From: an uncultured Coriobacteriaceae bacterium
Lineage (GTDB): Bacteria > Actinomycetota > Coriobacteriia > Coriobacteriales > Eggerthellaceae
DNA: 32,614 nucleotides
NCBI GenBank assembly: GCA_902779135.1
Contig: CACZAR010000010.1
Location: forward strand, 1 to 32,614
Direction: 5' to 3'
Made by a program: the position numbers and the translations under genes. The notes below the pieces were generated by a model. That model did no database searches. It was not told the origin of the DNA and worked only from the letters and a program-made list of their open reading frames with translations. Shown one piece after another: positions 1 through 32,614 of this stretch; the first letter of the stretch is position 1, and each line of letters opens with the position of its first letter.

Positions 1-2
1 GC

Positions 3-494
3 GTAATCTTGATGGCAAATGCTGAGTTGACACGCAAATTGAGTTTTTTCCTCATGGTGGATGTTGCCAGCACTCAGGCGCCAAAACACTTGCATGAATA
101 TTTTGCCCAGTATGCCTTCATGCCTGAATTGAAAGTTAGGGTGGGGCAGTTCAAGACTCCTTACACGCTGGAGAACATTATATCTCCCACCTTGCTTGGC
201 ACAGTGAACCTCAACGAGGGCACTCGTTACATGGCAGGCATCGCTGGCGACCCGCTCTATGGCAACTATGTGGGCCGTGACGTTGGTGCAATGATTACGG
301 GCGACGCTATTAAGGCCCGTGACGGTCATTATTATCTGAACTATAGTGTGGGCGTGTTTAACGGAGCAGGCATGAATTTGCGCGACAACAACAAGCATAA
401 AGATGTGGCAGTGATGCTCAACGTGCTACCTATTAAGGGTATAACACTCTCGGGCTCATTCATAATTGGCAAAGGCAACGCCCAACTTGGCTGA
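3..494 (+). CDS. Partial OprO/OprP-type porin (Bacteroidota-like), foreign fragment
   Basis: The reading frame is open from the window edge, so the gene is truncated at its 5' side. It carries the hallmark of phosphate-selective porin O/P proteins: a beta-strand segment with GQFKTPYTLENIISPT (about residues 47-62 counting from the TTG at 9), followed by a region with the alternating polar/hydrophobic pattern of outer-membrane strands. Such porins sit in the outer membrane of Gram-negative bacteria, and this form is typical of Bacteroidota. The rest of the window looks actinobacterial and should have no such porin. Codons are rich in A/T-ending forms, unlike the GC-rich neighbours. The match to porin is lost at about 470-490; the last residues before the stop at 494 are probably read-out of the neighbouring sequence in the wrong frame. 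I infer a chimeric join rather than a resident gene. Confidence 0.7.
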   Translation, partial: VILMANAELTRKLSFFLMVDVASTQAPKHLHEYFAQYAFMPELKVRVGQFKTPYTLENIISPTLLGTVNLNEGTRYMAGIAGDPLYGNYVGRDVGAMITGDAIKARDGHYYLNYSVGVFNGAGMNLRDNNKHKDVAVMLNVLPIKGITLSGSFIIGKGNAQLG

Positions 495-495
495 T
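466..495. other. Probable chimeric junction
   Basis: Two unrelated genes on the same strand but in different frames abut here. Upstream is the porin frame; downstream is the dehydrogenase frame, which is convincing from NLADRILVTHPFYP onward (base ~484). Neither gene has its natural end: the porin lacks its C-terminal strands and the dehydrogenase lacks its whole Rossmann domain. Base composition and codon choice also change across the point. The exact base cannot be fixed by eye because no homologues were aligned. Confidence 0.65.
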
Positions 496-1053
496 CGCAT
501 ATTGGTGACACATCCGTTCTATCCGGTTCACATGGTTCCCTACGTCGAGCTGTGCGCGGGAGAGAACGCGTCCGACGAAGCAATTCGATACACGCGAGAA
601 GTGCTTGATGCCCTCGATCGAAAGCCTTCCGTGCTCAAGAAGCCGAACCCCGGGTTCATCGGCAACTACTTGCAGTTCGCGCTCTGGGCTGCCGCTTTGA
701 AGTTGCTTGAAGAGGGCGTATGCGACCCAGAGGACATCGACAACTGCCTGGCTTACAGTTTTTGCCCGAGATACACGAGTATCGGCATGTTTGAGCATTT
801 CGATAACGGCGGCTACCAGCTCAATGCCTCTACCTGTGACAACGTGTTCCCCTTCCTTCCACGCTACGAAGGAGCGCCGGATATCGTGCGGGAGAAGGCC
901 GAATCTACTGATGCCTGGGGAGCCAAATCGCCCTCCAAACGAGGGTTCTATGACTGGAACGGTGTCGATCCAGTCGAATATGCCAAACGAGTAAACGCCC
1001 CGTATTGGAAGTTCATCGATTGGGAGTTCCCTGAGCAGAATTGCATCTGGTAG
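466..1053 (+). CDS. 3-hydroxyacyl-CoA dehydrogenase, C-terminal part (truncated)
   Basis: This reads as the C-terminal portion of a 3-hydroxyacyl-CoA / 3-hydroxybutyryl-CoA dehydrogenase. The family oxidises the 3-hydroxyacyl-CoA with NAD(P), or runs in reverse, in fatty-acid or butyrate-type metabolism. Visible are the catalytic His-Pro region THPFYPV, the E...N spacing into KPNPGFIGNYLQFAL (counterpart of the family's substrate-binding 'GFI.NR' segment), and the all-helical C-terminal domain. The NAD-binding Rossmann fold (about 180 residues with GxGxxG) is absent because of the join near base 480. The TTG at 466 is only the first possible start after a stop and is not a real initiation site. 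The true gene should continue upstream in an intact assembly. Confidence 0.7.
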   Translation: MAKATPNLADRILVTHPFYPVHMVPYVELCAGENASDEAIRYTREVLDALDRKPSVLKKPNPGFIGNYLQFALWAAALKLLEEGVCDPEDIDNCLAYSFCPRYTSIGMFEHFDNGGYQLNASTCDNVFPFLPRYEGAPDIVREKAESTDAWGAKSPSKRGFYDWNGVDPVEYAKRVNAPYWKFIDWEFPEQNCIW

Positions 1054-1218
1054 CGAATCGACTCAAATCGAGTTCTGAAAGATCGCTGCAAGGCAATGCG
1101 AGCATAGTTGTACATAGATACGTATAAAGTCGTAGATTCTGACTATATCAATCCATTTTCCCCAAGATTTCAGCACGTGAGCGGATTGAGAGTCGTAGCC
1201 TCCCCTCTCTCAGCTGGA

Positions 1219-1235
1219 ACTCGTGTTTCACGAGT
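1219..1235 (+). promoter_or_regulatory. Short hairpin/operator-like inverted repeat in nhaC leader
   Basis: ACTCGTG-TTT-CACGAGT is a perfect 7-bp inverted repeat with a 3-base loop, 26 bases before the terminator-like hairpin at 1261. It could be an RNA stem-loop in the leader or a DNA operator; the sequence alone does not decide. The rest of 1054-1218 is AT-rich and could hold a promoter, but I see no clean -35/-10 pair there. Confidence 0.4.
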
Positions 1236-1260
1236 AGACAGCCAACATCTGAAACACTGC

Positions 1261-1296
1261 GCCCACGGATAATACCCCTTTCATCCGTGGGCTTTT
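1261..1296 (+). terminator. Intrinsic terminator or attenuator before nhaC
   Basis: GCCCACGGAT (1261-1270) and ATCCGTGGGC (1283-1292) form a perfect 10-bp stem with a 12-base loop, followed directly by TTTT. It lies 207 bases after the dehydrogenase stop and 44 bases before the antiporter start. It can serve as a distant terminator of the upstream gene or as an attenuator of the downstream one. Confidence 0.6.
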
Positions 1297-1340
1297 CGGC
1301 GGTCAAGGGGCTGATGCAAACGGGAAGGCGGTAGAGCACC

Positions 1341-2897
1341 ATGCACATGCTCGACGCATTGCAAAACCAAGGAGACGAAGAGGCGGACGACCCATCAAGC
1401 TCTGACAACACGGCTGGCGGCCATCCGAAAGCCACCGTCGACGCATCGCTCCCTCCATCGAAACACAAACCCACCCGATTCCGCCATGCTTTGATAAGCG
1501 TCGTGTCTATGGCAATCATCGTGCTAGCCACTGTCGTAGGTTTTGGCGGCGAACCGCAGGTTGCCCTTGTATTTGGATGCGCCATCGCTGGTATCGTGGC
1601 TGCAACGTGCGGTTATTCTTGGGATGAACTGCTCGACGGCCTGGTGAAGGGCATCATGCCATCGCTCGAAGCCATACTGATCCTGTTGCTGATAGGCATG
1701 CTCATCGGTGTATGGATTGCATCAGGGACAGTTCCGTCGCTTATTTATTACGGACTCATGATCATCAACGCGAAATATTTTCTCGTCGCGGCATTCATCA
1801 TCTGCACGATAGTCTCGTTTCCCACCGGATCGTGGGGAGCCGTTGGCACCGTCGGTTTAGCCTTCATGGGCATCGGACTTTCGCTCGGGCTTCCAGCGCC
1901 ACTTGTGGCTGGCGCGATTATTTCAGGGTCCTACTTCGGGGGCAATGTTTCTCCGCTTTCCGATTCGGATAACCTTGTGAGCGCCATCGTGAACCGCAAC
2001 GTGTTCGACGTGGTGCGCGCCGTTGCACCCGCGAGTCTGATCAGCTTCGCAATTGCAACAATCATGTACACCGTCGTGGGTCTGCAAGTGGGCGGCGGCA
2101 ACGGGGCAGATGTCGCGGCAAGCGTCCAGCCATTGCTCGAAGGGCTCTCCGAAGCTTTCTCCATCACGCCCATTGCACTTGCGCCGCTGATCATCATGAT
2201 TGCCTGCATCGTTTTGAAAGTGCCGGCGATTCCCTCCATGCTCATCGGCACGGTTCTGGGCATGATCGTTGCCGTGCCCCTGCAGGGCGTGGGCCTGGAC
2301 GCCCTCATTACCATCAGCTTCGCTGGGTTCGAAAGCAATACGGGATTCGAAGTGCTCGATGGGCTGCTGACAGCAGGTGGCCTTTCTTCCATGATGAACA
2401 CGATCTCGATCATCATCATCGCCATGGCATATGGCGGTCTCATGCAGAGCACGGGGCAGATGCAGGCACTCATCAGACCCATGGTGTCGCATATTAGGCG
2501 CAAGGGCTCGCTGAGAACTCTCACCGTCGTAACGTGCGTGTTCATGAACGCCATCCTCCCCGACCAATATCTGGGCATCTCGGTTCCTGGGCAGATGTAT
2601 GCAGAGGAGTTCGACAAGCGCGGTGTCGATCGCGCTGATTTGGGCACGTGCCTCCTCGCAGGAGCAGCAGCGACATCTCCGCTCATTCCCTGGAATACGT
2701 GCGGTATCTATTGCTCGGGATTGCTGGGCGTAAGCGCGCTCTCGTATCTAACGTCATCGTACTTCTGCCTCCTGCTTCCCATCGTCACCATCGTCATGGG
2801 TTATGTGATGATGCATGGCGAGCAGATGACAACCCAGGCGTCGCTATCAGCTCAGGCGATGTTGAACGCTGGCGAAGAAACCAGCAATCAGCGCTAG
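1341..2897 (+). CDS. nhaC: Na+/H+ antiporter, NhaC family
   Basis: Integral membrane antiporter that exchanges cytoplasmic Na+ for external H+, serving sodium and pH homeostasis. The 518-aa product begins with a hydrophilic tail of about 50 residues, then about 11-12 hydrophobic helices. Family-typical stretches are GTVPSLIYYGL, the small-residue-rich SFPTGSWGAVGTVGLAFMGIG, and GSYFGGNVSPLSDSDNL, which matches the NhaC core motif for ion binding. Length is slightly above the usual 450-500 residues because of the N-terminal tail. The ATG at 1341 follows a purine-rich GGGAAGG ribosome site with a longish gap; the ATG at 1347 is an alternative. Some NhaC relatives move other cations or malate/lactate, so substrate is not certain. 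Confidence 0.85.
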   Translation: MHMLDALQNQGDEEADDPSSSDNTAGGHPKATVDASLPPSKHKPTRFRHALISVVSMAIIVLATVVGFGGEPQVALVFGCAIAGIVAATCGYSWDELLDGLVKGIMPSLEAILILLLIGMLIGVWIASGTVPSLIYYGLMIINAKYFLVAAFIICTIVSFPTGSWGAVGTVGLAFMGIGLSLGLPAPLVAGAIISGSYFGGNVSPLSDSDNLVSAIVNRNVFDVVRAVAPASLISFAIATIMYTVVGLQVGGGNGADVAASVQPLLEGLSEAFSITPIALAPLIIMIACIVLKVPAIPSMLIGTVLGMIVAVPLQGVGLDALITISFAGFESNTGFEVLDGLLTAGGLSSMMNTISIIIIAMAYGGLMQSTGQMQALIRPMVSHIRRKGSLRTLTVVTCVFMNAILPDQYLGISVPGQMYAEEFDKRGVDRADLGTCLLAGAAATSPLIPWNTCGIYCSGLLGVSALSYLTSSYFCLLLPIVTIVMGYVMMHGEQMTTQASLSAQAMLNAGEETSNQR

Positions 2898-2931
2898 CCA
2901 TGTCGCATGCAGAAATTGTGCAGTTCGATTC

Positions 2932-2976
2932 TTTAGTCCGATTTCGTACTATAGTAAAGTACGAAATCGGACTAAA
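2932..2976 (+). promoter_or_regulatory. Perfect 19-bp inverted repeat: putative MarR operator over the promoter
   Basis: TTTAGTCCGATTTCGTACT (2932-2950) is repeated as its exact reverse complement at 2958-2976, separated by 7 bases. A TATAGT hexamer (2950-2955), a good -10 candidate, lies in the centre, and the AAAGGA ribosome site (2974-2979) of the next gene overlaps the right arm. A bound dimer, or pair of dimers, would cover the promoter and block transcription. No T-run follows, so it is not an intrinsic terminator. The -35 is not evident. Confidence 0.75.
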
Positions 2977-2984
2977 GGATTATC

Positions 2985-3422
2985 ATGACTCTGGAAAACG
3001 ATAGCTACACACGCGAAATCGATCGCTTCTGGCGCGAGACCGAAGCGATCTACCATGAGGTGGCAGTGCGTTTGGGCATGTCGGACAGTTCGTTCGACAT
3101 CTTGTACGCAATCGTGCGCCTCGGAGAAGGCTGCACTCAAAAGGACATCAGCCATGAAGTGCTGCTGGGAAAGCAAACCTTGAATTCATCGATTCACAAA
3201 CTTGCAAATCAAGGATTACTCGAGCTGAAAGCGAGCGGACGGAACACGCTCATCTTCCTGACTGAAGACGGACGCGCCCTCGTCAAGGAAAAAATTAAAC
3301 CCGTTTTCGAAGCGGAAAGCCAAGCGCTTGAAGTGGTTGGGGCAGACAACGTACGCGAGTTCCTGCGAATCTCAAAGCTGTACCGGGATGCACTGCGCGA
3401 TTCCCTGCAGGCGGTGAAGTAG
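2985..3422 (+). CDS. MarR-family transcriptional regulator
   Basis: A 145-residue winged-helix protein of the MarR type, the usual family size. The recognition region reads CTQKDISHEVLLGKQTLNSSIHKL (around residues 46-70), followed by the wing with ASGRNTLIFLTEDGR. MarR proteins act as dimers that repress drug-efflux or stress genes until a ligand binds. The ATG at 2985 is preceded by AAAGGA at a five-base spacing. The gene stops three bases before a MATE efflux pump, so the two are co-transcribed, and a perfect inverted repeat covers the promoter. This is the same logic as the MepR-MepA pair of staphylococci (established knowledge), so autorepression with drug-induced release is likely. The ligand cannot be told from sequence. 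Confidence 0.9.
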   Translation: MTLENDSYTREIDRFWRETEAIYHEVAVRLGMSDSSFDILYAIVRLGEGCTQKDISHEVLLGKQTLNSSIHKLANQGLLELKASGRNTLIFLTEDGRALVKEKIKPVFEAESQALEVVGADNVREFLRISKLYRDALRDSLQAVK

Positions 3423-3425
3423 CCC

Positions 3426-4760
3426 ATGCCAAATACCGCTCTTTCTGGGCACTTCGGTTTCCGAAGGCTGTATGCCTATGTTGCCCCGGCCATCATCATG
3501 CAGATGTTCATGTCGCTCTACGATGTCGTGGACGGCCTGTTCGTGTCGAACTTCGTTGGAATCACCGCGTTTTCCGCTCTTAATCTGATTTGGCCCCTCG
3601 TCGCCATCCTCGGCTCGATTGGTTACATGATTGGAGCAGGTGGTAGCGCAATGGCGGCCAAGCTTCTTGGAGAGAACAAAATCCGCGATGCGCATGAACT
3701 CTTCTCGTTTCTCGCAATCGTCTCCATCCTTGGCGGTTTGGTTGTAGCTGGATTAGGCCTATTGCTCGTCCGTCCTCTTGCCATTCTGCTCGGAGCAACT
3801 GATGAGCTGCTCGATTTATCCATCCTTTACGGTAGCATCCTCATGGCGGGCATCCCCTGCTTCCTGCTTCAAAGTGCATTCGAGTCATTGTTCGCAACGG
3901 CAGGTAAACCCCAGGTGGGATTGGGGTTCATCGTGGCAGCAGGCCTGACGAATTTTGCTCTTGACGCATTGTTCATCATCGTGTTCGGCTGGGGGCTCGC
4001 CGGCGCCGCAATTGCCACAGTGCTTGGCCAGACGGTCGGAGGAGTGCTGCCTCTCGTGTATTTCAGAAGCAGCAAGACCACCTTGCTGAAGCTCATAAAG
4101 CCTCGGGCCTTGTTCGGCAAGCTTGGCGGTGTTTGCCTAAACGGATCTTCCGAGCTCGTCGGGGTCGCGTCGACGAGCATCGTCAGCATGCTGTACAACT
4201 ACCAACTCATGACTTACGTTGGAGCCGACGGCGTGGCAGCATACGGCATCATCACGTACTTGGCGCTCGTTTTCGCAGCCGTGTACTTCGGTTACACCAT
4301 GGGTTCCGCACCCTTGATCAGCTATCAGCATGGAGCTCGCAACGAAACCGAGCTGAAAAATCTGTTCAAGAAGAGCGTCATCACGATGTTCGCGCTGGGC
4401 GTGATTTTGACGGCGCTGGCCCATCTGCTCGCAGGCCCCATCGCAGATTTGTTCGTCAACGGGAACGCCCATGTGAAAGAACTCACAATGCACGGGTTTG
4501 CGTTGTTCAATTGGGTGTTTTTGATCATGGGTTTCAACTTGTTCGCCTCTGCCCTGTTCACCGCCCTCGGAAACGGCAAGGTGTCTGCGCTCGTCTCGTT
4601 CATGCGCACGCTCGTGTTCGAGGTCGTCGCCGTTCTCGTGCTGCCCCATTTGCTAGGCACCGATGGAATCTGGATAGCTATGGTGGTATCCGAGGCTATC
4701 GCATTCTGCTTCTCGACATTCTTCGTCATGTACTTGCGAAACGATTACAGCTACCTGTAG
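3426..4760 (+). CDS. MATE-family multidrug efflux transporter
   Basis: A 444-aa protein with about 12 membrane segments in the two-bundle arrangement of MATE antiporters, which export cationic drugs in exchange for Na+ or H+. Recognisable landmarks are the N-terminal MFMSLYDVVDGLFVSNFVG (helix 1, typical of the MepA/DinF-like bacterial branch), IGAGGSAMAAKLLGENK near residue 70, FGWGLAGAAIATVLGQ near 190, and the second-half equivalent beginning around residue 230. Length is normal for the family. It starts three bases after the marR stop with almost no room for its own ribosome site, which implies translational coupling. Regulation by the preceding MarR protein is inferred. Confidence 0.9.
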   Translation: MPNTALSGHFGFRRLYAYVAPAIIMQMFMSLYDVVDGLFVSNFVGITAFSALNLIWPLVAILGSIGYMIGAGGSAMAAKLLGENKIRDAHELFSFLAIVSILGGLVVAGLGLLLVRPLAILLGATDELLDLSILYGSILMAGIPCFLLQSAFESLFATAGKPQVGLGFIVAAGLTNFALDALFIIVFGWGLAGAAIATVLGQTVGGVLPLVYFRSSKTTLLKLIKPRALFGKLGGVCLNGSSELVGVASTSIVSMLYNYQLMTYVGADGVAAYGIITYLALVFAAVYFGYTMGSAPLISYQHGARNETELKNLFKKSVITMFALGVILTALAHLLAGPIADLFVNGNAHVKELTMHGFALFNWVFLIMGFNLFASALFTALGNGKVSALVSFMRTLVFEVVAVLVLPHLLGTDGIWIAMVVSEAIAFCFSTFFVMYLRNDYSYL

Positions 4761-4771
4761 TCGTTGTCGTT

Positions 4772-4802
4772 CGCGGACCCGAGAGCAAGCCTCGGGCCCG
4801 CG
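4772..4802. terminator. GC-rich hairpin between convergent genes
   Basis: CGCGG-a-CCCGAG and CTCGGG-c-CCGCG form an 11-bp stem with one internal mismatch and a 7-base loop, between the convergent ends of the MATE gene and the first nitrilase. There is no T-run on either side, so it may be a weak or factor-assisted bidirectional terminator. Confidence 0.4.
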
Positions 4803-4814
4803 CGCAAGGATGCG

Positions 4815-5735
4815 TTAATCCTCATTGTGGTTCTTAAGACCAGCGGAGAAAGGTTGATATTCGTTGAATTCCGTGAGACGCCAATAGGTGCTGGGGACGC
4901 GGTCCCTGTTGATGTCAGACCCGCCCATGGACACGACGCGGGCGTTCACAATCTCCTTCTCCACATCAACCTCTGCAACGGCCATGCCTTCCTCGAAGCC
5001 GATTTGGGCGAAAATCTGCCCGGGGTTCGGCCCGAGTATCATGGAGTGACCTTCGAAAATCGGATCCGACCCAGCACCGTTGCACGTCGTCGCCTCAACC
5101 CAAACGATCATGTTCTCGAGGGCGCGCGCCGGCGAGATGGTCATGTAGGCGATGTGATCGGGGTCGTCGAGGCTTTGCGTGAGGTTGGGCCAACCAGTCG
5201 AGCACAAGATGATATCGGCTCCTTGGAGGGCGAGCGACTTGGCAACTTCGGGATACATTTTATCGTAGCAAGTCATGAGGCCAACCTTGCCGAACTTGGT
5301 GTCAAACACCGGGTAGTCGAATCCGGGAAGAACCATGAGTCGCTCGCACAGGGGCAAGTGGACTTTTCGGTATTTTCCGACGAAACCCTCAGGTCCGACA
5401 AGGACGCAGCAGTTGTGAAGTGCATCATAGCGATTGGGATCGCGCTCTGCCATACCCCATGCAATGTACATGTTGCAATCCTTCGCAACCTCGATCATCT
5501 TCTGCGTCGACGGCCCTTCGGGCACGAGTTCCGCAATCTCGATGGTGTAGAGCTTGTCGGGCGGGAAGAACTCATTCATGAAATGGGTGCCAAGGCCGGT
5601 GAGGTGGTCTTCCGGGAACACCATGATATCGACGCCCTGCTCCTTGCCCTTGTAGGCCCATTCGATCATCTTGTCGAGATTGGCCTGCTTGTTTCGGGCG
5701 TCGGACGGACACGAAACTGCAGCGAGCTTTACCAT
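4815..5735 (-). CDS. Nitrilase-superfamily carbon-nitrogen hydrolase (copy 1)
   Basis: A 306-aa cytoplasmic amidohydrolase of the nitrilase superfamily, which splits non-peptide C-N bonds through a Glu-Lys-Cys triad. All three residues are in place: E42 in FPEDHLTG, K124 in KYRKVHLP and C156 in MTCYDKMYPE. The start was set to the ATG at 5735, which has an AAAGGA ribosome site; the upstream-extended frame lacks one. It is a paralogue of the gene at 6809-7732, with the triad at identical positions and shared segments such as ELVPEGPSTQ and NPGQ. It lies downstream of an EamA carrier with a 65-base gap holding an inverted repeat. Related enzymes act on N-carbamoyl compounds, omega-amides or aliphatic amides; the substrate is unknown. 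Confidence 0.85.
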   Translation of the reverse strand: MVKLAAVSCPSDARNKQANLDKMIEWAYKGKEQGVDIMVFPEDHLTGLGTHFMNEFFPPDKLYTIEIAELVPEGPSTQKMIEVAKDCNMYIAWGMAERDPNRYDALHNCCVLVGPEGFVGKYRKVHLPLCERLMVLPGFDYPVFDTKFGKVGLMTCYDKMYPEVAKSLALQGADIILCSTGWPNLTQSLDDPDHIAYMTISPARALENMIVWVEATTCNGAGSDPIFEGHSMILGPNPGQIFAQIGFEEGMAVAEVDVEKEIVNARVVSMGGSDINRDRVPSTYWRLTEFNEYQPFSAGLKNHNED

Positions 5736-5764
5736 GTCGATAATCCTTTCTGCGACGTATTCAT

Positions 5765-5781
5765 TTGTCAGAGACTGACAA
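5765..5781. promoter_or_regulatory. Palindromic element upstream of nitrilase copy 1
   Basis: TTGTCAG-AGA-CTGACAA is a perfect 7-bp inverted repeat with a 3-base centre, 30 bases before the nitrilase start and 19 bases after the stop of the EamA gene. It may be an operator or an intergenic RNA stem-loop. No T-run follows on the minus strand. Confidence 0.45.
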
Positions 5782-5800
5782 CGTATAAAACACGTCCTCA

Positions 5801-6706
5801 TCATAAAGCTTCTTCGACAGTTGCTGCTCCCCCATCGCGATTGTCGAGCTGGGCGAGCGCTATGGATCCCAGAATGACCACGACGCCGACGATAACGAGC
5901 GGCGTCACGGTCTCATTGAGGATTATGTAGCCGGAGAAAACCGCCATCGGGAGCTCTGAAGACGTGAGAATCGACACGAGGCCTCCATCGAGGTTCGTGG
6001 AGGCGATTACTATGAACAGTATGGGAATTACGCACATGACGAATCCCATCAAAATGCCCCATGGGGCGAGTGTTACGACATCGCAAGGCGGGGTCCCCAT
6101 CGCGAAATAAGCGATGACGACCGTCAGGAGGCTTCCGCATGTCTGGTAGAACGCACGGGGAACGGGTTCGAACTCAGTTGCAATCCGACCGTTGAAGAAG
6201 ATGAACGAGGCGTAGAACAGGGCGCATCCGAGAGCCAAAAGCAACCCCAGCGGATCCATCGTGACAGCACCTGCCATTGCCTCGTCGACCAAACCGCTTC
6301 CCATCAGCGAGCCGGCAATGATGAGCACAGACGAGACGAGGGTCCATTTCCCTGGCATCCTGCGATCGGCGATGGCCACGAACGCGACCGTCATCCACAC
6401 GTATTGAAACTGAAAAGCCACCGTCGTGCCCACTGACAACATGTCGATGGCGAAAAAGTAGCAAATGCTTGCCAACACGTCGACCATCCCGAGAACGGCG
6501 AGCTTCACGGTGTCTTTGAGCGGGATGCTCTGCCTGAACTTGACGACGAGAAGGATGCCGAGGACGATGACGCCGACGATGGTCTGCGACAGAATCACGT
6601 GCATGACCTCGAAACCATGCGACCGGATGACCTGGCTGATAGCTCCGCCCACGCCGAACGAACAGCCGGCGATCAAGGCGCACAGCGCTGCAATGGCCTT
6701 GTTCAT
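5801..6706 (-). CDS. EamA/DMT-family transporter
   Basis: A 301-aa inner-membrane protein with about ten hydrophobic helices arranged as two EamA repeats, as in the drug/metabolite transporter superfamily. The second repeat ends in the conserved-looking SELPMAVFSGYIILNETVTPLVIVG pattern, where a glutamate in the ninth helix is usual. The start is the ATG at 6706 with AGAAGG nine bases upstream; the longer frame from 6769 runs through the preceding terminator hairpin and is rejected. Such carriers export or import small metabolites, for example amino acids. Its place between two amidohydrolases suggests it moves a substrate or product of these enzymes, which is inference only. Confidence 0.8.
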   Translation of the reverse strand: MNKAIAALCALIAGCSFGVGGAISQVIRSHGFEVMHVILSQTIVGVIVLGILLVVKFRQSIPLKDTVKLAVLGMVDVLASICYFFAIDMLSVGTTVAFQFQYVWMTVAFVAIADRRMPGKWTLVSSVLIIAGSLMGSGLVDEAMAGAVTMDPLGLLLALGCALFYASFIFFNGRIATEFEPVPRAFYQTCGSLLTVVIAYFAMGTPPCDVVTLAPWGILMGFVMCVIPILFIVIASTNLDGGLVSILTSSELPMAVFSGYIILNETVTPLVIVGVVVILGSIALAQLDNRDGGAATVEEAL

Positions 6707-6727
6707 TCCAAAACACCTTCTCTTGGA

Positions 6728-6793
6728 TAAAAACTCTCCCCAAACGCCTTCATGCGTGGGAGGGTCCACATGAAGGCGCTGTATGGGGAGAGT
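6728..6793 (-). terminator. Two-tier intrinsic terminator after nitrilase copy 2
   Basis: Read on the minus strand, an outer 9-bp stem (6733-6741 with 6785-6793) encloses an inner 10-bp stem CGCCTTCATG/CATGAAGGCG (6745-6754 with 6769-6778) with a 14-base loop, and five T residues follow immediately. It lies 16 bases beyond the nitrilase stop and ends just before the EamA ribosome site. It separates two transcription units, or lets a fraction read through. Confidence 0.8.
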
Positions 6794-6808
6794 CCGAGTT
6801 TCGAAACG

Positions 6809-7732
6809 CTACTCGAAGTCTTCCGGAGCCTCGTACAAACCGTCGGAGAAGAATCCGTACGGGTTGGAAGCAACGAGCATGCCATACAAACCTGGGCGGC
6901 GATCGCGGACGAGGTCACCGCCGCCGAACGCGAATGTTCGGGCGTCGAGGATCTCTTTCTTGATGTCAACGTCGGCAATTGCCAAGCCCTCTTCGAAACC
7001 AGTGCGCGCTAGAAGCTGACCGGGGTTGGGACCGTAAATCTGAGCGTGGCCCTCGAAAACCGGAGCTTCAGGAGAGTTGCAGGTCGAAGCCTGGACCATG
7101 AATACTGTGTTCTCGAGAGCGCGCGCAGCGCCGAGCGTAATCCAAGACTGATGGTCGCTGTCCTCGTAGCTCTGCGTGACGTTCGGCCAGCAGGACGGGT
7201 TTACGATGATGTCGGCACCCTTGAGCGCCAGCGTGCGAGCCGACTCGGGGAAGTAGACATCATAGCAAGTCGACAAGCCGATGCGGCCGATCCTCGTGTC
7301 GAACACGGGCCAATCCGTACCAGGAACGTGATAGAGGCGCTCGGCCAGCGGCAGGTGCACTTTGCGGTACTTGCCGATGTAGCCTTCCGGGCCGACCAGC
7401 ACATGGCAGTTGTGCGTGAGGTGCCAACGCATCTCATCGCGCTCTGCGATTCCGAAGGAGATGTACATATCGAACTTCTTTGCAAGCTCGATTGCGAACT
7501 GGGTCGAAGGACCTTCGGGCACGAGCTCAGCGGCTTCGACTTGCGTGCGCTTATCGGGCGGGAACATCTCGCTCATGGGATGTGTGCCACATCCTGTCAC
7601 ATGCTCTTCGGGGAACGAGATGAGCTCGACGCCTTCGGCAGCGGCCTTCTCGACCAGTTCGGCCATCTTGTCACGGTTCCACTGAACGTCTGTGGGATGA
7701 TACGTGCAACTAACTGCAGCTATTTTTGTCAT
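6809..7732 (-). CDS. Nitrilase-superfamily carbon-nitrogen hydrolase (copy 2)
   Basis: A 307-aa paralogue of the enzyme at 4815-5735, with the same Glu-Lys-Cys triad: E42 in FPEEHVTG, K124 in KYRKVHLP and C156 in LSTCYDVYFPE. It should hydrolyse an amide, carbamoyl or nitrile-type bond of a small molecule in the cytoplasm. The ATG at 7732 was chosen for its AAAGGA site. Only 45 bases separate it from the upstream MFS carrier, so the two form an operon closed by the terminator at 6728-6793. The two copies differ in the residues around the active Cys and in the 'GxGTH' region, which suggests different substrates. No N-terminal signal is present. Confidence 0.87.
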   Translation of the reverse strand: MTKIAAVSCTYHPTDVQWNRDKMAELVEKAAAEGVELISFPEEHVTGCGTHPMSEMFPPDKRTQVEAAELVPEGPSTQFAIELAKKFDMYISFGIAERDEMRWHLTHNCHVLVGPEGYIGKYRKVHLPLAERLYHVPGTDWPVFDTRIGRIGLSTCYDVYFPESARTLALKGADIIVNPSCWPNVTQSYEDSDHQSWITLGAARALENTVFMVQASTCNSPEAPVFEGHAQIYGPNPGQLLARTGFEEGLAIADVDIKKEILDARTFAFGGGDLVRDRRPGLYGMLVASNPYGFFSDGLYEAPEDFE

Positions 7733-7777
7733 TTCATTTTCCTTTATGCAATATGCCATCTACTCAGCTTGCAATCG

Positions 7778-9028
7778 CTATTCGACAACCTCGCCGTTCG
7801 GGCCGTAAACCTTCATGAACCAGTAGGCGACAGCAGAGATAACCAAGCACCCGCCAGCGATGAACGAGAGGTAAGTCCAACCGGTCATCGCCGTTGCGTC
7901 GAGAATAGCACCAGCCAGCGGAACACCGACCATCATGCCGAGATTGTTGCACATCATGAAGAAGGCGATTGCGCCGGCAACGAGTCGCGGATCCTTGACG
8001 GACTGCGGAAGGAGAGCCCACATGACGCATGCGAAGGCGCCTTCGCAGACGAAATAGCCAACGCTGACAGCCATAGCGCCTGCATAGGTGGTGGTGTGAT
8101 ATGCGGCAAACAAGACAATGGCGTACAGGATGGAGACGATGGCGGCAAAGCGCTTGCGACGCTTGACCCTGTTCAGCAGGAAACCAGCAAAGATGCAGGC
8201 GAGAGCTTCGCCGAGGTAGATCCAACCAACAACCTGATTACCGGAGATAAGGTCCATGATGCCCGTGAAGTTCCAGTAGCTGGGAATCCAGCCGGCGAAG
8301 ATGCCGACAGCGATACCGAACGTCGCGCCAGCGAGCGAAATGACCCACAGCGACGGCGACTTGACAACCTCGAAGAGCGACACGCTGCCCTCAGTAGAGT
8401 CAGCATAGTTGGGCTCAACGCCTTCCTTGGGAGCGCGAACAATGAGCGCATACAAGACAAGGGCAATGGCCAAGCACACGAAACCGACGATGTACATGTT
8501 CTTCCAGTCGCCCTCGGGTCCCAAGATGTTACCCGTGAACATGTATACAGCAGCAACAACCCAGCATTGCCAGGAAGCCCAGATGCCCATCGGCGCACCG
8601 CGCTTCTCGATGGGGAACCACATGGCGATAACTGCCGGGGCGAGGACGCCAATAATACCAACACCAAAGCCCTCAATGACGCGTCCAAAAAGCAACGCAA
8701 CCTCATTCGGAGCGACAAAACCGATGATTGCACCGATAATCGAAATGATGAGTGCAGCAAGTCCGGATGCTTTAACGCCCATCTTGCGAATCATGCCAGC
8801 CGCAGGGAAGGCCAAGATGATTCCAACAATTCCGTATGCGGAATTAATCCAACCTGCAATTTGCGCCGACACGTTCAAGTCGGCCATGATGAACGTCATG
8901 ACGGGCAGAATCTTGTTCTGGCCCCATGCAACTGCGATACCAGTGATGAAAACGGCTACAAGAACCGCCCATGCCTTGCTCATATTTGGCTTTTGCTTGA
9001 TCTCGGGGCTCTTGGTCTCTTCTTCCAT
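7778..9028 (-). CDS. MFS transporter (upstream of nitrilase copy 2)
   Basis: A 416-aa major facilitator with about 12 helices. It has a short charged N-terminus, the first-loop motif region FPAAGMIRKMGVKAS, and a central hydrophilic loop near residue 195-215. The ATG at 9028 is preceded by AAAGGAG seven bases away; the frame extending to 9121 has no comparable site. It heads a two-gene operon with an amidohydrolase and faces a LuxR-type gene across a ~250-base divergent region. I infer uptake of the compound the hydrolase attacks, induced by the LuxR-type protein. No substrate-defining motif was recognised. Confidence 0.85.
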   Translation of the reverse strand: MEEETKSPEIKQKPNMSKAWAVLVAVFITGIAVAWGQNKILPVMTFIMADLNVSAQIAGWINSAYGIVGIILAFPAAGMIRKMGVKASGLAALIISIIGAIIGFVAPNEVALLFGRVIEGFGVGIIGVLAPAVIAMWFPIEKRGAPMGIWASWQCWVVAAVYMFTGNILGPEGDWKNMYIVGFVCLAIALVLYALIVRAPKEGVEPNYADSTEGSVSLFEVVKSPSLWVISLAGATFGIAVGIFAGWIPSYWNFTGIMDLISGNQVVGWIYLGEALACIFAGFLLNRVKRRKRFAAIVSILYAIVLFAAYHTTTYAGAMAVSVGYFVCEGAFACVMWALLPQSVKDPRLVAGAIAFFMMCNNLGMMVGVPLAGAILDATAMTGWTYLSFIAGGCLVISAVAYWFMKVYGPNGEVVE

Positions 9029-9209
9029 AGCACCTCTCCTTTCAGGACAACACACTTTCCCCTTAGCTCGTTTGCCGAGCTTTGCAGTGAAAAGGTATTT
9101 GAGTGGCGCTAAGACTCTCAATCAGGCAGATGCATGATTTTTCTCCTATTTTGGACGCTTGCGGTCATACGTCTAAGCTTTTTTTCGTATTCGTTTACAT
9201 CAATAGACG

Positions 9210-9238
9210 GATACCTATGAGTAAAACGCTAAGGTATC
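9210..9238. promoter_or_regulatory. Inverted repeat in MFS/LuxR divergent region
   Basis: GATACCT (9210-9216) and AGGTATC (9232-9238) are exact reverse complements 15 bases apart, 38 bases before the LuxR-type start. Half-site spacing of about two helical turns centre to centre fits a dimeric regulator. A weak TTTACA (9194-9199) and TATGAG (9216-9221) pair with 16-base spacing overlaps the left arm. The rest of 9029-9209 shows no clear promoter for the minus-strand operon. Confidence 0.4.
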
Positions 9239-9275
9239 ATTGTCTTGCGTAGTGGCCGATGCGGGGAAGTGCTCG

Positions 9276-10043
9276 ATGGACGCGAAACTTTTTGACAGGG
9301 ATTGGCGGTTCGTCACCGACTCTCTTTACTACTTGTACGGAGCATCTACTCTTGAAAAATTTGAACAAGAGACTCTCGAGAGGCTCAAAGTGGTTATTCC
9401 CTCGAATCAATCCATGTTCACGATCATCCACGAACGATACGATGCCCCCACTACCTACAGCAATATCGTCTGTCTCGGAGACAAGCCCCGCTTTCTCGAT
9501 GAGTTTCTCAGTGGCAAATACGACTATGACCCTTATTTCCGAAGTTGGGATTCGTTCAAGAGCACGGCGGTCTTTCGTGACACCGACATGATGCCCGATG
9601 CATATCGCACGGCGACACCGCTATACAGGAATATCTATGCAAAGCAGGGTGTTCATTACGCGATGCGCATCTACATCATCCACGATGGACATACGATTGC
9701 AAACGTCACGAGCTTCCGCACAAAAGCTCAAGGTGATTTCACCGATCACGAAATAGAGATTGCACGCGTATTGGCTCCGCACCTTACCCAAAAGCTCGTA
9801 TCGCTTCTGACGGCCACTCCATCCAAGCACATGACGGCCACCAACATAGAGGCGTTTGACAAGTATCGTCTAACACCCAAGGAACGCGAAGTAATCGGGC
9901 TTATACTCGATGATATGAATGATGACGAAATCGCAGATAAGCTATCGATTTCGCGCGCAACTTTGAAGACGCATATTTACAACATCTATCGCAAGACCAA
10001 CGTGAAAAACCGTCTGCAGCTCATCATCCTCGCAAAACAGTAA
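9276..10043 (+). CDS. LuxR-type transcriptional regulator with soluble N-terminal sensor
   Basis: A 255-aa regulator. Residues 197-255 form a LuxR/GerE helix-turn-helix: LTPKEREVIGLILDDMNDDEIA, then SRATLKTHIYNIYRKTNVKNR, with the usual KTHI..IY.K recognition-helix pattern. The N-terminal ~180 residues have no membrane segments and may be a GAF- or autoinducer-binding-like sensor; I do not recognise a precise domain. No phospho-acceptor receiver domain is visible. The ATG at 9276 follows GGGGAAG at a seven-base spacing; the TTG at 9240 lacks support. The protein is divergent from the MFS-nitrilase operon and probably controls it. It is a different design from the membrane LuxR protein at 23329. 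Confidence 0.85.
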   Translation: MDAKLFDRDWRFVTDSLYYLYGASTLEKFEQETLERLKVVIPSNQSMFTIIHERYDAPTTYSNIVCLGDKPRFLDEFLSGKYDYDPYFRSWDSFKSTAVFRDTDMMPDAYRTATPLYRNIYAKQGVHYAMRIYIIHDGHTIANVTSFRTKAQGDFTDHEIEIARVLAPHLTQKLVSLLTATPSKHMTATNIEAFDKYRLTPKEREVIGLILDDMNDDEIADKLSISRATLKTHIYNIYRKTNVKNRLQLIILAKQ

Positions 10044-10243
10044 CGCCCTCTCCACGCGCGTAGAGCACTGAGATTTCGACCCCGAATTGCGCAGGAACAC
10101 CTCGACGAGCGCATTGGGCGATTTGGCTTCCTACCGTCCCCCGTCGGGAACGCGGACACTGAACTCGCCCATATCGGACAGCTGCACCAACGCTACGAAA
10201 CGCTTCCCTTGGTTTGAGCTTGTGCTGCGAGACGAACGCTGGC
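10044..10243. other. Convergent intergenic gap, no gene called
   Basis: The 200 bases between the LuxR-type stop and the end of the ferredoxin gene hold no T-tailed hairpin and no convincing gene. On the minus strand, a frame (down to 10131) gives a slightly protein-like stretch, QGKRFVALVQLSDMGEFSVR, but without a plausible start or ribosome site. It may be a decayed gene end. Confidence 0.4.
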
Positions 10244-10741
10244 TTAGGCGAACGACTTGCTGAAACGACGGAGCCTTACGGCTGTCGCCTCGTTCACATC
10301 CTCGTAGCTTAACGCACCTGTGGGGCAAATCTCAACGCAAGCTGGATCGTAGCCGAAACGCGTGCGAGCATAGCATGCGTCGCATTTCTGCATGGTGCCG
10401 TCGCGACCGAAACGGGGAATGCCGAACGGGCAAGCCATCGCACATGCATGGCAACCGATGCACAGCTCGCGACGAACGAAAACCGCTCCGCTGTCCGCGT
10501 CACGACGGAGCGCCCCTGCAGGACATGCGTCGAGACACTCCGCGTTATCGCAGTGCATGCAAGCCATCGAGATATGGACGATGCGCACTTCGCCGGCTTG
10601 TTTGCTCTCGACATGCGCGATATGGCGGTACATCAAGCCGTCGCCGACGATGTCAATGTCGTTCTGGTCCATGCAAGCAACTGTGCACGCATAGCATCCG
10701 ACACATTTCTTCGAATCGAAGCACAGGGTCTTCCTAGTCAT
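10244..10741 (-). CDS. 4Fe-4S ferredoxin-type electron-transfer subunit (DmsB-like)
   Basis: A 165-aa iron-sulfur protein with four Cys groups in the order found in DmsB/PsrB-type subunits: CVGCYACTVAC near residue 13, CMHCDNAECLDACP near 61, CIGCHACAMACP near 88, and CDACYARTRFGYDPACVEICP near 110. Four [4Fe-4S] clusters are therefore expected, forming a wire to the Mo enzyme encoded just upstream. The start is the ATG at 10741, which overlaps the Mo gene stop by eight bases and has a strong GGGGAAGGGGG site, so expression is coupled. No twin-arginine signal or membrane anchor is present, consistent with a cytoplasmic complex. Confidence 0.88.
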   Translation of the reverse strand: MTRKTLCFDSKKCVGCYACTVACMDQNDIDIVGDGLMYRHIAHVESKQAGEVRIVHISMACMHCDNAECLDACPAGALRRDADSGAVFVRRELCIGCHACAMACPFGIPRFGRDGTMQKCDACYARTRFGYDPACVEICPTGALSYEDVNEATAVRLRRFSKSFA

Positions 10742-12902
10742 CGACAGCCCCCTTCCCCTCTCCATTGGCTGGCGCGATCCTGCATAACGACGAGCGATAA
10801 CCGGGGAATCCAGAAATCGGATCGAGGTAGTCGCCGTCAATCAAGTCGTTTGCATTTGCCTGGGGCCAGTCGTGGTACATGTGAACATCACCCACGCGTA
10901 CGAGGTTGGTCACATGTGCGCGGACGACAACCTTTCCCTTTGGCGTGGCAATCGTCATCCACGCGCCATCTACAATGCCCGCGGCCGCAGCGTCTTCAGG
11001 ATTGATGTCTGCATGCGGATCGGGACTCAACGCTCTCGTCCACGGCAAGCGGAACGTGCGCGTGTGCTGGAACATCGGCAGACGTGCTCCGAGGTTCAAA
11101 ACCAGGGGGTATTCGTCTGCCAAGTCAGGTCTTGAAATCGGGCTCATCGCTGGCTCGCGATACGACGGAAGAGCCTCGAGCCCTTCGCCCTCGAATTCCT
11201 CGAGCACGCTCGACACGAACTCGACCTTGCCTGACGGCGTCCTGAAGCCGTTATTCAGATATTTCCGCTCTGCTGGAGGCTTGGCGCTCGGCACCCACAT
11301 GCCCTCGGGATGCTTGTCGAGCTCCTCGACCGTCAAGCCGCTCGGTTCGACCATCCATTCGACACATGCCTCAATGCCTGCCTCGAGCAATTCGTCGCCG
11401 AGCGCCAAGCGTTTTGACAACTCCGAGAGGATGTCCACGTCGCTCCACGCCTCGCCGATCGGCTCAATCGCTGGCTGGGTGAACTGCACGTAACCCATGG
11501 GCCAACAGCGGATTTCGCGACGCTCGACCGAACTGCATGCAGGCAGGACGATATCGGCGTACTTCGCGCTGTCAGTGAGGAACAAATCGGCATCGACGAT
11601 GAAGTCGAGCTTGCAGAGCTGGTCGATGAATTCCTGCGAACCAGGGAACATGCGGTAGTTCAAGCCGAGGGCGAAAAACGCCTTCAACGGATATGGTTGC
11701 CCCGTTTCGATCTGGCGGGGGATGTCGCACGCCTGCGCTTCGTTGCACAAACGCGTCCATACGGGAAAGCGCCTGGAGCCGATACGCTCTGGCAGCTCGG
11801 ACAGCTTGCTCGCGCACGTGAACTCACGCTCCCTCGTTGGAAATCCGCCAGGTTGGTGGACGAGCGACGGCGGGTTCATGCGATTGCCGCCCGCAATATC
11901 GAGATTGCCGGTCAGCGCTATGAGGCAGAAGACGGCGCGATAGTTCTGCACGCCGTTCGTGTGGTGCACGACGGGCGCAGCACTGAAATGCACGCAAGCA
12001 GGCTTCGCTTCCGCATACATCCTGGCCGCAGCACGGATATCAGCGGCGGAAACGCAGCAGATTTCGGCCGCCTTCTCGGGTGTCATGTCCGCCACGAGCT
12101 GCTTGTACTCGTCGAAACCACGCGTCCAATTCGCCACGAAATCCTTGTCGTACAGCCCCTCTTCGACGATGACGTGTCCAAACGCCAGGGCAAGTGCGCC
12201 ATCGGTGCCGGGACGCAACTGCAGGAAAACGTCGGCACGTTGCGCCAGGTCGGTCACGCGGGGGTCGATGACGATCACCTTCACACCCGATTCGATCTTC
12301 TTGTCGATTCCCTTGAGGTTGAGGCTCTTCGTCGCCGAAGGATTGTGCGACCAGTACACGACACAGTTCGTGTTCTTGAAGTCAGGACCTGCAGGCGCTC
12401 CGTACGTGAGCTGCTGCGCCATGACCATCGCCGTGGCGCACGTGCTCGACTCGGTCAGGTAGTTCGGGGAGCCAAACTGCATGGCGAACCGCATCAGATA
12501 CGCGCGCGCCCACTTGGCGTAGCCCGAAAAGAACATGACCGACTCGGACCCGAACTTCTTTTTAATCGCATTGAGCTTCGAAGCTATTTCATCGAGCGCT
12601 TCATCCCAGCTGATTTGTTCGAACTCACCTGACCCACGCTCGCCCGTGCGACGGAGCGGCGTTTTGATGCGCTCGGGGCTGTAGACGTACTGGCGCGTGG
12701 CAGCACCCTTGCTGCACAGTGTGCCATGGGAATGCGGTGCCTCTTTCGTGCCAGCAACCTTGATGATCTTTCCGTCTTTCACATACAGGTCGAGACCGCA
12801 CTGCGTTCCGGGATCGCATATTGCGCAAACCGATTTGCGCACTTCGATGCCAGTGTCCGGGCCTGGTATCTTTCCTTTGATCTTGAGCTCCAGATCGTTC
12901 AT
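10734..12902 (-). CDS. Mo-bisMGD oxidoreductase, catalytic subunit (unknown substrate)
   Basis: A 722-aa member of the DMSO-reductase family, which carries a bis-molybdopterin-guanine-dinucleotide Mo (or W) site. The N-terminal cluster motif is C26-x2-C29-x5-C35-x27-C63; the middle spacing is longer than the usual three. The residue in the Mo-ligand position is most likely C155 in ESSTCATAM. The cofactor-binding stretch DPRVTDLAQRADVFLQLRPGTDGALALA is typical, and the C-terminal dinucleotide-binding domain ends with DPISGFPGYRSSLC. There is no twin-arginine signal, so it works in the cytoplasm. It sits between a FAD/NAD(P) oxidoreductase (18-base gap) and a four-cluster ferredoxin subunit (overlap), so electrons should pass NAD(P)H-FAD-FeS-Mo. 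The substrate cannot be read from sequence. Confidence 0.87.
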   Translation of the reverse strand: MNDLELKIKGKIPGPDTGIEVRKSVCAICDPGTQCGLDLYVKDGKIIKVAGTKEAPHSHGTLCSKGAATRQYVYSPERIKTPLRRTGERGSGEFEQISWDEALDEIASKLNAIKKKFGSESVMFFSGYAKWARAYLMRFAMQFGSPNYLTESSTCATAMVMAQQLTYGAPAGPDFKNTNCVVYWSHNPSATKSLNLKGIDKKIESGVKVIVIDPRVTDLAQRADVFLQLRPGTDGALALAFGHVIVEEGLYDKDFVANWTRGFDEYKQLVADMTPEKAAEICCVSAADIRAAARMYAEAKPACVHFSAAPVVHHTNGVQNYRAVFCLIALTGNLDIAGGNRMNPPSLVHQPGGFPTREREFTCASKLSELPERIGSRRFPVWTRLCNEAQACDIPRQIETGQPYPLKAFFALGLNYRMFPGSQEFIDQLCKLDFIVDADLFLTDSAKYADIVLPACSSVERREIRCWPMGYVQFTQPAIEPIGEAWSDVDILSELSKRLALGDELLEAGIEACVEWMVEPSGLTVEELDKHPEGMWVPSAKPPAERKYLNNGFRTPSGKVEFVSSVLEEFEGEGLEALPSYREPAMSPISRPDLADEYPLVLNLGARLPMFQHTRTFRLPWTRALSPDPHADINPEDAAAAGIVDGAWMTIATPKGKVVVRAHVTNLVRVGDVHMYHDWPQANANDLIDGDYLDPISGFPGYRSSLCRIAPANGEGKGAVDD

Positions 12903-12920
12903 GATGCTCCCCTTTCAGCC

Positions 12921-14171
12921 TTACAGATAAGAATTGAGTATCGCTCGACGGTATGTTCCTATATCGTCGACCAACGATTCGTTTTTGAAATCTGGCGAAA
13001 CGACCGCCAAGACGTTGAATCCGACCAATTGGTCTTTGCTTCCTTTTCGCTCGTATGCGAATACGCTCGTCGATTGCGGCGAGGTGATCGTCTCGATTAT
13101 TCGCCCCTCGCTTTCGGCAACGGAACCCGCAGATGCGAACAGAACATCCTGCACATAGATGGTGTTCGACGGAATCGAGCCAGGATACCGACGCATCGGC
13201 ACACGCCCCGCGAGCTCGGCTGCAATAGCCGCCCCGGCACACCGCCCTTGCTGCACGGCGTTTTGCCACAAACCGATCACGCGTTTCTTGCCGCTGGAAA
13301 GATCGAGCGCTTGCGCTACATCGCCGGCAGCAAACACATCGGGAACGCTCGTCCGCATGAAGCTGTCTACGACGAGACCGTCCCCCATCTCAACTGAACC
13401 AGAATCCATGAACTCGAGATTAGGCTTGACGCCTTGGGCAAGAACGACCTCGTCGAACTCTTCTTCGTCACCGTTGCTGAAACGAACGACATAGCTGCTC
13501 GCATCAGATTCGTCTTCCACCCGTTCGACTGCTTGCGACAAACGAAACGTCACGCCTCGTTCTTCCAGCAGCTGTTCGAATCGTTCGGCAACGACGGGAT
13601 GGGCAGATACGCGCAAGATATGCGGGCTTCGACCGAGCATCGTAACGTCGGCCTTCCTGTCGAGGCATGCTTCCACCACCTTGAGGCCCACCATGGATGT
13701 TCCTGATACGAGAACGCGTGCATGCGGCTTGCGGACAAGAGCCTCATACAGCCGATCGGCATCTTCCATGGTTCGCAGCGCATGCGGGCGATAGGCTCCA
13801 AGCTCAGGAAAGCCGGGGGCAACTGGATGCGCGCCCGTCGCGACGAGCAGTTTTGAGTAGCCGACGCGCCGTCCGTCAACAAGCTCGACTTCGTGCGCCG
13901 CAAAGTCAACGGAAACCGGTGTCTGCTGAAAGAGCAGGTCATCAATCAAGTCGGAGAAATCGACGTCCTTCCAAGGAAAGCATTGCTCCTTACCGATTCG
14001 ACCACCCGCGTAATACGAGGTGAGAACGGGGCTGTAGGGTTCAGGACCCGCATTGGTCACCACTGTGAGCGGCCCATCGTACCCGCATTCTCGCAATGAG
14101 CAAATGGCGCTGACCGCAGCAGCGCCGAAACCCAGCACGACAACCGGTCGATCTGCAAAACCATTTTCCAA
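12921..14171 (-). CDS. FAD/NAD(P)-dependent oxidoreductase (nitrite/rubredoxin reductase-like)
   Basis: A 416-aa flavoprotein of the pyridine-nucleotide-disulphide oxidoreductase fold. Residues ~9-21 (VVVLGFGAAAVSA) bind FAD with a GxGxxA variant; a second nucleotide site VLVSGTSMVGLKVVEA (~155-170) binds NAD(P)H; and DVFAAGDVAQ near 287 is the FAD-contacting GD motif. A CxxC redox pair is not seen, so it resembles NirB-type N-terminal domains and ferredoxin/rubredoxin reductases rather than thioredoxin reductase. The start is a TTG at 14171 with GAAGGGG five bases upstream; an ATG at 14164 is out of frame. It heads the operon and has a TATAAT promoter 27 bases ahead. It probably feeds NAD(P)H electrons to the Mo enzyme. 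Confidence 0.82.
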   Translation of the reverse strand: MENGFADRPVVVLGFGAAAVSAICSLRECGYDGPLTVVTNAGPEPYSPVLTSYYAGGRIGKEQCFPWKDVDFSDLIDDLLFQQTPVSVDFAAHEVELVDGRRVGYSKLLVATGAHPVAPGFPELGAYRPHALRTMEDADRLYEALVRKPHARVLVSGTSMVGLKVVEACLDRKADVTMLGRSPHILRVSAHPVVAERFEQLLEERGVTFRLSQAVERVEDESDASSYVVRFSNGDEEEFDEVVLAQGVKPNLEFMDSGSVEMGDGLVVDSFMRTSVPDVFAAGDVAQALDLSSGKKRVIGLWQNAVQQGRCAGAAIAAELAGRVPMRRYPGSIPSNTIYVQDVLFASAGSVAESEGRIIETITSPQSTSVFAYERKGSKDQLVGFNVLAVVSPDFKNESLVDDIGTYRRAILNSYL

Positions 14172-14197
14172 GAAGGCCCCTTCGATATCACCAAGTA

Positions 14198-14224
14198 ATT
14201 ATAACTGCCAAACTTTAAGGGCAA
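14198..14224 (-). promoter_or_regulatory. Candidate promoter of the FAD-Mo-FeS operon
   Basis: On the minus strand, TTGCCC (14219-14224) and a consensus TATAAT (14198-14203) are 15 bases apart, slightly short. Transcription would start near 14191, giving a ~20-base leader that contains the ribosome site. The remaining ~290 bases to the divergent MFS gene (14225-14515) show no clear hairpin or gene. Confidence 0.5.
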
Positions 14225-14515
14225 TCGGCCATCTCACCTTCCTTTTGTGCAATCCAAGCTATTTGTCCTTCAGCATGGATAAATTGCTGCACCTAACTGG
14301 CTGACGACATCAAACCTGCTCAACGCCTCATCCTTTCAGTATGAAGCCTGCCTTCTGTTCAAAATAGCCATCTACTGCTTAGGAGCACCTACCAACAGCG
14401 CCCCATAATCCAATCTACGCAATCGTGCACTCATGTCCGATGGGGTCGGATGTGACGTGATGACGAAGTCAGTCCTCTCGTGAAAGTGCACGCATCCAGA
14501 TTCAAGGAGGAGATC

Positions 14516-15826
14516 ATGGATGAAACCAAAGACGCAATGAGCGTCGACGAGAAGCGCATGGGCGAGAAGGCGCCCGCGTTGTCCTGGGTAATGCTGCTCG
14601 TCACCTACCTCGCGAGCATCTGCGCACCCCTCACCCAGTTCAAGATTCCACCCCTGTCCAACTGGCTGTTCGCCAACTTCGCACCCGTCGGACTCGACGG
14701 TGCGACATTCGGCTTGCTCATGAGCGCCATGGCCATTATCGGCGTCATCCTGGCGTTCCCCGCGGCCTTCATCGCCCGCCGCATAGGCCTGAAGAACACG
14801 GTGCTCGTGTCGCTCGCTTGCCTGGCTATCGGGTCCGCCATCGGCGCAATCGCCGGCAGCATCCCGATGCTCATGGTCAGCCGTCTCATCGAGGGCATCG
14901 GCATTGGCCTGATCGGCGTTGCGGCCCCGACCTGTGTGTCGGTCTGGTTCCCTCCGCGTCAGCGCGGTCTGGCGCTGGGCCTTTGGGCCACGTGGGTTCC
15001 GCTCGGTTGCGTGCTCATGTTCAACATCGCCGCCCCCATGGCCGGCGGTAACCCCGGCGTCAACCCGCAGGGTTACCTGACCGTCTTCTGGTTCTGCGCC
15101 ATCTTCAGCGCCATCATGTTCGTCGTGTTCGCGCTCGTGTTCCGCATGCCCCGCGGCGAACGTGGCGATATGGGCGTCGAAGGCACATTCAAGGACAGCC
15201 TGCCCTATCTCAAGAACAAGTACATCTGGTACCTCGGCATCGTTTTCTTCGCACTGTGCCTCTCGACCCTCGCAGTCGTTAACACGTTCTACCAGAACTG
15301 GTTGACCGTGCCCGTCGAGGGCGGCGGTATGGGCTTTGACGACCATCTGGCTGGCATGATCACGTCGCTCATGATGGGTTCTTCGCTCATCTTCGCCCCG
15401 CTGTCGGGTGCCCTGTCCGATAAGCTCAAGCCCAACTCCAAGCGCTGGATTGCCGTAGGCGCAGGCATCGCGCTACTTATCGCTGTTGCCTTCGGCTTCG
15501 TTGGCGGCGACATTGCATTCCCGTGCATGGTCGTCTTCATCATCCTGCAAGGAATCGCAGGCGCTGCCGTCGCTGGTGGCTGCCGCCCAATGGCCCCAAT
15601 GATCATGGGCGGCTCTGCCATGGGTGCCACCATGGGCATGGCAGTGCTGCAATTCTGCCAGAATCTTGGCCAAGCCGTCGGCTCACCGTTGTTCGGCGCT
15701 GTGCTCGACTCGATGCATGGTAACTGGTTCATGGCCTCCTGCGCCGTGCAAATCCCGGTTCTGATCATCGGTATCGTCTTCGCGTTCCTGGTAAAGCCCT
15801 TCCCAGCCGACAAGGCCGAGAAGTAG
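14516..15826 (+). CDS. MFS transporter (single copy, + strand)
   Basis: A 436-aa, 12-helix major facilitator related to the two minus-strand carriers at 16407 and 18052. Shared segments include VILAFPAAFI-RRIGLK in the first half and GG-RP-AP-IM ... MA-TM-MAVLQF-Q in the second. The start is the ATG at 14516 with AAGGAGGAG just upstream. It is divergent from the FAD-Mo-FeS operon and followed by a strong terminator, so it is a single-gene transcript. Because the relatives sit in a Mo-enzyme locus, I infer that this carrier imports or exports an aromatic or organic acid for the neighbouring Mo module. No specific substrate motif was recognised. Confidence 0.85.
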   Translation: MDETKDAMSVDEKRMGEKAPALSWVMLLVTYLASICAPLTQFKIPPLSNWLFANFAPVGLDGATFGLLMSAMAIIGVILAFPAAFIARRIGLKNTVLVSLACLAIGSAIGAIAGSIPMLMVSRLIEGIGIGLIGVAAPTCVSVWFPPRQRGLALGLWATWVPLGCVLMFNIAAPMAGGNPGVNPQGYLTVFWFCAIFSAIMFVVFALVFRMPRGERGDMGVEGTFKDSLPYLKNKYIWYLGIVFFALCLSTLAVVNTFYQNWLTVPVEGGGMGFDDHLAGMITSLMMGSSLIFAPLSGALSDKLKPNSKRWIAVGAGIALLIAVAFGFVGGDIAFPCMVVFIILQGIAGAAVAGGCRPMAPMIMGGSAMGATMGMAVLQFCQNLGQAVGSPLFGAVLDSMHGNWFMASCAVQIPVLIIGIVFAFLVKPFPADKAEK

Positions 15827-15858
15827 AAAACCAACTCGCGAATTGCGCGATGCCAACA

Positions 15859-15894
15859 AAGGCCTGCGGCATAACGTCGCAGGCCTTCTTTTTT
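15859..15894 (+). terminator. Intrinsic terminator of MFS gene
   Basis: AAGGCCTGCG (15859-15868) and CGCAGGCCTT (15878-15887) form a perfect 10-bp stem with a 9-base loop, followed by C and six T residues, 32 bases after the stop codon. Confidence 0.92.
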
Positions 15895-15950
15895 GGTGAA
15901 ACAATTCCGCAATCCATTTTTGTCAATCACGCATCACCTACAACAACGCA

Positions 15951-16126
15951 ATCTCTCCCGACATCTCCCGATTTCATGCGCTGCTTTTTCTCGAGCGCAC
16001 CAAATGTCGCGTTGTCGAGAGATAATCGGATGAAATCACCTCAACGACAACGTGCTTTCTCTCGACATCCCTCAATCTCGTGCAACAAAACTGCGCAAGC
16101 GCATCGAATGTCGCGTTGTCGAGAGA
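15951..16126. repeat. Two diverged ~70-bp repeat units with internal inverted arms
   Basis: AATGTCGCGTTGTCGAGAGA occurs identically at 16003-16022 and 16107-16126, and similarity extends left through GCGCA-C-. Each copy is preceded by a matching TCTCTC..GACAT segment (15952 and 16058 onward), so the unit is about 70 bp, repeated with a 104-base offset. In the second unit TCTCTCGACA (16058-16067) and TGTCGAGAGA (16117-16126) are exact complements; in the first they are imperfect. Between the units lies an inverted CGACAACGTG (16045-16054). No coding function is apparent. Confidence 0.7.
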
Positions 16127-16160
16127 CATTCTTCAAAAGGACTAAATACCGAGTGGCGTC

Positions 16161-16229
16161 ATCAACCAGAAATCGGCCGACATCCTCAACCAGAAATCGC
16201 CCGGCATCCTCAACCAGAGATCAGCCAGC
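16161..16229. repeat. 24-bp tandem repeat, about three copies
   Basis: ATCCTCAACCAGAAATCG plus a variable C/G-rich end recurs with a 24-base period: 16161-16181 (slightly short), 16182-16205 and 16206-16229. The period is a multiple of three, but no gene in this gap has a believable start. Too few and too closely spaced for a CRISPR array. Confidence 0.75.
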
Positions 16230-16320
16230 GTTCCCAGCGTTCTCGCCCTCTTTACGCTCCGAGCCAATAGGGCTTATCTTTGGCGCTCCTATACACAGGA
16301 CCTCATGCATCTAGCGACCT

Positions 16321-16357
16321 AAACAAAAAGGTGGCAAGGATCAACCCTTGCCACCTT
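16321..16357 (-). terminator. Intrinsic terminator of MFS gene copy B
   Basis: AAGGTGGCAAGG (16328-16339) pairs perfectly with CCTTGCCACCTT (16346-16357) around a 6-base loop. On the minus strand the stem runs into TTTTTGTTT. It lies 49 bases beyond the MFS stop. Confidence 0.92.
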
Positions 16358-16406
16358 CGCCCCATTAGGAAATGAAAGCTGAAGCGCCGTGAACAAATCG
16401 GTGCGT

Positions 16407-17759
16407 CTACTTGTTTTGCGCGCGAACCTTCTGGTACTCGGAATCCTTGCCCGGGCGAATCAGGAAGCCGCAGATCAGCATGACAACCGACAGCGGGATG
16501 ATCGTGACGAGGCATGCATTCCAGTACGTCATGCCGGAGTCGATCAGACCACCATAGATGGGGCTGAAGCAGTTGCCCACGCACTGGGCGAACTGCAATA
16601 CGGCCATCGACATGGTGGCTGCCATGGCCGACTGGTGCATGATGGACGGAGCCAACGGGCGCAGACCACCGCCACCGATGCCACCGCAAATGCCCATGAG
16701 CACGATGCCGACCCAGCACAGGGGTACAGATTCGGTCTGGAACATGCAATAGAAGCAAATCAGGAACAGCACGGCTGCCGTCATGGGCACGATGCGCTTG
16801 AGATGATGCGGAAGAACAGCGCACAGGTGGCCGCCGAGCGGGTTGAACACGAGGCCGAGCGACGTGACCAACGCGAGGCCGAGGCCCGCGGACTGCTCGT
16901 CCCAGCCAAATCCCGGAGGCGTCGCATCGGGCGAAGTCTGCAGGAAGTTCGGCAGATAGGTGTTGACGATGCCAGTCTGACCGATGATGAAGATGAAGAA
17001 TACGACGGCGAGCAGCCAGATGTTCTTGTTCTTCAGCAGCTTGAAGCAATCGACGAACGATCCCTCGACGCCATAGTCGGCCTCCCTGGTGTCGGGCATC
17101 TTGCACAGCAACATGAACAGCACGAGAGCAACAGCCGCAAAGATGACGACGAACGTGAAGACGCCGCGCCAACCTGCAGCAGCCGCGATGCCGGGGCAGA
17201 CGATCGAGTCGAGCGTAATCGACAGCGGCACCCAGGTTGCCCACAGGCCGAGCATGACGCCGCGGGTCTTTTCAGGGAACCACAGCGTGATGATGGTGGG
17301 TGCAGCAACGCCGGTCAAACCGATGCCGAGACCTTCGATGAAACGACCGATGTAAAGTGCCGTCACGTTCTCGCCAGCCAGCAGCGGAATGATGCCGCCG
17401 ATGATGACGCCAAGCGTTGCGATGAACACCGTCCACTTCAGACCGATGCGACGGCAGATGAACGCTGCAGGAAACGCGAGCACGATGCCGATAAGTGAAA
17501 CGCACGTCATGAGCATGCCGAATCCTGCGCCGGTCATCATGAAGCTTTCAGCAGGGCTTACCGGCGTAGCGATGAAGTATGTCGGGATGGACACGAGCTT
17601 GAACTGCCCGAGCGGGGCGGCGAAGCTCACGAGATAAGTCACAATCCAGATGACCCATGCATAGCGCGGAGTCTTCTGATCGGACTTGGTGATGTACGAC
17701 GAGGCTGTCGGGGTCTGCGGACCCGACACTGTCATAGGTTCTTGGGTTTTCCCCTCCAT
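16407..17759 (-). CDS. MFS transporter, tandem copy B
   Basis: A 450-aa, 12-helix major facilitator, closely similar to the next gene upstream (18052-19410) over its whole length, starting from the shared N-terminus MEGKTQEPMTV. Signature loops are FPAAFICRRIGLKWTV after helix 2 and GLRPLAPSIMHQSAMAATM in the second half. The ATG at 17759 has an AGAGGT site, and ~30 bases of leader match that of copy A. A strong terminator at 17990-18028 lies between the copies, so this gene either depends on read-through or uses its own promoter in 17800-17990, which I could not identify. Its likely role is transport of the substrate or product of the 803-aa Mo enzyme. Confidence 0.88.
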   Translation of the reverse strand: MEGKTQEPMTVSGPQTPTASSYITKSDQKTPRYAWVIWIVTYLVSFAAPLGQFKLVSIPTYFIATPVSPAESFMMTGAGFGMLMTCVSLIGIVLAFPAAFICRRIGLKWTVFIATLGVIIGGIIPLLAGENVTALYIGRFIEGLGIGLTGVAAPTIITLWFPEKTRGVMLGLWATWVPLSITLDSIVCPGIAAAAGWRGVFTFVVIFAAVALVLFMLLCKMPDTREADYGVEGSFVDCFKLLKNKNIWLLAVVFFIFIIGQTGIVNTYLPNFLQTSPDATPPGFGWDEQSAGLGLALVTSLGLVFNPLGGHLCAVLPHHLKRIVPMTAAVLFLICFYCMFQTESVPLCWVGIVLMGICGGIGGGGLRPLAPSIMHQSAMAATMSMAVLQFAQCVGNCFSPIYGGLIDSGMTYWNACLVTIIPLSVVMLICGFLIRPGKDSEYQKVRAQNK

Positions 17760-17989
17760 TGGTGTTACCTCTATCTTTTACGAAAAGTTACAGATATGGG
17801 TTTTGGGCTGATGGCATTCCTGCGCTCCCACTCCTCCTTCCCGCCCCCTCGACGGAATCTCTCAGCGAAAACGCTACCTTCAAGCCGCTCAATCCCATCA
17901 TCAGGAAAACCTGATTTACCCCTGCAATCTGCGCTTTTCGAATCTCATGCTAAAAGTATCAGGCGATTCACCTGGGCTTTTGTCTGCAC

Positions 17990-18028
17990 AAAAAACCGCG
18001 CCAAAGAGGACGACCCCCTTTGGCGCGG
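17990..18028 (-). terminator. Intrinsic terminator between the MFS copies
   Basis: CCGCGCCAAAG (17996-18006) and CTTTGGCGCGG (18018-18028) form a perfect 11-bp stem with an 11-base loop; six T residues follow on the minus strand. It closes the Mo-enzyme operon after MFS copy A. The rest of the 17760-18051 gap shows only a minor 6-bp hairpin (17900-17915) and the conserved leader. Confidence 0.9.
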
Positions 18029-18051
18029 CTCTCGACAATATGAGGCAGCGT

Positions 18052-19410
18052 TTACTTGTGCTGCTCCTCGCGGACCTTCTGATACTCGGAGTTCTTGCCC
18101 GGGCGAATGAAGAGTGCGCAAATCAGCATGACGACAGACATCGGAACGATGGTCATCAAGCATGCATCCCAGTACGGGGTGCCAGCGTCGATGAGGCTGC
18201 CGTAAATGGGGCTGAAGCAGTTGCCGACGCACTGTGCGAACTGCAGCACGGCCATACCCATAGTTGCAGCCATGGCGCTCTGGTGCATGATGGCAGGCGC
18301 CAGCGGACGCAGGCCGCCTCCGCCGAGGCCGGCGCAGATGCCCATGAGGACGATGCCGACCCAGCACAGGGGCACAGACTCGGTCTGGAACATCAGGTAG
18401 AAGCAGAACAGGTAGATGACCGCAACCGAGACGGGCACGATGCGCTTCAGGTGGTGCGGCAGTGCAGCGCAGATGGCGCCACCTGCAGGGTTGGATACAA
18501 TGCCAATGGTGGTGACGACGGCCAGGCCGATACCTGCGGTTGCTGCATCCCAGCCGAATCCCGGAGGTGTAGCGGTCGGAGCAGTCTGCAGGAAGTTCGG
18601 CAGATAGGTGTTCACGATGCCCGTCTGGCCAGCAATGAACACGAAGAACACGATGCCGAGCAGCCAGATGTTCTTGTTCTTGAGCAACGCGATGCACTCA
18701 GACACGCCACCCTCGACGCCGTAGTCAGCCTCACGCGTGTCAGGCATCTTGCAGAAGGCCATGAACAGCACAAGCGCGACAACTGCGAAGATGACCACGA
18801 ACGTGAAGACGCCCTGCCAGCCGTAAATCGGCGCAATCGCCGGACATACCAGCGAGTCGAGCGTGATCGAAAGCGGCACCCAGCAGCACCACAGACCGAG
18901 CATGACGCCGCGGGTCTTCTCGGGGAACCACAGCGTGATGATGGTGGGCGCAGCAACGCCGGTCAGAGCGATGCCGAGACCCTCGATGAATCGGCCTACA
19001 TAGAGTGCCGGAATGTTTGTGCCGGCGACGAGCGGAATGATGCCGCCGATAATGACGCCGAGCGTCGCAACGAGAATCGTGTTCTTCAAGCCGAGCTTGC
19101 GGCAGATGAACGCCGCCGGGAAGGCTAACACGATGCCGATGAGCGACACGACCGTCATGAGCATGCCGAAGCCTGCAGCGTCCATCATGAAGCCGCCTTC
19201 GGGGCTCACGCCAGGAACGTAGATGAACCACAGCGGAATGGACACGAGTTTGAACTGGCCAAGCGGTGCGGCGAAGCTCACGAGGAACGTGACGATCCAG
19301 ACAATCCACGCATAACGCGGCGTCTTGCCGTCAGACTTGGTGATATACGACGATGCGGTCGGCGTAAGCGGACCATTCACCGTCATGGGTTCTTGGGTTT
19401 TCCCCTCCAT
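18052..19410 (-). CDS. MFS transporter, tandem copy A
   Basis: A 452-aa, 12-helix major facilitator and near-twin of copy B, with the same N-terminal MEGKTQEPMTV, the loop FPAAFICRKLGLKNTI and the second-half GLRPLAPAIMHQSAMAATM. The start is the ATG at 19410 with an AGAGGT site. It is the last gene of the Mo-enzyme operon, 62 bases after a small Cys-rich gene, and ends at an intrinsic terminator. MFS carriers accompany catechol dehydroxylase and related aromatic-reduction enzymes in Eggerthellaceae (established knowledge). Here the carrier is expected to bring in the substrate or exchange it with the reduced product; this is inferred from position only. Confidence 0.88.
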   Translation of the reverse strand: MEGKTQEPMTVNGPLTPTASSYITKSDGKTPRYAWIVWIVTFLVSFAAPLGQFKLVSIPLWFIYVPGVSPEGGFMMDAAGFGMLMTVVSLIGIVLAFPAAFICRKLGLKNTILVATLGVIIGGIIPLVAGTNIPALYVGRFIEGLGIALTGVAAPTIITLWFPEKTRGVMLGLWCCWVPLSITLDSLVCPAIAPIYGWQGVFTFVVIFAVVALVLFMAFCKMPDTREADYGVEGGVSECIALLKNKNIWLLGIVFFVFIAGQTGIVNTYLPNFLQTAPTATPPGFGWDAATAGIGLAVVTTIGIVSNPAGGAICAALPHHLKRIVPVSVAVIYLFCFYLMFQTESVPLCWVGIVLMGICAGLGGGGLRPLAPAIMHQSAMAATMGMAVLQFAQCVGNCFSPIYGSLIDAGTPYWDACLMTIVPMSVVMLICALFIRPGKNSEYQKVREEQHK

Positions 19411-19472
19411 AGTAAGTACCTCTATCCTTTACACGGAGTTACAGATATTGGTTGCAGCGCTGATGAGCAGCG

Positions 19473-19829
19473 TTATTTCGAAGCCGGAATCTGGCGGATG
19501 CTCCACTTCATGGGATCGCACGGAGGCGTGCCCTGGCCGCAACCGCAACGCGCACGAGGACCGACGACCTTGTCCCAGTAGTTCTTGTCGGTTTGATAGA
19601 CCCATTGGATCTCGTCGAGCGTGCCGGCAATCGTATGCCACCACTCCATACTGGGGCCATACCCCGAGAAGCGGCCATCAGTAGCAGACTGCCCACAAAC
19701 CGTGCAGTAGATCTCGACGGCGCCTTCGCCTTCGGGCTTGGGGCCAATCGAGTTGCGAGGCGCAACTGCCTCGTCAACGGGAATGGATTCCCCGACTTCG
19801 ATGGGCTTGAAATCGTCTTTGTTAATCAT
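19473..19829 (-). CDS. Small Cys-rich protein of unknown function
   Basis: I do not recognise this 118-aa protein. It starts acidic (MINKDDFKPIEVGE), then has a CTVCGQ pair near residue 42 and a second group CGCGQGTPPC near 95, separated by a Trp/Tyr-rich stretch including MEWWHTIAG and WVYQTDKNYW. Four or five cysteines in two groups could hold one zinc or one iron-sulfur site. There are no signal or membrane segments. The ATG at 19829 has GAGGAA five bases upstream and overlaps the stop of the preceding zinc-ribbon gene by eight bases, so the two are made together. The location inside a Mo-enzyme operon suggests an accessory, maturation or electron-transfer role. Confidence 0.7.
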   Translation of the reverse strand: MINKDDFKPIEVGESIPVDEAVAPRNSIGPKPEGEGAVEIYCTVCGQSATDGRFSGYGPSMEWWHTIAGTLDEIQWVYQTDKNYWDKVVGPRARCGCGQGTPPCDPMKWSIRQIPASK

Positions 19830-20055
19830 TTCTTTTCCTCAAATCACGCATTTCGGTTGCGGAAAACGCACTTTGGTTATCAGCCGGACTTCCGGGCGGT
19901 TTGGGTAATGGCGCTCCGCATTCGGAACACCGCGGAACAGCAGGATCGTTTACGTGACCGCAAATCGCGCACACACCGCTCTCGATAAGCGGCCGCTGCT
20001 CGACCTTGCCGCACATACCGCACTGCACGCAAACTCGCGTATACCCTCCGCACAT
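19822..20055 (-). CDS. Small double zinc-ribbon protein
   Basis: A 77-aa protein with three Cys groups in its first ~47 residues: CVQCGMCG, CAICGH and CSECGAPLP. The CxxCG...CxxCG pair is the classic zinc-ribbon knuckle pair, and a rubredoxin-like iron site is an alternative. The C-terminal 30 residues are Pro-rich and then charged, probably disordered. The ATG at 20055 has a GGAG site six bases upstream. It sits 75 bases after the 4Fe-4S gene and overlaps the next small gene. No function can be assigned; metal binding is the only supported statement. Confidence 0.65.
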   Translation of the reverse strand: MCGGYTRVCVQCGMCGKVEQRPLIESGVCAICGHVNDPAVPRCSECGAPLPKPPGSPADNQSAFSATEMRDLRKRND

Positions 20056-20081
20056 CAGCAGCTCCCAAGTACTTCAACGAA

Positions 20082-20112
20082 AGTGGGTGGGCCGAGCCTT
20101 GCCCAGCCCACT
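20082..20112 (-). promoter_or_regulatory. Intergenic hairpin inside the Mo operon
   Basis: AGTGGGTGGGC (20082-20092) pairs with GCCCA-g-CCCACT (20101-20112), giving 11 bp with one bulged G and an 8-base loop. Only a weak T-rich tail follows on the minus strand, so it is more likely an RNA-stability or partial-termination element, lowering expression of the genes beyond the Mo-FeS pair. Confidence 0.5.
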
Positions 20113-20130
20113 CGCATTCAGGTTTCGGCG

Positions 20131-20490
20131 CTAAGCCACCGTGCCAGCCTTCGGAACGTAGAGCACGTTCTTGGTCGTGGCGGTCGCCATCTTGGCGGCG
20201 AGCTCATCGACGGGGCCGTACTCCATGCACAGCGACTGGCAATGCTTCACGCACGTAGGCTTCTTGCCCTTGGCAACGCGCCCAGCGCACAGGTCGCACA
20301 TGTCGGTCGGAATCGGCACGTAGTCAAGCTGCCAATTCTTCTTGTCGATCTGCCACGGACCGACTTCGACCATCTTGATGCCATACTGGCCCACCGGAAT
20401 GTCATGCTCGACGGAGCAAGCCATCTCGCAGGACATGCAACCGGTGCAGTATTCGTAGTTGATCAGAAGACCATATGCTTTCTCAGCCAT
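20131..20490 (-). CDS. 4Fe-4S electron shuttle partner of the Mo enzyme
   Basis: A 119-aa ferredoxin-like protein. The first cluster motif is complete: C15-x2-C18-x2-C21-x3-C25. The second is C65-x2-C68 followed by C80-x3-C84, so two [4Fe-4S] clusters are likely, with C88 spare. There is no signal peptide or anchor. It begins three bases after the stop of the 803-aa Mo gene, with its GGAG site inside that gene's end, so the pair is translationally coupled. In signal-less Mo reductases of Eggerthellaceae such a small ferredoxin is the expected electron donor (family knowledge). It is shorter and has fewer clusters than the protein at 10244, indicating a different redox chain. Confidence 0.87.
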   Translation of the reverse strand: MAEKAYGLLINYEYCTGCMSCEMACSVEHDIPVGQYGIKMVEVGPWQIDKKNWQLDYVPIPTDMCDLCAGRVAKGKKPTCVKHCQSLCMEYGPVDELAAKMATATTKNVLYVPKAGTVA

Positions 20491-20493
20491 GTC

Positions 20494-22905
20494 TTACGCC
20501 TCCATCTCTGCTTCGAGGGTGAAGTTGCGGAACGAGCCCTCGGCGAAGCGATCCTTCGGGTTCGCCGGCTCAGGCAGCGCAATCTCTTCCAGTTCGCACT
20601 TGTACACCTTGCACAGGTAGCACTTGGACTGGTTGCCGAAGCCCGTGTCGCCGCACTCGGAAGGCAGGACGACGTTGATGTTGCGGGCATAGGTTGCGAA
20701 GCAGCCTTCGCCTTGATCCTCGGGGTCTGCCTCGGGGAACCACCAACCGTGGTCTGCCTGGACGACGCGCGGGTCGACGATCGGGGTGATGTGAGCACGC
20801 TCGCGGCAACGGCCGATCGGGCTCTCGATCCAGCACCAGTCGCCTTCCTCGATGCCGCGCTCAGCAGCTGCGTCGGGATGGATCTCGAAACGCGGGTCGG
20901 GATAGTTCGAGCGCAAGCGCTTCATCTGGCGATGCTCGGAGTGGAACGACTCGTAGTGACGGGCGCCCGTGGTCAGGACCAGGTTGTATTCCTTGTACAG
21001 CTCAGGCTGGCTGTAGGGGCTCATCGGCGGCTCAGCGTAGTACGGCAGCGGCTTCTGGCCCCAGCGCTGGAGCAGCAGCGAGTACAGCTCGATGCGGCCG
21101 GTGATGGTGTTGAAGCCCAGGCCACCATCGGGACGCTGCTCGCCGTTGGCATACTTGAAGTAATGGAACTCGGGGTAAATCCAGTTGAGCTTACGGCTGT
21201 CGTCGTAGGTGATGCCGGCTTCCTGGATGAGGTAGCTGAAGTACTCTTCGAGCGTCTCGCCCGGCCAGAGGTCCTTGTTCCAGCGACGACCAAGCTCCCA
21301 GTTGATCTGGAAGTCGTCCTTGGACTCGCCCATCGGCTCGCAAGCCTTGTTGGTGTTCTGGATGTAGTACCAGACCGAACGCAGACCCTCGCGCTCCGGA
21401 TAGAAGCACAGCGGCAGAACGACGTCACAGTTGGCCATCAGGGTCGGGGTCATGAAGCAATCGACGCCGACGACGAAGTCGCAGTTCTTGAGGCCCTTCT
21501 CAACGCGCGGCTCAGGGTCCTGAGCGCAGCACGCCAGCGGGTTGGTCGACTGGATCCAAGCGGCATGGATCTTGAACGGACGGCCGGTGACCAGCTGGTC
21601 GATCATCGAGTCAGCCTGGCACTGAACCATACCGGAGTTCGTGATCATCTCGTAGGTCGAACCGATGCGCTCCTTCTCCTGCTGCGGGGTGAAGACCTCG
21701 CGAGGATCTGGCGGCAGCCAAACTTCGGTGTTGTACGGGTCGTGAACCGTGATCATGCCGCCCGGTCGGTCAACCTGACTGGTGATGCACCACAGGTTGT
21801 GAACAGCCTGGGAGGCGGTGATGCACTGGAGGTTCATGTCGAGCGCGAGGCCCCACTGGACTGCGGTGGGCTGCTCGGCCATCTTCTTGGCAGCCTCGAT
21901 GATGTCTTCCTTGTCGAGCCAGGTCACTTCAGCGGCCCAGTCGAGATCGTAGGGCTTGACGGCCTCATAGTACTCGTCAAAGCCATAGCACCACAGTTCG
22001 ACGAATTCCTTGTCGTAGAGCTCTTCCTCGATGATGTACTTGCTCATGGCGAGAGCGAGCATCGAGTCGGTGCCGGGGCGCAGCTGCAGCCACAGGTCGG
22101 CGCGAGCGGCCAGCCAGGTCAGGCGCGGGTCAACGACGACGAGCTTCGAGCCACGCTTCATGCAGTCGACGACCCAGTGGCCCAGATTGCCGTCAGCGTT
22201 CGCGATCAGCGGGTTGTTGCCCCAGATGAAGATGTTCTTCGGGGCGACCCACTCGGGGTTGTCGTAACGATCGGGGAACTGCATCGAGAAGTCGGGGCAG
22301 GTGTAGCAGCCCATGATGGTGTTGGCAGCAGCGACGCGCGGAACGTAGCAAGCATTGCCGGAATGGAAATACGAATACTGAATGGAGCCGAGAGCATAGC
22401 CCAAGCGTGCGTTGATCGGAGGGGTCACGCGGCCGGTGCCGGACGCGAAGATGATCGACTTGCCGCCGAACTCGTCACGGATCTTCGTGAACTTCTCATC
22501 GATGATGTCGTAGGCCTCTTCCCACGTGATGCGGGTCCACTTATCCGATTTGCCGCGATCTTTGGGGTCGCGCTTCATCGGGTAGAGCAGACGATCGGGA
22601 TGGTAGATGGCCTCGGCAACGTCGAGGCAGCGCATGCAGAGACGACCCTGGTAGTACGGGTTCTCCTCGTCGCCTTCGACCTTGATGAACTTGCCGGTCT
22701 CCTTGTCGGTGTAGACGATGACGCCGCAGCCGTCGTGGCAACCAGGCGCCGACCATGCGGCGGAACGGGTGCAGATCATCCCGTCCTCTTCCCACTGCCA
22801 CGGCAAGTCGCCGCCCGTGTACATGACGGGAGGCTCGTTGAAGAACGTGGGACGTACTTCCTTCGATGAGTCGCTGTCGTGAGGAATGTCAATTCTTAGA
22901 GTCAC
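20494..22905 (-). CDS. Mo-bisMGD reductase, catechol-dehydroxylase/acetylene-hydratase-like
   Basis: An 803-aa member of the DMSO-reductase family. The likely Mo ligand is C186 in SGNACYVPR; cofactor-binding segments include DPRLTWLAARADLWLQLRPGTDS and the C-terminal FHSEHRQ and WWFPEADPE. The last two resemble segments I associate with catechol dehydroxylases of gut Eggerthellaceae. The N-terminal cluster residues are C45, C56, C60 and C90, with unusual spacing. No twin-arginine signal is present, so it is cytoplasmic. The start is a GTG at 22905 with only a weak GAGAGAG site; the ATG at residue 28 is an alternative. It heads an operon with a 4Fe-4S shuttle, two small Cys-rich proteins and an MFS carrier, and faces a membrane LuxR regulator. 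Reductive removal of a ring hydroxyl or a related aromatic reduction is inferred; the substrate is unknown. Confidence 0.87.
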   Translation of the reverse strand: MTLRIDIPHDSDSSKEVRPTFFNEPPVMYTGGDLPWQWEEDGMICTRSAAWSAPGCHDGCGVIVYTDKETGKFIKVEGDEENPYYQGRLCMRCLDVAEAIYHPDRLLYPMKRDPKDRGKSDKWTRITWEEAYDIIDEKFTKIRDEFGGKSIIFASGTGRVTPPINARLGYALGSIQYSYFHSGNACYVPRVAAANTIMGCYTCPDFSMQFPDRYDNPEWVAPKNIFIWGNNPLIANADGNLGHWVVDCMKRGSKLVVVDPRLTWLAARADLWLQLRPGTDSMLALAMSKYIIEEELYDKEFVELWCYGFDEYYEAVKPYDLDWAAEVTWLDKEDIIEAAKKMAEQPTAVQWGLALDMNLQCITASQAVHNLWCITSQVDRPGGMITVHDPYNTEVWLPPDPREVFTPQQEKERIGSTYEMITNSGMVQCQADSMIDQLVTGRPFKIHAAWIQSTNPLACCAQDPEPRVEKGLKNCDFVVGVDCFMTPTLMANCDVVLPLCFYPEREGLRSVWYYIQNTNKACEPMGESKDDFQINWELGRRWNKDLWPGETLEEYFSYLIQEAGITYDDSRKLNWIYPEFHYFKYANGEQRPDGGLGFNTITGRIELYSLLLQRWGQKPLPYYAEPPMSPYSQPELYKEYNLVLTTGARHYESFHSEHRQMKRLRSNYPDPRFEIHPDAAAERGIEEGDWCWIESPIGRCRERAHITPIVDPRVVQADHGWWFPEADPEDQGEGCFATYARNINVVLPSECGDTGFGNQSKCYLCKVYKCELEEIALPEPANPKDRFAEGSFRNFTLEAEMEA

Positions 22906-23050
22906 AGCTACATCACTCTCTCTTAACTTGATCGGATAAATGAAAACGAAGCTGCCCGCAATGGCGGACAGACCGAAGCGCCGCAGCCGGCGTGTTGAGC
23001 CACCACCCCTCTCGTGATCCCCCTCGGCTTTTACTCGTCTTGGGGCACCA

Positions 23051-23080
23051 TAAATATTTGCGAGATGCGTGTAATCCCAA
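23051..23080 (-). promoter_or_regulatory. Candidate promoter of the 803-aa Mo-enzyme operon
   Basis: On the minus strand TTGGGA (23075-23080) and TATTTA (23051-23056) are 18 bases apart, giving a ~140-base leader. The element lies in a ~420-base divergent region (22906-23328) with the LuxR gene. GCACCA (23045-23050) and TGGTGC (23084-23089) flank it as inverted arms. No gene is apparent in the region, and the call is tentative. Confidence 0.3.
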
Positions 23081-23328
23081 CTCTGGTGCTATTTGATGGA
23101 TTGGCATGCGCAAGAGGAGCATCGTACGGCGGATACCATGCATTTTCCAGGCGTTATTCCATACCGGTCCACCTGTGTTCGACCCTCAAAGACGCCTCTG
23201 GTCCATATTCAGCCTTCTGGTATTAGGGCGCTCGGATGCTTTCAGGTCACGAGGGCAAAGGCTGGCAATCGACGTCTCCTACAATCTCCTGAAAAAGCGT
23301 GGCGGCACAACGGCCTGAGGGGGGCACG

Positions 23329-24744
23329 ATGCAGCACAAATCACTCGGCTTCATGCAGCTGGCAATCATTTGCGGATTCAGCTTTTACTATGCTTGGTAC
23401 CTTATTTCGTTCTTTGCATTGTTCGTCTCACCACCCGCTATCGCAACCTTCGTGGAGGTTCATGTCGGGCAGGTCGTGTTCTTCGGAGCGAGCGTGCTTG
23501 CCACGTTGGTGACACTCGTATTGTTCCGTCGGTCCAACAGCAGCATCATCGGACATGCAAAGCTTTTGATTTTGGCAACAGCGGTCTTGGGATTGGCCCT
23601 TCCCGCCCTCGTGATTGCGGGAAATCTCGTATCGTTCGCATCGTTGCCGCTGTTCTACGGCGCATGCTTCCTCTCAGGTGCATCAATGGCCATCGGTTTC
23701 ATGTTGTGGGAGAACCTCTCGACCCAGGGCTATCTGAACAAGGGCGTCTTGGCGCATGGCACGATTTTCTGCGCGGGTGGCATCGTCTTCCTCTGCGCTG
23801 CGCTGTTCCTTTCGAACCTCGATATGAGCTTGCTCGCATCACTCTTGCTAATCGCCAGCACAGCACTGCTCGCCTTCATCACACCACGCTGCAACACGAC
23901 CGAAAACAAGCCGATTGAACCGGTCAGGGACTATTTCAGGAAGGTCTGGAACATCGACGTGGTCGTCGTGGTGCTTAACATCTCGTTCGGATACGCCTTC
24001 ATCCTGCTTTTCGGTTACGACAAGACCTTGCTCGTGGCGACTATGGCCGCAGCTGTTGCGGCAGATCTCATCTTCTCGATCATATTTGGACGGGGAAAAT
24101 GGCTATTGTTCGCCGGCTCTGTGCGCGTTTGCGTGGCATTCGCCTCATGCGCCCTCATTCTGCTCGTCTTACCAGGAGAAACAACGAGCCTAGTCGCGCT
24201 TTGCATCCTGGTTGTCTTCTGGTTCATCTTCCGCACCATCAACGGCGGATCGCTTACCGATTTGGCGAACGCGCATAGCTTCCCAGTTCTCTATTCGTCG
24301 ACGCGGGGAAAGCTGTCTGCCAACGCTGGCTTCACCATCGGTCTTGGCCTGGGCGTCGCTGTGGTCGCCGCAGCCCAACCTGGAATCACAACGACCTACA
24401 TTCCACTCGCCCTCGTTGCGGCATTCATTTTCACAGCCCTGTTCCTCCTGCCCTTCGATGGGGAATCTGCCACAGCGGGCTACAAAACACTTGCGCTTGT
24501 CGACATGCACGTGCCGTATGAATCGGGAATCAAGCACATCTGCGAATCGGCAACGGAGCAGTATCGTCTTTCACCGCGTGAGTCCGAAGTGCTTGAATAC
24601 TTGGTCAAAGGCCGCAACGCCAAGCATGCAGCCGAGAAGCTATTCCTGAGCGAAAGCACTGTGAAGACGCATATATCGAACATCTACCGCAAAACGGGAG
24701 TCCATTCTCAGCAGGAACTTCTCGACAAGCTCGACAAGATATGA
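23329..24744 (+). CDS. Membrane-embedded LuxR-family regulator
   Basis: A 471-aa protein in which residues ~10-390 form many hydrophobic helices (about 12), and residues 412-471 form a LuxR helix-turn-helix: LSPRESEVLEYLVKGRNAKHAA, then SESTVKTHISNIYRKTGVHS. The ATG at 23329 follows GAGGGGG at a short spacing. This architecture, an MFS-like membrane part fused to a LuxR DNA-binding domain, is an expanded family in Eggerthellaceae and is known to control catechol dehydroxylase genes in response to their substrates. It is divergent from the 803-aa Mo operon, so that operon is its probable target. The membrane part presumably senses the ligand directly. Confidence 0.88.
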   Translation: MQHKSLGFMQLAIICGFSFYYAWYLISFFALFVSPPAIATFVEVHVGQVVFFGASVLATLVTLVLFRRSNSSIIGHAKLLILATAVLGLALPALVIAGNLVSFASLPLFYGACFLSGASMAIGFMLWENLSTQGYLNKGVLAHGTIFCAGGIVFLCAALFLSNLDMSLLASLLLIASTALLAFITPRCNTTENKPIEPVRDYFRKVWNIDVVVVVLNISFGYAFILLFGYDKTLLVATMAAAVAADLIFSIIFGRGKWLLFAGSVRVCVAFASCALILLVLPGETTSLVALCILVVFWFIFRTINGGSLTDLANAHSFPVLYSSTRGKLSANAGFTIGLGLGVAVVAAAQPGITTTYIPLALVAAFIFTALFLLPFDGESATAGYKTLALVDMHVPYESGIKHICESATEQYRLSPRESEVLEYLVKGRNAKHAAEKLFLSESTVKTHISNIYRKTGVHSQQELLDKLDKI

Positions 24745-24763
24745 TTGAGCGACAGCTCCAAGC

Positions 24764-25456
24764 TCAGTCCAACACACCACCGAGAAGCTCGTCGATTATC
24801 TCATCGGTCAAGAACGATTGGTCGTCTGGCGCGTAGCCATGTTCTTCGCGGTATCGCTGCAGCCTGACCTGGAATAGTGACTTGTTGAGCTTTCTTTCCA
24901 TCTGGGCATCGAATTCTATCTGCCTGAGCTGCTTTCCTGCCCGGACATTCGTCTCCATGAGCTTCGCTGGATCGGTTTCCAGGAACAGCCGCATGAGGAT
25001 CTCGCGCTCGCCAAGAAGGATGCGTGCAACGGTTTTGTGTTGACCGTCGAACACACGCACGCGTGAGCTGTCAACGCGCGCAAGGCATTGCTGCAGCTGG
25101 GGGTTCCCACTTGCAAACTCGCGGATGAGATTAATCAAGTTCAAGTTCACGGGACGCGGGTTGATGAGCTCATCATGATGGATGTACTCGATGGGCAAAA
25201 CAAGAAACACTGAGCGCTCGCCAGAAAGCGCGTCCTCGAACACCTCAGAACAGCGGCTTTCGCCATCGATCTCATAGTGTATGAATCGCTTGTCTTCGGA
25301 ATACTCCCATGCAAAATCACACTGCGCCCCGCCATAGCGCTGCAGCACGTCAGCAAGCGTGATCACTCGATGCCCCGACTTGCTCTGCTCTTCAAGTTTG
25401 ATGGACTCGAGCGCCTCTTCGGCGCACTTCAGCTGAGCCTCATTTCGAACTGCCAT
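24764..25456 (-). CDS. DGQHR-motif (DndB/ParB-like) protein, orphan
   Basis: A 230-aa protein with DGQHKTVARILLG near residue 138, matching the DGQHR signature of DndB-like proteins, which share a ParB-type fold. After it come RLFLETDPAKLMETNVRAGKQL, similar to the segment that follows the motif in that family, and a charged C-terminus. DndB proteins regulate phosphorothioate DNA-modification systems, but no dnd genes are nearby, and full-length DndB is longer (about 350-380 residues). It may be a stand-alone relative from a mobile element or defence island. The ATG at 25456 has a poor ribosome site (GAGGGGGG 15 bases away), so a truncated 5' end is possible. It converges with the LuxR gene with a 19-base gap. 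Confidence 0.6.
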   Translation of the reverse strand: MAVRNEAQLKCAEEALESIKLEEQSKSGHRVITLADVLQRYGGAQCDFAWEYSEDKRFIHYEIDGESRCSEVFEDALSGERSVFLVLPIEYIHHDELINPRPVNLNLINLIREFASGNPQLQQCLARVDSSRVRVFDGQHKTVARILLGEREILMRLFLETDPAKLMETNVRAGKQLRQIEFDAQMERKLNKSLFQVRLQRYREEHGYAPDDQSFLTDEIIDELLGGVLD

Positions 25457-25486
25457 GTTTATCGCCCAATTCCCCCCTCAAACAAA

Positions 25487-25521
25487 TCGCCGGCAATGCT
25501 TCACACATGCATTGCCGGCGA
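25487..25521 (-). terminator. Terminator-like hairpin upstream of the DGQHR gene
   Basis: TCGCCGGCAATGC (25487-25499) pairs perfectly with GCATTGCCGGCGA (25509-25521), a 13-bp stem with a 9-base loop. The minus strand continues TTTGTTTG, a broken T-tract. It sits 30 bases before the DGQHR start, the place of an attenuator. Confidence 0.65.
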
Positions 25522-25529
25522 CTACCGAG

Positions 25530-25680
25530 AAAAGTGAGACCGCTCCTGGAGTCGCGGACCTCGTCTGAACGGTTCCGTTTACCCTCCCCATCCCACTGGG
25601 TAGCTCGCCGTCCCTCCCGGCGAACATCGGATTTTCAGTTCCGAACGATTGCAATCTTATGCCGTGTGCAAAACTGACCC
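25530..25680 (-). ncRNA. Possible structured leader RNA (unidentified)
   Basis: Read on the minus strand, this stretch before the terminator-like hairpin contains several complementary pairs: TCAGTT with AACTGA (long range), the palindrome GATTGCAATC, CGCCG-ggaggga-CGGCG, and AACGG-aa-CCGTT. The dense self-complementarity plus a downstream terminator and gene is the layout of a riboswitch or attenuator. I could not match it to a known class; a T-box, cobalamin or c-di-GMP aptamer was not convincingly present. Bases 25681-25776 show nothing else. Confidence 0.3.
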
Positions 25681-25776
25681 TCATTACAATCGAACCGATT
25701 TCGACAAATTCTTTCCCTCATATTTTCGACGTTATCCCATTGGCGCTGTTCAGCGCCTCATCCTTGAAGTATGACC

Positions 25777-25817
25777 ACAAAGCAAAGGGGCGCCCATCTC
25801 GCCAGACGAGCGCCCCT
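25777..25817 (-). terminator. Intrinsic terminator of pntAB
   Basis: AGGGGCGC (25786-25793) and GCGCCCCT (25810-25817) form an 8-bp stem with a nested CTCG/CGAG pair inside the loop. The minus strand continues TTTGCTTTG. It lies 18 bases beyond the pntB stop. Confidence 0.75.
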
Positions 25818-25835
25818 CCGCTGAAACAGCAATCG

Positions 25836-27263
25836 TTACAACGCCGCGATGATGGCCTCTACGCTTCCTTTCGCATCTCCAAGCAGCATGTCGGTGTTGT
25901 CGTTGTAGAAAAGCGGGTTCACAACACCTGCGTAGCCAGCATTGCCCATGCTGCGCTTGAATGCGATGACATGGTTGGCCTCCCACACTTTGAGGACCGG
26001 CATGCCGGCGATGGGGCTGCCCGGCTCAGTCAGCGCCGAGGGGTTGACAGTATCGTTCGCGCCGATGACGAGCACCTCGTCGACTTCGCCGAAGTCGTCG
26101 TTGATCTCATCCATCTCGAAAACGGCATCGTAAGGCACCTTGGCTTCGGCCAAGAGCACGTTCATGTGACCGGGCATGCGACCTGCCACCGGATGGATGC
26201 CGAACTTGACGTCCACGCCGCGCTCTTTGAGCTTGCGCGTGAGGTCGGCAACTGGGAACTGGGCTTGAGCCACTGCCATGCCATACCCTGGAGTGATGAC
26301 AACGGTCTTTGCGGCCTTGAGTGCCGTAGCCGCTTCTTCTGCCGTGATCTCGGTATGGGTGCCGTAATCCTTCTGTTCTCCGCTACCAGCAGTGGCACCA
26401 TCGCCGAACCCGCCGAGGATAACGCTTGCAAACGAGCGGTTCATGCCCTTGCACATGATGTAGCTGAGGTATGCACCCGAAGAGCCGACGAGCGAGCCCG
26501 TGATGATGAGCAGGTCATTGCCCAGCGTGAAGCCGGCCATGGCCGCTGCCCAGCCTGAGTACGAGTTGAGCATCGAGACGACAACCGGCATGTCACCGCC
26601 ACCGATGGCAAGCACCAGATGAGCTCCGAGGACGAGCGAGACCACCGTGATGATAATCAGCGGCACGAGGCCAGCTTCCACGCCCGTCGTGTTGATGAGC
26701 CAACCGATGCACGCCAAGCACACGAGCACCATGATGGCGTTGATCGCATTCCGCCCGGGAATCATGAGCGGTTTGCCGGAAATCTTGGCCGACAGCTTGA
26801 GGAACGCCACAATGGAGCCCGTAAACGTCACGGCACCGATGAAGATGGCAAGCCCAACCTCGCCCAGATGATAGGCGTTCATGGCACCCTGGAAATGACC
26901 ACCCGGCTCGATGAAGAACGAGTTGAAGCCGACGAGCACAGCAGCCAAACCCACGAACTGGTGCAGCATGGCCACAAGCTGCGGCATCTCGGTCATTTGG
27001 ACCTTGACCGCACGCCATACGCCGATAGCGGCGCCGATGGCAATGCCCACGACCATGAGCCCAGCTGTCTGAGCGGCAATTTCAGCATTACCTGCAAGCG
27101 TGACCACAATGACGGCCACGAGCGCAAGCGCCATGCCGCAGACGCCGAACAGGTTTCCGCGATTTGCGGTCTTCTGTTGGGAGAGGCCCGCCAATGCCAG
27201 GATGAACAGCAAGCCTGCCAAGATGTAGGCAAGCATCTCGAATTGAGTCAACATCTCCAGCAT
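25836..27263 (-). CDS. pntB: NAD(P) transhydrogenase subunit beta
   Basis: A 475-aa membrane subunit of the proton-translocating transhydrogenase, which uses the proton-motive force to reduce NADP+ with NADH. The first ~290 residues hold about nine helices. The NADP(H)-binding domain follows, with [37 protein letters not shown] and [12 protein letters not shown], all hallmarks of PntB. Length matches the family (about 460-480). It starts one base after the pntA stop, so translation is coupled. The NADPH supply may matter for the NAD(P)H-linked redox modules elsewhere in the window (inference). Confidence 0.95.
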
Positions 27264-27264
27264 G

Positions 27265-28743
27265 TTACTCAGAGCTCCGTTCGAACATCTTGAGCATGCG
27301 GTCTGTAACCAGGAAGCCGCCGAAGATGTTGATGGAGGCGATAGTCATCGCTATGAAGGCCAACACCACCACAACCGGATTGTCGAAATTGACTATCTGC
27401 AGCAACGCGCCGACGATGATGATGCCCGAAATCGCATTCGTCTCGGACATGAGCGGCGTATGCAACGAGTGGGTCACGTTCGTGATGACGTAGAACCCCA
27501 CTACGCAGGCAAGCATGAATACGATGAAATGGTTTGCCATCTCAGGTGGCGCACCAACGATGAGCGCAACTGCCAAGATACCCACGAGCACTTTCCACCA
27601 ATGCTTTTGGAATGCAGACTTTTCGGGTTTCGGCTCAGGCTCAGCCGCCTCTGCCTCTGCAACCGCTGCAGGAGCGGCGGAGACCTTCACGGGAGGCGGC
27701 GGCCACATGATATCGCCGTCGAGCGTAACAGCCACGCCACGCTGAACCTCGTCTTCCATGTCGAGCTTCAGCACACCGTCCTTCTCGGGCGTGGCCAACT
27801 TGAGGAAGTTCACGATGTTCTGGCCGAACAGCTGCGAAGCTTGACCCGGCATGCGGGAAGGCAAGTCGGTGTAGCCTACGATCTTCACACCGTTGTCTGT
27901 GACTACAACCTCACCTGGCCGCGACAACTCGCAGTTGCCACCCAGGGGCGACGCACCCATATCCACCACGATGGACCCAGGCTTCATGCCCGCAACGGCC
28001 TCGGCTGTGATGAGCAGGGGCGCCGGACGTCCTGGCACGGCCGCCGTCGTGATGACGATGTCGTTCAAAGCCGCCTGCTCGGTGTAAACCGCCAACGTAA
28101 GCTTTTGCTGCTCCTCGTCGAGGGCTTTGGCATAGCCGTCGGATGACTGCTGTTTCACCGGGATTTCCACGAACGTGCCACCAAGAGATTCGACTTGGTC
28201 GGCCACTTCGGGACGTACGTCGGTAGCCGAAACCTGCGCGCCCATACTGCCCGCCGTGCCGATGGCCGCCAAACCTTGGCCGGTGAACGTGCGGCCGAAC
28301 TCGTTTGCCGCCTCGATGACCGCACGATAACCTGCCACGTTCATCATCGAGGAGCGCACATCGAGCGATTGCGCACGCGAGATGCGCGGCACCGCATCCA
28401 TTGCAAGCGCCGTGATGCCCATGTCGTGGAACTTGTTGATGAGCTCATCGTTGCCCCACGGGCTCATGCGCGCAATCAACGTAGATCCTGGCTTCATGAG
28501 CGAAAGCTCGGCATCGGTAGGCGTATCCAAGCACGTTACGATATCCGACGACCACACATCCTCTTTCGGGAGGATGGATGCTCCTGCCGCTTCGTATGCA
28601 TCGTCAAAGTAGCTAGCGCTCACGCCTGCACCCGATTCGACGCACACGTCATAACCCAACTTGATAAGCTTTCCGACGGTATCGGGCGAAGCCGCTACGA
28701 GCGTTTGCGCCTCGTATGGCTCTTTGGGTATGCCGATTCGCAT
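27265..28743 (-). CDS. pntA: NAD(P) transhydrogenase subunit alpha
   Basis: A 492-aa subunit that binds NAD(H) and carries four membrane helices at its C-terminus, so the alpha1 and alpha2 parts are fused as in E. coli PntA. The N-terminus [22 protein letters not shown] is diagnostic. The NAD site is [23 protein letters not shown] around residue 170-190. A Pro/Ala/Glu-rich linker ([20 protein letters not shown]) precedes the first membrane helix. The ATG at 28743 has an AAGGAGG site four bases away; the frame remains open far upstream only because it runs antisense through the radical SAM gene. It is divergent from that gene across 135 bases that contain a GTATAC-centred AT-rich patch (28788-28793) but no clear minus-strand -35. 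Confidence 0.95.
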
Positions 28744-28878
28744 GTTGCCTCCTTCTGAGTACACTTCGCCCACTGCATCGTTTCTCCGTATACTAGAACA
28801 GTCTCTCAAGCGCAGGCGCGAGAAACGCAACAAACTCACTGCTATACTGAAGGCGGTTTTAAATAGGAAAGGCCCATC

Positions 28879-29766
28879 ATGCACATCGAGCAGCCACAGC
28901 ATCGACCGCCGCAGGATATGAACTGCCCCATGCTGCAAATCGTCACCGGCTGTTCGCACGGCAAATGCCATTTCTGCGACATCTTCAACGGCATTCCCTT
29001 CCAAATGTCGCCTATGGAAGAAATTATCGAGGACATCGAGGAGATCGCCCGCACGGCCATGAGCACAACGAGGCGTATTTATCTGACGGGCGGAAACCCC
29101 TTCGCGCTTTCGAAGAACCGCTTGTTTGAGGTGTTCGACGAAATCGAAAAGCGCATGCCGCAGGTCAACAGTTACGGCGGGTTTTGCCGCATCATGGACA
29201 TCGCCCGCAAGAGCGATGAGGACTTGCGTGCACTTGCAGAACGCGGCGTGAACGACATCACAATCGGTGCCGAAGGCGGAAACGACGAGGCGTTCGCTTT
29301 CATGGAAAAGGGCCACACGGCGGCCGACATCATCGAGCAGAGCAAACGCCTGCACGAGGCTGGCATCGATTTCACATTCTTCTACCTCGTGGGCATGGCA
29401 GGTGCCGGGCAAGGCCAGAAGAACGCCATCGAGACCGCGCGCGTGTTCAGCGAAGCTCGCCCGAAACGCGTGCTTGTCGTCTGCATGACACCCACGCCAA
29501 CGTGGCCGCTTGCCGCCGATATCGCTGCCGGCCGTTGGGCGCCCCCGACCGAAATCGAAATGTGCGAAGAAATCCGCACGTTTGTCGAGCGCATCGATTG
29601 CGAGTGCTTCATAAACGCGGCGCACGATACCGACATCATCCGCTTCGAAGGCGGCATCCCCAAGAACCGCGAGGGCATGCTCGAGTTGCTCGACAACATG
29701 ATCCCCAAAGTGAACGAGAAAGCCGCCCGCACGATGCGCGAGATGCTGCATCGCGCAACGTTCTAG
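28879..29766 (+). CDS. Radical SAM protein
   Basis: A 295-aa radical SAM enzyme. The cluster motif is C25-x4-C30-x2-C33 ([11 protein letters not shown]), the spacing seen in the 'GC.H..C.FC' branch rather than the textbook x3. A TGGNP segment near residue 73 resembles the GGEP SAM-binding motif, and [10 protein letters not shown] near 130 is the usual second-half strand. No extra Cys-rich SPASM domain follows, though C-terminal cysteines occur at MCEE and CECF. The ATG at 28879 has AGGAAAGG upstream, and a TATACT -10 candidate lies at 28843-28848. Members of this branch are mostly uncharacterised, and the reaction is unknown. Its neighbour, 49 bases downstream, is a metallophosphoesterase. 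Confidence 0.85.
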
Positions 29767-29794
29767 CCAAAAGGGACTGTTCAGTTTTGGCTAG
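29763..29794 (+). promoter_or_regulatory. Perfect hairpin overlapping the radical SAM stop codon
   Basis: CTAGCCAAAA (29763-29772) and TTTTGGCTAG (29785-29794) are exact complements around a 12-base loop. The left arm contains the TAG stop, and the right arm is 22 bases before the next start. No T-run follows, so it is probably an mRNA processing or stability element rather than a terminator. Confidence 0.55.
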
Positions 29795-29815
29795 CTTACA
29801 GGTGATAAGAGCGCT

Positions 29816-30355
29816 ATGACAACCATCGGAGTGATATCGGACACACACGGAAGCCTGCATCAGGGGGCCTATGAGGCGCTTGCCGATTGCGACTACATCA
29901 TCCATGCCGGCGATATCTGCAACCCGGGCATCAGCCGCGAGCTCGAGACGCTGGCACCCGTCTATGCGGTGCTGGGCAACAACGACTACAACGAGTACGG
30001 CCCGCATGTTGGCCGTTTCGCCAAGCCCGTCATCGAAGGCGTGCGCTTCCTCGTGGCCCACTACCCCAACGACGTGCGCATCACGCCATTGGGCGGCAAA
30101 GCGCTCGAGCCAGGAGAGCCGATTCCCAACATCTGCATCCATGGGCACACGCACATACCGCGCCTCGAGTATGGCGCAGACGCACGTCCAGTTGATTTCA
30201 TCTTGAATCCCGGATCTGCCACGTTACCGCGCGGGGGTTTCCAACGCACCATTGCGAAAATCGAAATCATCAACACGCGTGTGCGCTCGATTCGTATCGA
30301 GACCTTTTCAGGCGAGCTTGTCATGGGCATCGAGCCCGACCCGATCAACGCCTAG
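29816..30355 (+). CDS. YfcE/MJ0936-type metallophosphoesterase
   Basis: A 179-aa calcineurin-like phosphodiesterase with all metal-binding motifs in order: SDTHG at residue 8, HAGD near 30, GNND near 54, an AHYP where the family has GH-P, and GHTH near 109. Two metal ions would be held by Asp, His and Asn side chains. Length is typical for the YfcE/MJ0936 group, which hydrolyses phosphodiesters in vitro; the physiological substrate is unclear. The ATG at 29816 follows AGGTGA. It converges with the ABC1 kinase gene, with a single base between the two stops and no terminator. Confidence 0.9.
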   Translation: MTTIGVISDTHGSLHQGAYEALADCDYIIHAGDICNPGISRELETLAPVYAVLGNNDYNEYGPHVGRFAKPVIEGVRFLVAHYPNDVRITPLGGKALEPGEPIPNICIHGHTHIPRLEYGADARPVDFILNPGSATLPRGGFQRTIAKIEIINTRVRSIRIETFSGELVMGIEPDPINA

Positions 30356-30356
30356 A

Positions 30357-32012
30357 TCAGCCGTAACGCCAGATATCGATAATCACCCAAACTGACAGGA
30401 CAAATGCGCCTGCGAACCCGAAGAACGAGAAGAACGGCACACCGAACACCTCATAGTCGCCGCCGTACGGCGCAATGATGCTCGCACCTATGAACAACCC
30501 CGCCACGATGATGGCGATGGCCATACGGTTCATGATGCGCGACAAGCCGGAAATCGGCTCGCCCGCCCCAAGCATTTCCATGTTGACCTTCAGCTGCCCG
30601 CGCGTGAGCATGCGGAGAGCTTCGCCGGAATACGCGGCCGCCTGAGCCGCGCCAACCGACGCCTTGCGCATGTCGAGCGCCATGTCCTGCGCAGTTTCCT
30701 TCAGCACTTCGGTCGGATCCATCGAGCGCCTGAGGTGGTTGTTGATGATGCTCGCCACGTTCTCGTTCTCGATGAACTCGGCGACCGTGCCCTCGATGGT
30801 GACGATACCGCGCGACACGTTGGTGACCGACGTGGGAAGCACCACCTGGCTCATGCGCGTCACGTTCATGACGTCGACGAGCAGTTGACCGACATCGAGG
30901 TCGCCGACGTCGCACGACGCATAACTCGCAAGCAGCAAGTCAAGATCGGCCAACATACGCGAATGGTCGATTGCCGCATTGTCTTTCTGAACCGCGAACG
31001 ACAAAAGTGCGTCCTTGAGCTTGCCCGGGTCCTGCGCACCCACTGCTTCGACGATTGTGCCAAATGCGGCGCGTTCGGCCGGCGTGAGCCTGCCCATGAT
31101 GCCCAAGTCGAGATAGACGACCTTGCCTCCACGCACGGTGATGTTGCCCGGATGCGGATCGGCGTGGAAGAAGCCGTGGTCGAGAATCTGGGCAGCATAG
31201 TTGTCGAGCATCTTCTCGCCAATTTCTTCAAGATTGTATCCTTCGGCTACAAGCCTCTCGTGGTCATAGATGGGAATGCCCTCAATGTATTCCATGACCA
31301 GGCAGTACTCGCTGCACAGCTGGGGATAGACTCTCGGGCAGTCTATGAATGCAACATCCTTGTTGAGCTCGCGGAACAGCAGCAGGTTCTCGGCTTCGAT
31401 TTCGAAATCGGTCTCGTCGAGGAACGTATGCCACATCTCCTCGACAACCTCCGACAAGTCGACCATCTGCACGCTCGAAGACAAGAAGCGCTCCGCTCGT
31501 CGCGCCATGACGCGCATGATGTCGATGTCTTGCGCCATCGTTGCCTTCACGCCCGGGCGCTGCACTTTGATAGCCACGACATCGCCATTTGACAGTATTG
31601 CCCTGTGAACCTGGGCCAGCGATGCACTGCCAAGCGGCTTGGGATCGATATCGGTGAAGATGCTGTCGAGCTCTTCTCCGAATATCGCCACGAGAGCTTC
31701 CTTCACTTGGTCGAATGGCAGAGGGTCGCATTCCGTCTGCAATTTGGCCAGCTCTTCACAATATGCTTTCGGCAGAATCTCCGATCGCGTCGAGAGCGTC
31801 TGTCCGATTTTCACGAAACTGGGCCCGAGCTCTTCGAGCATCTCACGGAACTCAACCGGAGTGAAACCTCTAAGAAAATGGTGTTTCGAGGCTATAGAAG
31901 ACAGCTCGCGCAGACGCCTCGAGCGCGATTTTCGATTCAGATTGAATTTATCTTCGGGATCGAGCTGGCCGCCCTTCCCGAAGAAATGGTTGAGAAGCGT
32001 ATTGCTGGCCAT
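30357..32012 (-). CDS. ABC1/UbiB-family atypical kinase
   Basis: A 551-aa protein of the UbiB/AarF/ABC1 family, atypical kinases or ATPases linked to isoprenoid-quinone or lipid handling. Diagnostic segments are present: GPSFVKIGQTLSTRSEILP (KxGQ motif, residue ~63), GSASLAQVH (Ala-rich loop, ~127), AIKVQRP (catalytic Lys, ~147), FHADPHPGN (catalytic loop, ~287) and LDLGIMG (DFG equivalent, ~305). Two C-terminal hydrophobic helices (~490-550) anchor it in the membrane. The ribosome site is weak and the gene starts 18 bases after a phasin-like gene, suggesting coupling. In an anaerobe a role in menaquinone or lipid metabolism is more plausible than ubiquinone synthesis (inference). Confidence 0.9.
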   Translation of the reverse strand: MASNTLLNHFFGKGGQLDPEDKFNLNRKSRSRRLRELSSIASKHHFLRGFTPVEFREMLEELGPSFVKIGQTLSTRSEILPKAYCEELAKLQTECDPLPFDQVKEALVAIFGEELDSIFTDIDPKPLGSASLAQVHRAILSNGDVVAIKVQRPGVKATMAQDIDIMRVMARRAERFLSSSVQMVDLSEVVEEMWHTFLDETDFEIEAENLLLFRELNKDVAFIDCPRVYPQLCSEYCLVMEYIEGIPIYDHERLVAEGYNLEEIGEKMLDNYAAQILDHGFFHADPHPGNITVRGGKVVYLDLGIMGRLTPAERAAFGTIVEAVGAQDPGKLKDALLSFAVQKDNAAIDHSRMLADLDLLLASYASCDVGDLDVGQLLVDVMNVTRMSQVVLPTSVTNVSRGIVTIEGTVAEFIENENVASIINNHLRRSMDPTEVLKETAQDMALDMRKASVGAAQAAAYSGEALRMLTRGQLKVNMEMLGAGEPISGLSRIMNRMAIAIIVAGLFIGASIIAPYGGDYEVFGVPFFSFFGFAGAFVLSVWVIIDIWRYG

Positions 32013-32030
32013 GATGGAAGCGTCGATCGG

Positions 32031-32417
32031 TTATTCTTCGACCTGCTCCTCGACGGCCTCGACAACCTCTTCAACGGCTTCCTCGACCGCTTCGACGACC
32101 TCTTCGACCTCAGCCTCGACTTCGGCGGCCTGAGCATTCTGCTCGGCAGCAATCTTGGCTGCGATGGCGGCGAACTCATCGCGCTCCTCGGGAGTCATCA
32201 TGCGCATGCGAGCTTCGAGCGCACTCTCGCGGATATTGCTCGTGGCCTCGCCTGCCTTACGCTGCAGCTCCTCGTTGAGCTCGCGGCCTTGGTCGAGTGT
32301 GAGCTCGCCCTTCGAGACCAGCTGGTCGATGATTTCCTTGCCCTTTTCGCCGGTGTAGGCCATGGCCCCGATGCCAGCAAGGAAAATGTTCTTGAAACCG
32401 TCACCAATGTTCGACAT
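32031..32417 (-). CDS. Phasin-like small coiled-coil protein
   Basis: A 128-aa protein resembling the PhaF/phasin-like group (COG3937-type): a short hydrophobic N-terminus FKNIFLAGIGAMAYTGEKGK, then amphipathic helix ID-LVSKGELTLDQGRELNEELQRKA, and a highly acidic C-terminal heptad-like repeat of Glu/Val/Ala from about residue 98 to the end. Such proteins often stand next to ABC1 kinases; whether they bind lipid or polyester granules here is unknown, and no polyhydroxyalkanoate synthase gene is in the window. The ATG at 32417 has AAGGAGG nine bases upstream. It is the first gene of the pair. Confidence 0.75.
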   Translation of the reverse strand: MSNIGDGFKNIFLAGIGAMAYTGEKGKEIIDQLVSKGELTLDQGRELNEELQRKAGEATSNIRESALEARMRMMTPEERDEFAAIAAKIAAEQNAQAAEVEAEVEEVVEAVEEAVEEVVEAVEEQVEE

Positions 32418-32438
32418 GGCAATTCGCCTCCTTGGTTA

Positions 32439-32456
32439 TCGGACCTACCGGTCCGA
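32439..32456. promoter_or_regulatory. Inverted repeat in the phasin-like gene leader
   Basis: TCGGACC-tacc-GGTCCGA is a perfect 7-bp inverted repeat 22 bases before the start codon on the minus strand. It could be an operator. A GATAAT -10 candidate lies at 32481-32486 without a clear -35. Confidence 0.4.
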
Positions 32457-32510
32457 CTCAAACCGATAGTTCTGCATAGCATTATCTTACTGCAATCACA
32501 CGGAAGCGCT

Positions 32511-32614
32511 GAATCGGTAATTGATTTGTTTCATGAGACTGAAGGTGATATTGATTATCCTGACGAGCCACGCCCTCTGTATGTTCGTTTGCGTGCTAAT
32601 GTTGTCAATATGGC
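32511..32614 (+). other. AT-richer right edge with an open, start-less frame
   Basis: From about 32511 to the window end, one + frame reads SVIDLFHETEGDIDYPDEPR and continues open with T-ending codons, without a good start codon or ribosome site. Composition is unlike the preceding genes and closer to the foreign first 480 bases. It may be a gene fragment at a second chimeric join, or simply intergenic DNA. I do not recognise the protein. Confidence 0.35.

Follow-up and report, generated by a model that had tools for sequence, protein, structure and literature searches.

The conversion of urolithin C to isourolithin A is the last step in the breakdown of plant ellagic acid. Gordonibacter halts at urolithin C and carries the same ellagic-acid (eam) gene cluster as Ellagibacter, minus the Eadh3-type gene. 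The Ellagibacter cluster differs by this one extra molybdenum enzyme, Eadh3, which has been assayed and turns urolithin C into isourolithin A (Bae et al., PNAS 2025, PMC12771579). A catechol dehydroxylase accompanied by a ferredoxin, an MFS transporter and a membrane-bound LuxR regulator is a published arrangement (PMC7028382, PMC9734109, PMC12771579). The Gordonibacter-type enzymes Dodh, Cldh and Gp Hcdh (PMC7028382, PMC11585353) resemble the enzyme treated here, Mo803, in being signal-less and in having a small 4Fe-4S partner and MFS neighbours, a likeness by description rather than by direct sequence comparison, but they act on different substrates.

The locus lies in a window of 32,614 nt (the whole stretch of DNA analysed) from an uncultured, animal-gut member of the Eggerthellaceae. 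As the sequence-only reading had proposed, it forms a Mo803–ferredoxin–Zr77–CG118–MFS operon with a divergent membrane LuxR gene. All six reading frames are in place (Table 1), and 11 of 11 independent loci keep the order of the five genes, which sets the arrangement above chance. The spacing is operon-like, with 3 nt between the Mo803 and ferredoxin genes, 75 nt between the ferredoxin gene and Zr77, an 8-nt overlap of the Zr77 and CG118 reading frames, and 62 nt between CG118 and the MFS gene. The LuxR gene is separated from the operon by 393 nt.

Table 1. Features of the Mo803 locus, in positions of the window
Feature	Position	Strand	Description
Mo803	20494..22905	-	Mo-bisMGD catechol dehydroxylase, cytoplasmic, Eadh3 orthologue; GTG start
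Fd119	20131..20490	-	small ferredoxin, two 4Fe-4S motifs; putative electron donor/shuttle to Mo803
Zr77	19822..20055	-	eight-cysteine miniprotein, large dehydroxylase-associated family
CG118	19473..19829	-	no known family; seen only beside Eadh3-type enzymes
MFS452	18052..19410	-	MFS carrier; probable urolithin import/export
MFS450	16407..17759	-	tandem paralogue of MFS452; transcription unit probably shared with MFS452
LuxR481	23299..24744	+	multi-transmembrane LuxR-type regulator, divergent; probable substrate-responsive activator, by analogy with DadR/CadR/HcdR
Divergent promoter region	22906..23298	.	between LuxR481 and Mo803
Candidate regulator site	23090..23155	-	conserved upstream block around GCCTGGAAAATGCATGGTATCCGCCGTAC

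Mo803 (803 aa) matches the Pfam families PF00384, PF01568 and PF04879, and its N-terminus carries no hydrophobic segment. Gordonibacter-type dehydroxylases are recognised by a Mo-bisMGD catalytic subunit of about 750–830 aa without a TAT signal, adjacent to a small 4Fe-4S protein and an MFS transporter, and these traits are found in Mo803 and its locus. The cluster cysteines follow the pattern C56-x3-C60 ... C90-x2-C93, Cys186 in an ACYVPR motif aligns with the metal-ligand cysteine of polysulfide/thiosulfate reductase, and the C-terminal tail of about 28 residues, from roughly 776 to 803, has a form limited to the Eadh3-type clade. Domains and neighbours agree with the class first proposed, a Mo-bisMGD catechol dehydroxylase that lacks a signal and is accompanied by a ferredoxin, an MFS carrier and a membrane LuxR, and, judged from its sequence, the assignment of Mo803 to the Gordonibacter-type catechol dehydroxylases is right. 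The best solved relative is acetylene hydratase (PDB 2e7z, E 4e-80), a tungsten non-redox hydratase without a Mo803-type operon. This function was rejected for Mo803, as the closest relatives are dehydroxylases (60-95%) and the PDB match is remote, in a two-piece alignment. Pyrogallol transhydroxylase (AthL), absent among the 44 PDB matches with E up to 1e-10, was also rejected on sequence.

The closest described system is the Eadh3 locus of Ellagibacter isourolithinifaciens DSM 104140, which encodes the urolithin C C8-dehydroxylase (PMC12771579). Mo803 shares 89.9% identity over 802 residues with the protein encoded there at C1:56855-59260, near 56-59 kb of NZ_WAJR01000001, whose gene has ferredoxin, Zr77, CG118, MFS and LuxR neighbours, as in the window, and clusters with the dehydroxylases MoX and MoY, with Eah (PF04909 family) and with MFS and LuxR genes. 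The same cluster in a complete Gordonibacter chromosome without an Eadh3-type gene (G090) contains only MoX (89%), MoY (88%) and Eah (79%). Being the only additional molybdenum gene of the eam cluster, the Ellagibacter gene is identified as Eadh3 by elimination rather than by an accession match. The two loci differ in that the unit of the window does not adjoin other eam genes on its 32.6-kb contig, and in that its LuxR gene is divergent, whereas that of Ellagibacter is co-directional and upstream.

The Eadh3-type clade is monophyletic (100/100) and separate from MoX, MoY and a sister clade, here called clade B. MoX and MoY correspond to Eadh1 and Eadh2, without assignment of which is which. 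They belong to the same enzyme class and are each paired with a small ferredoxin, but are only about 43-46% identical to Mo803, and their units lack Zr77 and CG118. Clade B, found in several genomes of the genus Gordonibacter and in other genera, is 59–62% identical to Mo803 and shares its extended N-terminus and ferredoxin pairing, but has a different C-terminal tail and no Zr77 or CG118 genes at its loci. Equating clade B with Eadh1/2 was considered and rejected, since Ellagibacter has no clade B copy and each of the two remaining eam enzymes falls into a clade of its own.

The genome of the window contains orthologues of MoX (86%, on a partial contig), MoY (89.5%) and Eah (76%). With Eah and both other eam dehydroxylases present, the entire ellagic-acid route is encoded. 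In G325, a further genome of this genus, the Eadh3-type gene lies right next to MoX, and linkage to MoX or MoY was found in four genomes, the genus of the window included. Among 398 genomes of the class, Eah (at least 70%) occurs in 14, the Eadh3-type clade in 9 and both in 6 (Fisher p about 5e-8; 9e-6 within the family). Three of the nine genomes that have the clade yielded no Eah; two of these are drafts about 94% complete, and the third is 82% complete.

The sequences show the identity of the enzyme, the linkage of the genes and the presence of the remaining pathway in the genome of the window. The locus is very probably the Eadh3 unit of the ellagic-acid pathway, including the sensing, transport, electron delivery and small-protein partners proposed below. 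For the enzyme, the evidence does not bear out the claim of an undescribed system, as Mo803 is an orthologue of Eadh3 and the reaction is already published. Transfer of this reaction from the assayed Ellagibacter enzyme is strong at 90% identity. It is weaker for the enzyme of Gordonibacter massiliensis at 80%, because dehydroxylases 74% identical can differ in regioselectivity (PMC11887054). The MFS and LuxR genes adjoining the G. massiliensis unit are non-orthologous, so regulation and transport may differ there. It is improbable that Mo803 instead serves a different catechol, such as an intermediate from a lignan, a flavan or some other polyphenol, and that Eadh3 activity is a side reaction or confined to the Ellagibacter branch: paralogous dehydroxylases with different substrates are abundant (each genome has 18 to 117 matches to Mo803, some of which are not full genes), regioselectivity can shift between close relatives, and the unit lies outside the eam cluster in the window, in G. 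massiliensis and in some other genomes, but the identity to the Ellagibacter enzyme, a co-occurrence with Eah that exceeds chance and the linkage to MoX or MoY argue against it.

Under the Eadh3 assignment, catechol sensing, urolithin transport and electron delivery would be performed by the neighbouring proteins, by analogy with characterised relatives. LuxR481 matches GerE (Pfam) at residues 424-476 and, on a rough count from hydropathy, has around a dozen hydrophobic segments ahead of the HTH, in line with the 10-12 N-terminal transmembrane helices and C-terminal LuxR HTH of the DadR/CadR/HcdR type. It would sense a catechol (urolithin C or a precursor) and switch on the operon, and the block around GCCTGGAAAATGCATGGTATCCGCCGTAC, whose best 30 columns reach about 72% average majority identity across nine upstream regions from different genera, is a candidate site for the regulator. 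The MFS carrier of the operon, which matches MFS_1 (Pfam), would carry urolithins across the membrane. Fd119 matches PF13247 just above the cut-off and has nine cysteines (C15/18/21/25 and C65/68/80/84/88). In its reduced form it would supply electrons to Mo803, which would take the C8 hydroxyl off urolithin C to give isourolithin A.

Zr77 and CG118 are conserved dedicated partners of the Eadh3-type unit. Their genes lie beside every complete Eadh3-type gene found (11/11 loci, several genera), with the ferredoxin gene also kept in all of them, and their linkage to Mo803 persists at a locus where the MFS and LuxR genes have been replaced (L035). The conserved linkage on which the sequence-only reading depended was thus complete in the genome-context survey. 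Its view of both small proteins as foreign to the dehydroxylase theme holds for CG118, which is clade-specific, but not for Zr77, whose type is common at other dehydroxylase loci.

The N-terminus of Zr77 carries the motif C-x6-C-x2-C-x2-C (MCGGYTRVCVQCGMC), followed by a CxxC...CxxC zinc ribbon. It fits the pattern of what is named in this analysis the Zr miniprotein family, an N-terminal C-x(2-6)-C-x2-C-x2-C plus a CxxC...CxxC zinc ribbon. Pfam gives only sub-threshold zinc-ribbon matches, a PDB profile search matched generic zinc ribbons, and the predicted structure (mean pLDDT 63) is too low in confidence for interpretation. Up to 13 such miniproteins occur per genome, and at 20 of 29 loci their genes adjoin other dehydroxylase–ferredoxin units, against 0 of 31 control windows; they usually share the strand of the unit and mostly lie downstream of it. 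Relatives also lie away from recognisable Mo-ferredoxin genes (9/29 windows). The spacing C-x(2-3)-C-x2-C-x2-C is found at the N-terminus of 40 of the 48 relatives inspected. The idea that Zr77 is unique to the Eadh3-type unit was rejected once relatives appeared at other dehydroxylase loci, and the protein belongs to a large and apparently undescribed family of eight-cysteine zinc-ribbon miniproteins.

CG118 has five invariant cysteines (C42, C45, C95, C97 and C104) and invariant WW and CGCG-type motifs. It has no Pfam match, a PDB profile search gave only a weak match to a LysM-domain protein (E 0.02) and chance matches to antibody light chains, and its predicted structure (mean pLDDT 48) is likewise too low in confidence to interpret. 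Its occurrence is limited to the neighbourhood of Eadh3-type enzymes: a profile run against 346 genomes of the phylum recovered its own genome and two insignificant matches, none was found on plasmids, and among the Gordonibacter species scanned only G. massiliensis has it. The divergence of CG118 is correlated with that of Mo803 (Spearman 0.83, 45 non-independent pairs).

A dedicated role in maturation or electron transfer is the best guess for the two proteins. There is about an even chance that Zr77 represents an undescribed multi-copy miniprotein family partnering Gordonibacter-type dehydroxylases in assembly or electron transfer, with CG118 as a second, Eadh3-specific partner. Together they would form an accessory layer in the polyphenol metabolism of the gut, one overlooked because its genes are tiny and unnamed. 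The best guess for Zr77 is an adaptor that binds metal and serves in assembly or electron relay, of a kind shared by many Gordonibacter-type dehydroxylases, and CG118 may, hypothetically, act on the clade's own C-terminal tail.

It is possible, but tentative, that both are specifically maturation factors that load the Fe-S cluster or the Mo cofactor into Mo803, like DadhD-H of the Eggerthella type. The invariant cysteine sets, the constant operon membership and gene order, and the related miniproteins adjoining many Mo-ferredoxin units are consistent with this, as is the requirement of Dadh for its accessory genes (PMC11887054). However, Eadh3 was active once expressed in G. urolithinfaciens (PMC12771579), of the genus in which CG118 is confined to G. 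massiliensis among scanned species, so CG118 is probably dispensable for activity unless it was co-cloned. It is rather unlikely that they carry electrons, or act as docking adaptors, between the enzyme and Fd119 or some other donor. The prevalent N-terminal spacing of the family is compatible with an Fe-S cluster and Gordonibacter-type enzymes are soluble, without a membrane anchor (PMC7028382), but the second half of Zr77 resembles a zinc ribbon and not a rubredoxin, PDB profile searches gave no convincing match to a known redox protein, and the small proteins were not needed in methyl viologen assays (PMC12771579). More doubtful is a role unrelated to catalysis, for example as RNA- or DNA-binding zinc-ribbon regulators or in a protective response to catechols, which would suit the relatives located off Mo-ferredoxin genes but not the linkage that outlasts the exchange of MFS and LuxR.

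While the reaction of the enzyme was already known, the linkage of Zr77 and CG118, the restriction of CG118 to Eadh3-type loci and the Zr77 family are new, and two small protein families come to light as linked to dehydroxylase genes. Whether an Eggerthella-type dehydroxylase can be produced in a foreign host depends on accessory genes (PMC11887054); if that rule holds here, Zr77 and CG118 would be important for assigning functions to the dehydroxylase genes that each genome carries by the tens. In the published search of MAGs the queries were Eah, Eadh1, Eadh2 and Ucdh, and not Eadh3 (PMC12771579), so the distribution of the Eadh3-type unit seems not to have been reported. By orthology, uncultured Eggerthellaceae and G. 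massiliensis are probable producers of isourolithin A. Carriers of the unit offer a source for the isourolithin A of the cattle rumen, for which it and urolithin B have been reported as the principal urolithins (PMC3679724). The record names of several uncultured Eggerthellaceae with the unit point to ruminants.

The locus also extends past the range first described, as MFS450 lies 292 nt downstream of MFS452 and is about 80% identical to it. A second MFS copy is likewise found downstream at two other loci (L028 and L030), and at a third (L031) it is a decayed remnant.

The operon around Mo803, the 803-aa Mo-bisMGD enzyme, is real and well conserved. The six genes of the sequence-only reading were all found where it had placed them, and Pfam and NCBIfam agree with the classes it assigned. 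On the minus strand, Mo803 is followed by the ferredoxin Fd119, the Cys-rich proteins Zr77 and CG118 (77 and 118 aa) and the carrier MFS452, with gaps of 3, 75, -8 and 62 nt, and the multi-transmembrane LuxR regulator LuxR481 diverges from Mo803 across 393 nt. A second MFS gene, about 80% identical to MFS452, lies 292 nt past it. In the same databases CG118 has no family match, and the zinc-ribbon matches of Zr77 are all sub-threshold. Among solved structures, acetylene hydratase comes nearest to Mo803, though it is only a remote relative. The proposal of an undescribed system holds only in part: the enzyme belongs to a known class with an assignable substrate, and what is new is the pair of small-protein families linked with it and the apparently unreported distribution of the unit.

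The substrate is suggested by the ellagic-acid (eam) cluster. In Gordonibacter this cluster consists of the amidohydrolase Eah and the dehydroxylases Eadh1 and Eadh2, and the pathway ends at urolithin C; the cluster of Ellagibacter isourolithinifaciens has one additional dehydroxylase, Eadh3, which in assays removes the C8 hydroxyl of urolithin C and so yields isourolithin A (Bae et al., PMC12771579). The Ellagibacter cluster (G215, contig C1, 44-72 kb) holds the Mo803 orthologue together with MoX and MoY (Eadh1 and Eadh2, in either order), an Eah-family amidohydrolase (PF04909), and MFS and LuxR genes. A complete chromosome lacking an Eadh3-type gene (G090), assigned to Gordonibacter on the ground that the G. 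massiliensis record falls in the same genus, g11, carries the matching cluster, here with only MoX (89%), MoY (88%) and Eah (79%). Beyond MoX and MoY, the Ellagibacter cluster has a single Mo gene, the Eadh3-type one, which can thus be tightly inferred to be Eadh3, by elimination rather than by accession match. Mo803 of the window is 89.9% identical to this protein, and other contigs of its genome carry orthologues of MoY (89.5%), MoX (86%, partial contig) and Eah (76%), so that the genome is predicted from sequence to encode all steps between ellagic acid and isourolithin A. In a second genome of this genus, Mo803 directly adjoins MoX. Among 398 genomes, Eah occurs in six of the nine with the Eadh3-type clade (Fisher p ~5e-8; 9e-6 within the family; kinship uncorrected).

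Searching the class with Mo803 separates three levels: the Eadh3-type clade (Mo803 and its orthologues, 76-95%), clade B (59-62%) and the general family (<=54%). The Eadh3-type clade forms one group in the tree (100/100), with clade B as its sister (98/98). The sole 76% gene (G353) is truncated by a contig end that hides its neighbours. The Eadh3-type clade is further marked by its C-terminal tail, which is conserved, some 28 residues long and unlike that of clade B. In all Gordonibacter-type dehydroxylases compared, a C-x3-C ... C-x2-C cluster pattern replaces the usual first Cys, its first spacing being one residue longer in two of them, and a Cys-x-x-PR motif is common to all; the Cys of this motif corresponds, in the alignment, to the one that ligates the metal in thiosulfate/polysulfide reductase. 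A profile search found neither Zr77 nor CG118 in the nine clade B regions fetched, some of which are cut by contig ends. Clade B genes are flanked by two more dehydroxylases, in an order conserved between genus g17 and genus g11, the genus of G. massiliensis.

Of 398 Coriobacteriia genomes searched, nine contained CG118, and 11 loci emerged when named genome contigs were scanned. Apart from E. isourolithinifaciens DSM 104140 and Gordonibacter sp. Marseille-P2775 (described as G. massiliensis), the sources are MAGs; one came from roe deer jejunum, and others are, judging from record names, of rumen type. The linkage of the small genes held at all 11 loci, with a Mo803 orthologue, Fd119 and Zr77 ahead of CG118 and an MFS gene after it. 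The Mo803 orthologues are 81-95% identical where complete, two being cut by a contig end, and divergence of CG118 follows that of Mo803 (Spearman 0.83, pairs non-independent). G. massiliensis keeps the four-gene core intact with non-orthologous MFS and LuxR genes. This cultured human species also has Eah, MoX and MoY, and with this gene set it is predicted to make isourolithin A, which would set it apart from G. urolithinfaciens and G. pamelaeae. At locus L031 the second MFS copy is a decayed remnant, a sign that this locus is losing the tandem duplication.

In the genome scans CG118 was found only in the Eadh3-type unit. Expression in G. urolithinfaciens yielded active Eadh3 (PMC12771579), and the only Gordonibacter species among the CG118 hits in named genome contigs was G. 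massiliensis; unless CG118 was co-cloned with Eadh3, it is therefore probably inessential for catalysis as such. Gordonibacter genomes do contain Zr-type paralogues, which could substitute for Zr77. Structure prediction gave no informative model for either small protein.

Zr77 has eight invariant Cys, formed by an N-terminal C-x6-C-x2-C-x2-C (MCGGYTRVCVxCGxC) and the zinc ribbon, and a variable C-terminal third. Profile matches of this type occur in 80 of 138 family genomes, with up to 13 per genome, although the weakest may be generic zinc ribbons. Among 48 relatives read outside the Eadh3-type unit, 47 have a permissive eight-Cys pattern and 40 the exact C-x(2-3)-C-x2-C-x2-C spacing. In five genomes, 29 Zr-type loci were compared with 31 evenly spaced control windows: a Mo803-type and/or Fd119-type gene lies within 2 kb at 20 of the former and at none of the latter (p 2e-9, somewhat inflated by the clustering of dehydroxylase genes in islands); 19 of these 20 are same-strand and 16 downstream of the nearest such gene. 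A literature search surfaced no paper combining a zinc ribbon with Gordonibacter-type dehydroxylases, and in a word search the main text of the eam paper, as distinct from its figures and supplements, made no mention of hypothetical genes (PMC12771579). A second small zinc-ribbon type, with an MCFRP start and long APGAPG-type repeats, is found close to dehydroxylase loci, those of clade B among them. The genomes of genus g8 (G054, G070, G138) have 53-96 Mo-enzyme candidates and no Zr-type match listed; this genus may be Eggerthella, in which the enzymes rely on different accessory genes.

By analogy with characterised systems, the membrane LuxR would activate the operon on sensing the substrate, as modelled on its relatives DadR, CadR and HcdR (PMC9734109); the MFS carrier would exchange urolithins, and the soluble ferredoxin would feed the cytoplasmic enzyme (PMC7028382, PMC12771579). 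A block upstream of Mo803, conserved in nine loci (best 30 columns ~72% majority identity), is a candidate regulator site. Elsewhere in the window lie a second signal-less Mo enzyme, formate dehydrogenase/thiosulfate reductase-like and 34% identical to Mo803, and MFS448, 49% identical to the MoY-adjacent MFS of the Ellagibacter eam cluster.

Positions of the features discussed, in the window and in related loci
Feature	Location	Position	Strand	Remark
Mo803	window	22905-20494	minus	GTG start
Conserved upstream block	window	23155 downward
Second Mo enzyme with following oxidoreductase gene	window	10734-14171		722 aa; NAD(P)H-type FAD oxidoreductase gene after it
MFS448	window	14480-15826
MFS448 relative	L029	3580-4920		94%; adjoins Eadh3-type unit
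Second MFS copy	L031	11990-12178		downstream of unit
Complete Eadh3-type unit	G. massiliensis G074, chromosome LT827128.1	1168418-1173421
Clade B dehydroxylase	L040	8170-10929
Clade B dehydroxylase	L041	7909-10671
Clade B dehydroxylase	L042	8619-11384
Clade B dehydroxylase	L047
Clade B dehydroxylase	L048
MCFRP-type protein	L040		minus
MCFRP-type protein	L041		plus
MCFRP-type protein	L048		minus
MCFRP-type protein	L109
MCFRP-type protein	L119
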